Below are positions 1 through 40,486 of a DNA stretch of 40,486 nucleotides, in pieces. The notes beneath the pieces are model-generated. The model was not told where the DNA came from. It was given only the letters and a program-made list of their open reading frames with translations, and searched no databases. How positions within the stretch are numbered: position 1 is the first letter of the stretch; each line of letters starts with the position of its first letter. Where the stretch lies: NCBI GenBank assembly GCA_018004935.1, contig JAGNBF010000070.1, forward strand, positions 1 to 40,486, written 5' to 3'. The position numbers and the translations under genes were made by a program. Origin of the DNA: Chloroflexota bacterium. GTDB taxonomy: Bacteria; Chloroflexota; Anaerolineae; Promineifilales; Promineifilaceae.

Positions 1-1980
1 CTTGTTTACCGTTGGTGGCGGGCCGGACGCCCAGGGCGTCAGCGGTTGCGCCGCCAGTGGATTTCCCGGTGGACGTTATGGCAGGCTCGTTTCTGGCTGG
101 CCCTACGCCGCCCCCAACCCCCCTTGATGGCCATTGTGGCTCCCTCGGCCCCCCGCCCGGAAACTATGGCTGTGGGCATGCGCCCGGCCCGGTTGGTTGC
201 TACTCTTCTTACCATTAATGTGGTTTTGGTGGGGTTGAGTTTTATGGTCAACCAGTTGAATGCTCAGGGAACACCGACCCCTAATCACCTGGCCGGTTTT
301 ACTGCCGTTCCCCCCACCCCTACCCAGGCCAATGTGACCCCAGACGCGGCCGCGCCCCCCCCGGATATGGCCGTAGCCGCCAATCGTATCAAACCCACCG
401 TAACTCCCTGGCCCTTGCCCGACCCCCTCGCTCTGGGAGGCTCCATCGTTTTTACCCGACGGAGCAATGGTAATAGTGACATCTACGCCCTGACCATCGG
501 CCAGCCTGGCCTGATCCGATTGACCAATGACCCGGCGGAAGATCGGGACCCGGTATGGAGTCCTGATGGGCGTATGGTGGCGTTTGCTTCTAATCGCGGC
601 CGCAATTGGGATATCTACATTATCAATTTACAAGAAGGGGAACTCCTCCGCCTCACCAACGACACTGCCTTTGATGGCGGGCCAGCCTGGTCGCCCGATA
701 GCCAGTTCCTTGTGTTTGAATCGTACCGCAGTGGCAACCTCGATTTATTCATCGTAAAAGCAGATGGCTCTGATCTGCCCATCCGCCTGACAGAACACCC
801 GGCCCCGGACTATTCACCCCATTGGGGGCCGGATGGCCGCCATATCGCCTTCACCAGTTGGCGCAGTGGCAACAAAGACATCTACATCATGTCCCTGGAT
901 GCCGTTTCTGACAACCGGGCCGCCAATATCACCAATACACCAGACAAACAAGAAGATAATCCCGTCTTCAGCCCAGACGGGGCCTTTATCAGCTATGATG
1001 ATAACAGCCCTGGCTTTGACCGCATTTCCGCCATTCCGCTGGCCAATTATCAGCCAGATGGTGCCCCCATTACCCTGGGGCAAGGCAAACATGCGACGTG
1101 GTCGCCCAGCGGCCGCGACTTACTCTATGTACACCAGGAACCCACCGAGAGTTTTCTCATTGCTAGTTCTTTTGGTGGATTTGGCGTGACGACCCAGGCC
1201 TACGCCCATCCCGGCGAACTGGACGACCCCAATTGGTCTGCCATTGTTTTGGCGCAACATCTGGAACTGCACGGTTATCTCCGAGAAGTGGCTCAGTCCC
1301 AGGATGCGCCCCTTTTTCTGGAAGCTGTAGCCCAGCCACAACAAAACGGCCCCCCTTATCTGGTATATGAATTACCCATCAACGCCCCATCCCCGTTCCT
1401 GAGTGAACGGGTAGATCAGGCTTTCATGGCCTTACGAGAGCGGATTTTGCGCGAAAGTGGGTGGGATTTCTTGGGGCAAATGGATAATATGTTTGAGCCG
1501 CTGAATACTCCAGCCCTGCCTGGTATGACGGATCGCACCTGGAACAAAGCCGGGCGGGCCTTTGATTTCCGTTATGCCTATGTCTTAACCTTCGATCCGC
1601 AGGTGGAGATTGTGCGCGAAGACTTGGGGGTGCAGGTGTATTGGCACGTTTTTCTGCGTACAACTGCACAGGATGGCACGATGGGTGAACCCTTGCGGGA
1701 TATTCCCTGGGATTTTCGTGCCCGGTATGGGGCTGATCCGCAATATTATGATGAGGGTGGCGTCCGTAAAGAGACGATACCGGCTGGTTATTACCTGGAT
1801 TTCACTTTAATGGCCAGCGATTTTGGTTGGACACGGATCCCCTCAGCCGAGAATTGGCGGGCTTATTTCCCCGGCATTCGCTTCTGGCATTTTGAAAATT
1901 ATCAGGGATTGGATTGGGAACAGGCAATGTTAGAAGTGTATACGGCGGAAGAAATCCTGGCTGTCTTTAACAGGCGATAA
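1..1980 (+). CDS. TolB/PD40-type beta-propeller exported protein (5' end open)
   Basis: The frame is open from base 1, so the true start may lie outside the window. In-frame starts inside are TTG at 46 and ATG at 127 and 178. A hydrophobic segment around bases 190-260 (LVATLLTINVVLVGLSFMV) is a signal anchor or membrane helix. A Pro/Thr-rich linker follows. Then come about five PD40 repeats of the type WSPDGRMVAFASNRGRNWDIY, each with a TolB-like LTND or LTEHP turn. Such blades form a beta-propeller that usually binds protein or peptide partners. The C-terminal 200 residues (from about base 1390) are not a propeller and I do not recognise them. The gene is followed 10 bases later by the M23 lipoprotein, with a GGGGAAAGG ribosome site between, so the two probably form an operon at the cell surface. 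Propeller identity is sure; function is not. Confidence 0.85.
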   Translation, partial: LVYRWWRAGRPGRQRLRRQWISRWTLWQARFWLALRRPQPPLMAIVAPSAPRPETMAVGMRPARLVATLLTINVVLVGLSFMVNQLNAQGTPTPNHLAGFTAVPPTPTQANVTPDAAAPPPDMAVAANRIKPTVTPWPLPDPLALGGSIVFTRRSNGNSDIYALTIGQPGLIRLTNDPAEDRDPVWSPDGRMVAFASNRGRNWDIYIINLQEGELLRLTNDTAFDGGPAWSPDSQFLVFESYRSGNLDLFIVKADGSDLPIRLTEHPAPDYSPHWGPDGRHIAFTSWRSGNKDIYIMSLDAVSDNRAANITNTPDKQEDNPVFSPDGAFISYDDNSPGFDRISAIPLANYQPDGAPITLGQGKHATWSPSGRDLLYVHQEPTESFLIASSFGGFGVTTQAYAHPGELDDPNWSAIVLAQHLELHGYLREVAQSQDAPLFLEAVAQPQQNGPPYLVYELPINAPSPFLSERVDQAFMALRERILRESGWDFLGQMDNMFEPLNTPALPGMTDRTWNKAGRAFDFRYAYVLTFDPQVEIVREDLGVQVYWHVFLRTTAQDGTMGEPLRDIPWDFRARYGADPQYYDEGGVRKETIPAGYYLDFTLMASDFGWTRIPSAENWRAYFPGIRFWHFENYQGLDWEQAMLEVYTAEEILAVFNRR

Positions 1981-1990
1981 GGGGAAAGGT

Positions 1991-3328
1991 ATGGTGTATA
2001 GGCAGGGGCACACAATCAGCCGTTCCCGGTTGATGGGTCTCTTTTTCCTGGTACTTGTTTACAGTTCACTGCTCCTGGTGGCCTGCACACCGGATTTACC
2101 CGAAACACCGCAGGTAACGACAGAAGCCCTGTTCACGCCTACCCCCGGCCCCTCGGCAACACCAAACGAAGGGGGCACGCCTACCCTTACCCCTCCTGTC
2201 CCTACCCAGGCCCTGCCTGATGCTGTGCCATTGCTGGCTTTTACCCCTGTCGCCAATAATCTTCCTCCTGCTAACCCCGAACGCCCGGTCCTGCCGACTT
2301 ACACCCCCTTGCCCTACCCCACCCCCCTCGTTGCCGGTACAGGCGTTCGCCCTGATGAGGTGGTGATATACCGTGCGCCTGATTATGGCCCTACATCGGT
2401 GCCGGAGTTGCGGCCGCCGCCTTATCCTGTGCCCCTGGCGCTCCACCCGGAAGACCATTACGTTCTTATTCGCCCCATTCCCTCGGGTTCCCGTAATTAT
2501 GACCTGGAATGGTACCCCTATGGTAACGATGTTCTGGTTCCCGAGTTTTACCCGTTCCGGGTGCATCATGGTCTGGATTTCCCTAATGAGACAGGGACAC
2601 CGATTCTAGCCGCTGGAAGTGGTACGGTTGTTCATTCTGGCCCACTGCCCAGCCCACGTGACGGTGTGAATTATTATGGTAACACAGTCATTATTCAGCA
2701 TGACTGGCAATGGCGCGGCCAGACTGTATACACTTTGTATGCACATACCCTGGAGTTATTTGTAGCGGTGGGGGATTATGTACGGCAAGGGGATCTTATT
2801 GCCGGGGTGGGTTCATCTGGGGAAGTCAGTGGCCCCCATTTACACCTGGAAGTGCGGCTGGGGCAGAATAATTATTACCGTTCGCGCAATCCTTCGCTGT
2901 GGTTATCGCCTTATGAAGGGTGGGGTATTCTGGCTGGGACTTTTACGGATAGCCGGGGGTTACCCATCCAAAACGGGGTGGTGGTAGTGACTCCTGTCAA
3001 TGAGACGGATCCCATCCGTATTGTTCACACGTACCTGAGTGATTCGGTGACGCCGGATGATTATTGGCAGGAGAATTTTGTGGTGGCCGACTTACCGGCT
3101 GGTCGTTATTTGGTGACGTTGTTTGTGGCGGATCGCAGTTATGAACGAAATGTGGATTTGTTGCCGGGGCGCACTAATTATATTGCGGTTCAGGCGGATA
3201 TCGCTTATAGCGCTCCGCCTACGCCTACTTTTGTGCCCACGCCAGTGCCCCCTATTACTAATACGTTGCCTATTACGGTAACTGGCGGTATTACGAATAC
3301 GGTTCCGATTACGGGAACGTTGCCGTAG
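1991..3328 (+). CDS. M23 (LytM-type) peptidase lipoprotein
   Basis: Lipoprotein signal with lipobox LLVAC (Cys32), then a long Pro/Thr-rich spacer (about residues 35-130), then a peptidase M23 domain. The zinc-site motifs are visible: HHGLD at residues 192-196 and HLH at 283-285, with the usual GTVVHSG, YAH and G(E)VSGPHLHLE blocks between. M23 enzymes cut peptide cross-bridges in peptidoglycan or act as non-catalytic activators; the ligands are present, so activity is plausible. After the domain comes a beta-rich region (about 310-405) resembling a carboxypeptidase-regulatory or Ig-like fold, and the protein ends in a low-complexity Thr/Pro/Ile tail with repeated ITNT and PIT motifs. The ATG start is 8-10 bases behind a purine-rich ribosome site. 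Expected location is the outer face of the cytoplasmic membrane. Confidence 0.9.
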   Translation: MVYRQGHTISRSRLMGLFFLVLVYSSLLLVACTPDLPETPQVTTEALFTPTPGPSATPNEGGTPTLTPPVPTQALPDAVPLLAFTPVANNLPPANPERPVLPTYTPLPYPTPLVAGTGVRPDEVVIYRAPDYGPTSVPELRPPPYPVPLALHPEDHYVLIRPIPSGSRNYDLEWYPYGNDVLVPEFYPFRVHHGLDFPNETGTPILAAGSGTVVHSGPLPSPRDGVNYYGNTVIIQHDWQWRGQTVYTLYAHTLELFVAVGDYVRQGDLIAGVGSSGEVSGPHLHLEVRLGQNNYYRSRNPSLWLSPYEGWGILAGTFTDSRGLPIQNGVVVVTPVNETDPIRIVHTYLSDSVTPDDYWQENFVVADLPAGRYLVTLFVADRSYERNVDLLPGRTNYIAVQADIAYSAPPTPTFVPTPVPPITNTLPITVTGGITNTVPITGTLP

Positions 3329-3389
3329 AGGATGATACTGGTATAGCTTTATGAACGTACGATGTATGGTTTTGTGATACAGCAATTTT

Positions 3390-3508
3390 GGCGTGGTTCA
3401 AAAGTCGGCAAACGGTGCTTAACACTTTGTAGGGCGATTTGGTAAATCGCCCACGAGACGATTTACCAAATCGTCCTACAAATTTGTAAAGTTGACCTGA
3501 ACCATGCC
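3390..3508. repeat. 119-bp MITE-like element (family A), copy 1
   Basis: Differs from 25846-25964 at only one position that I can find. The ends are inverted (GGCGTGGTTCA left, TGAACCATGCC right). It is flanked by a perfect 8-base direct repeat GCAATTTT (3382-3389 and 3509-3516), as expected of a target-site duplication. Inside are two palindromes around GGCGATTTGGTAAATCGCC and CGATTTACCAAATCG. It is too short to code, so it must be mobilised in trans if at all. Confidence 0.85.
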
Positions 3509-3559
3509 GCAATTTTCAATTTGGTTTGCTCCTGGCGTTTGCCGGGTTTTGTTTTCTTG

Positions 3560-3596
3560 AGAGGGTGAACAGCCTGAAAGGCTGTTCTACGGCTAC
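3560..3596 (+). repeat. fragment of the AACAGCCTGAAAGGCTGTT hairpin repeat (family D)
   Basis: Matches the first third of the 98-bp unit seen at 8328-8523. It directly abuts a hairpin-centred repeat. Confidence 0.7.
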
Positions 3597-3720
3597 CCCG
3601 CCCCAGGGCGGGGAACTTTTTTGGGCGCTGTTTTTCGGGGCGGATGCCCCGAAAAACAGCGTTGTCAGGTTTCCCCCTTCCCGACGGGAAGGGGGTGGGG
3701 GGATGGGTTTTTGACTAAAC
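3590..3720. repeat. hairpin-centred GC-rich repeat, variant 1
   Basis: Left arm of the ACCCCGCCCCAGGGCGGGGAAC type and right arm of the CCCTTCCCGACGGGAAGGGGG type flank a perfect 16-bp hairpin at 3626-3661 (CGCTGTTTTTCGGGGC, loop GGAT). Related copies keep the arms but have different central hairpins. Confidence 0.75.
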
Positions 3721-3765
3721 CGACTGAGGCGTTGTGTAGAGCTGACTTGAACCATGCCGTATTTT

Positions 3766-3835
3766 TTCAATAAAGCGTGGTGAAGTTGGTTGAGCCTGTC
3801 GAAACCAACGGCCTTCGACCTGCTAGGGCAAAATT
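3766..3835 (+). repeat. GTTGAGCCTGTCGAAACC repeat (family E), partial
   Basis: Shares CAATAAAG(T/C)GTGGTGAAGTTGG and the following GAGCCTGTCGAAACCAACG with 25992-26090 and 38029-38104. The right end is truncated and runs into the end of the QueA-like gene. Confidence 0.6.
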
Positions 3836-4911
3836 AGATGCAAATCGCCGAATTCGTGCCAGAGGTAACGCTCTTGGAGCGCGGCCGCGTAGGTGTGGTG
3901 GAGATGTTCGCGGCCGCAAATTGCTTCTAGCATCATCAGGTGGGTGGCACAAGGTTCATGCAGGCCCGTGAGCAACCCATTGACGGCCCGTACCCCCCTC
4001 TCGGGGGTGAGAAACAGATTGGTGTAGCCAGTTCCGCCATAGGTGTATGCATTTTCATCGGTTACTGTTTCCAGGGCGCGGACGGCGGTGGTGCCTACAG
4101 CAATAATTCTGCGGCCGCTGGAACGAGCGGCATTGACCAGACGGGCTGTTTCACCGGAAACTCGATAATACTCCTCATAAGGTTTTTCGTTGTCTTCCAG
4201 ACTGGCAACACCGGTGTGTAAGAGTAGGGGGGCGATTTGTACCCCTTGAGCGACTAACCGGGTAATTAGTTCTGGGGTAAAGGCACGCCCTGCCGAAGGC
4301 ATCTCGGCACTACCCGGCTCCGTGACATACACTGTTTGATAATAATTCAGGGGCCAGGATTCGGGTACGTAGTAGTAGCGAATGGGGGTTCCGTGCCGGT
4401 TCAGGTAGCTGATCAGGTCGTCTGGTTTTTCCAGGCGTAAACTGGCTAACCACAATCGTTTGCTCCCGTTGTAGGGTGTGTGCAAGAGGAGTGAAGCACC
4501 GCCGGGTAGGGCATAGGTTTCATGGGCAATGGCGTCAAAGAAGGGTTTGGTCAGGCCATTAGCGGAGGGCGAACCGCTTGCGGCCGCGGCTCCTTCTACC
4601 ATCTGGCGCACTTCTACCGCCCATAGATCACCGGGTAGGTGGGTGGAAAGGTGAATCTTCATTTCTGTGCCATCAACACGAGTCGCTGGAATGGCGGCAT
4701 TGAGGGTGCCGCTGGTATTGATTACCAGAACATCACCTGCCTGCAAAAATCGGGGTAGATCATAAAAATGGGTGTGGTGAATCTGATGGTTGCGGGCATA
4801 AGAAACCAGCAAACGAACACCATCGCGACTCAATCCCCGGGCTTCGGCCGGAGCGTTGGCTTCCAGTTCGGGGGGAAGGGTGAAATCAAGTTTGGTCATG
4901 GTTGTAAACAT
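3823..4911 (-). CDS. queA: QueA-like S-adenosylmethionine:tRNA ribosyltransferase-isomerase
   Basis: 362 residues. QueA transfers and isomerises the ribosyl group of SAM onto 7-aminomethyl-7-deazaguanine at tRNA position 34, giving epoxyqueuosine. Family landmarks are the N-terminal FTLPPELEA followed by PAEARGLSRDGVRLLV, the VLVINTSGTLNAAIPA block, VGTTAVRALETV, and near the end TNLFLTPE followed by VNGLLTGLHEP. The sequence is closest to the divergent QueA-like form rather than the classic enterobacterial one, so substrate identity is less sure than family. The frame could start at 4968, but the extra N-terminus is not family-like; ATG 4911 or 4899 (MTKLDF) fits better. No strong ribosome site decides between them. 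No other queuosine gene is in the window. The SDR gene upstream on the same strand is separated by a repeat element. Confidence 0.85.
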   Translation of the reverse strand: MFTTMTKLDFTLPPELEANAPAEARGLSRDGVRLLVSYARNHQIHHTHFYDLPRFLQAGDVLVINTSGTLNAAIPATRVDGTEMKIHLSTHLPGDLWAVEVRQMVEGAAAASGSPSANGLTKPFFDAIAHETYALPGGASLLLHTPYNGSKRLWLASLRLEKPDDLISYLNRHGTPIRYYYVPESWPLNYYQTVYVTEPGSAEMPSAGRAFTPELITRLVAQGVQIAPLLLHTGVASLEDNEKPYEEYYRVSGETARLVNAARSSGRRIIAVGTTAVRALETVTDENAYTYGGTGYTNLFLTPERGVRAVNGLLTGLHEPCATHLMMLEAICGREHLHHTYAAALQERYLWHEFGDLHLILP

Positions 4912-4984
4912 GGGATACCTATGGGTAGGGGAATAAGCAGAGAACAGGGACTGTGGCCCATTAACCATTGATCCGTTTTCCTAA

Positions 4985-5140
4985 TGGGTGTGTTTCATTT
5001 CGGTTGAGAGGAAGAAAATAATTAATGGGTGAATTTGTGAATTGTTGAATGATTAACGAGGGAAGCGTCTACCGCTTCATTAACAGTTCAACAAATCAAC
5101 AGTTCAACAGTTAATTATTCAACTCATTTGAAACACACCC
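4985..5140. repeat. MITE-like element (family G), copy 1
   Basis: Inverted ends TGGGTGTGTTTC and GAAACACACCC. An inverted copy sits at 22109-22273. The flanks TTTTCCTAA and TTTTCCAA look like a target duplication decayed by one base. It lies between the SDR and QueA-like genes. Confidence 0.75.
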
Positions 5141-5154
5141 TTTTCCAATTCCCT

Positions 5155-5838
5155 TTATATCTCTCTGGCAACGTAGCGGCCGCTGGCGAGTTGACCTTGC
5201 AGAAGGGTGATGAAGCCCGGGACGCTGGTTTCTGGCAGGGGGCGGTCACTGATGTCTTCACCGGGGAAGGCGTCCTGGTGCATTTGGGTTTGCATGTCGC
5301 CCGGGTCTACCCAGTAAACGTGCCAGTCAGGGTTTTCTTCGGCCAGGATGGCCGAGAGTTGTTCCAGGGCGGCTTTGCTGGAGCCGTACCCTCCCCAGCC
5401 GGGATAAGGTTCCGCGGCCGCGTCGCTGGTGACATTGATGATGATGACTTCTTTTTTGAGGTGCGGCCGCAGGGTCTGAATTATGCCCAGCGGCCCTAAT
5501 ACATTGTTACGATAAACATCGGCTAACACAGCCAAGGGGTAGGCCAGGAGTTCTGGTTGTGGACTGGGGCCGAGTATCCCGGCATTGTTAATTAACGCAT
5601 CCACCCCCCCCTCTGCTGAGGCCGCTACCGCTAAGGCCCGCCGGTGGGCTGGGTCGGTGACATCACCAGCAATGGCGGTAACGCAGGTGAGGGCGGCCAG
5701 TTCATCATGAACAGATTGCAATGCGGCCGCGCCACGAGCGTTGAGAATGAGATGCCAGCCATCATGGGCTAACTGTCGCGCCAGGGCTAATCCCAAACCA
5801 CGAGAAGCCCCGGTAATAAGAGCCGTTTTAGGAGTCAT
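5155..5838 (-). CDS. short-chain dehydrogenase/reductase
   Basis: 227 residues. Classical SDR fold: dinucleotide motif TGASRGLG at residues 9-16, INNAG in the middle, and the catalytic Ser-Tyr-Lys set in NVTSDAA and YGSSKAALE. NAD(P)H-dependent reduction or oxidation of an unknown carbonyl or alcohol; substrate cannot be read from the sequence. The frame extends to 5970, but that part is translated from the family C repeat (5894-6003). ATG 5838 is preceded by GAGGAAAAAAAC, a good ribosome site, and begins at the normal SDR N-terminus (MTPKTALITG). Confidence 0.9.
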   Translation of the reverse strand: MTPKTALITGASRGLGLALARQLAHDGWHLILNARGAAALQSVHDELAALTCVTAIAGDVTDPAHRRALAVAASAEGGVDALINNAGILGPSPQPELLAYPLAVLADVYRNNVLGPLGIIQTLRPHLKKEVIIINVTSDAAAEPYPGWGGYGSSKAALEQLSAILAEENPDWHVYWVDPGDMQTQMHQDAFPGEDISDRPLPETSVPGFITLLQGQLASGRYVAREI

Positions 5839-5893
5839 GTTTTTTTCCTCAGGAAGCAATAATTTGTAACGACTAAGTGAGTGTCTAAAAATA

Positions 5894-6003
5894 GGTTCTT
5901 GGGGATTTCGCGGGGTACGGGCAACCCTCGTGGTTGCCCCCCACTGGGCAGGCACAAGAGTGCCCTTCATAGGGTGTCAATCCCTTGAATTCCTAAAGAG
6001 TCC
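5894..6003 (+). repeat. family C (ISL3-like ends) MITE, copy 1
   Basis: Core GGGGTACGGGCAACCCTCGT with a terminal inverted repeat pair GGTTCTTGGGGATTTCG and CTTGAATTCCTAAAGAGTCC. No target duplication is visible for this copy. It lies directly upstream of the SDR start. Confidence 0.75.
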
Positions 6004-6205
6004 GTTCTTTTTTTGCCAGCGATAAGGATGAAGTGTGGGAGAGACAGTGTCGCAGGGGTATGTCTGGGGAGGTGGAGCCTTCATCTTGATAAAGTGTAGA
6101 TTACCAGCGGTACGGGCGCATCAGACAAGGGGGCAGGTCACAGTGATCTTTAGGACAGGTGAAGGGGGCAAGGGTAAGGATAAGAAAAACGACGTAGTTA
6201 TTAAC

Positions 6206-6284
6206 TTGAGTTTAGAGTTCAGAGCCAGAGCTAGAGGGTTTTCCAGAGTAATTTCCTCTCGCTCTCTCCTCTCGTTCTATACTG
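6206..6284 (+). repeat. 81-bp AGTTTAGAG element (family H), diverged copy
   Basis: Nearly identical over about 70 bases to 25390-25470 (GAGTTCAGAGCCAGAGCTAG and following). The right terminus has drifted (TTCTATACTG instead of CTCTAAACTCCA). Confidence 0.75.
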
Positions 6285-6351
6285 TCAAAGGGCATAATCT
6301 GACATTTTTTCGCCCTGTCGCCGTCTCACTTTAGTGTCGTGTTGGGTTTAT

Positions 6352-6505
6352 CTAAGGCCACCCCCACCCCTAACCCCGCCCCCAGGGGCGGGGAACTATT
6401 TTCGGCGCGGTTTGGCGAGCGTCCGCTCGCCAAACCGCGCCGGTAGGTTTCTCCCCTTCCCTCTGGGATCGAAGGGGGATGGGTCTTCAGTCCAAACCTA
6501 CCAAT
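6352..6505. repeat. hairpin-centred GC-rich repeat, variant 2
   Basis: Conserved arms CCCCACCCCTAACCCCGCCC and CCCCTTCCCTCTGGG flank a perfect 18-bp hairpin at 6403-6442 (arm CGGCGCGGTTTGGCGAGC, loop GTCC) that differs from the central hairpin of every other copy. Confidence 0.8.
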
Positions 6506-6583
6506 CTGTTGCCGCTAACAAAATGTCACTTTATGACCGTGATAAGTATAAACTCCAGTATTAAGTAATCGTTCAAAAATAAC

Positions 6584-6633
6584 TTGGGTGGCGCGGTCAG
6601 GAGAGCGGCCCCAGCAAATATTCAATTTATTTA
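6584..6633 (+). repeat. GCGGTCAGGAGA repeat (family J), copy 1
   Basis: TGG(G)TGGCGCGGTCAGGAGA and following bases up to CAATTTATTTA match 37961-38012 with scattered differences. A fragment is also at 13809-13833. Confidence 0.6.
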
Positions 6634-6703
6634 GGGTCTTTGGGGTTTTGTGGGGTACGGTCAACCCTTGTGGTTGCCCCACACGGGGCAGGCACAAGGC
6701 CAG
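6634..6703 (+). repeat. family C MITE, truncated copy 2
   Basis: Left end GGGTCTTTGGGGTTTTG and the core are present; the right third is missing and the sequence changes just before the 3' end of the propeller gene. Confidence 0.7.
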
Positions 6704-6721
6704 CTTCGACGGCCCATTTTC

Positions 6722-8119
6722 TTACTGCTGGCTCCAAAAAGCCATAACCCCTTCGGCCAGTGGGCGTGGCAATGAACCATCTAGAGGGGCAATGAGGAGA
6801 TATGGATCACCTTCCTTATCCAGGGCGGGTAATACCAGGGCATCACTCGTGGGTGACCAGAGACTATGGCTTAAGGCGTATTGGTCAAAAAAGGGTAAAA
6901 ATTGGGTCAAAAACAGGTCGGTGGGGGCGAATTGGAGAAGGATGCGCCGTTGGCCGGTTGCTACGTTGACCACACGCAATTCTAGCTGTAGCTCGTCATG
7001 CTGAAGTTGCGGCCGCGCCCACACCCCTTTCCCTGGCAGTTGCACCTCATCTTCCATCTGGGTACTGGGAAATGTCAGGTAAGCAATCGCCTGGCCATCC
7101 GGCGACCAGAAAAAGGCGAACACTGGCCCCGTATCTAATTCTTGCACCGCACCGGTTGTGGCGGTCATAAGGCGCAAGGGACCAAACGAGACATCTTCCC
7201 GGTTCATGGGACTGGTAAAGGCCAGTTGTTCGGCAACCGGACTCCAGCTCAGGGCAACAAACCCTTGATGTTGTACTGAAACTTCTTCCTGGGTTTCTCG
7301 ATCCTGGATAACCAGGCGATGCTGGTTGTTGGCAACAGATCCATAAGCCAGGTACCGTCCTGTGGCCGAAAGCCCGGGCGACTGGAAATATCCCGGTTCG
7401 GCCAGATTGACCGCATCAGCATTTCCGGCAGTATCCATGAGGGTTAACCTGGCCCCATTCCCGGTCACGCCAGAATGGACAAACAGTTGTAGTCCATCAT
7501 TCAACCAATCCCAGTAAAAAGGGGACCCGGTAGAAACTAAGGTATTGGTTGTGGAGCCATCGGCGTTGGCGAGATGGAGTGCCGATCCCTCTTCCTCATG
7601 GCCCGCCAGAAAGCTGACCTGTTGGCCGTTGGGCGACCAGTAGAGGTAGATGGGGTAGTTAGATGAATTACGGTACAGTTCGATTTGTGGGGAGTCGGCC
7701 ACATCTTCGAGAACAAAAACGCCGCCCCCCTGGCGATTACCAGCAATGGCGGCCAGATGTTGCCCGTCTGGGGACCAGGCGGGGAATTGGAAGCGTAGAT
7801 TACCCTCGGTAATCTGGCGAGCATCCTGGCCATCGGGGGCGATGGTGATAATCTGGCCGTCGGCGTCTATGTAAACGATGCGGTTTACGCTGAGGGAGTT
7901 ATCGTTGAGAGGGGGTGATGTATCGGGGAGAAGGTTGGTTTCTTCTAGGGGAATAGCCTGGGGAGGAAGGGTGTTTTCCTCGGCTACCCGTGTGGGGCTG
8001 ATCTGACGTATGGTGATGAGCGCGGCCGCGGCCGCGAACACACCTACACAGGCCATCAGCCCCAATCCTGCCAGACCACAGCCTAGCACCCATATCCAGG
8101 TTTGTTTGTTTTGTCCCAT
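6722..8119 (-). CDS. membrane-anchored TolB/PD40-like beta-propeller protein
   Basis: 465 residues. The N-terminus (MGQNKQTWIWVLGCGLAGLG and on to about residue 40) is a single membrane helix or uncleaved signal. It is followed by propeller blades with WSPDGQHLAAIAG, WSPNGQQVSFLAG, WSPVAEQLAFTS, WSPDGQAIAYLTF and a final WSPTSDALVLPAL, that is at least five PD40 repeats. The related gene at the left edge of the window has the same architecture but a different C-terminal part. Start ATG 8119 is preceded by AAGGGGG. No enzyme motif is visible; a role in binding or scaffolding at the membrane is inference. The gene stands alone between repeat-rich spacers. Confidence 0.85.
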   Translation of the reverse strand: MGQNKQTWIWVLGCGLAGLGLMACVGVFAAAAALITIRQISPTRVAEENTLPPQAIPLEETNLLPDTSPPLNDNSLSVNRIVYIDADGQIITIAPDGQDARQITEGNLRFQFPAWSPDGQHLAAIAGNRQGGGVFVLEDVADSPQIELYRNSSNYPIYLYWSPNGQQVSFLAGHEEEGSALHLANADGSTTNTLVSTGSPFYWDWLNDGLQLFVHSGVTGNGARLTLMDTAGNADAVNLAEPGYFQSPGLSATGRYLAYGSVANNQHRLVIQDRETQEEVSVQHQGFVALSWSPVAEQLAFTSPMNREDVSFGPLRLMTATTGAVQELDTGPVFAFFWSPDGQAIAYLTFPSTQMEDEVQLPGKGVWARPQLQHDELQLELRVVNVATGQRRILLQFAPTDLFLTQFLPFFDQYALSHSLWSPTSDALVLPALDKEGDPYLLIAPLDGSLPRPLAEGVMAFWSQQ

Positions 8120-8327
8120 TGGTAACCCCCTTGACAGCAGTTCTCAATTTGAACGATAAACGTTCCGTCATCCGCCCGGCGGTCAACTGGACATAGTACG
8201 GCCTTTCCAGGCTGGCGCTCTCTATACAGGTGGAGTACGACTATGTCTGAGCTTGTCGCAGGCGGAGCCGGGCTTCGGCAAGCTCAGCCCTGGAGGACGT
8301 GTATCGTTACGCCCATTTTTTTCTCGA

Positions 8328-8523
8328 GAGGTCGAACAGCCTGAAAGGCTGTTCGACGGGTTGGACCATTTTTCGAGCATGCTTTTGGCGGGCAACGGTT
8401 TTAACCGTTGGCTAAACTGAGAATTGAGGTCGAACAGCCTGAAAGGCTGTTCTACGGGTTGGGCCATTTTTCGAGCATGCTTTTGGCGGGCAACGGTTTT
8501 AACCGCTGGCTAAACTGAGAATG
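8328..8523 (+). repeat. tandem pair of 98-bp units (family D)
   Basis: Two head-to-tail units beginning at 8328 and 8426, almost identical. Each contains two palindromes: CGAACAGCCTGAAAGGCTGTT and CAACGGTTTTAACCGTTGG. In the second unit CCGTTGG has become CCGCTGG. Single or broken units occur near 3560, 16161 and 36289. Confidence 0.85.
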
Positions 8524-8710
8524 GCTGTTTCATTAATGACAGCATGGATGATTTTGCTTTGTTAGGCATGATAATAATTGTGGGGCAAAAATCACAGCAA
8601 GCAATCGTTTTTGTTCATTTCCTTAATTTGGGTGGCATGGTGGGGAGACCGGTCACAGCGATTATCTGGTCATGCAGAGATTTGACGCACACCTCTACCG
8701 CTGGCGGCAC

Positions 8711-8739
8711 GGGACAGGGCTGGTTTTTTACGTTATGAT
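8711..8739 (+). promoter_or_regulatory. possible -35/-10 promoter for the Rieske gene
   Basis: GGGACA (8711-8716), 17 bases, TATGAT (8734-8739). The start ATG at 8746 is only 6 bases further, so a transcript from this promoter would begin at or next to the start codon. No Shine-Dalgarno sequence is seen, which fits a leaderless mRNA. Confidence 0.35.
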
Positions 8740-8745
8740 CAGCAG

Positions 8746-9117
8746 ATGACAGAGGCATATCAGGATGAGTTTATACCGGCTGTTGCGGCCGCGGACATTC
8801 AATCCCAGCAAGTTGTTCTCTTTGAGGTGGGTGGATTACAGCTTATCCTGACCCGTTTAGAGGGGCGGGTATATGCCTTTAGCAGTGAATGCCCGCACGC
8901 CTCTGGGGATATGTCGGGCAGTACTATTTCCCGCAAGGGGCGAATAGATTGCCCAGATCATGGGTATGTGTTTGATATTCGGAGCGGCCGCATTACCTGG
9001 CCGGAAGATGAAAATTATTGCCTACGGCAATTTCCCGTGCGTGAGGTGGATGGGCAGGTGTGGGTAAAGGTTAAGTTACCCCTGGGTGGGAAGAATCGCG
9101 GCGGGGTAGGAGCCTAA
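8746..9117 (+). CDS. Rieske [2Fe-2S] ferredoxin-like protein
   Basis: 123 residues, a complete single-domain Rieske protein. Cluster ligands are Cys49-Pro-His51 and Cys69-Pro-Asp-His72, followed by the conserved GYVFD and the terminal strand FPVREVDGQVWVKV. Soluble; no signal or membrane segment. Such small Rieske proteins carry electrons to oxygenases or form the small subunit of nitrite-reductase-like enzymes; no partner enzyme is next door, so its electron acceptor is unknown. The last 42 bases overlap the 3' end of the prephenate dehydratase gene on the other strand. The ORF has two GCGGCCGC octamers. Confidence 0.92.
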   Translation: MTEAYQDEFIPAVAAADIQSQQVVLFEVGGLQLILTRLEGRVYAFSSECPHASGDMSGSTISRKGRIDCPDHGYVFDIRSGRITWPEDENYCLRQFPVREVDGQVWVKVKLPLGGKNRGGVGA

Positions 9118-9915
9118 TACTTTCAGAAATGAAGAGCGTTTTAAGATACCTAACAGGGCTTCTTGTACGGGGGGATCATCTTCGTGCCCTTCAAAATCCA
9201 CAAAAAAAAGATAATGCCAGGGACGGTTACGTCGCGGCCGCGATTCAATCTTCGTCAGGTTTAACCCCCGGTCGGCCAGTTCTCCCATAACTGCATGGAG
9301 CGCACCCGGTACATGGCGGGTAGCAAACACAATAGATGTTTTGCTGGGATCATGGCGTGGTGGCGAAGTCAGCCCCAACGCAAAAAAGCGGGTGTAATTA
9401 AAGGGCAAATCCTCAATGCCCCGGAGCACAATCGTGAGGCCATAGGTTTGGGCGGCCAGAGCGCTGGCAATCGCCGCACTGCCCGGCTCCGGGTTTCGGG
9501 CCAGGTCGCGGGCGGCTCCGGCGGTGTCATAATGGGGGATTGGGTCAATGCCTAGCCGGGCCAGCGTTTTTTCACATTGAGCCAACGCCTGGGGGTGTGA
9601 ACGGGCCTGTTTCACCTGTTCCAGGGTTGTACCGGGGAGCACGAGTAGGCAATGTTCTACTTTGACCAACACTTCACCTTGAATGCGTAAATCGTGGTCT
9701 AAAAGCTGGTCATAGGCGGGGATGACGGTTCCGGCCAGGGAGTTTTCGACGGGGAGCATGGCGTGGGTGGCCTGCCCCAGTTGCACCACCTGGAGTAAGT
9801 CGGCAAAGGAATGGCAGGGGAGGGTTGCGGCCGCGTCGCCAAAAAATTGCCGCACTGCCTGCTCTGAATAAGCCCCCTTTTCTCCCTGAAACGCTACCAA
9901 TATTTCTTGCGGCAT
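9076..9915 (-). CDS. pheA: prephenate dehydratase
   Basis: 279 residues, the usual length for the stand-alone dehydratase. It converts prephenate to phenylpyruvate in phenylalanine synthesis. Visible marks: N-terminal VAFQGEKGAYSEQAV, VENSLAGTV, the catalytic region FNYTRFFALG containing the Thr-Arg-Phe triad, and a C-terminal ACT domain with GALH and ESRPRRNRPWHYLFFVD, the ESRP motif that binds phenylalanine for feedback control. The frame continues upstream to 10062, but that part is repeat sequence and not family-like; ATG 9915 gives a normal N-terminus (MPQEILVAFQG). No chorismate mutase domain is fused. It ends inside the 3' end of the Rieske gene. Confidence 0.95.
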   Translation of the reverse strand: MPQEILVAFQGEKGAYSEQAVRQFFGDAAATLPCHSFADLLQVVQLGQATHAMLPVENSLAGTVIPAYDQLLDHDLRIQGEVLVKVEHCLLVLPGTTLEQVKQARSHPQALAQCEKTLARLGIDPIPHYDTAGAARDLARNPEPGSAAIASALAAQTYGLTIVLRGIEDLPFNYTRFFALGLTSPPRHDPSKTSIVFATRHVPGALHAVMGELADRGLNLTKIESRPRRNRPWHYLFFVDFEGHEDDPPVQEALLGILKRSSFLKVLGSYPAAILPTQG

Positions 9916-10195
9916 AAAGCACCTGCTTAAGTTAAATTTAGATTTACTACCGGCCCCAGCAAAAAGGGAAGTTATTCTTAGACAGTTCCTTGGTTTGTCG
10001 TCGGAACCCCCCACCCCTGACCCCGTCCCCAAACCGTGCCGGTGGGTTTCTTCCCTTCCCACAACCTGCTAGTACAGTACGGCGTCAGTAGAAACCAGGT
10101 TTTTATATCAAGTTCGGAAGCGATTTCAGGAGAAAAACCGGGTTTCTAAACCTGCTAAAGACTTCCGCCCAGATGTACTAGGGCGCTGTTAGTGC
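9916..10195. other. spacer with repeat fragments and an inverted repeat
   Basis: No gene supported. It includes CCCCACCCCTGACCCCGTCCC (about 10008-10028), a remnant of the hairpin-centred repeat, and the inverted repeat at 10090-10147. Confidence 0.6.
10090..10147. repeat. AGAAACC(A/C)GGTTTTT inverted repeat
   Basis: Arms AGAAACCAGGTTTTT (10090-10104) and AAAAACCGGGTTTCT (10133-10147), 28-base loop. Same arms as 15826-15883 and as the halves split at 32220 and 32384. Its T-rich arms could also act as a terminator. Confidence 0.65.
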
Positions 10196-11215
10196 CTACT
10201 GGGGATTTTCCAGCCAGGCCACCGAACGAATCAACACATTAGGATCAACCTGGGGTACACGCACCAGTTTGCGTGGCTCCATGGCGGTTTGGTACAACGT
10301 ATTGAGTTCGTCTATCTCTTCCTGCCGTTTTTGCCGCTCATTCAAAATAAACAACACAGGCCGAGGTGAGAGGTTGGAGACGTGTCGGGCTAACATGAAG
10401 CTATAGGGGTTTTCCTGGCTGAATATGTGCCAGGGTTTAAAGGCCATTTGGGCGCGGCCAATTGCCACGACTCCTTTTATTTGGTCAATGTTCGCGGCTA
10501 ACAAAAGCGCCAGACCGGCGGAAATCGGTTGGGCAACCATGAGCAGGGATTCCCCAATCATGCGACAAAAGGCACGCCAATCACCCCAGAGAATATTGGG
10601 GGTGAGCCGTTCCCGCGAACTGGCATGAAGCAGATAACGGAGGGGATCAAGGCCGTACACATCATAACCCGCCCGGCTCAGGGCGGCGCACAGCGCATCA
10701 TCTATGGGGGTAAAACTACTGAAGGTGGAGAGGTATATAACGGGCTGATGAGTGGTTTCCCCTTCGATGAGGCGGGCGGGAAAGAAATAATTTTCCATTA
10801 CCACACCAGGGCGGATGGGGGTAAGCCGTACGCGGCCATTTTTGGAATCGGGAATGCCCAGGAAACCTAGCCGAATGTCGCCAAATCGCTCTTGCGCCCA
10901 GGCTTTAATTCCGGCCAGGTCCATATCAAAGTTGCGATCTCGTTGACCCCCTTCACTTTCACCGGTTCCGCGCAGATCAAATAACAGATGGGCAGTAGTC
11001 GCATTGTTTCCCAGGGCGTTTATTTCTTGCCGGGCACAGGTAATAAGGGTGGCTTTGGTGAGAGGATGACGGGGAACCCATATATGTAAAGCTTTTAATT
11101 GGGTATCGGACGTATTTTTGGGTCGCAATAAGAGGCAATCCAGATATACATCATCATCAGTCAGGATGCCAAAGGTTTCTTCGATATAGTTCAGTTCTAA
11201 AGTGACGGGTTCCAT
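10196..11215 (-). CDS. alpha/beta-hydrolase-like protein, unrecognised subfamily
   Basis: 339 residues with alpha/beta-hydrolase signs but no standard subfamily. LLFDLRGTGESEGG (about residues 95-108) is the strand and loop after the oxyanion region. A second similar start, QPVIYLSTFSSFTPIDDALC then AGYDVYGLDPLRYL, lies near residue 180. The place of the nucleophile elbow is probably AQPISAGLALLLAA, where the first Gly of GxSxG is replaced by Pro (P-I-S-A-G). The end reads PRPVLFILNERQKR, as for the Asp-bearing strand. The protein may be an inactive or unusual hydrolase. The frame runs to 11365, but the first 50 residues are translated from a family C repeat; ATG 11215 (MEPVTLELNYIEE) is chosen, without a clear ribosome site. 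It is the one full gene here without a GCGGCCGC octamer. Function unknown. Confidence 0.7.
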   Translation of the reverse strand: MEPVTLELNYIEETFGILTDDDVYLDCLLLRPKNTSDTQLKALHIWVPRHPLTKATLITCARQEINALGNNATTAHLLFDLRGTGESEGGQRDRNFDMDLAGIKAWAQERFGDIRLGFLGIPDSKNGRVRLTPIRPGVVMENYFFPARLIEGETTHQPVIYLSTFSSFTPIDDALCAALSRAGYDVYGLDPLRYLLHASSRERLTPNILWGDWRAFCRMIGESLLMVAQPISAGLALLLAANIDQIKGVVAIGRAQMAFKPWHIFSQENPYSFMLARHVSNLSPRPVLFILNERQKRQEEIDELNTLYQTAMEPRKLVRVPQVDPNVLIRSVAWLENPQ

Positions 11216-11259
11216 GAGTAAGATCAGCTCTATGTGGCGTACTGCGTGAAAAGAATGAA

Positions 11260-11370
11260 GAGTCTTTGAGAATTCAGGGGGGTGACACCTGATGTACGGG
11301 CTGGCCTTATACCTGCCCAGTGGGGGGCAACCACAAGGGTTGCCCGTACCCCGCGAAATCCCCAAGAACC
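11260..11370 (-). repeat. family C MITE, copy 3 with target duplication
   Basis: 111 bases, inverted relative to 5894-6003. Ends GAGTCTTTGAGAATTCAG and CGAAATCCCCAAGAACC. Flanked by AGAATGAA (11252-11259) and AGAATGAT (11371-11378), an 8-base duplication with one mismatch. It separates the hydrolase-like gene from the solute-binding protein gene. Confidence 0.8.
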
Positions 11371-11393
11371 AGAATGATGTTCATGGGCCGGTT

Positions 11394-12950
11394 TTACCGG
11401 TGGAAGGGTGTAGATGTTGGGGTGGGTTCGATGGGGATAGTGTAGGCATAGTTGGGAATCTGGGCAATAATGCGTTTGTACCCTTCAATAACGGCTACGC
11501 TGGTGTTGAAATACCCACTAAGCATTTCTTGAAGCAAGATGGCGAGAAGGTGGTTCTGGTAGATGTGGGTGATGAGTTGACCTTGCCCCTGGGTGAAGCC
11601 CCAGCGGGTGGAATCGGCGATGTTTTGGCTGAGTGCGGCCGCGTTGTCGGCGCCAAATAGTTCGGTGAGGGTGGGGCCATTAGCCACTAGAGGGAGAGTG
11701 GGCCAGGCATCCACGAATGCGGTGGGATTACTGTTTGTGCCTGGCCGGAGCGGCACTTTTTGCTCTGGGTTGACGGCTAACCAGTGGAGATACCCTTCAT
11801 TGAACCAATACGTAGCGAAGATCGCGGCCGCGTCACTGTTTGCCTGTTGGGTAATGCCCAGGTAAGTCAGTTCGCTAAAGGTACCAACCTCGGCAAACTC
11901 ACTTCGTCCTTGCACGGCCGTCAGGATGCCACTGTTACGGGCCAGATAATCAGCGCTGGTACATTCGGGGCAGGTGGGTGCACGGTCAGGGTCTACACCG
12001 CCAATGATGGGCAAAACGGAGGGCGACGCCATAATAAAACTGGTACGTCCTTCGCGGTAAGCATTCAGGGCGCTGATGTCGGTTTGCACATCGCTGGGGC
12101 TGTACTGGTTGATGATGTCACGGTAGAAATCTAATGTGTCCAGGCAGGCGGGGTGCAAAAAGAATACTTCCCCTTTGGTATCTACCAGTTCGCAACCGTT
12201 GGCGGTTGCCAGCATTTCAAATATCTGCTGAGTCGTAAGCAGATCCGCTTCGGTAGGGACAACCAGACCGGATTGTAAGGTTTCGGGATCATAAAAGGTT
12301 TCGGCCCCGGCAAGCATGTTGTCAAAACTGTCGGGAGGGTTTAGCCCGGCGGCGGCGTAGCGGTCGGCCCGGTAGAGGATGATCTGTTTCCAGCCGTAGG
12401 CGGGTAAGGCGGCGTATCCGGCATCGGTAACGACGAGGTTGAGCGCGGCCGCGTCGAACGTCTCTAGCCCTAATTGTTCTAGTACTGTAGTGGTAGCGGC
12501 GGCATCGAAGATGTCTTCGTTGGCCCAGCCTACAGTGTATTCAATGGGGTGTAGGATTAAATCGGGGAGGGTGCCAGACAGGACTGCCGTGGCGACTAGC
12601 TCGGGGAGCAGGTCGGGCATGACCATTTGGAATTGGACCTGAATCTGGTGCGCGGCCGCGAATTCATCCGCCATGAGTTGCAGGGCGGCCGCGTGTTCTG
12701 GCGAAGTCTCGTTGACCCATACGGTAACGGTGTCATATATTTCACCGCTGATGGGGGTAGCCAGACTGCCAGGGATGAGGGTAGGCGTTTCTACCTTAAG
12801 CAGTACCGGGGCCGCCGTGAGGGTGGGGGTGGCCTCGGCCTGGGCGGTCAGGGTGATCATACGTGGTGATTCTACCTGGCAAGCCACCAAGAGGGTCAGC
12901 CATAACCAGAAACCAGCCCCTGCTAATAAGAAGGTAACAAATCGGCGCAA
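11394..12950 (-). CDS. extracellular solute-binding lipoprotein (ABC importer family 1 type)
   Basis: 518 residues. Lipoprotein signal with LTLLVAC (lipid-bearing Cys24), a Thr/Pro-rich linker, then a family 1 (maltose/sugar-type) binding protein: VTVWVNETSPEHAAALQLMADEF, ALPAYGWKQIILYRADRY (the usual YN-like hinge region), PPDSFDNMLAGAE and a C-terminal lobe. Ligand cannot be told; oligosaccharides and related polyols are typical. No permease or ATPase gene is nearby, so its transporter is encoded elsewhere or it is a sensor. It lies 14 bases after coaX with AAGGAG in the gap, so the two are probably co-transcribed. It carries five GCGGCCGC octamers. The Thr/Pro tail at the end is unusual for the family. 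Confidence 0.85.
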   Translation of the reverse strand: MRRFVTFLLAGAGFWLWLTLLVACQVESPRMITLTAQAEATPTLTAAPVLLKVETPTLIPGSLATPISGEIYDTVTVWVNETSPEHAAALQLMADEFAAAHQIQVQFQMVMPDLLPELVATAVLSGTLPDLILHPIEYTVGWANEDIFDAAATTTVLEQLGLETFDAAALNLVVTDAGYAALPAYGWKQIILYRADRYAAAGLNPPDSFDNMLAGAETFYDPETLQSGLVVPTEADLLTTQQIFEMLATANGCELVDTKGEVFFLHPACLDTLDFYRDIINQYSPSDVQTDISALNAYREGRTSFIMASPSVLPIIGGVDPDRAPTCPECTSADYLARNSGILTAVQGRSEFAEVGTFSELTYLGITQQANSDAAAIFATYWFNEGYLHWLAVNPEQKVPLRPGTNSNPTAFVDAWPTLPLVANGPTLTELFGADNAAALSQNIADSTRWGFTQGQGQLITHIYQNHLLAILLQEMLSGYFNTSVAVIEGYKRIIAQIPNYAYTIPIEPTPTSTPFHR

Positions 12951-12964
12951 ACGGTTCTCCTTTA

Positions 12965-13747
12965 CTATTCCTGCTGTTTCATCGCTACAGATAATTCACT
13001 GATCAGGCGCAGACCCGTGAGTGTAAGCCAGGGATCCACATGGTCAATAATGGTGGTGTGCGGGGTGATAAGGTGAATCAACCCTCCTGTGCCAATCACT
13101 TTGGTGTTGGCTTCGTTGAGTTCGGCCATGAGTCGTTTGATCAACCCTTCAACCAGCCCCACATACCCAAAGATGATACCAGATTGCATGGCATGGATGG
13201 TGTTTTTGCCAATGGCCTGAGGTGGCGCTTCCAGGGCTACGCCACTGAGACGAGCGGCCCGGCTAACCAGGGCATCAGCGGCCACGGCCGGGCCAGGGGC
13301 GATAGCGACGCCTACAAGTTCACCCCGCCCGGAAACAACATCAAAGGTGGTGGCTGTACCCAGGTCTATGATAATACTGGGGCCGGGATAAAGGTGAAAG
13401 GCCGCGGCCGCGTTCACTAACCGATCAGCACCCACTTCCACCGGGTTATCCGTTTTTACCTGAATCCCCAAAGGAATGTCATGACGCACCTGCAACGCTG
13501 TTTGGTTCAGATAGCGTTCACATAACCTGATGAAAGTGCTGGTCAGAGTGGGAACAACGCTAGAGACAATCACCCGATCAATGGCCCCATCCAGGCCGGA
13601 ATCCCGTAGTAGGGTTTTCAGTTGAATCCCATATTCATCGGCGGTTTTCTCCCGCACGGTACGGAGCCGCCACTGGAGTCGCCACTTCTGCCCATCCCAC
13701 AGGCCCAGAGTTACATTGGTATTGCCGATGTCTATCGCCAGGAGCAT
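12965..13747 (-). CDS. coaX: type III pantothenate kinase
   Basis: 260 residues, full length. Phosphorylates pantothenate, the first step of coenzyme A synthesis, in organisms lacking CoaA. Diagnostic features: N-terminal LLAIDIGNTNVTLGLWDG (phosphate-binding strand with the DIGNTN motif), VEVGADRLVNAAAAFHLYPG, IIDLGTATTFDVVSGRGE and the terminal VIGTGGLIHLI. The TTG-free ATG start is preceded by GGAAGGA. Cytoplasmic, forms a dimer and needs a monovalent cation in known members. First gene of a probable two-gene unit with the solute-binding lipoprotein, an association with no obvious metabolic logic. Confidence 0.96.
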   Translation of the reverse strand: MLLAIDIGNTNVTLGLWDGQKWRLQWRLRTVREKTADEYGIQLKTLLRDSGLDGAIDRVIVSSVVPTLTSTFIRLCERYLNQTALQVRHDIPLGIQVKTDNPVEVGADRLVNAAAAFHLYPGPSIIIDLGTATTFDVVSGRGELVGVAIAPGPAVAADALVSRAARLSGVALEAPPQAIGKNTIHAMQSGIIFGYVGLVEGLIKRLMAELNEANTKVIGTGGLIHLITPHTTIIDHVDPWLTLTGLRLISELSVAMKQQE

Positions 13748-13833
13748 TGTTTTTCCTTCCCATTTGCAACGACTAAGGAACGAGAATTAAATTACCTGTT
13801 TACTGAAAGTGGTGCGGTCAGGAGATCGGCCAG

Positions 13834-13956
13834 GTAACTGTTCAGTTATCTCGCCCGGTGGTCAAACCACCAAGCTCAATTTACGAAGCCCTGTGGGCTA
13901 AAAACCCAGGCCAGCGGCCTTTGTAACCATAGCCCGGTTGTTTACGACCGGGCGAG
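13834..13956. repeat. GTAACTGTTCAG-ended palindromic repeat
   Basis: Starts GTAACTGTTCAGTTATC, then TCGCCCGGTGGTCAAACCACC, and ends in TTTACGACCGGGCGA, so outer arms TCGCCCGG and CCGGGCGA pair. Relatives lie at 16515-16606, 28620-28676 and 36149-36255. A reversed family E fragment (about 13956-13990) follows. Confidence 0.65.
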
Positions 13957-14002
13957 TCTTCACCACACTTTATTGAGAAGACACGAATTTTACTTGCCAA
14001 AC

Positions 14003-14980
14003 TCATCTTATTAAAATCACCTTGCCAATATTGCGGTTTTGGCGGACATATTCATGGGCTGACTGGGCCTCACTGAGGGGAAAGGTGCTGTCTATGATGG
14101 GCCGAAGTTGGCCTTGAATGAGCATGGGCCAGAAACGTTCGCGAAAGGCGTAGGTAAGGCGAATTTTTTCCTCGATGGACCGCGGCCGCAACCGCGACCC
14201 TATCACCTTCAGACTTTTGCCTAGCACTAGCCCCATATCCATTGCCCCTTCGCGGCCGCCCAGCAAACCAATACATACCAGACGCCCACCTTCACGCAAA
14301 GCCTGTAAATTGGACTTGAGATAAGTTCCACCTACCGGGTCCAGGATCAAATCTACGCCTTGATTATCGGTGGCGGCGTGAACGGCAGGCAAAAAATCGG
14401 TTTCGCGGTAATTTAGGGCCACATCAGCGCCCAATTCGCGGCAGGCTTGTACCTTTTCTGGGGTCCCGGCTGTGGTTATGACTGTGGCTTCGACGGCTTT
14501 GGCCAGTTGGATGGCGGCTGTGCCTACCCCACTGGCTCCGGCATGGAGCAATACGCGCTCACCGGCTTCCAGTTGCCCCTCTTTAAATAGATTAACAAAG
14601 GCAGTCAACCAGACTTCTGGAATGGCCGCACCCTGAGCAAAAGACCAGGTATCGGGTAATTTGAGAAGCATTTGCGGGTAGACGGCGACCTGCTCGGCAT
14701 ACCCGCCCCCGGCTAATAGGGCACATACACGATCACCCACTTCCCAGCCAGTGACCAGGGGGCCTGCGGCCGCGATAACTCCGGCCATTTCTAGTCCTAA
14801 AATTTCTGATTCGCCAGGGGGAGGGGGATATTGCCCCCGCGCCTGAGATAGATCCGCCCGGTTGACAGCCGTGGCCTGCACGTCTACCAACACCTGATTA
14901 TCATTAAAGGAAAAATCGGGCACTTCTTCCCAGGTCAGACGAGGGTGAGGGTGTTCGGGATAAACAACAATTGCTTTCAT
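14003..14980 (-). CDS. NAD(P)H:quinone oxidoreductase, zinc-independent MDR family
   Basis: 325 residues, the usual length. Medium-chain dehydrogenase fold of the PIG3/QorA kind: MKAIVVYPEHPHPRLTWEEV, the AVNRADLSQARGQYPPPPG block seen in PIG3-type reductases, GLEMAGVI, GDRVCALLAGGGYAEQV, cofactor motif VLLHAGASGVGTAAIQLAK (AxxGxxG) and DLILDPVGGTYL. The structural and catalytic zinc cysteines are absent, as expected of quinone reductases. Likely reduces quinones or enones with NADPH. The frame reaches 15181; ATG 14980 begins at the family N-terminus and has GGATA upstream. Single gene, divergent from the phosphoribosyltransferase gene. Confidence 0.93.
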   Translation of the reverse strand: MKAIVVYPEHPHPRLTWEEVPDFSFNDNQVLVDVQATAVNRADLSQARGQYPPPPGESEILGLEMAGVIAAAGPLVTGWEVGDRVCALLAGGGYAEQVAVYPQMLLKLPDTWSFAQGAAIPEVWLTAFVNLFKEGQLEAGERVLLHAGASGVGTAAIQLAKAVEATVITTAGTPEKVQACRELGADVALNYRETDFLPAVHAATDNQGVDLILDPVGGTYLKSNLQALREGGRLVCIGLLGGREGAMDMGLVLGKSLKVIGSRLRPRSIEEKIRLTYAFRERFWPMLIQGQLRPIIDSTFPLSEAQSAHEYVRQNRNIGKVILIR

Positions 14981-15252
14981 AGGGGTATCCTCGGATTGTG
15001 CAGGTTTGTGACAGAGTGTAAACGAGTATGCCTGGGGAATTGTGGGCGCAGACCTGATGGTCTTTTGAAGGTTCCTCACAAAACGTGGGGATACTCGCTG
15101 TGAACGCTCCGTTTGCGAGTTGTGGGTTGGATGAATAATATTAGCCATGTATGATGCATCATGCACGACAGAAGCATTCACCGTCTGGCACCTTTTTTCT
15201 TAACCTATATCCAGTCGTGTGAATCAGGAGCGTAATTTTAGGAGAAAATAGG

Positions 15253-15804
15253 ATGGCTGAACGCGAAACACACACGGTAATGATTGGTAATTTGACCCGA
15301 CAGTTGCCCCTGTTTGAGGTGGCTCCGGGGGTGAGGATTGCTGTTTTTAATATGTTGGGAGACACCTTTGTCATTAAAGCGGCCGCGGCCGCTTTAGGAG
15401 AAAAGTTACAGAATTGTCAGGCTGATGTGTTGCTCACGGCCGAGGCCAAAAGTATTCCGCTGGCGTATGAACTGAGTGCCTTATTGGGTCTGCCTTTTGT
15501 GGTTCTACGCAAGAGTTACAAAAGCTATATGGGAGAGGCTATCAGTGCCGAAACTCATTCTATTACTACGGGTAGCAAACAAACCTTATACCTGGATGAG
15601 AAAGATCTGGCCCATGTGCAGGGCAATTATTGTATCTTGCTGGATGATGTGGTGAGTACGGGTAGCACCTTAAATGGGATGCGGCAGGTGGTCGCGGCCG
15701 CGGGTGGGCATGTTAGTAAAGTTGTGGCTGTCTTCACCGAAGGAGACGCCGATTGGTCAGAGGTGGTGGCCCTGGGTAATTTGCCTGTTTTTGTCAATCG
15801 TTGA
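15253..15804 (+). CDS. phosphoribosyltransferase (adenine-PRT-like)
   Basis: 183 residues. Type I phosphoribosyltransferase: the PRPP loop CILLDDVVSTGSTLNGM near residue 130, TAEAKSIPLAYELSALLGLPF as in adenine phosphoribosyltransferases, and the flexible-loop region VVLRKSYKSYMG. It would transfer ribose phosphate from PRPP to a purine base, most simply adenine, in salvage; an alternative is a regulatory PRT of the PurR/XPRT kind. Start is fixed by TAGGAGAAAATAGG just upstream. The octamer GCGGCCGC occurs twice in overlap at 15379, coding for an Ala run, and again in an Ala run near the PRPP loop. Confidence 0.85.
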   Translation: MAERETHTVMIGNLTRQLPLFEVAPGVRIAVFNMLGDTFVIKAAAAALGEKLQNCQADVLLTAEAKSIPLAYELSALLGLPFVVLRKSYKSYMGEAISAETHSITTGSKQTLYLDEKDLAHVQGNYCILLDDVVSTGSTLNGMRQVVAAAGGHVSKVVAVFTEGDADWSEVVALGNLPVFVNR

Positions 15805-15825
15805 ACAGTCGTAGCTATGCACGTC

Positions 15826-15883
15826 AGAAACCGGGTTTTTCTCTTATCGGGCATGAGTTGGCCTAAGCAAAAACCCGGTTTCT
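15826..15883. repeat. AGAAACCGGGTTTTT perfect inverted repeat
   Basis: 15-base perfect arms (15826-15840 and 15869-15883) placed 20 bases after the phosphoribosyltransferase stop. As RNA it forms a stem ending in a short U-run region, so it may also serve as terminator. Confidence 0.65.
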
Positions 15884-16160
15884 CCAGCGAGGCTGTATAG
15901 ATACGAGTGCTCTGAAAAAGCCACGTATTTCACAAATGACCCCACTGAAAAAAGGACAAAACAGATATACTGGCAACAGGCACAATCTGCGGTTTTTTCG
16001 CCGTGTCGCTTTATCGCCGCGTCGGGTATATCCGACGCCACCCCGCCCCTAACCCCGCCCCCAGGGCAGGGAACGATTTCTGGCACGGTTTCCCCTTCGA
16101 CTTGAGCGAATTTAAGGTCCACCTCTGGATGTAGCACGGCCTTTCCAGGCTGTGCCTCCT

Positions 16161-16463
16161 CTCGAGAGGGCGAACAGCCTGATTGTCCATTAAATTTTTA
16201 ATCGGGTAACGCATTCATTGACCCCATTCCCCCTGCGATTCCCGAGGGAAGGGAGGAATTCCAATGGGGCATTTTTCGGGGCATTCGCCCCGAAAAATGC
16301 CCCTTAGAAAGTCCCCCGCCCCTGGGGGCGGGGTTAGGGGTGGGGGGGATTCCATTACCTGATTAATTTTTTAAACGACAAAAAGGCTGTTCGACGGCAG
16401 GGTCATTTTTCGAGGGTGCTTCTGGATGCCAACGGTTTTAACCGTTGGCTAAATTGAGAATTG
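16161..16463 (+). repeat. family D unit split by an inserted element
   Basis: CTCGAGAGGGCGAACAGCCTGA (ends 16182) and AAAGGCTGTTCGACGG (from 16381/16382) are the two halves of the hairpin that is intact at 8333-8355. The rest of the unit, with CAACGGTTTTAACCGTTGG, follows to 16463. Confidence 0.8.
16183..16381 (-). repeat. 199-bp TTGTC...GACAA element (family B), copy 1
   Basis: Imperfect terminal inverted repeats of about 29 bases (TTGTCCATTAAATTTTTAAT left; reverse of the right end TTGTCGTTTAAAAAATTAAT). The centre carries a 17-bp perfect hairpin at 16266-16303 (GGGGCATTTTTCGGGGC, loop ATTC). An inverted copy is at 21885-22085. It sits exactly in the loop of a family D hairpin. No target duplication is evident. 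Confidence 0.85.
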
Positions 16464-16514
16464 CGGTAACAAAATGTCATTTTATGACCGTGGTAACTAT
16501 CTTTGAGATAATAG

Positions 16515-16606
16515 GTAAGCGTTCAGCTACCTCGCCCGACGGTCAAACCGTCGGGCCAACAGCGATAGTCCGGTCGTTTTACGGCCGGGCGGGACTGAAC
16601 GGTTAC
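16515..16606. repeat. GTAAGCGTTCAG...CTGAACGGTTAC palindromic repeat
   Basis: 92 bases with the same termini as the 135-bp family F elements at 25586 and 33705 but a different interior made of GC-rich palindromes (CCCGACGGTCAAACCGTCGGG; CCGGTCGTTTTACGGCCGGG). Confidence 0.7.
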
Positions 16607-16627
16607 AATCTGGAACATGAAACTACC

Positions 16628-18382
16628 ATGAGTCAAAAAGAGTTCCGTCTCGCTAACGAATACGCCACGAATCGTTCTGGCCCGGTACGCTGGATTTTAT
16701 CCCATCTGCGCCGTTATCCCCATCTGCCTCTGCTGGTTATTGGTACGGCGGTTATCAATAATTTTGCCTATAGCTATATTCAAGTGCTTATCGGCCAGGG
16801 GTTTGATGTGATTTCCCAACCGGATTGGGCAGTGGCGGCTCTGGTGCGGGTAGCTTTGTGGATGTTCGCCGCGGCCGCGACCCAGGCTATTCTTGGTTTG
16901 GGGCGCAACTACGCCAACGAACTGATCGCCCAGGTGTTAGAGCGAGATACCCGGCAAGAGCTGTACGTCAGTTTGTTGGGTAAAAGTCAAACCTTTCATG
17001 GTCGCCAACGCATTGGCGACATCATGGCGCGGGCTACCAACGATGTGCGTGCCCTCAACATCATGTTCAGTCCGGGGGTTATGCTTATCATAGACGGGGC
17101 GTTGGGTATTGTGGCCCCGGTTGTCCTCATCGCCCGGCTCAATCCCCAACTCCTGCTCGTGCCCTCCCTTTTCCTGGTCGTTTTCTTCATAACTGTGGCT
17201 GATTATGCCCGGCAGTTGAACCCGGTGAGCGAAGCCATGCGGGAGCAGTTCGGCCACATGAATGCCGGGCTGGCCGAGGCGGTTTCGGGCATTGAGGTGG
17301 TGAAAGGGAATGCCCAGGAAGCGCAGGAGTTTAATAAATTTACTACCAACGCTGGCCTGTATCGGGATTATTTTATCCGGCAGGGGGCGATTCAGGCCCG
17401 ATATCTGCCTTTGCTCATGTTTAGTATCGCCTGGGCCGCCTCTTTTTTGCACGGCATGTTGCTCTGGCAGGCGGGGCGCATCACCCTGGGTGAGGCCGTT
17501 GGGTTTGTGGGGCTGGTGGGGGTGTTACGCTTCCCCACCTTTGTTTCCATTTTTTCCTTTAACCTGGTGCAGTTGGGGTTAGCCAGTGCCCGGCGTATTT
17601 TGGAACTGATTAACGCCGAAACGAAGCTGGATGAAAATGAGGCCGGGATCAGCCAGCCGATCCGGGGGGAAGTGCGGTTTGAGAACGTTTCGTTTGGTTA
17701 TGACGGGGCAACCGTGCTGAAAAATATCAGCTTCACGGCCCAACCGGGGGAGACGGTGGCGATTGTGGGGCAGACGGGTTCGGGTAAAACCACGCTGACC
17801 CGGCTGATTAACCGGATTTTTGATGCGGATCGCGGCCGCGTTCTCATTGACGGTGTGGATGTGCGCGAATGGAACCTGGAGTCGCTGAGGTCGCAGATTT
17901 CCACCATTGAGCAGGATGTGTTCCTGTTCTCCCGTTCCATTGCCGAGAATATTGCCTTTGGTCACGCGGCCGCAACCCAAGACGAAATTGTTGCGGCCGC
18001 GCACTCGGCCCAGGCCCACGAGTTCATCACCACCTTCGCCGAAGGGTACAACACGGAGGTCGGTGAACGGGGCGTCACCCTTTCCGGGGGGCAACGGCAA
18101 CGGCTGGCGATTGCCCGCGCCTTCCTCACCAATCCGCGCATCCTCATCCTGGACGACAGCACCAGCGCCATTGACAGTGCCACCGAGGACAAAATCCAAC
18201 AGGCTATGCGCCGCATCAGCCAGGAGCGCACCACCTTCCTCATTACCCATCGCCTCAGCCAGATACGCTGGGCGGATCGCATTTTGGTGATCAAGCGAGG
18301 CGAACTGGTAGACCAGGGCACCCATGATGAGTTGCTGGCGCGGAGCCAGGATTATCAGCGTATTTTTGCCCGGTATGAATAA
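16628..18382 (+). CDS. ABC exporter half-transporter with degenerate catalytic site (subunit A)
   Basis: 584 residues: six-helix membrane domain (about 20-320) and ATPase domain (about 345-580). Walker A GQTGSGKTT is at 381-389 and the signature LSGGQ at 485-489. Walker B is ILILDDS with Asp509 followed by Asp510, where active ATPases have Glu. That Asp is the hallmark of the degenerate-site subunit of heterodimeric exporters such as TM287 or BmrC. The matching subunit, with an intact Glu but a non-standard signature, is encoded at 22293-24146. Exports an unknown lipid, drug or peptide. The frame starts at 16445, but ATG 16628 (MSQKEFRLANEYATN) is chosen because upstream codons lie in repeats. 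The MFS gene follows after 24 bases. Confidence 0.92.
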   Translation: MSQKEFRLANEYATNRSGPVRWILSHLRRYPHLPLLVIGTAVINNFAYSYIQVLIGQGFDVISQPDWAVAALVRVALWMFAAAATQAILGLGRNYANELIAQVLERDTRQELYVSLLGKSQTFHGRQRIGDIMARATNDVRALNIMFSPGVMLIIDGALGIVAPVVLIARLNPQLLLVPSLFLVVFFITVADYARQLNPVSEAMREQFGHMNAGLAEAVSGIEVVKGNAQEAQEFNKFTTNAGLYRDYFIRQGAIQARYLPLLMFSIAWAASFLHGMLLWQAGRITLGEAVGFVGLVGVLRFPTFVSIFSFNLVQLGLASARRILELINAETKLDENEAGISQPIRGEVRFENVSFGYDGATVLKNISFTAQPGETVAIVGQTGSGKTTLTRLINRIFDADRGRVLIDGVDVREWNLESLRSQISTIEQDVFLFSRSIAENIAFGHAAATQDEIVAAAHSAQAHEFITTFAEGYNTEVGERGVTLSGGQRQRLAIARAFLTNPRILILDDSTSAIDSATEDKIQQAMRRISQERTTFLITHRLSQIRWADRILVIKRGELVDQGTHDELLARSQDYQRIFARYE

Positions 18383-18406
18383 ACCATTGGTAGGAGCGGC
18401 TGACCG

Positions 18407-19651
18407 ATGACGCCAATTCGTGAACGGGAAACCAGTTTGTGGCGGGAACCAGCCTTTGGGCGGTTGTGGGCCGGGCAGACCATCTCCTTCTTTGGTACGT
18501 GGCTGGGGGCGTTGTCGCTTCTGGCGATTGTGGGGCTGGGGGCCACACCGGCGCAGATGGGCCTGTTGGAGACGTTAAAAACGTTACCGGCGGTGCTGTT
18601 GGGGTTATTTGCCGGGGTGTGGGTGGATAGGGTACGTCGTCGCCCCTTGTTGGTGCTGGCCGATGCGGGACGGGCGGTGATTTTGTTGGCGGTAGCCGCG
18701 GCCGCATCTCTGCACCTGCTCCACATCACCCACCTCTACCTGGTTGCCCTCGTTGTGGGCAGTCTGACCGTGCTGTACAACATTGCCAACGACGCTTTTG
18801 TGCCCTCAGTAGTGACGAGAGAGCGGCTGGTGCAGGCCAATAGCACCCTCAGTGCCAGCGAATCAATGGCGGAGAGTATTTCGCCGGGGCTGGGTGGGGT
18901 GCTGGTGCAATGGTTGGGAGCGCCGTTGACCCTTTTACTGGATGGGTTGAGTTATCTGGCCTCGGCGGTGTTGATTGGTTCGATCAGGGTGCAAGAGGTC
19001 GCGGCCGCGCCGTCGGATGATGAACCCAGTGTGTACCAGGAAATCCGGGCCGGGTGGCGGCAACTGTGGGGCAATGAATGGTTGCGGCCGCTGATCGGCA
19101 GTACGGGAACCTTTGCTTTTTTCGGGGGTTTTTATGCCGCTCTGTACAGCCTGTACGCCATCAACCAATTGGGGCTGTCTCCGGCGGTGGTGGGTATATT
19201 GATCGGTTCGGGTGGTATTGGCTCTTTTGCTGGGGCGGCGTTGTTACCCCGCCTGAACGCCCGCTGGCCGGTGGGCCGGATTTTGCTGGTGTCGGCATTC
19301 GTTTATGCCGCGCTTAACCTGTTTGTGCCATTGGCGGGGGTGGTGGGGAGCAAGGTCGCGGCCGCGGTCTGTCTCCTCGCCGGGCAAATTTTAGGCGATA
19401 TATTCGGCACCATTTATCGGGTCAGCGAACTAAGCCTGCGCCAATCCCACACCCCCGATCACCTGTTGGGCCGGGTCAATGGCAGTTTTTCTTTTATTGT
19501 GCAAACCATTAGTATCATAGGCATCCTGACCGGTGGGTTGATAGGGCAGTGGTTGGGTCCAACAACTGCCCTCACTGTTGCCGCTCTGGGGGGATTGATG
19601 GCTTGCCTGTGGTTGCTGGCATCTCGGCGGCTGACGTTGGGAATGGATTAG
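18407..19651 (+). CDS. MFS transporter (MFS_3/EntS-like)
   Basis: 414 residues with about 12 membrane helices. Starts with the family-typical REPAFGRLWAGQTISFFGTWLGALSLLAI; the loop 2-3 motif is GVWVDRVRRRPLLVLADAGRA. MFS_3-type members pump out siderophores, macrolides or other small molecules by proton antiport; the substrate here is unknown. The start ATG is preceded by AGGAGCGG, 24 bases after the ABC subunit A stop, so the two are co-transcribed. It sits between the two halves of the presumed ABC exporter. Four GCGGCCGC octamers fall in loops or Ala-rich helix parts. Confidence 0.9.
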   Translation: MTPIRERETSLWREPAFGRLWAGQTISFFGTWLGALSLLAIVGLGATPAQMGLLETLKTLPAVLLGLFAGVWVDRVRRRPLLVLADAGRAVILLAVAAAASLHLLHITHLYLVALVVGSLTVLYNIANDAFVPSVVTRERLVQANSTLSASESMAESISPGLGGVLVQWLGAPLTLLLDGLSYLASAVLIGSIRVQEVAAAPSDDEPSVYQEIRAGWRQLWGNEWLRPLIGSTGTFAFFGGFYAALYSLYAINQLGLSPAVVGILIGSGGIGSFAGAALLPRLNARWPVGRILLVSAFVYAALNLFVPLAGVVGSKVAAAVCLLAGQILGDIFGTIYRVSELSLRQSHTPDHLLGRVNGSFSFIVQTISIIGILTGGLIGQWLGPTTALTVAALGGLMACLWLLASRRLTLGMD

Positions 19652-19860
19652 GCGTTTCGTGACCGTGCTCGGTGTAGCTCGGTGGGGCTACCGGCCTAGC
19701 AAGGGACGCTTTGCGTCCTATGTGACGCGGAGCGTCGCCGGAACCATGCCACGCGGAGCGTGGAATGAGAATGGGTGAGGGCTGGCCCTCACCCCCGGCC
19801 CCTCTCCCGAAGTGGGAGAGGGGAGTTGGTTAGGGTGAGGGTCTGTATAGTTACCGAACG
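19652..19860. repeat. spacer with GCGTCC/GGACGC palindromes and CCCTCACCC repeat
   Basis: 19786-19843 starts with GGGTGAGGGCTGGCCCTCACC and ends TTAGGGTGAGGG; a diverged relative is at 24266-24352. Before it are short palindromes of the ACGCGGAGCGT kind. A TATAGT at 19846-19851 lies 9 bases before the next start. Confidence 0.55.
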
Positions 19861-21831
19861 ATGACTATTATGGAACAATCGGCATGGCGTTGGTTTGTGG
19901 CTTTGTTGCTCCTGACGTTGCTCAAAGGCTGGGTTTGGGCTACTGTTTTTCCCCCCTTCCAGGCGGCTGATGAGTTGCAACATCTGGGTTATGCTCGAGA
20001 TATAGCCCGTACTGGCCGCCTCACGGTTATGCCGCGCGATCAATTTACCCCGGAAGAGGTGATCACTCTGGAGATGATTAACCTGACCGGGGTATCGGGC
20101 TACCGGCGGCCGCTGGATTTGTCGCCGGAGCGGGTGGCGGAGTTGACCAGTTTGCGGCAACAACTTGCCGATGCGGATAGGTACGCCGATCCCCGGCACA
20201 TTTTGTTTGCACCCTTTTTTGCCCGGCATCATCCCCCATTTTTCTACCTGTTGGGGGCGGTGGTGGAAAAGCTGGCGCGGCCGCGAGACATGTTTACCCA
20301 TTTGGCCCTGGCCCGGTGGTTGGCGGTTCTGTGTAGTGGTCTGACTGTTACCTTTGCCTATCTGTTGGGGCGAGAACTGTTCCCAGCGCGGCCGCGGCTC
20401 TGGTTGGCTCTGGCGACTACCATGAGCTTCCTGCCCATGATCACCTACCTGAGTGCTGTTTACAGCAATCAGGCTCTGGAAATCACTTGTTTCACCGCCC
20501 TGTTCTGGCTCCTGGCCCGCCTTATCCGCCAGGGGATGAGCGATTGGTTAGGGTTGGCCCTGGGAGTTGCCTGGGCGCTAGGCTTATGGACAAAGGTGAG
20601 TTTATTGGTGCTGGCTCCGGTGCTGGGGCTGGCGTTGCTTTATGATTTGTGGCGAGGTTCGGCGCGGCCGCGGGGCTGGTTGTGGGTTTTCCTGTTGCCG
20701 GTCTTGCTGGCTGGCCCCTGGTATGTGAACTACCTGCAAATGAGCCAGAGTGGTCTGGCCGATGCCCGTCCGGCTACCGCCACCTGCCCTGCCTTACTGC
20801 CCTATCTGCTCAACCTGAATCATGGTGGGCTGGCCCGCAAAATCTGGAATGAATCGTTGGGCATTTTTGGCACCATGGACACATTGTTTCCCACTGTGGT
20901 GAACCAGAGTACCCGTCTGGCGTTTTGGTTGGCCCTGGTGGGTTGGGGCTGGTTGGGCGTAACGGCTCTTAGACGCCAGCGACTCCCATTCGACCGCACG
21001 CAGGGTGTAATGCTGGGTTTGTTGGCCCTGGCCTGGGTCGGTGTGCATCTGTTTTTCCTGCTGATTGGTTATCTGGTTTCCTGCGATCAGACGGGGGAAT
21101 ATGGCACAGGGCGATTGGTAGTTCCGGTCGCGGCCGCGGGCCTGATGTTGTTCTTTGTCGGTTGGTCAGCTTTGGCCGGGCGATGGCAAACCTGGATCAT
21201 TAACCTGGTGGTTCTCACGACCATTGGCCTAAACAGTTATGCTTTGTTGAATCGGATTGTCTGGCGTTATTATGGCCTGCAAGAAATAGTAGCTTATGAT
21301 GAACGCCTCACCTATAGCCAGCCACTCACCCCTGAGCAACCGGTGCGCCAATGTCTGCCAGTGCCCCCCGGTGATCTGGCACGGGTGGATGTGTGGCTTT
21401 ACCAGCCAGGGCAGGCCAGCGGTGAATTGACATTGACGGTGAGTCATGCGGAAGGGCAGGTACTCGTTCAAAGTACGCAACCAAACCGGCGCGGTGGGGA
21501 AGTAATGCCCACCCATTTTCCTTTTTCGGCGCAACCGGTAGAGGGGGAAATTTGTCTGGCGTTTGCGGGCACGTTTAGTGGCCCGGTGCAGGTGTGGACG
21601 GATGGCGACGCGGCCGCGACCTGGGACAATGGCTCCCAACCTCAACCCGGCCACCTGGCCGTGCGTCTTTATCAGGCACTCTCCCTCACAACTTTACCGG
21701 AGCGCATGGCCCTGGTTTCACCCCTGGCCTATCCCCCGATCTTCTTCTGGTTGCTGGGAATGGTCTATGGAACTTTTACGTTGATCTATGTGCTTACCTT
21801 TTTGACGCGATCCAGACTTGACACGTTGTAG
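19861..21831 (+). CDS. polytopic membrane protein, GT-C/DUF2142-like
   Basis: 656 residues with about 11-12 membrane helices. After the first helix comes FPPFQAADELQHLGYARDIARTGRL, the first periplasmic loop with an acidic DE pair that is the mark of GT-C glycosyltransferases and DUF2142 proteins, where it binds the metal or lipid-phosphate sugar. A second mark is FFARHHPPFFYLLGAV (a PP motif after HH). A globular extracellular region (about residues 480-610) precedes the final helix. Probably transfers a sugar from a polyprenyl-phosphate donor to an envelope acceptor; acceptor and sugar unknown. Start is ATG 19861 or 19870. Same orientation as its neighbours; a link with the ABC exporter halves around it is inference from position. 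Six GCGGCCGC octamers. Confidence 0.75.
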   Translation: MTIMEQSAWRWFVALLLLTLLKGWVWATVFPPFQAADELQHLGYARDIARTGRLTVMPRDQFTPEEVITLEMINLTGVSGYRRPLDLSPERVAELTSLRQQLADADRYADPRHILFAPFFARHHPPFFYLLGAVVEKLARPRDMFTHLALARWLAVLCSGLTVTFAYLLGRELFPARPRLWLALATTMSFLPMITYLSAVYSNQALEITCFTALFWLLARLIRQGMSDWLGLALGVAWALGLWTKVSLLVLAPVLGLALLYDLWRGSARPRGWLWVFLLPVLLAGPWYVNYLQMSQSGLADARPATATCPALLPYLLNLNHGGLARKIWNESLGIFGTMDTLFPTVVNQSTRLAFWLALVGWGWLGVTALRRQRLPFDRTQGVMLGLLALAWVGVHLFFLLIGYLVSCDQTGEYGTGRLVVPVAAAGLMLFFVGWSALAGRWQTWIINLVVLTTIGLNSYALLNRIVWRYYGLQEIVAYDERLTYSQPLTPEQPVRQCLPVPPGDLARVDVWLYQPGQASGELTLTVSHAEGQVLVQSTQPNRRGGEVMPTHFPFSAQPVEGEICLAFAGTFSGPVQVWTDGDAAATWDNGSQPQPGHLAVRLYQALSLTTLPERMALVSPLAYPPIFFWLLGMVYGTFTLIYVLTFLTRSRLDTL

Positions 21832-21884
21832 GGCGATTTTGTAAATCGCCCGGCGTTCTCCAGACACAGATGCGAAAGATTTTC

Positions 21885-22085
21885 TTGTCGTTTAAAAAAT
21901 TAATCAGGTAATGGAATTCCCCCCACCCCTAACCCCGCCCCCAGGGGCGGGGAACTTTTCTAAGGGGCATTTTTCGGGGCATTCGCCCCGAAAAATGCCC
22001 CATGGGAATTCCCCCCTTCCCGAGGGAATCGGCAGGGGGGATGGGGTCAATGAAGGCGTTACCCGATTAAAAATTTAATGAACAA
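21885..22085 (+). repeat. 201-bp TTGTC...GACAA-type element (family B), copy 2
   Basis: Inverted copy of 16183-16381, with the same 17-bp perfect central hairpin (21964-22001). It is flanked by TGCGAAAGATTTTC and CCAAACCTTTCGC, which read as the two arms of an interrupted palindrome. Confidence 0.85.
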
Positions 22086-22108
22086 CCAAACCTTTCGCGT
22101 CAGGACAA

Positions 22109-22273
22109 TGGGTGTGTTTCCAATGAGTTGAATAACTAATTGTTGAACTGTTCATGAAGCGGTAGACGCTCTGGGGCGATTGCCTACGTGGAGTTCCCCT
22201 GGTTAATCATTCAACAATTCACGAATTCACCGATTGATTATTTTCTTCCTCTCGACCGACATGAAACACACCC
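22109..22273. repeat. MITE-like element (family G), copy 2 with target duplication
   Basis: 165 bases, inverted relative to 4985-5140, ends TGGGTGTGTTTC and GAAACACACCC. Flanked by the perfect 8-base direct repeat CAGGACAA (22101-22108 and 22274-22281). Its right end is 19 bases before the start of ABC subunit B, so it forms most of that gene's 5' leader. Confidence 0.85.
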
Positions 22274-22292
22274 CAGGACAAATTACCACATT

Positions 22293-24146
22293 ATGGGCTT
22301 TATTCTCGACGGCTTAGAAACCGAATCCTACGACCGACAATACAGTGACCGGGAACTGCTCCGGCGCATTTTGGGTTACTTCCGCCCCTACCGGCGGCAG
22401 ATGATTTTGGTGGCGGTGACGTTGACGCTCAACTCTGTCACCAGCACCGCCAGCCCCATCCTCATCTCGCGGGCGGTAGACATTCTGAGCGAAAAAAGTT
22501 CGACTCAGGGGATTGTCCTGTTTACCCTGGGGGTTCTGCTTTTGGGGGCTTCAGCCTGGGTGTTTAACTACATTCGGCAGTTGTTTTCGGCCAAAGTGAC
22601 GGGCAATGTGGTGTTGCAGTTGCGCCAGGACGTGTTTGAGGCCACCGTCAAACATGATTTGTCGTTCTACGACGAGCACCCATCGGGCAAAATTGTCAGC
22701 CGTATCACCTCAGATACGCAGGATTTTGCGGAAACGGTGAATCTGTCGCTTAACCTGATGAGTTTTGTCTTGTTGGTATTGATGTTGGTGGTGTGGTTGA
22801 TGGCGATTAACCCCGGTTTGACGTTGATGCTGATCGCCATGACCCCTATTGCTGTCTTAATCGCCCTCAGCTTCCGCCGCATTGCCCGCGAAGTGACGCA
22901 ACAAGCGCGGCGGGTGACGGCCAAAATCAACGCCCAGATTCAGGAATCATTCAGCGGTATCCTGGTTGCCAAGAGTTTCCGCCAGGAGCCAGCCATCTAT
23001 GCCACCTTCGTCGAAAACAACAAGCAGGCGTACCGGGTGGGGTTACGGCGCGGGCTGACATTGGTGAGTATTTTCCCCATCATGCAGGTGGCGTCGGGGA
23101 TCAGCACAGCTATTTTGATGTATCTGGGGGGATTAGCTACGCGGGGGAATGATGCCCTCATGTCGCCGGGTAATTTTTACCTGTTTATGCAGGCGGTGGG
23201 GTTTTTTTGGTGGCCGATCATGAACATCGCCTCGTTCTGGAGCCAGTTTCAGGATGGTCTCTCGGCGGCGGAGCGGGCGTTTGCCCTGATTGACGCTGAT
23301 CCGAATGTGATTCAGACGGGTCAGGAGCCGGTGGGGATGGTGCAGGGGGAGATTACCTTTGCTCATGTCCGGTTTGCTTATAACGATAAAGAGGTGGTTT
23401 TGCCTGATTTTTCGCTGACCATCCGGCCGCGAGAAACTATCGCTCTGGTGGGTCATACTGGGGCGGGCAAGAGCAGTATCGCCAAACTGATCACCCGCTT
23501 TTATGAGTTCCAGGGGGGGGAAATCCTGGTAGATGGGCGGGATATTCGCTCGCTGAACCTGGGGCAATACCGGCAACAGATTGGTCTGGTGCCGCAGGTT
23601 CCCTTCTTGTTTTCGGGGACGGTGCGGGAGAATATCCGTTATGCCAAACCGGGGGCGAGTGATGAGGCGGTGGCCGCGGCCGCGCATCAGATCGGGGCGG
23701 GTGATTGGTTACATGGTCTGGGCAATGGGCTGGACACAGATGTGGGTGAGCGGGGGAGTAACCTCTCGATGGGGCAGAGGCAGTTGGTGGCGTTGGCGCG
23801 GGTGGTGCTGAAAGACCCGGCGATCTTCATTTTGGACGAGGCGACGGCGAGTGTGGACCCGTTTACGGAGACACAGATACAGGAAGGGTTGGAGATGCTC
23901 ATGCGCGGCCGCACGGCTATTCTCATCGCTCATCGTCTGTCCACGGTGAAAAACGCCGACCGTATTATTGTGATGAAGCAGGGAGCCATCATCGAAGAGG
24001 GGAGTCATGGGGGGTTGATGGGGCAGGGCGGGCATTATGCGGAACTGTACGACACCTATTTTCGGCACCAGAGTTTGTCTTATATTGAGCAGTTTGGAGC
24101 CGTTCAGGGGCTTGTGCCAGCCAGTTATACCCGACGCGGCGACTAA
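22293..24146 (+). CDS. ABC exporter half-transporter with intact catalytic Glu (subunit B)
   Basis: 617 residues: six-helix membrane domain (about 40-345) plus ATPase domain (about 360-595). Walker A GHTGAGKSS at 387-395, Walker B IFILDEA with Asp515-Glu516 intact, H-loop AHRLST. The signature is LSMGQ (491-495), not LSGGQ. In TM287/288-type heterodimers the subunit with the intact Glu carries the aberrant signature that completes the partner's degenerate site, which is just the pattern here with subunit A (16628-18382). ATG 22293 (MGFILDGLETESYDRQYSDREL) is chosen; the frame opens at 22188, but that region is the family G element. It is 3.9 kb from its partner, behind an MFS and a GT-C-like gene on the same strand. 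Confidence 0.92.
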   Translation: MGFILDGLETESYDRQYSDRELLRRILGYFRPYRRQMILVAVTLTLNSVTSTASPILISRAVDILSEKSSTQGIVLFTLGVLLLGASAWVFNYIRQLFSAKVTGNVVLQLRQDVFEATVKHDLSFYDEHPSGKIVSRITSDTQDFAETVNLSLNLMSFVLLVLMLVVWLMAINPGLTLMLIAMTPIAVLIALSFRRIAREVTQQARRVTAKINAQIQESFSGILVAKSFRQEPAIYATFVENNKQAYRVGLRRGLTLVSIFPIMQVASGISTAILMYLGGLATRGNDALMSPGNFYLFMQAVGFFWWPIMNIASFWSQFQDGLSAAERAFALIDADPNVIQTGQEPVGMVQGEITFAHVRFAYNDKEVVLPDFSLTIRPRETIALVGHTGAGKSSIAKLITRFYEFQGGEILVDGRDIRSLNLGQYRQQIGLVPQVPFLFSGTVRENIRYAKPGASDEAVAAAAHQIGAGDWLHGLGNGLDTDVGERGSNLSMGQRQLVALARVVLKDPAIFILDEATASVDPFTETQIQEGLEMLMRGRTAILIAHRLSTVKNADRIIVMKQGAIIEEGSHGGLMGQGGHYAELYDTYFRHQSLSYIEQFGAVQGLVPASYTRRGD

Positions 24147-24472
24147 GCGAGGGGGCGACAGGGCGAAAAAACCTCAGATTATGCCTGTTGCCAGTATAAA
24201 TGGTTGATCAATCAGTAAAAGAGTTCCCCAAACTTGCCGCAGGTTTCATCTCAGGAGAGGTTGCGGTGAAAACCCTCACCCCTGGCCCCCCTCCCGCACG
24301 CGGGCGAGGGGCGTTTGTTCCCTCTCCCTGGGGGGGATGGTCAGGGTGAGGGGCTTCTGTTCGTTGACAATCCCGATTAAGTTGTTTAGCATCAGCACTT
24401 CCGATAATGGTTGTATGGCCAGGCAGTGTGAGAACGCTGAATGGTAAACAACCGTAGCCCCAGGAGATACCT
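24147..24472. repeat. spacer with CCCTCACCC...GGGTGAGGG repeat
   Basis: 24266-24352 begins AACCCTCACCCCTGGCCCCC and ends CAGGGTGAGGGGC, with paired ends CCCTCACC and GGTGAGGG; relative of 19786-19843. The bases before it (about 24147-24205) share CGACAGGGCGAAAAAA and TGCCTGTTGCCAGTATA with the region near 15965. No gene seen. Confidence 0.55.
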
Positions 24473-25327
24473 ATGATCCCTCAACACCCCTTTGGCCGGA
24501 CAGGCCATAACAGCACCAGAACACTCTTTGGCGCGGCCGCGCTCGGTCGCGTCACCCAGGCCGAAGCCGATCAAACCCTCGATTTACTGCTCGAATACGG
24601 CGTTAACCATATTGATGTCGCCGCCAGTTACGGCGACGCCGAATTGCGTGTCGGTCCCTGGATGCGTACCTACCGCGATCAATTTTTCCTGGCCACCAAA
24701 ACGGAAAAACGCACCTACCGCGAAGCCAAAGAAGAGCTACACCGCTCGTTGGCGCGGTTGCAGGTGAGTCAAATTGATTTGTGGCAGATGCACATTCTGG
24801 TCAACCCGGATGAATGGCAGGTGGCGATGGGGCCGGGTGGAGCATTGGAAGCGTTTATCGAGGCGCGGGAGCAGGGGTTGGTGCGCTTTTTAGGCGTCAC
24901 CGGGCATGGTGTCACCATCGCCGATATGCACCGCCAAAGCCTGGAGCGGTTTGATTTTGACACGGTGTTGCTCCCGTACAACTATGCTATGATGCAGAAT
25001 CGGGCGTACGCGGCCGCGTTTGCATCCCTTCTCACCCTCTGCCAGGAGCGCAACGTGGCTGTCCAGACAATCAAATCCCTCACCCGTGGCCCGTGGGGGG
25101 ACAAACCCCGCACGCATAGCACCTGGTACGAACCGTTCACCGACCAGAACGAAATTGACACCGCTATTCATTGGGTGCTCAACCGGCCCGGCATTTTCCT
25201 GGATACGGTGGGGGACATTCATCTCCTGCCCCTGGTGTTGGACGCGGCGAGCCGATTTGTGGCGCGGCCGCAGGCCGAACTCGACGCCACTATCGCCCAA
25301 ATCCCTATGGAGCCACTGTTCATGTGA
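24473..25327 (+). CDS. aldo/keto reductase
   Basis: 284 residues. TIM-barrel NAD(P)H-dependent reductase. The tetrad is readable: Asp and Tyr in [12 protein letters not shown], Lys in LATKTEKRT, His in LWQMHILV. The N-terminal part, [19 protein letters not shown], is as in the subfamily of YghZ-like or pyridoxal-type AKRs. Substrate unknown. Start ATG 24473 has AGGAGATACCT in front. The barrel's last part is short compared with the 310-330 residues of many AKRs but the C-terminus looks natural (QIPMEPLFM). Monocistronic by its spacing. Three GCGGCCGC octamers. Confidence 0.88.
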
Positions 25328-25389
25328 TAGTCATAAAACTGCCAGATGGTTAACCCACAGACTAAAAGAATCGCTTTTGCCGTAACTAC

Positions 25390-25470
25390 TTGAGTTTAGA
25401 GTTCAGAGCCAGAGCTAGAGGGTTTTCCAGAGTAATTTCCTCTTGCTCTCTCCTCTCGCTCTAAACTCCA
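25390..25470 (+). repeat. 81-bp AGTTTAGAG element (family H) with target duplication
   Basis: Ends TTGAGTTTAGAG and CTCTAAACTCCA are inverted repeats. Flanked by GTAACTAC (25382-25389) and GTAACTAT (25471-25478), a 7- to 8-base duplication. Confidence 0.75.
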
Positions 25471-25496
25471 GTAACTATAGACCTCAAGATAATGAT

Positions 25497-25575
25497 TTTG
25501 GGTACGGGCTGGCCTTGTGCCTGACCTGTCACGAGAGGGCAACCACAAGGGTTGCCCGTACAGGCAAAATCTTTT
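25497..25575 (-). repeat. family C core fragment, copy 4
   Basis: GGTACGGGCTGGCCTTGTGCC to GGTTGCCCGTAC without the usual termini; the outer bases ATTTTG and CAAAAT pair instead. Confidence 0.65.
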
Positions 25576-25585
25576 TCTTGAATAC

Positions 25586-25720
25586 GTAACCGTTCAGTTC
25601 AGAGACGATTTTAGGCCGTTTTGGTTACTTCAACGGATTTAGAAAGGAATGGATTAAAGCCGACCTCTGGAAAATCCGTTTGTTTTTAATCCGTTGATGT
25701 AACTTAACTGAACGCTTACT
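25586..25720 (+). repeat. 135-bp GTAACCGTTCAG element (family F), copy 1
   Basis: Ends GTAACCGTTCAGTT and AACTGAACGCTTAC are inverted. The interior has a second inverted pair, CAACGGATT and AATCCGTTG. An inverted copy of equal length is at 33705-33839. Confidence 0.8.
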
Positions 25721-25845
25721 CCGTGGCTCTACTGTATCGTGTCTTGATTAGAGGTTATCGGTAATAACCGTCCGAAAATTTATGTCAACTGATTGCTCCG
25801 AGGGACAAACCTTCGGCAGGTTTCCAAATGCTATTACCGATAATG

Positions 25846-25964
25846 GGCGTGGTTCAAAAGTCGGCAAACGGTGCTTAACACTTTGTAGGGCGATTTGGTA
25901 AATCGCCCACGAGACGATTTACCAAATCGTCCTACAAATTTGTAAAGCTGACCTGAACCATGCC
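25846..25964. repeat. 119-bp MITE-like element (family A), copy 2 with target duplication
   Basis: Same length and orientation as 3390-3508 with one base difference seen. Flanked by a perfect 8-base direct repeat CGATAATG (25838-25845 and 25965-25972). Confidence 0.9.
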
Positions 25965-25991
25965 CGATAATGTCTTTTACTGTTCTTGTTA

Positions 25992-26090
25992 TATCTTCTC
26001 AATAAAGTGTGGTGAAGTTGGTTGAGCCTGTCGCAATCAACGACCTGCGACAAGCCCAGGCCACGTTTGCCCCGAAATATTGAGAAGATA
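25992..26090 (+). repeat. family E element with 13-base perfect ends
   Basis: 99 bases; TATCTTCTCAATA (25992-26004) and TATTGAGAAGATA (26078-26090) are perfect inverted ends. Inside are GTTGAGCCTGTCGCAATCAAC and GACCTGCGACAAGC. It ends 13 bases before the ribosome site of the M36 peptidase gene. Confidence 0.75.
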
Positions 26091-26115
26091 CTTCTTATTT
26101 TTCTAAGGAGATAAA

Positions 26116-28458
26116 ATGCGTCGAAAGATCCTTGTTTTGCCGTTTGGTCGTATCCTGTTTTTCACTTTTCTCCTCGCGGCCGCTGTCCTGACCATTGGCC
26201 TTAGTCAGAACGTAGCCGCTATCCCTGATGATCCCTCTATCACCCCCAACGACCTGGAAGCCACCCTCGAATTACCCGGCCAATCTATCAGCCAGGTAAC
26301 GGGTGCACCCCTGGCTCTGTATGGTGTTAATTACCCCGTCGCGGCCGCGACGCCTGAAGAAATGGCGCGTCAATACCTCCGTGCCCATGCGGCCACACTC
26401 CACCTGAAAACCACTACTCTGGATGATCTCATCTATCGCATCATGCGCCAGGGGCCATCGGGTACGGTGGTGCGCTTCACCCAGCAGGTAGATGGTGTAC
26501 CCGTCTACCAGGCGGAGATTGCTGTCCACATTAATAACCAAAGCATGGTTACTGCCGTCACCAGCCAATACAAGGAAGGGGCGGAATTGAATAGTACTGT
26601 GCCTACGCTCGCGGCCGCGGCCGCGCATCAGTTAGCCGTAACTCACCTGAACGCCCAGGCCCCATTCGGCTACGACAGCAATACCCTCGTCGTTTACCAC
26701 AACGCCAACAATAACGAAACCCGGTTGGCGTATCAGATTCGCCTCGAACCCTCTGCCCCATTGGGTTATTGGGAACTGCTGGTAGATGCCCACAGCGGTG
26801 ACTTCATCAAAGTAGTCAACCTCGCCGCCGAAGCTGATGATGACAAAACCCCACAACTGGTAGACGGTACAGGCTATATCTTCGACCCCGATCCCCTTTC
26901 CTCAGCCCAGGCCACCTATGGGGATCCTGGTTTTACCGATGGGAATGATGCCACAACCACCCAACTAGATGGCGAACGGGTAACTGTTACGCTGAAAGAC
27001 ATCCAGTTCGATGGTACGAATTACACCCTCATCGGCCCCTGGGCCGAGGTAACAGATTTTGAAAGCCCCTTCAACGGCCTTTTCGCTCAACCGTCTAGTA
27101 CCTTTAATTACAACCGGTTTGATAATGCCTTTGAGGTTGCCCACACTTACTACCACATTGATAACGTCATGCGTTATCTCAACCTCACGTTAGGGTTGGG
27201 CATCGAACCCAGTGCTTATCCCGGCGGCGTCCTCTTCGATCCGCACGGCCTGAACGGTGATGACAACTCCCATTATCTGGGCGGCTCACAACGTGTAGCC
27301 TTTGGTGAAGGGGGTGTAGATGATGCTGAAGATGCTGATGTGGTTATTCACGAACTCGGGCATGGTTTGCATGACTGGGTGACGAATGGTGGTTTATCCC
27401 AGGTCAATGGCCTGAGTGAAGGGATTGGTGACTATGTGGCCCAATCTTATAGCCGAAGCCTGGGTCAGTGGGATCCCGGTGATCCGCAGTACAACTGGGT
27501 CTTTGACTGGGATGGTCACAATTCGTTTTGGGGTGGACGTATTACCAACTATACGGCTATATGGCCCGGCGGCCTGATTGGGCAGATTCATACGGATGGG
27601 CAAATTTGGGCCACCTGTATGATGAAAGTATGGAATGCCGTGGGGCGTGATCTGACAGAAATGGCGCATTGGGAAGGAATTGGCATGACCAACTCCACCA
27701 CTAATCAGAATGTGGCGGCCAATGCGGTTTTCCAGGCGGCGATTGACCTGAATTACCCCACTGCCACACTTCAGGCGATGCGCACGCAGATGCTGACCTG
27801 TGGTTACAGCATCCCTGAAATACCTGTACCAGACTTTGCGATGGGTGCTACTCCGGCCAATCAATCGGTCTGTGTGGGCAACAATGCTGTTTATGATGTT
27901 CAGGTTAGCTCCTTGTTGGGGTATAACCAGACGGTGGTTCTGAATGCCAGCGGTAATCCGGCGGGGACGACGACGGCCTTCTCACCGGCAAGTGGGGCGG
28001 CTCCGTATACCAGTACACTGACGATTGGGAATACGTCCGCGGCCGCGCCCGGTAGTTACAGTATCAATATTGTTGGTGTGGCTCCCACAGCCACCCACAC
28101 CACCACCGTAGGTCTGACCCTGGCTGATATACCCACCACCATTGCCCTCACCGCTCCGGCGAATGGGGCCACCGGGCAATCGCTCACTCCCACCTTTCAG
28201 TGGCAGGCGAATGCGGCCGCGACCAGCTACACTCTGGAAGTGGCTCATGACAACCTCTTCACCCACATTATCTATACTGTCAGTGGGCTAACCGGTACAT
28301 CTCACACCGCCACCACCGCCCTCGATCCGGAGATGACTCACTACTGGCGTGTTCGTGGGGTAAATAGTTGTGGCATCGGGGTTGATTCTAGTACCTACAG
28401 CTTTACCACCCGGGCCGCCGCCCAACTCCTTTATCTGCCGTTTGTCCTAAAACCTTAA
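26116..28458 (+). CDS. secreted M36 (fungalysin)-type metallopeptidase with Ig/FnIII-like tail
   Basis: 780 residues. Signal peptide (MRRKILVLPFGRILFFTFLL to about residue 35), FTP/PepSY propeptide (about 60-250, with VVRFTQQVDGVPVYQAEIAV), then the catalytic region. Zinc site is His412-Glu413-Leu-Gly-His416, with Glu435 in NGLSEGIGDY as third ligand; the extended motif HELGHGLHDW is typical of M36. Next come CSVGNN-like Ig domain (about 575-670, starting DFAMGATPANQSVCVGNN) and a fibronectin-III-like domain (APANGATGQSLTPTFQWQ to YSFTTRA). The protein ends AAQLLYLPFVLKP, a short hydrophobic tail that I recall on many Chloroflexota exported proteins and that may be an export or anchoring signal. 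The start has CTAAGGAGATAAA. A strong terminator follows 25 bases after the stop. Confidence 0.9.
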   Translation: MRRKILVLPFGRILFFTFLLAAAVLTIGLSQNVAAIPDDPSITPNDLEATLELPGQSISQVTGAPLALYGVNYPVAAATPEEMARQYLRAHAATLHLKTTTLDDLIYRIMRQGPSGTVVRFTQQVDGVPVYQAEIAVHINNQSMVTAVTSQYKEGAELNSTVPTLAAAAAHQLAVTHLNAQAPFGYDSNTLVVYHNANNNETRLAYQIRLEPSAPLGYWELLVDAHSGDFIKVVNLAAEADDDKTPQLVDGTGYIFDPDPLSSAQATYGDPGFTDGNDATTTQLDGERVTVTLKDIQFDGTNYTLIGPWAEVTDFESPFNGLFAQPSSTFNYNRFDNAFEVAHTYYHIDNVMRYLNLTLGLGIEPSAYPGGVLFDPHGLNGDDNSHYLGGSQRVAFGEGGVDDAEDADVVIHELGHGLHDWVTNGGLSQVNGLSEGIGDYVAQSYSRSLGQWDPGDPQYNWVFDWDGHNSFWGGRITNYTAIWPGGLIGQIHTDGQIWATCMMKVWNAVGRDLTEMAHWEGIGMTNSTTNQNVAANAVFQAAIDLNYPTATLQAMRTQMLTCGYSIPEIPVPDFAMGATPANQSVCVGNNAVYDVQVSSLLGYNQTVVLNASGNPAGTTTAFSPASGAAPYTSTLTIGNTSAAAPGSYSINIVGVAPTATHTTTVGLTLADIPTTIALTAPANGATGQSLTPTFQWQANAAATSYTLEVAHDNLFTHIIYTVSGLTGTSHTATTALDPEMTHYWRVRGVNSCGIGVDSSTYSFTTRAAAQLLYLPFVLKP

Positions 28459-28482
28459 ACCGTTGAACCGGTTGGGCCAAAT

Positions 28483-28517
28483 AAAAACGGCCGAGAGTTT
28501 TACTCTCGGCCGTTTTT
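28483..28517. terminator. perfect bidirectional intrinsic terminator
   Basis: 16-base perfect arms AAAAACGGCCGAGAGT and ACTCTCGGCCGTTTTT with a TTT loop. Placed just after the M36 gene; the A-run on the left arm lets it also stop transcription from the converging PIG-L gene. Confidence 0.9.
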
Positions 28518-28554
28518 GTATCTATACGGCCAAAGGGCAGAATCTGACCATTGA

Positions 28555-28690
28555 GGGTGATGGCTTATAGCGGTTTCCCCCACCCCTAACCCCGCCCCCC
28601 GGGGCGGGGAACTGTTTAAAGGCGCAGGCCAACGGCCTTTGTCCTGGTAGCCCGGTCGTTTTACGGCCGGGTGGGTCTGGCGGATGAATT
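28555..28690. repeat. remnants of hairpin-centred and CCCGGTCGTTTTACGGCCGGG repeats
   Basis: CCCCACCCCTAACCCCGCCC (from about 28579) with GGGGCGGGGAACTGTTTAAA, then GGCCAACGGCCTTTGTCCTG and CCCGGTCGTTTTACGGCCGGG (28650-28670). Confidence 0.6.
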
Positions 28691-28715
28691 TATACGGCCA
28701 ATGGTTCCGGAATGT

Positions 28716-29480
28716 CTACGCCTCTTTCCGCCATACCCTCTCTCCCCCTTTTTCGGCAATATGGGCCGGGAGTTGTTCTGCCAGCGCCGCGAAGGTGCGA
28801 AAAAGGGTCGGAATTTGGGACACGTAGGCGGCGATAGCTTGATGACGGGCCTGAATCGCGGCCGCGTCTAACGCCACCACCTCACTCTGCCACCCGTGCT
28901 CCTCGCCTAACACCTGGGGGGAAAAGCCGTGCCACTGCACATACGGGTAATCCTCATAATAAACGCGTTGGGTCGGGCTGAATTGTTTCTCTGCCGCCCG
29001 CCGGATCAACTGATGATCTACATGGTTGCCAATGGTAAGGGGGATGAAGACGCGGCCGCACTCTGGTAACGCACTCATCTGCGCCCTAATTTCGGCCAGT
29101 AAACCATATGTCTCATCAAGTTCTATCGGGTTAATCGAGCCAAAAATGTCATCACGAGAACGGTACATATTTTCGCCCGTTTGGGGATGTGCCCGGTAAA
29201 CGCAATCAGGAAAGGCCAGGTGCAGGACATCGGCTCCTAGAATGGCGCAGGCGTTTTGATCTTCGCGGCGACGTTGCGCGGCCGCGTCCAAATCTAATTG
29301 CCAGCGCTCATGCAATTCCTGGGCAAAACTGGACAACACCGGCGGCGCATCCCCGGCCATAAAGGTCACCACCAGCACCGATTGCCCGGCGCGGGTCTGC
29401 TGAAAAATAAAGCCGCCATTAGACAAAGCGGCATCGTCGAGATGAGGAGAGAGGTAGAGGATGTTGTAGAAGGGAAGCAT
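28716..29480 (-). CDS. PIG-L/LmbE family zinc deacetylase
   Basis: 254 residues. The N-terminal zinc motif SPHLDDAAL (residues 11-19) and the C-terminal HVDHQL are the family's metal and catalytic residues (PHxDD plus HxxH). Members remove N-acetyl groups from GlcNAc-linked small molecules such as mycothiol and bacillithiol precursors, GlcNAc-PI or antibiotic intermediates. Which one applies here cannot be said; no thiol-synthesis ligase is nearby. Complete in length. Start ATG 29480 gives the normal N-terminus, LPFYNILYLSPHLDD, but no ribosome site is clear. Convergent with the M36 gene across the terminator. Three GCGGCCGC octamers. Confidence 0.9.
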   Translation of the reverse strand: MLPFYNILYLSPHLDDAALSNGGFIFQQTRAGQSVLVVTFMAGDAPPVLSSFAQELHERWQLDLDAAAQRRREDQNACAILGADVLHLAFPDCVYRAHPQTGENMYRSRDDIFGSINPIELDETYGLLAEIRAQMSALPECGRVFIPLTIGNHVDHQLIRRAAEKQFSPTQRVYYEDYPYVQWHGFSPQVLGEEHGWQSEVVALDAAAIQARHQAIAAYVSQIPTLFRTFAALAEQLPAHIAEKGGERVWRKEA

Positions 29481-29501
29481 ATTTTAGACGCTCAGATGTG
29501 T

Positions 29502-29596
29502 CCTCTCAATAATGCAGGGTAGCCGGAGGTTGAGCTTGTCGAAACCAACGGTCTGCGACAAGCTCAGGCCTCGTTTGCCCGAAATATTGAGAAGAT
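29502..29596 (+). repeat. family E element, copy between PIG-L and MoaC genes
   Basis: CCTCTCAATAATGCAGGG left end and GAAATATTGAGAAGATAC right end, with GTTGAGCTTGTCGAAACC and GTCTGCGACAAGCTCAGGCC inside. Confidence 0.65.
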
Positions 29597-29643
29597 ACTA
29601 CGGATATAAGTTCCGCTCATTTCTCGATCCGCCAGAATGAAAC

Positions 29644-29649
29644 TATAAT
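29644..29649 (+). promoter_or_regulatory. -10-like TATAAT seven bases before moaC
   Basis: Perfect TATAAT at 29644-29649; the ATG is at 29657. The -35 region is weak. No Shine-Dalgarno is present. If used, transcription would start at the A of the start codon. Confidence 0.35.
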
Positions 29650-29656
29650 TAATCGC

Positions 29657-30157
29657 ATGAATACTCTGACTCACCTGGATGAAAGCGGCCGCGCCCGCAT
29701 GGTAGATGTTGGTCACAAAGATGACACGGAACGGCTGGCTATTGCCAGGGGAACGGTGCTCATGCAACCGGAAACGGTGCGCCTGATTATAGAAGGAAAC
29801 CTGAAAAAAGGGGATGTGCTGGCGGTAGCCCAATTGGCGGGCATTATGGCCGCCAAACGTACCAGTGATCTCATTCCCCTGTGCCACCCCCTGCCCGTGA
29901 CCCATATTAGCGTGAACTGTGTGCCGGACGCGGCCGCGAACCAGGTCAACATCGAAGCCACTGTGCGCGTACAGGGCAAAACTGGAGTAGAAATGGAAGC
30001 CCTGACGGCCGTCTCCGTGGCCGCCCTCACCATTTATGATATGGCTAAAGCCGTTGATCGTACCATGCAAATCACCGCTGTGCGCCTGGTAGCCAAAGAA
30101 GGTGGGGTACGCGGTGATTATCATGCGCCGGAATTCACCGCCACGAGTCAACAGTAA
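29657..30157 (+). CDS. moaC: cyclic pyranopterin monophosphate synthase
   Basis: 166 residues, full length. With MoaA, MoaC turns GTP into cyclic pyranopterin monophosphate, the first molybdenum-cofactor intermediate. Features: [67 protein letters not shown] and [11 protein letters not shown], all blocks of the MoaC active site at the dimer interface. Next gene on the same strand is the MoaD-MoaE fusion, 134 bases on, so the two act in consecutive steps. No MoaA, MoeA or Mo-enzyme lies in the window. Confidence 0.97.
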
Positions 30158-30291
30158 ACAGTGGCTTCACGGAAAAAGAACCGCCAAAACGCCAAGACCG
30201 CCAGGAACAGAATAAGCCCAGAGAAAATTGCGAAGGTTTCACCCAAGACGCTAATCAGTGGCCTAGACCTTCGGAAGGCCTGGTAATTACC
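30158..30291. other. moaC - moaDE spacer
   Basis: AACCGCCAAAACGCCAAGACCGCC-like low-complexity stretch and CCTAGACCTTCGGAAGGCC, a short palindrome ending at the ribosome site of the next gene. Nothing else recognised. Confidence 0.5.
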
Positions 30292-31056
30292 ATGCAATTA
30301 GAAATTCGTTTATTTGCTACCTTAAAAGATCGCGCCGGGCAAAACCGGGTGTCATTAACGTTGGCGGAGCCAGAAGCAACCGTGCAGGAGCTATTAGAAA
30401 AGCTCGCGGCCGCGTACCCAGCCCTCGCCCCCAGCCTGCCCACATCCCTCGTCGCCGTCAACCGTCAATACGCCGAACCCCATACCATCATCCAACCCGG
30501 CGATGAGATCGCCCTATTCCCTCCCGTTAGTGGGGGCAGTGGCCCAGAAAGTGAACAATCTCCATCCGCCAACTTCCCCTCTCCCCCTTTCCCCCACCCT
30601 GTCTATTTCGCCCTTAGCGAAGAAAAACCTGACCTGAACGCCATCCATGCCCGCCTGGTTCAGCCAGATGTCGGAGCGATTGCCACCTTCAGCGGTTATG
30701 TGCGCGGGGCCACCCAGCGCGATGGTTTACCCCCAGAAACGCTTCACCTCGAGTACGAAGCCTATAACGAAATGGCCCAACAACGTATGGCCCAAATTGC
30801 CCAAGAAATTTGGGTGCGGTGGCCACTGGTGAAAGGCATTGCTATTGTGCAACGTATCGGTAAACTAGAGATTGGTGAACCAACCACGCTGGTTGCCTGT
30901 GCCGCCGGGCATCGTGATCAGGGGATTTTTGCCGCCGCTCATTATGGCATTGACCGGCTCAAAGAGATCGTTCCGGTGTGGAAAAAGGAAGTCGGCACAG
31001 ACAAAAGCGTATGGGTAGAAGGGCATTATCACCCCACAACATCTGATAATTTGTGA
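30292..31056 (+). CDS. MoaD-MoaE fusion, molybdopterin synthase both subunits
   Basis: 254 residues. Residues 1-82 are MoaD, a ubiquitin-like sulfur carrier, ending PPVSGG with Gly81-Gly82. A linker rich in Ser, Pro and Phe (about 83-105) follows. Residues 106-254 are MoaE, the catalytic subunit: VGAIATFSGYVRG, LEYEAYNEMAQQRM, IVQRIGKLEIGEPT, HRDQGIFAAAHYGIDRLKE and PVWKKE with the conserved lysines. The enzyme inserts two sulfurs in cPMP to give molybdopterin. In separate MoaD the last Gly is made a thiocarboxylate by MoeB; here that Gly is internal, so cleavage after GG, as known for mycobacterial MoaX, or a changed mechanism is needed. Start ATG 30292. Confidence 0.95.
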   Translation: MQLEIRLFATLKDRAGQNRVSLTLAEPEATVQELLEKLAAAYPALAPSLPTSLVAVNRQYAEPHTIIQPGDEIALFPPVSGGSGPESEQSPSANFPSPPFPHPVYFALSEEKPDLNAIHARLVQPDVGAIATFSGYVRGATQRDGLPPETLHLEYEAYNEMAQQRMAQIAQEIWVRWPLVKGIAIVQRIGKLEIGEPTTLVACAAGHRDQGIFAAAHYGIDRLKEIVPVWKKEVGTDKSVWVEGHYHPTTSDNL

Positions 31057-31169
31057 GAGTTTGTGGAGGCCAGGGAGCAATGCCCTACGCCACGCAACCC
31101 TTTTGTGCCGAAAGCCCACATAGGCACTCGGAAAACCGGTCTGAGTGCCGCAAAGTTTCCCCGAGTGTA

Positions 31170-31228
31170 CCTTTTCAATATTTCGGGGCAAACGAGGCCT
31201 GAGCTTGTCGCAGGCCGTTGGTTCCGCC
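31170..31228 (-). repeat. family E fragment, inverted
   Basis: TTTTCAATATTTCGGGGCAA followed by CGAGGCCTGAGCTTGTCGCAGG, the right half of the family E element in reverse. It joins directly onto the MazG remnant. Confidence 0.65.
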
Positions 31229-31386
31229 CGGAAATCACCGATGAATTGGGAGATTTATTGTATAGCTTGTGCCTGCTGGCAGAAGTGGTCGGGGTTGACC
31301 TGGATGAAGCGTTTCAGGCTATGTTGCACAAATATGAGCAACGCTGGCAGGCCAAAGGGCATATCGGCAGTCAAATTTTAGATTGA
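31225..31386 (+). pseudogene. MazG-like nucleotide pyrophosphohydrolase, C-terminal remnant
   Basis: PEITDELGDLLYSLCLLAEV and VGVDLDEAFQAMLHKYEQRW are the second helix pair of MazG-type NTP pyrophosphatases, with the ELGDLL motif carrying metal-binding Glu and Asp. The first helix with EExxE is missing: upstream codons come from the family E repeat and from unrelated sequence. An open frame with ATG at 31063 covers it, but its first 55 codons are repeat sequence, so the protein as read could not form the active site. Best read as a gene that lost its 5' half, apparently with a repeat at the break. Confidence 0.7.
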
Positions 31387-31535
31387 CGGTTGTGTCATGT
31401 GCCAAGTGAAAATCGTCAATTGGCGTAACTACTAAACCCGTTGCCTGAGCTTGTCGAAGGCAAATAGACTCCGACAAGTTCAGCCCTCGAGAGGGTTAGT
31501 TGTTACCAATTGGCAATCTAATGTAAGGAGGGAAA
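31387..31535. other. spacer with GAGCTTGTCGAAGGC repeat
   Basis: 31440-31497 contains CCTGAGCTTGTCGAAGGC and CCGACAAGTTCAGCCC, a family E-like pair. TAAGGAGGG at 31523-31531 is a strong ribosome site for the next gene. Confidence 0.55.
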
Positions 31536-32213
31536 ATGTTACGTCGTTTGCGTTTTATCTTGTTGTTATCCCTGGTTACACCTGTTTTGCTGGGTGTTGG
31601 CCCCTGGCAAGAGGCGGAAGGTGGTTTTCAATGGCAATGGTGGTACTGGCTCTGTCTTATCGGTGTAGCGGTTTTCGGTCTGTTGCTATTCCTGGCCTCG
31701 GTGGCTTCACGTACTACCCCTTCGACAGAAAAACAGCCAGAGTTATTTAAATCTACCCTGAGCACCTCAGCGGCTCCGCCGCCGCCCCCGGTCAGGGTAG
31801 AAACAAAACCGGCACCCCGCCCCACCGTGGTCCCCAAACCTATCCTTACCCCCACACCACAACCGGTCCCGGCGGCCCCGCCAACCCCCACCGCCACACC
31901 AGTTTCTTTTGCGCCCCCTGTAAAAGTGACACCCGCACCCGTCACCCCCGATGCCTTCTCGGATAAATTAGAAGGGGTCGGCCCGAAGATTCAGGAAATC
32001 TTGTATGCGGCGGAAATTAAAACCTTTACCCAGTTAGCCGCCACCGATGTGAGTCGGCTCAAACAAATTTTGGCCGGGGCTGGGGAGCGGTACCGCCTGG
32101 CGGATCCTGAAAGTTGGCCGGAACAGGCCCGGCTCGCGGCCGCGGGCGATTGGGCCGCTCTGCAAACCTTACAAACTAATCTCAAAGGGGGTCGCACCGC
32201 TGACTCTCACTAA
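31536..32213 (+). CDS. membrane-anchored protein with helix-hairpin-helix (DUF4332-like) domain
   Basis: 225 residues. First hydrophobic segment MLRRLRFILLLSLVTPVLLG is a signal or helix; a second (WYWLCLIGVAVFGLLLFLA, about 33-52) is a membrane helix. A Pro/Thr/Val-rich linker (about 75-135) leads to a C-terminal domain: DKLEGVGPKIQEILYAAEIK, TFTQLAATDVSRLKQIL, then a second helical hairpin ending ALQTLQTNLKGG. The GVGPK turn is the nucleic-acid-binding hairpin of HhH domains, and the same module is often found at the end of L21-like or flap-like proteins in Chloroflexota and others (DUF4332). Role unknown; it may tether nucleic acid or a partner to the membrane. The start is firm: GTAAGGAGGGAAA before ATG. 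Confidence 0.8.
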   Translation: MLRRLRFILLLSLVTPVLLGVGPWQEAEGGFQWQWWYWLCLIGVAVFGLLLFLASVASRTTPSTEKQPELFKSTLSTSAAPPPPPVRVETKPAPRPTVVPKPILTPTPQPVPAAPPTPTATPVSFAPPVKVTPAPVTPDAFSDKLEGVGPKIQEILYAAEIKTFTQLAATDVSRLKQILAGAGERYRLADPESWPEQARLAAAGDWAALQTLQTNLKGGRTADSH

Positions 32214-32263
32214 ACAGTTAAAAACCCGGTTTCTTTCTCTCTGAAAGCGATGGTTAAATTAGT

Positions 32264-32374
32264 GGGTCTGCGGGATTTCGTGGGGTACGGGCAACCCTTG
32301 TGGTTGCCCCACATGGGGCAGGCACAAGGCCAGCCCGTACATTTGGTGTCAACCCCCTGAATTCCCAAAGAGCC
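32264..32374 (+). repeat. family C MITE, copy 5 with perfect target duplication
   Basis: 111 bases; ends GGGTCTGCGGGATTTCG and CTGAATTCCCAAAGAGCC. Perfect 8-base duplication AAATTAGT (32256-32263 and 32375-32382). It is inserted in the loop of an AAACCCGGTTTCT ... AGAAACCGGTTT inverted repeat (arms near 32221 and 32384). Confidence 0.9.
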
Positions 32375-32445
32375 AAATTAGTCAGAAACCGGTTTTTTTC
32401 AGTAGGCTCACTGTTCATTATCCACATCCTCAATGGAGCAGATCT

Positions 32446-33702
32446 ATGTCCAATAACAACCACACCCCCCGCCACCGTGTCGTCGTGACCGGGACAGGGA
32501 TGATCACCCCCCTGGGCCACAATGTGCCTGATACCTGGGCGGGTATTCTGGCCGGAAAATCCGGTTTTGGCCCCTTTACCCTCATTGACAAGGGAGAACA
32601 TTCCTCAGGGGGGTTGTGTGAAGTAAAAGAGTTTGATCCCGGTATGTACATGGATCGGAAAGAAGCCCGACGCCGTGATAGAGTGCAACAATTTGCTACC
32701 GTCGCGGCCGCGGAAGCCTTGCGTCAATCTCAATTCCTCATCACCGACGACAACCGGGAAAACATCGGCATCTTTATCGGTACTGGGGTTGGTGGCTTGC
32801 GGACAACCATCGAACAAGAGCACCTTTTGCTAGAAAAAGGAGTGCGGCGCATCAGCCCGTTTGCAGTTACCATGATCATGCCCAATGGGGCGGCCGGAAT
32901 GTTAGCCATTGATTATGGCATTCAGGGGCCAACACCGACGATTGCTACAGCCTGCGCCTCTGGCAATGATGCCATTGGGCACGCCTATCGGGCCATACAG
33001 CGGGGAGAAATCGCGGCCGCGCTGACCGGGGGTGTTGAGCATGTCCTGGTTCATTGTGCTGTAGCTGGCTTTGAACAAGCCCGAGCCACTTCGGAAAAAA
33101 ACGAATGTACCCCTCAGCCGTTCGATAAAAACCGAGACGGCCTCATCATCGGCGAAGGAGGGGGTATCATGGTGTTGGAAAGCCTGGAAAATGCCCAGGC
33201 GCGGGGCGCTACCATCCTCGGCGAAATCATTGGTTACGGTCAGACCACCGATGCCTACCACATCACCGCTCCTTCCCCCGGGGGAATCGGTGCGGCCAGG
33301 GCCATCACACGAGCCATGGCCGATGCAGGCATTACCCCGGCCGAGATAGATTATATTAGTGCTCATGGCACAGGAACCCCGCTTAATGATATGTATGAAA
33401 CCATGTCCATCAAAAAAGCGTTGGGTGAAGAACACGCTTATCGTGTAGCCATCAGCTCCACCAAATCAATGACAGGGCATATCATGGGGGCTACTGGGGC
33501 TATCGAAGCCATCTTCTGCTTGCTGGCAATGCGCGATCAGATGCTCCCACCGACCATCAACTATGTGACCCCTGACCCGGAATGTGACCTGGATGTAGTG
33601 CCTAATACGGCTCGCCCGGCTCAGGTGCGTGTTGCTCTTAATAACGCCTTCGGTTTTGGTGGGCATAACGCTGTCCTTGTGATCAAACAGTTTCAACCAT
33701 AA
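32446..33702 (+). CDS. fabF: beta-ketoacyl-ACP synthase II
   Basis: 418 residues, full length. Condenses acyl-ACP with malonyl-ACP in fatty-acid elongation. Catalytic triad: Cys170 in TACASGND, His307 in SAHGTGTPLND, His345 in SMTGHIMGATGA, with Lys340 in SSTKS. N-terminus VVVTGTGMITPLG and C-terminus NNAFGFGGHNAVLV are standard for FabF rather than FabB. Start ATG 32446 has GGAGCAGATCT. No acyl-carrier protein gene precedes it, although fabF-rnc neighbourhood (acpP-fabF-rnc) is a common bacterial order; here rnc follows after a 135-bp repeat. Two GCGGCCGC octamers. Confidence 0.97.
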   Translation: MSNNNHTPRHRVVVTGTGMITPLGHNVPDTWAGILAGKSGFGPFTLIDKGEHSSGGLCEVKEFDPGMYMDRKEARRRDRVQQFATVAAAEALRQSQFLITDDNRENIGIFIGTGVGGLRTTIEQEHLLLEKGVRRISPFAVTMIMPNGAAGMLAIDYGIQGPTPTIATACASGNDAIGHAYRAIQRGEIAAALTGGVEHVLVHCAVAGFEQARATSEKNECTPQPFDKNRDGLIIGEGGGIMVLESLENAQARGATILGEIIGYGQTTDAYHITAPSPGGIGAARAITRAMADAGITPAEIDYISAHGTGTPLNDMYETMSIKKALGEEHAYRVAISSTKSMTGHIMGATGAIEAIFCLLAMRDQMLPPTINYVTPDPECDLDVVPNTARPAQVRVALNNAFGFGGHNAVLVIKQFQP

Positions 33703-33704
33703 CC

Positions 33705-33839
33705 GTGAGCGTTCAGTCGGGTGACATCAACGGATTAAAAAACAAACGGATTTTCCAGAGATCGTCTTTAATCCGTTCCTTTCTAAATCCGTTGAAGTAA
33801 CCCAAACAGCCTGAAATCGTCTCTGAACTGAATGGTTAC
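33705..33839 (-). repeat. 135-bp GTAACCGTTCAG element (family F), copy 2
   Basis: Inverted copy of 25586-25720 with the same length. It begins two bases after the fabF stop and ends three bases before the first possible rnc start, filling the whole gap. Confidence 0.8.
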
Positions 33840-33842
33840 TTA

Positions 33843-34592
33843 TTGGGAGATAAATCGTTAACCGTGATTGAACAATTACAAACATTGTCCACAATTTTAG
33901 GGGTGCAGATGCAGGATTATTCTCTGCTGAGTCGCGCTCTCACCCATCGCTCTTACTTGAATGAACGGCCCGATGATTTTTTGGAAGATAATGAACGGCT
34001 GGAATTTTTGGGGGATGCGGTGCTTGATTTTGTCGTTGGCGCTTATTTATACCACCGGTTTCCGGAGATGGATGAAGGGGGGTTGACAGCTTTACGCGCT
34101 TCTCTGGTCCGCACGGAGACCCTGGCCGGGTTTGCCCGGGACATTGGATTGGGGCAGTTTTTGCGCCTGGGGTTGGGAGAAGCGGATAGCGGCGGCCGCA
34201 ACCGTAATCATATCCTGTGTGGCGCGTTTGAGGCGGTTATGGGGGCTGTTTACCTGGATCAGGGATTGGAGAAGGTGCGCGAAATTGTAGGGCGACTGGC
34301 TCCCCCGAAGTTGGAACATATTATGGCCCAATCACTCTACAAAGATGCCAAGAGTGAATTCCAGGTGTGGGCGCAAGCAGAATATAACATTACTCCCCGG
34401 TATATTGTTATTGCCAGCGAAGGGCCAGATCATGCCAAGATGTTCACCACGCAAGTGTTGGTGGGGGATACCGTGTGGGGTATTGGCGGTGGCCGGAGTA
34501 AACAATTGGCGGCTCAGGCCGCGGCCGCAGATGCCCTATTGCGTACCGAAGAGTATGATGACAACAAAGCTATTATCGAGGAAGAAGAATGA
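33843..34592 (+). CDS. rnc: ribonuclease III
   Basis: 249 residues from TTG 33843; a GTG at 33864 in the same frame is an alternative start, and it is not clear which is used because the DNA before is a repeat and no good ribosome site is in place. Cleaves double-stranded RNA in rRNA maturation and regulation. Signature NERLEFLGDAVLDFVVG (Glu54, Asp58), THRSYLNE, a second metal Glu in CGAFEAVMGAVYLD, then a dsRNA-binding domain from about 160 with KSEFQVWAQAEY, GPDHAKMFTTQVLVG and SKQLAAQAAAADAL. The stop overlaps the next start by ATGA, so translation is coupled. Confidence 0.95.
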   Translation: MGDKSLTVIEQLQTLSTILGVQMQDYSLLSRALTHRSYLNERPDDFLEDNERLEFLGDAVLDFVVGAYLYHRFPEMDEGGLTALRASLVRTETLAGFARDIGLGQFLRLGLGEADSGGRNRNHILCGAFEAVMGAVYLDQGLEKVREIVGRLAPPKLEHIMAQSLYKDAKSEFQVWAQAEYNITPRYIVIASEGPDHAKMFTTQVLVGDTVWGIGGGRSKQLAAQAAAADALLRTEEYDDNKAIIEEEE

Positions 34593-35422
34593 GTCGTATT
34601 CTCATTACCGGTGGTAGTAGTTACCTGGGACAACACCTGGTTCCTCTGGCTATGGCTGAGCATGAGGTGTCTTACACCTTTTATAATCGTGACCCCCTTA
34701 ATTTACCCCAGGGTCGTTATGTGGATATGCGCGATGCTCAGGCTGTCAAAAAGGTGGTTGCTGATTTTGCCCCGGAGGCCATTATTCACACTGCCGGGTC
34801 GAACCGTTCGCCGAACATGCACCAGGTTATTGTGGAGGGCGCGGAAAATATACGTGCGGCCGCGTACTTCACCAATGCGCGTCTGATCCACATCTCCACC
34901 GATGTCATTTTTGATGGTAAAAACGCCCCCTATAAAGAGGGTGATCCCCCCACACCTATTCATACCTATGGACGAGCCAAAGCCGCATCCGAAGCCATTA
35001 TTCGCCGTCACCACAGCTACGCCATCATTCGTACATCCCTCATATATGGCCTTAAACTAATGGACATGGGCACCCAATGGATGGTCAACGCCCTGCGCTC
35101 CGGTGACCCTGTAACCTTATTTAAGGATCAAATACGTAACCCAGTGTGGGCCAACACCCTCTGTCAGGCCTGTTTGGAACTGGCGCACAGCCAGTTTGTG
35201 GGGGTGATCAATGTGGCCGGACGGCAAACCATGAGCCGGGCCGAATTTGGCTTAAAATTGCTGAACTGGTGGGGCATTTTTGACCGGGCAACGCTGGCCA
35301 TAGGCACGAGTGATCCAGAGCAGTTTCCCCAGGATTGCCGCCTGGATTTAACCCTGGCAGAAAAAGTATTAACGACACCGCTGATCGGGGTTGATGAGTT
35401 ATTAGCTCAGGTAAGTTTATGA
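34589..35422 (+). CDS. RmlD-like NAD(P)-dependent sugar-nucleotide reductase (extended SDR)
   Basis: 277 residues. N-terminal RILITGGSSYLGQHLVPLA (GxxxxxG nucleotide motif) and the active-site THx-like ISTDVIFDG followed by YGRAKAASE (Tyr-x3-Lys). These, with VIHTAGSN, match dTDP-4-dehydrorhamnose reductase/RmlD and MAT2B-like proteins. Could reduce a nucleotide-bound 4-keto sugar; other rhamnose genes are absent, so the assignment stays at family level. The first base block overlaps rnc by 4 bases (ATGA) and its own stop overlaps the methyltransferase start in the same way. Confidence 0.85.
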   Translation: MSRILITGGSSYLGQHLVPLAMAEHEVSYTFYNRDPLNLPQGRYVDMRDAQAVKKVVADFAPEAIIHTAGSNRSPNMHQVIVEGAENIRAAAYFTNARLIHISTDVIFDGKNAPYKEGDPPTPIHTYGRAKAASEAIIRRHHSYAIIRTSLIYGLKLMDMGTQWMVNALRSGDPVTLFKDQIRNPVWANTLCQACLELAHSQFVGVINVAGRQTMSRAEFGLKLLNWWGIFDRATLAIGTSDPEQFPQDCRLDLTLAEKVLTTPLIGVDELLAQVSL

Positions 35423-35721
35423 CAATACGGTTAGACCCTGAGGATGCGGAGATATCAACCCTGTTTCGTCTGGCCGGTGATATGCGCGGAAAGGCGGTGC
35501 TGGAAGTGGGGTGTGGCGACGGGCGACTAACCTGGCGCTATGGTCACAGGCCAGCCCTGCTCCATGCATTAGACCCCAAGACGGAAAAGATCGCGGCCGC
35601 GAAGCGTGCCTTGCCTCCCCAATGGTATGGACGGGTCAAATTTTTTGCCACCGACCTACACACCTTCCATCCCAATCCCCCCCAACTCTACGATCTGGCT
35701 ATCCTCGCCTGGTCCTTGTGA
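35419..35721 (+). CDS. SAM-dependent methyltransferase, N-terminal half (interrupted)
   Basis: 100 codons. Class I methyltransferase Rossmann part: motif I AVLEVGCGDGRLTWRYG (about residues 31-47), the acidic strand LHALDPKTEKI and DLAILAWSL as motif IV. It then meets TGA at 35719 and, without a break, a second TGA at 35722, after which the same frame goes on for another 145 codons with the rest of the fold. So this is half of one gene. It overlaps the SDR stop by ATGA, which suggests that the operon arrangement was selected while the gene was whole. Confidence 0.75.
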   Translation: MTIRLDPEDAEISTLFRLAGDMRGKAVLEVGCGDGRLTWRYGHRPALLHALDPKTEKIAAAKRALPPQWYGRVKFFATDLHTFHPNPPQLYDLAILAWSL

Positions 35722-35724
35722 TGA

Positions 35725-36162
35725 ATGGGCGCTGAGGGCATGGTTCATGCCCTGCACCAGATTTACGATCACCTGAAACCAGGATGTTATCTCATAGATA
35801 TCCATCCCTCTGGCGATCCCCCGCCGATTGATGTGCGTCTGGGCCAACAGGTGCACCGCGTGGGCTGGATCAACGAAGAAGACGATTACATCGAGTACAC
35901 CCAGGCCGATGAAGCACTGGCTGAAGCCGTGCGTCGCGGCTGGTACAAGGTCAACCAGGCCGAACGGTTTGCCTTCACTACCTACGCTGACACCATGGCT
36001 GAATTGTTGGCCCATTTGGCCGATACCTGGCCTGATGCCCGCGTGGCTGAACGTACCAGCCAGCAGGTCTGCGATCTGCTCAACAGCATTGAACCCGACC
36101 GAGAAATCATTGTGCGGGAGTGGATCAAGATAACCTGTTTGGAGAAGGTCGCCCGACCGTAA
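35725..36162 (+). CDS. SAM-dependent methyltransferase, C-terminal half (interrupted)
   Basis: 145 codons from ATG 35725, in the same frame as and right after two TGA codons that end the first half. EGMVHALHQIYDHLKPGCYLIDIHP is the motif IV-V helix and strand (LKPG turn), and the rest (RVGWINEEDDYIEYTQADEA to the end) is the substrate-side C-terminal region. On its own it lacks the SAM-binding site. No ribosome site precedes ATG 35725. The last residues VARP are coded by a hairpin repeat that begins at 36149, so the 3' end has also been altered. Downstream is another long repeat region. Confidence 0.7.
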   Translation: MGAEGMVHALHQIYDHLKPGCYLIDIHPSGDPPPIDVRLGQQVHRVGWINEEDDYIEYTQADEALAEAVRRGWYKVNQAERFAFTTYADTMAELLAHLADTWPDARVAERTSQQVCDLLNSIEPDREIIVREWIKITCLEKVARP

Positions 36163-36255
36163 AACGGGTTGGCTATGTTTACAAAGGCCGTTAGCCTGCG
36201 ATTTTAGCCCGTAGGGTTTGGTATATTTAGCCAGGGCGGTCAAACCACCGGGCGG
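36149..36255. repeat. TCGCCCGACCG/GGTTTAGCC palindromic repeat
   Basis: TCGCCCGACCGTAAAACGGG, CAAAGGCCGTTAGCCTG and GGCGGTCAAACCACCGGGCG are shared, in part reversed, with 13834-13956. It overlaps the end of the methyltransferase frame. Confidence 0.65.
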
Positions 36256-36399
36256 ATTAACTTTTGAACCACGCCCGTTTTTATTTTCACGAGCGGGTGA
36301 ACAGCCTGAAAGACTGTTCTACGGTTCGAGCGTGCTTCTGGAGTCCAACGGTTTTTGAGTTTTTCCAAAGTAATACAGGCATAGAATGGCTACCACAAA

Positions 36400-36640
36400 A
36401 GACCCATCCTCCCGGTGATACCCAGAGGGAAGGGGGGAAAACCTCATTCGTGTCATTTTTCGCGGGTATCTGCCCGCGAAAAATGACACGAGAAAAAGTT
36501 CCGGCTTTTTGGGAATTCAGGGGGTTGACACGGGGCTGGCCTTGTGCCTGCCTCGTGTGAGGCAACCACACAAGGGTTGCCCGTACCCTACGAAACCCCG
36601 AAGACCCAAAGTTCCCCACCCCTGCGGTAAACGGGGGCAA
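36400..36640 (-). repeat. hairpin-centred GC-rich repeat, variant 5, interrupted
   Basis: CCCAGAGGGAAGGGGGG arm, perfect hairpin 36448-36491 (arm TCGTGTCATTTTTCGCGGG, loop TATCTG), then GAGAAAAAGTTCC, and after the inserted element AAAGTTCCCCACCCCT, the other arm. Confidence 0.8.
36503..36607 (-). repeat. family C MITE, copy 6 with perfect target duplication
   Basis: 105 bases; ends GGCTTTTTGGGAATTCAG and CGAAACCCCGAAGACCC. Perfect 8-base duplication AAAGTTCC (36495-36502 and 36608-36615). Inserted in the arm of a hairpin-centred repeat. Confidence 0.9.
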
Positions 36641-36645
36641 CCGCA

Positions 36646-37914
36646 TTAGTCCCCAATCTGGATAACCGGGGGTGGCTCTGGCTCCTCGATGAGATTGGGT
36701 GTTAGGCGTAAGGCCAGCCAGTACAACCCCAACACCGGCAGAAGTAAAATCACAACTCCCAGCAATGCCGTGCGCATACCCCACCATTGGGCGATGGCCG
36801 CCATCATTATGCCGCCTATCACCTGCCCCAGGGCATCAAGCTGGCCGTTCATGGAAAGAACGGTGGCCCGCACCTGAGGTTCGGCGATTTGTCGGTTGAG
36901 CCAGGCCCCATACAGGGGGCCATTAGCCACACGCAAGACAGAATTCAAGGTAATGGCACTCATTGCCAGCCCCACATGACCGGTTAACGCAAAAATGGTG
37001 AGGGTGATAAGATAGCCGGTTGTCATTATCATCTGTACCCAGATGACGGTGTGGGGTTGGTTCAGGTTTGGCCGACGCCGGATGAATTCGCTGACGCCCA
37101 GGTTTAGGCAGATGAGGGTTACTTCCATGAGGCCAAACCAGGTGACAGGTGTCAGACCACCTACCTGAGGTAGGGTGAAGTTGGTCAGCAGGTGGGCCTG
37201 CCACAGCCGGTCTCGCCCTTCGCTAGAAAGGCCAAAGATGACGGCGATGACCATGATGAGGATAAGGGTATTGCGGCCGCGGACTACCCTTATCCCTTCT
37301 TTAAACGTATGCCCCATCTTTTGCCAGGAATTACGATCAGGTTGGGGCGTGGGCTTAAATCCTGTTTCCGGCATTACCCCTGCCAGGAAGAGGGCCAGGA
37401 GAAGAATCCCGCCCCCGCCTATCAGCATAGGCAGATTATGGCGCACGGAACCTAACCCCATGCCAATGGCTAAACCCAGCAGATTAGCCACAAGGGACAC
37501 CTGAGTGGCCCGCAGATAAGCCTGCATCAGATTTTCCTCGCCAATTTCATCGGCTAACCAGGCATCTTGGGCCCCACTGGTGAAGGTGTAACCGATACCC
37601 CATATTATCTGTGCCAGGAGCACCGGCACAAAAAAGGGTAACGACCCCTCAACGATAAAACCGATCCCGATAATGACGTAACCAATGAGCACCGACAGCC
37701 GACGGCTCCGCAGGTCGGCGACAATGCCGGTAGGCACTTCAAAGAGCAAGACGGTTAGTTCCAGCGCTGTGCCCAACATGATAAGTTGAAAGGGGGTCAG
37801 GCCCACATCTTCCACGCGGTAAATGCCAGTGATGAACCCCCAAAGGGTAAAGAAGAAGGCCATGCCTCCTGAAAGAATCAGATAAACGGTGTAAGCAGGT
37901 AATTTACGCTTCAT
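36646..37914 (-). CDS. MFS transporter
   Basis: 422 residues, about 12 membrane helices. Cytoplasmic loop 2-3 reads EVPTGIVADLRSRRLSVLIGY, the tetracycline-resistance-like motif A (G-x-x-A-D-x-x-x-R-R) of drug-efflux MFS. A second half starts after the long loop PETGFKPTPQPDRNSWQKMG. Substrate unknown. The frame starts at a TTG (37920), but ATG 37914 is more likely, with GAGG 11 bases ahead. The last 15 residues (EEPEPPPVIQIGD) are a short acidic tail. Single gene, minus strand, downstream of the RIO1 kinase gene but 175 bases apart with a repeat between. Confidence 0.92.
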   Translation of the reverse strand: MKRKLPAYTVYLILSGGMAFFFTLWGFITGIYRVEDVGLTPFQLIMLGTALELTVLLFEVPTGIVADLRSRRLSVLIGYVIIGIGFIVEGSLPFFVPVLLAQIIWGIGYTFTSGAQDAWLADEIGEENLMQAYLRATQVSLVANLLGLAIGMGLGSVRHNLPMLIGGGGILLLALFLAGVMPETGFKPTPQPDRNSWQKMGHTFKEGIRVVRGRNTLILIMVIAVIFGLSSEGRDRLWQAHLLTNFTLPQVGGLTPVTWFGLMEVTLICLNLGVSEFIRRRPNLNQPHTVIWVQMIMTTGYLITLTIFALTGHVGLAMSAITLNSVLRVANGPLYGAWLNRQIAEPQVRATVLSMNGQLDALGQVIGGIMMAAIAQWWGMRTALLGVVILLLPVLGLYWLALRLTPNLIEEPEPPPVIQIGD

Positions 37915-37960
37915 CGTCAAAAAAACCTCATGGAGGAATGAGAACTAAAAATTTGTTCCC

Positions 37961-38012
37961 TGGGAGTGGCACGGTCAGGAGACTGGCCACAGCAAATGTT
38001 CAACTTATTTAA
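37961..38012 (+). repeat. GCGGTCAGGAGA-type repeat (family J), copy 2
   Basis: TGGGAGTGGCACGGTCAGGA and following, up to CAACTTATTTA, match 6584-6633. Confidence 0.6.
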
Positions 38013-38028
38013 TCGTCAATCCTAAGTA

Positions 38029-38104
38029 CCTTCTCGATAAAGTGTGGTGACGTAGGTTGAACTTGTCGAAACCAACCGCCTACGACAGGCTCAGGCTATG
38101 TTGC
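38029..38104 (+). repeat. family E element, truncated copy
   Basis: ACCTTCTCGATAAAGTGTGG, GGTTGAACTTGTCGAAACC and GCCTACGACAGGCTCAGGC. Its right end is lost inside the 3' end of the RIO1 kinase gene. Confidence 0.65.
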
Positions 38105-39086
38105 CCCCTTGCAGGTGATAAAAACTCCGGGGATCGGTGAGATAACGCTCCCAGAACGCGGCCGCGATCTCTCGCCCATTCGCCTTTACCCCTTGAGAGG
38201 CAAAATATTGGCACACGCGCACAATATCCCGCTCCATCAGTTCAAAGGCATGGGGGTTCTTGCGTGTATCTACCACCTGGGGAAAGTCAATGATGGCGAT
38301 TTCCCCTTCCCAATACAGAATGTTGTAAGCGGAAAGGTCGCCATGAACCAGGTGATGAGCCAGCATGAGTTCCACATTGTGCATTATTCGTTGGAAAAGG
38401 GGCTTTGCTTCATCCCGAGCCAGACTTACATCAATCAGCGTCGGTGCGGCCTGGGATGCATCACCCAGGTAGGCCATAAGAATGGTGTTGCCGCCGTGGG
38501 CAATTGGTTGGGGCACATCGGCACCAGCCTGGTGTAGCTTTTGTTGAACCAGAAATTCATGTTCAATCCAGGCGGTCAGGTCCAGGTCTTTGCCGAAGCG
38601 GGTCTTTTTGGCCATTGCTCGCAGTTCCCGGCTACCTTTAATTTCTTTACCTTCACTATCGCGCAAGGTACGCCCGGCTTTATAGATCGCGTTATTTTTG
38701 AGGGTGCGTAACATGCGTGGACGGTACAACTTAGCCGCCAGAAGTTCATGGTTTACTGTCTCTCCCGCCACACAGCAGTATACATTGGCTTCTTTCCCCC
38801 CTTTGACCAGATGTGTGACATCGGTGATGAGTTTGTCCTGGTAAAAAGAGACGGTAGAGTCAATGACCCACTGCCGTTCATGATGTTTGGGGTCAAGGGG
38901 AGCGACGTAAGTGGGCACATAGGTATCGGAGCCTTCGTTCATGAGAGCGACTTCTGTTTTCCAGGGTGTGTCCTGGATGGAGTGATGCTCTTTAGGCATT
39001 TTCCCTTTGCGGCCGCGATGAGTTTGTCGGCTCATATCGTTAAAATCATATGCTTCATATTGTTCATGCCATTTAAAGCGAGTCAT
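38091..39086 (-). CDS. RIO1-type serine/threonine protein kinase
   Basis: 331 residues. RIO kinase landmarks: the ATP-binding loop VTHLVKGGKEANVYCC, AAKLYRPRMLRTLKNNAIYK (Lys of strand 3 and the RIO helix), the catalytic loop HGDLSAYNIL with Asp and Asn, and IDFPQVV, the metal-binding Asp. RIO1 proteins phosphorylate or act as ATPase switches in 40S ribosome assembly in archaea and eukaryotes; bacterial members exist with unknown targets. The N-terminal 80 residues (basic, Arg/Lys-rich GRKGKMPKE) have no known domain. The frame extends to 39170; ATG 39086 (MTRFKWHEQYEAYD) starts at the conserved part. Preceded on the same strand by a small ORF with terminator at 39258-39392, which may control it. 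Confidence 0.93.
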   Translation of the reverse strand: MTRFKWHEQYEAYDFNDMSRQTHRGRKGKMPKEHHSIQDTPWKTEVALMNEGSDTYVPTYVAPLDPKHHERQWVIDSTVSFYQDKLITDVTHLVKGGKEANVYCCVAGETVNHELLAAKLYRPRMLRTLKNNAIYKAGRTLRDSEGKEIKGSRELRAMAKKTRFGKDLDLTAWIEHEFLVQQKLHQAGADVPQPIAHGGNTILMAYLGDASQAAPTLIDVSLARDEAKPLFQRIMHNVELMLAHHLVHGDLSAYNILYWEGEIAIIDFPQVVDTRKNPHAFELMERDIVRVCQYFASQGVKANGREIAAAFWERYLTDPRSFYHLQGGNIA

Positions 39087-39257
39087 GGTGTGAAATATCC
39101 TTATCTTGCCAAAATATAACCAGCAATCAGCCATGCCGGGACCCCCGGTAGGGCATGGATAAAACCTCATAACCAGAGAGGTTTTGCGTAATGGCTTTTT
39201 TGTGGAGGGTGGGGGAAATGGGGACGTGGGCCAGAGAGTAGGCTTCAGTCCCGGGAA

Positions 39258-39289
39258 ACAAAAAAGCCACAGGTGAAAACACCTGCGGC
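39258..39289 (-). terminator. intrinsic terminator, minus strand
   Basis: Read on the minus strand: GCCGCAGGTG (39289-39280), TTTT loop, CACCTGTGGC (39275-39266) with one G-U pair, then a run of T (39265-39258). It lies 38 bases behind the small ORF and 170 bases before the RIO1 kinase start. Confidence 0.85.
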
Positions 39290-39326
39290 CAGGGGATGCT
39301 TGATCGAGGAAGAGGCGATCAGGCGA

Positions 39327-39392
39327 TTAGGCCCTAAGCGCAGAGGCGTTTACACGATGGATGTTGAATTGAGCCAGGACAATGGTTTGCAT
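39327..39392 (-). CDS. 21-residue leader-peptide-like ORF
   Basis: ATG 39392 has an ideal ribosome site, AGGAGG at 39399-39404 with 6-base spacing, so it is likely translated. The peptide starts MQTIVLAQFNIHR and ends SALRA; it is not rich in one amino acid, so it does not look like a classical amino-acid attenuator peptide. Right after its stop, TGATCG and CGATCA (about 39299-39320) can pair, followed by the strong terminator at 39258-39289. The same strand then enters the RIO1 kinase gene. Either a cis-acting leader peptide or a very small protein gene with its own terminator. Confidence 0.55.
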   Translation of the reverse strand: MQTIVLAQFNIHRVNASALRA

Positions 39393-39606
39393 TAAACGCC
39401 TCCTAAGTGAATGGGTTTGATTTCTGTTGAACGGGGCAAAGTCTAGCATAAAGCAGTGAGTTCCGTCAAGAGTGACAAACAGCCAGGAGTATACCCATAA
39501 ATCGGGGGGCACAGACCTGCCAGGTTTCTAAAACCTGGCAGGTCTCCTACAAAACGTGGATATACTCAACAGTTTGGCCAAGCCCTGCCCCTTACCCCGT
39601 AATACC

Positions 39607-39635
39607 TTACGTCGGTTTTCCTTCCGTGTTATAAT
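39607..39635 (+). promoter_or_regulatory. FtsK promoter candidate
   Basis: TATAAT at 39630-39635 with a weak -35 TTACGT 17 bases upstream; the ATG follows 30 bases further at 39665. Confidence 0.4.
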
Positions 39636-39664
39636 CGCCTTTGCATAATAGGAACATTTGAGCG

Positions 39665-40486
39665 ATGGCGACCCGGAAACAAGAACCCACTCCCAAACAA
39701 ACATCGAATACAAAATCCCCGGCAAAAGCTCCAGACCGGAGTGGTACAGGCCGCGGCCGCACCGTTCCCACGGTTTCCCCTAAACGCGCCCCCGCCAAAA
39801 CGGAAAAACCCAAACGGCCGCGGCCGCGTACCAACCTGGCTTTACGTCTTAATCTGCACCAAAAAGTCATCATCGGGGGATTATTCCTCTTCCTCTTAAC
39901 GGGCCTCTTTGGTCTCAGCCTCTTTTCCCCCGAACAAGGGGAACTGACAGCCAGCCTGGCCCGTTACATGTGGCAAGGCTTTGGCTGGGGCAGTTTCCTC
40001 GTTATCGTCGTTTTGGTATTTACCAGCTTTTACCTGATTTTGTGGGGCATGGAACAGCCCCCTCCCTTACCCGTTTACCGGCTTGCTGGTTTGGGCGGGT
40101 TATTCCTCTGTTTTGAAGCCTTTGCCACCTTCATTGCCTTCGCCCAACTGAGTACCCCAGATGTGTGGGCCGTAGCCAATGAAGGGCTGGGGGGTGGTTA
40201 TCTGGGTGCGGTTTTGGTTGCCACAATTGAAAATGTGATCGGCACAGGGGCGGCTATCATGCTTTATCTGGTCATAGGGGCACTGTCTACCTTCTTGCTG
40301 ACTGGTCTCACCCGTACCGATATTGTGAATACCTGGGAGAGTTTGCGCCGTCAACCCACCGAACCCCCTTTAGCGACTGGCCCAGTGCGGCCGCGGCCGC
40401 CTATGGCCCGTCCTACCCCACCCCCACCCGGGCAACCGGTTCAGCCCCCCTTAAGTTTTGACAAAACGCCAACTTCGGCCGTCACC
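39665..40486 (+). CDS. ftsK: FtsK/SpoIIIE DNA translocase, N-terminal part (cut by window end)
   Basis: 274 codons read without a stop to the last base. The first 60 residues are basic and Pro/Thr-rich. Then four membrane helices in the FtsK_4TM pattern: KVIIGGLFLFLLTGLFGLSL, GWGSFLVIVVLVFTSFYLIL, LAGLGGLFLCFEAFATFIAF, and GTGAAIMLYLVIGALSTFLL, with GLGGGYLGAVLV before the fourth. After RTDIVNTWESLRR the Pro-rich linker begins, as expected before the motor domain that lies outside the window. FtsK anchors at the septum and pumps chromosome DNA. Assignment rests on the N-terminal architecture only, since motor motifs are not in view. The frame has no strong ribosome site but AGGAACATTTGAGCG precedes ATG. 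Four GCGGCCGC octamers. Confidence 0.8.
   Translation, partial: MATRKQEPTPKQTSNTKSPAKAPDRSGTGRGRTVPTVSPKRAPAKTEKPKRPRPRTNLALRLNLHQKVIIGGLFLFLLTGLFGLSLFSPEQGELTASLARYMWQGFGWGSFLVIVVLVFTSFYLILWGMEQPPPLPVYRLAGLGGLFLCFEAFATFIAFAQLSTPDVWAVANEGLGGGYLGAVLVATIENVIGTGAAIMLYLVIGALSTFLLTGLTRTDIVNTWESLRRQPTEPPLATGPVRPRPPMARPTPPPPGQPVQPPLSFDKTPTSAVT

Follow-up and report, generated by a model that had tools for sequence, protein, structure and literature searches.

The pneumococcal BOX elements have a modular make-up of boxA, boxB and boxC, and the insertion sequences of the IS6 and ISL3 families generate 8-bp target duplications and carry ends starting with GG. Among the bacterial MITEs, RUP, NEMIS, ERIC and Nezha are named in PMC3733652. 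For Thiohalocapsa PB-PSB1, full IS elements with inverted repeats matching MITE-like arrays are described (PMC10907252). Here we describe a MITE family from a probably uncultured bacterium of the class Anaerolineae (Chloroflexota), starting from a window (the whole stretch of 40,486 nucleotides analysed) that represents the entire contig C40 of genome G000 (8.0 Mb, 229 contigs).

The window carries two copies of a 119-bp element (Table 1). Their coordinates and the single-base difference between them, as given in the initial annotation, were verified, the sole difference being C or T at position 103 of the element. The inverted ends noted for both copies were likewise confirmed, though as an imperfect inversion: when GGCGTGGTTCA on the left is compared with GGCATGGTTCA, the right end in reverse complement, 10 of the 11 outer bases agree, and the inversion is imperfect further in. 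Each copy is indeed bordered by its own, private, perfect 8-base direct repeat. Copy 1 is located between convergent open reading frames (1991-3328, plus strand; 3823-4968, minus strand), and copy 2 between two frames on the plus strand (24473-25327 and 26116-28458). Of two further places taken for fragments of the element, that at 36261-36275 is a lone left end, whereas that at 21828-21852 is a free inner hairpin, GTAGGGCGATTTTGTAAATCGCCC, with neither MITE end close by; because the hairpin exists elsewhere without the ends, this place was classified as a free-standing hairpin and not as a piece of a MITE end. The statement that the window contains no transposase holds for the 10 open reading frames scanned with Pfam, out of 66 of at least 100 aa.

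Table 1. Positions of the element copies and related sequences in the window.
Feature	Position	Strand	Remark
119-bp MITE copy 1	3390..3508	+	100% identical to at least six other places in G000
Copy 1, left 8-bp target duplication GCAATTTT	3382..3389	.	
Copy 1, right 8-bp target duplication GCAATTTT	3509..3516	.	
Copy 1, left end GGCGTGGTTCAAAAGTCGGC	3390..3409	+	
Copy 1, double-hairpin core GTAGGGCGATTT...AAATCGTCCTAC	3429..3481	+	from the fold and from cores also found without ends; boundaries approximate
Copy 1, right end AAGTTGACCTGAACCATGCC	3489..3508	+	
119-bp MITE copy 2	25846..25964	+	one base different from copy 1
Copy 2, left 8-bp target duplication CGATAATG	25838..25845	.	
Copy 2, right 8-bp target duplication CGATAATG	25965..25972	.	
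Free-standing hairpin module without MITE ends	21828..21851	+	
Lone left end (relic)	36260..36275	-	

It is very probable that this element is a non-autonomous DNA transposon (MITE), presumably mobilized in trans by a DDE-type transposase with an 8-bp stagger and carrying a dispensable, exchangeable interior. The element is short (119 bp, where MITEs stay under about 600 bp) and non-coding, has terminal inverted repeats and a fixed 8-bp duplication, and exists in many dispersed near-identical copies with empty sites. The MITE identity proposed at the outset is thus borne out by copies, duplications and empty sites; the ends, the copy number, the intergenic bias and the varied interiors are shown as well.

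A search of G000 for the left-end 16-mer with up to 2 mismatches gave 212 places (126 plus 86), against 5 (4 plus 1) for the reversed control pattern, and the matches therefore exceed chance. By BLAST, at least seven full-length places with 100% identity (copy 1 and six others) were found among the best 40 of 593 candidates. An unbiased sample, consisting of the first 20 kb, or the whole, of 80 G000 contigs chosen without regard to matches (1,159,271 bp), contained 20 elements that had their two ends, and 16 of these measured 119 bp; extrapolation gives about 138 paired copies in the genome. The end-directed sample contained 118 unique paired elements, 96 of 119 bp, together with length variants of 40-330 bp. 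Searches of the genome, as suggested in the initial annotation, revealed a large family of both-ended copies, most of them with octamers. Compared with the consensus, 13 of the 96 full copies are identical, 27 are one base off and the remainder are up to 17 off, which suggests that the family expanded recently on top of older copies. The recent activity claimed before is supported indirectly: no more than one substitution separates 40 of the 96 full copies from the consensus, which is not a direct demonstration of current mobility. In L050 307-1107 (G000:C50:7606-8406) a tandem array of at least 4-5 MITE copies with a period of 125 was observed, with 6-bp CTCTAC spacers between the copies, CTCTCTAC at both outer sides and N runs inside.

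Target duplications are present at other copies of the element, too. The duplication was perfect over 8 bp in 15 of the 20 elements of the unbiased sample and carried one mismatch in 2 of the 20, while in the end-directed sample it was perfect in 75 of 118, one-mismatch in 19 and with two or more mismatches in 24, the right end yielding a duplication being preferred in both counts. When this preference was dropped, 61 of 83 copies of 119 bp were flanked by direct repeats of 8 bp or more. The duplications are 69% A+T, with G or C at position 1 in 53 of the 75 perfect ones and an A/T-rich middle, and the third base outside the duplication is A or T in 72 of 75 cases on the left and 69 of 75 on the right. 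Of 50 insertion sites (from those of the 94 elements for which 700 bp of sequence extends to either side), 13 lie inside an open frame of at least 150 codons, as compared with 84% of random positions; long open frames are thus avoided by the insertions.

For detection of empty sites, the flanks of 94 elements were joined, with the octamer kept once, and matched to the examined sequence of G000 itself. Uninterrupted relatives were found for 21 of the 94 joined flanks and 19 were kept; two were dropped as artefacts, element 42 because it lies in a tandem array and element 92 because it had matched itself with a gap. An exact single octamer is present in six of the 19 (L005, L013, L021, L056, L059 and L075), with one target repeat common to L056 and L059, and the others deviate slightly at the insertion point or have indels there. 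All are paralogous sites inside copies of other repeats. Interspersed repeat sequence also lies downstream of window copy 1, and L003 (1 mismatch in 32), L034 (2) and L025 (3) contain this repeat with no insert at the site of copy 1; the window copy is in turn a near-empty counterpart of the L062 insertion. Because empty sites were found in copies of other repeats, the insertion is real, and the earlier claim of real transposition is backed both by these sites and by the many further copies. Spread without transposition, mostly as larger repeats recombine or undergo segmental duplication, would account for the flanks common to L056/L059, L063/L078 and L295/L296 and for the tandem array on contig C50, but the octamers differ between most copies and target repeats exist without the insert, so that this is almost certainly not the main route of spread.

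The element has a modular interior. Short forms of 40 bp (ends only, L038), 75 bp (half hairpin) and 95 bp (single hairpin) keep both ends and are flanked by a private, perfect 8-bp duplication, and so do and are forms of 212, 216 and 284 bp that contain nested or tandem material. A 61-bp form with a perfect 8-bp duplication is an almost perfect palindrome, and a 179-bp form, also with a perfect 8-bp duplication, carries a different palindromic core. The core was found outside MITE ends at 7 places in the G000 sequence examined, position 21828 of the window included (12 matches before the two arms of one site were merged by eye). This core, beginning with GTAGG, finishing with CCTAC and also found alone, resembles two inverted GTAG-tagged REPs, which are reported in Chloroflexi (PMC3733652), as would fit a REP/BIME-like palindrome pair that owes its spread to a Y1 (HUH) transposase of the RAYT type and has incidental ends. 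The same ends and 8-bp duplications are, however, found on the core-less elements and on those with unrelated cores. Target duplications are not known for IS200/IS605-type enzymes, and spread by such an enzyme is highly improbable.

Within the core, 67 of the 96 copies have G-C at the pair 52/78 and 28 have T-A. The alleles of this pair assort freely with position 25 (58/16/13/9) and both core types are seen in free hairpins as well, and because of these two observations the two types are explained by module exchange; we infer that cores are swapped by recombination at the hairpins. It is conceivable, and proposed here tentatively, that two mobile systems, ends and hairpins, have been fused, in which the ends would serve as a shuttle spreading interchangeable hairpins; across genera the ends would then be retained and the cargo replaced from the palindrome pool of each genome. 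L044 is an apparent chimera of the MITE left half and the right flank of another hairpin family. In L028, L079, L046, L067 and L089 the MITE is interrupted at GTGCTTA by members of another repeat family; these inserts are CTTA-flanked where both sides were read, and several carry TCAGGAGACCGGCCACAGC or its complement. The MITE hairpin of L063 and L069 harbours a palindromic element, GGGTGTGTTTCA/GGGTGTGCTTCA..TGAAACACACCC, which has apparently duplicated 9 bp, TTTACCAAA.

The fold of the 119-bp element is very strong, with -61.2 kcal/mol (z -10.25) as RNA and -35.8 (z -8.23) as DNA. Retention of the hairpin for an RNA role, in mRNA stability, in termination or as a small RNA, would agree with this fold and with the joint change of positions 52 and 78, but it is unlikely in view of the following: the other hairpin variants are mostly single and often break pairs, with 94 of 2520 pair cells unpaired; the 52/78 types occur in free hairpins and in free assortment with position 25; and the window gave no Rfam match. 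Among 56 distinct copies a recurrent double change was detected only at pair 52/78; structural selection on the hairpin is thus unsupported, and the strong fold may merely reflect the inverted modules.

In the mechanism that we infer for the family, a DDE-type transposase made elsewhere would bind the two related, non-identical ends (about 20 bp each, with the core GGCRTGGTTCA) and would excise or copy the element, which would then be joined across an 8-bp stagger into A+T-rich intergenic DNA. Repair at the joined site would give rise to the 8-bp duplication, and palindromic hairpins would take the place of the dispensable interior, probably when the element recombines with free hairpin repeats or undergoes gene conversion with them. 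The full IS with the same terminal repeats, sought as the initial annotation had suggested, was not found in G000, the assembly of which collapses long repeats, and no autonomous relative with MITE ends was found in the relatives, viral contigs (24 stretches), phages or plasmids. The Pfam families of IS6, ISL3, DDE_Tnp_1, IS1595, IS66 and IS256 had no match in G000. A survey of left-end sites in G000, leaving out about 80 places with 1-2 mismatches, gave 98 paired elements, all of 284 bp or less, plus 11 unpaired ends that have the appearance of chimeras, nested inserts or relics, none of them showing a second end. No autonomous partner was associated with the 26 GGNATGG-type sites, and none of 125 contig ends had MITE ends running into an unfamiliar interior.

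Identical stubs of about 120-126 bp are common to several groups of G000 contig ends (L337, L344, L347 and L374; L304, L309 and L347; L343, L348, L365 and L366; L340, L366, L371 and L376; L379 and L381), some of them ending in the related motifs TGACCGAACCATAAG and TGACCGAACCGTGAG. These groups are probably collapsed multi-copy elements of G000, and the stubs would mark the failure of short-read assembly to pass longer identical repeats. As candidates for the missing MITE parent they were rejected, since they belong to other elements. The missing transposase weighs little because the assembly loses longer near-identical repeats: a multi-copy IS would drop out, and the element, with its 119 bp just under the length at which the G000 assembly collapses repeats, would survive. 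Absence of a transposase from a short-read metagenome assembly thus proves little.

The exact end pattern GGCRTGGTTCAAAANNNGG is present in 7 of 396 genomes of the class, G000 included, with 129 places in G000, 13 in G012, 19 in G028, 13 in G032 and one each in G302, G309 and G357; the four multi-copy genomes are all among the 31 family members listed. A looser end pattern matched in 7 of 59 genomes, again including G000. Perfect 8-bp duplications flank several copies of the elements of G012 (149-150 bp) and G028 (201-223 bp), and the G032 copies are truncated by contig ends. The subterminal motifs CTTTACAA / TTGTAAAG are recurrent and the cores are different. As judged from these sequences, the ends with 8-bp duplications are present in two other genera of the host family. 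Outside the class, a Gemmataceae record (L202 2933-3151, reverse strand) contains a 219-bp MITE-like element whose ends match in 16 of 20 bases and resemble those of the Anaerolineae family, and which is flanked by a perfect 8-bp duplication, CATCTATA. In a Poribacteria record (L214), GGCATGGTTCAAAA and TGAACCATCCC enclose about 200 bp; this stretch, which lacks an 8-bp duplication, is a possible old relative.

No description of the family was found in the literature retrieved on MITEs in Chloroflexi/Anaerolineae and on modular or palindromic bacterial repeats, or among the titles of the papers listed for the end sequences. The element is of an ordinary kind and well supported, and the degree of core exchange is unusual. 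A large Anaerolineae genome is shown to host a MITE family of high copy number and modular cores, the ends of which are conserved in sister genera; a planctomycete carries a similar element, and the core-less 40-bp elements suggest how little DNA such a transposase requires.

The family has the 8-bp duplication and the GG-starting ends in common with IS6 and ISL3, but neither transposase was found in G000, and the IS6 and ISL3 copies in the relatives have ends different from those of the MITE. With the BOX elements it shares fixed outer modules and a variable inner part, but this part varies among unrelated palindromes, of which one also occurs in free-standing repeats. It agrees with RUP, NEMIS, ERIC and Nezha in being short and non-coding, with inverted ends, many copies and a strong hairpin, and differs from them by its GGCRTGGTTCA ends and 8-bp duplication. 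Tandem MITE-like repeats and stable hairpins are shared with the Thiohalocapsa PB-PSB1 arrays (PMC10907252), for which, unlike in G000, full IS elements with matching ends were found. Finally, the core resembles two inverted GTAG-tagged palindromes of the REP/BIME type (PMC3733652), and in the core alone a palindrome of 20-40 nt carries a terminal GTAG (GTAGGGCGATTTGGTAAATCGCCC with the partner inverted to it), but the mobility of the G000 element follows its outer ends, with 8-bp duplications.

Follow-up and report, generated by a model that had tools for sequence, protein, structure and literature searches.

What kind of mobile element settles in the loops of DNA hairpins, and what does it recognise there? 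The question is raised by two copies of a 200-bp element in the stretch of DNA analysed here (hereafter the window; 40,486 nucleotides from a Chloroflexota bacterium of the family Promineifilaceae). Working from sequence alone, an earlier note had located the copies at 16183-16381 and 21885-22085, the first in the loop of a hairpin that is intact elsewhere and the second between the arms of a palindrome. It proposed structure-guided insertion without target duplication, and left the family of the element unassigned. The coordinates were confirmed and both placements hold, with one mismatch between the arms of the hairpin around copy 2 (GCGAAAGATTT and AAACCTTTCGC). The two copies are 93% identical (BLAST) and mutually inverted in the window. 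Their features are as follows.

16171 to 16180, + strand: copy 1 hairpin, left arm, CGAACAGCCT
16181 to 16182, + strand: left half of the loop, GA, in which A is the centre base that is doubled
16183 to 16381, + strand: miniature element copy 1, 199 bp, without any ORF reaching 100 aa
16183 to 16209, + strand: left terminal inverted repeat of copy 1, TTGTCCATTAAATTTTTAATCGGGTAA, with 0 mismatches to the end pattern TTGTYSWTTAAAWWWTTAATCRGGTAA
16266 to 16303, no strand: internal hairpin of copy 1, GGGGCATTTTTCGGGGC and GCCCCGAAAAATGCCCC
16355 to 16381, - strand: right terminal inverted repeat of copy 1, TTGTCGTTTAAAAAATTAATCAGGTAA, sharing 25 of 30 bases with the end of the autonomous IS630-like element of genome G242
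16382 to 16383, + strand: right half of the loop, AA, whose first A is the second copy of the centre base
16384 to 16393, + strand: copy 1 hairpin, right arm, AGGCTGTTCG
21872 to 21882, + strand: copy 2 hairpin, left arm, GCGAAAGATTT, followed by loop bases TC at 21883-21884
21885 to 22085, - strand: miniature element copy 2, 201 bp, in reverse orientation to copy 1
22088 to 22098, + strand: copy 2 hairpin, right arm, AAACCTTTCGC, preceded by loop bases CC at 22086-22087

The element ends in imperfect inverted repeats of about 27 bp. At least 40 near full-length copies, 93-100% identical, are present in the genome of the window, which comprises 8.0 Mb in 229 contigs. Allowing up to 3 mismatches, the end pattern TTGTYSWTTAAAWWWTTAATCRGGTAA has 307 matches genome-wide (153+154), and its reversed control has 0 in the same genome; 307 ends therefore correspond to about 150 copies. 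Being short, non-coding and multi-copy with terminal inverted repeats (199-201 bp, about 150 copies), the element meets these criteria of a MITE. It also meets the criterion of ends in common with a transposase-coding element, as up to 25 of 30 bases are shared with IS630-like elements of other Anaerolineae.

Nested hairpin repeats abound between the genes of this genome. A second subfamily, with ends TTGTTGATTAAATTATTAATCGGGTAATGAGTTGATTCGCCC and lengths of 125-201 bp, is again found in palindromes (L062, 3471-3671; L063, 3423-3547; L088, 604-804). In one 312-bp copy (L086, 620-931; G000:C116:4919-5230), one end contains another palindromic mini-element, TATCTTCTCAATAACTCGGGG...CCCCGAAATATTGAGATGTTAC; this nested element, apparently with a duplicated stretch of about 8 bp (GGTAACGC), belongs to another MITE family. 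Three other groups of dispersed intergenic repeats occur in the window (3760-3841, 25992-26073, 29500-29581 and 38027-38108; 5875-5958, 6615-6698 and 32245-32328; 3390-3508 and 25846-25964), and the searches made revealed no relation between them and the 200-bp element.

Two hairpin types that serve as common targets also stand empty in the window.

3568 to 3586, no strand: intact empty target hairpin AACAGCCTGAAAGGCTGTT
3674 to 3694, no strand: intact empty hairpin of the second type, CCCCTTCCC-GAC-GGGAAGGGG
8335 to 8353, no strand: intact empty target hairpin AACAGCCTGAAAGGCTGTT, that is AACAGCCT-GAA-AGGCTGTT
8433 to 8451, no strand: intact empty target hairpin AACAGCCTGAAAGGCTGTT

Genome-wide, the intact AACAGCCT..AGGCTGTT hairpin is found in 116 places and the CCCCTTCCC..GGGAAGGGG hairpin in 120. 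The earlier note had named two observations that would refute it: other copies lying in non-palindromic DNA, and flanking palindromes belonging to the element itself. The first was not borne out, since copies lie overwhelmingly in palindromes. Among 63 distinct junction pairs from the genome of the window, a palindrome is centred on the insertion in 54 (score of at least 5, mismatches allowed) and 9 have no clear palindrome; re-pairing left and right flanks at random gives 16%, a control that is inflated since the same hairpins recur. Under a strict definition (perfect arms of at least 7 bp, symmetric loops) hairpins surround 32 of 59 copies, whereas the background, measured over 0.4 Mb of this genome, is 0.27% of non-coding positions (binomial p about 1e-66 to 3e-66). 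The second observation is ruled out: the arms differ among copies and stand empty elsewhere, so that the hairpins are the target and not part of the element. Filled hairpins include at least 15 unrelated arm sequences (e.g. CAGCCT, CTTCCC, CCACGC, GGTCGT and ACGGTT), some of them long-armed (ACACCA, 20-bp arms; CGTCCA, 23-bp arms), and the element is found in either orientation within the same kind of hairpin. When the composite strand is folded, it forms a single extended hairpin in which the target stem runs on into the element ends (z = -8.3). This fold is in keeping with a benign insertion site, without proving a function.

The claim that no target is duplicated held only in part. In odd palindromes with three-base loops the one centre base is doubled (1 bp), and in even palindromes nothing is (0 bp), as in ACGGTT-TT-AACCGT (T/T, the slash marking the insertion) and GGTCGT-AA-ACGACC (A/A). 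For copy 1 the empty loop GAA becomes GA/AA, with the centre A doubled, and GAA is indeed the loop in 48 of the 50 empty AACAGCCT hairpins listed (of 116). The junction of copy 2, TC/CC, agrees with the same rule. Empty CCCCTTCCC hairpins have loops such as AGA, CAC, AGC, TCT and similar, and the filled ones read AG/GA, CA/AC, AG/GC and TC/CT. Overall, an identical base flanks the insertion on either side in 30 of 35 strict cases; an exception is L003, with T/TC in a TTC loop and nothing doubled. TA duplication is absent from the junctions in the genome of the window. Loop size may also matter. Of the 120 empty CCCCTTCCC hairpins, 50 were listed, and 30 of these have a three-base and 16 a six-base loop; about a dozen insertions with CCCCTTCCC arms were seen, every one of the three-base-loop type and none in the common six-base-loop version. 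This restriction to triloops points to loop size as a determinant.

Related ends were found in 12 of 52 genomes of the same family and, in a class-wide scan, in 10 of 396 genomes, other families included. A scan of 85,000 species returned 25 loci, nearly all in MAGs of Anaerolineae or other Chloroflexota. The relatives are 85-290 bp long, differ in their interiors and likewise lie in palindromes: perfect arms of at least 6 bp surround 20 of 40 non-redundant relatives from other Anaerolineae (e.g. L135, L143, L252 and L264), and about 40-50% of the copies in other genomes have no clear palindrome. No relatives were found in viral contigs. A match in Pedobacter and two in Bacteroidetes/Bacteroidales (L148, L164, L170) look like chance and were set aside. 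In the Anaerolineae MAG SJ142 (L168, 7208-7499), mini-elements are nested or adjacent within one hairpin.

The family of the element can now be assigned to an IS630-like group of the Tc1/mariner superfamily. In one genome (G296), an end of the element type, ATGAAGTTTAAGAAAATAATCAGGTAATAG, runs into an open frame for an IS630-type DDE_3 transposase, and further autonomous elements were gathered by DDE_3 and protein searches. Those with matching ends are 1.15-1.3 kb long and encode IS630-family DDE transposases; the proteins score above the cut-off for DDE_3 (PF13358), and those tested reach 140-143 bits for the IS630 equivalog NF033545 (threshold 100). The right end of the MITE matches autonomous ends at 25 of 30 (G242) and 24 of 30 positions (G296), with 0 of 5000 shuffles as good, and shows no similarity to the ends of TA-type IS630 elements. 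The autonomous relatives thus meet one criterion of the IS630 family, a homologous transposase. Another, TA insertion with a 2-bp duplication, was tested and is not fulfilled, and we therefore file the group by its transposase as an IS630-related variant rather than an ordinary member.

Several autonomous elements occupy hairpin tips themselves. The element at 878-2031 of L289 (G242) lies between 25-bp arms with a doubled A, and complete elements were found between arms of more than 20 bp (L353, G153), in AGCCTGCT(A/A)AGCAGGCT with an intact AGCCTGCTGAAGCAGGCT nearby (L348, G256) and in CCGATTG/CAATCGG (L346, G181). The single copy of the group in the genome of the window (L342; C205, about 7325-8509) sits in ACGACT(T/T)AGTCGT; its ORF is split across two frames, and agreement of its ends with the MITE is limited to 13-19 of 30 positions. 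In about 0.4 Mb of this genome, no autonomous copies were detected by pairing of terminal inverted repeats or by long inverted repeats. Other members are less clear. L347 has 5-bp arms, and three copies from this protein group lack a clear hairpin: L343, L351 (3-bp arms) and L352, whose CTA/TAG resembles ordinary TA targeting. The G033 copies are ambiguous; the flanks GTGSGTT recur in all three and could be part of the element. G032 has more than 45 ends, yet no DDE_3 match. The genomes named in the sequence records are metagenome assemblies, in which contig ends truncate many autonomous copies. Control IS630 elements with unrelated ends from related genomes (L280, L282, L334) lie at TA without a hairpin, and plasmid-borne controls (ISSpu2-like, L357-L360) lie at CTAG, again without hairpins; the flanks of these control elements read TA or CTA..TAG. 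In the transposase tree the TA-type rows are separated in part; it is weakly resolved, and hairpin targeting does not form one established clade. Sequence searches returned no solved structure for the query transposase. A DDE_Tnp_1 transposase was rejected as mobiliser, none being present in the genome.

Two side observations concern the transposase genes. Two near-identical IS630-like copies lie inverted a few tens of bases apart in L340 (G033:C2:265300-270100). Moreover, several of the transposases are split into two frames near residue 95-98 (L342, 1161-2295; L343; also partial matches in L341, L352, L289 and L346), and the frames of L345 (387 aa), L348 (409 aa) and L350 are uninterrupted. 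Programmed frameshifting rather than decay is a possibility here.

Taken together, the element is most probably a MITE of this IS630-like group, whose transposase would insert at hairpin apices; transposition itself and its biochemistry are inferred. The sequence evidence, by contrast, is shown: shared ends, the transposase family, insertion at the dyad centre by the MITEs and several autonomous elements, independence from the sequence of the arms, and the 1- or 0-bp rule. Structure-guided insertion as such is supported, and that structure rather than mere sequence symmetry is being read remains an inference. In this view, the transposase would read an extruded or flipped-out loop at the dyad centre and not a base sequence. 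Each 3' end of the transposon would attack its strand of the target about halfway along the loop (in triloops, one base in), and gap filling would leave 1 bp (odd) or 0 bp (even), as opposed to 2 bp in the TA-specific relatives. The substrate may be supercoiled DNA in which the palindrome forms a cruciform or is extruded in part; whether hairpins exposed by replication serve instead is undecided. A relative with AATCRGGTAA-type ends may have mobilised the 200-bp copies in trans, the actual mobiliser being unidentified. In the strand-transfer complex of Mos1 the target DNA is strongly bent and its target adenines are flipped out (PMC5481204), so that a shift of target from TA to extruded loops is plausible. 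By a modest margin, we favour the scenario in which a branch of IS630 exchanged TA for sequence-independent recognition of extruded apices, with loop symmetry setting the duplication, and filled Anaerolineae with hairpin-nested MITEs.

How does this compare with known systems? The group resembles IS630, ISY100 and Mos1 (IS630/Tc1-mariner) in DDE_3, the IS630 equivalog, autonomous elements of 1.15-1.3 kb, terminal inverted repeats of about 27-30 bp and the possession of MITEs. IS630 and ISY100 insert at TA with a 2-bp duplication (PMC2170065), whereas the present insertions occupy the centre of a hairpin, lack TA and duplicate 1 bp or nothing. REP-directed insertion sequences (IS1397, IS621, ISPpu9, ISPsy8) belong to IS3, IS110, IS4, IS5 and IS256 (PMC1525189). 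They share the palindromic target, and ISPsy8 even occupies the axis of symmetry in a predicted REP hairpin (PMC1525189), although it duplicates 3 bp. However, they recognise host REP sequences, while the present group is IS630-like and indifferent to the sequence of the arms. Target choice by DNA secondary structure is also seen in class C group II introns and in attC recombination of integrons: the former retrohome beside terminator hairpins, and the latter relies on a tyrosine recombinase acting on a folded single strand. In our case, unlike in both, an inverted-repeat DNA transposon goes into the loop. REPIN/RAYT elements (PMC3116915) are similarly short, high-copy and intergenic with an inverted-repeat organisation; they differ in their ends, no suitable Y1 transposase was found here, and to our knowledge no insertion of theirs into hairpin tips has been described. 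For hairpin-loop targeting of the IS630 type, the open literature searched holds no precedent (subscription papers were not covered).

Alternative explanations should be considered. The one that survives best, although we regard it as unlikely, is that the transposase senses two-fold sequence symmetry in duplex DNA through protein contacts, without extrusion. In its favour, IS630 itself has a preference for a short palindrome, CTAG, and both bending and base flipping of the target occur with Mos1 (PMC5481204, PMC2170065). Yet the arms have no common sequence, and it is hard to imagine how contacts could read arbitrary self-complementarity; furthermore, triloop hairpins are used and no insertion was seen in the six-base-loop version of the same arms.

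A second possibility is that insertion occurs at random or, in the manner of ordinary IS630, at TA, and that only hairpin-loop insertions survive, as they keep terminators or repeats functional. The intergenic DNA here is indeed full of hairpins and repeats, and the composite is still one extended hairpin. Nonetheless, hairpin centres make up 0.27% of non-coding positions, so nearly all other intergenic insertions would have to be purged and base-exact dyad centres spared. The doubled centre base would stay unexplained, and the junctions lack a TA duplication. We consider this explanation very improbable.

Support is weaker still for REPIN-like elements moved by a RAYT (Y1 HUH transposase) on single-stranded hairpins. 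Size and architecture are similar (two inverted ends, intergenic dispersal), and there is no large target duplication. However, the sole Y1_Tnp match in the genome of the window is weak (389-aa frame, E 1e-6) and not associated with the element, matches of that kind are likewise present where the element is lacking, and G032 is without any. The ends lack a GTAG-tagged REP structure and resemble IS630-like ends instead.

Finally, RNA-guided recombination of the IS110/IS1111 type into repeated palindromes is all but excluded: IS110 members do target REP palindromes (PMC1525189, PMC11208160) and the genome holds two intact-looking IS110-family genes (G000:C25:10098, L205; G000:C19:8063, L210), but neither gene is bounded by related ends, copies 93-100% identical sit in at least 15 unrelated arms that a single guide cannot match, and IS110 elements are not characterised by long terminal inverted repeats.

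We therefore return to an IS630-like transposase that would insert at hairpin apices. If this reading is true, a DDE transposon would have DNA structure, not sequence, as its target, and this within Tc1/mariner, a superfamily for which TA is commonly regarded as the invariable target. The bent, base-flipped target of Mos1 would then be linked to a natural structural target. Which palindromes extrude in living cells is an old open question, and the insertions would be a record of it; the transposase could also serve as a cruciform probe. For these bacteria, such targeting would explain how hairpin-rich intergenic regions grow by nesting while the outer hairpin stays unbroken.
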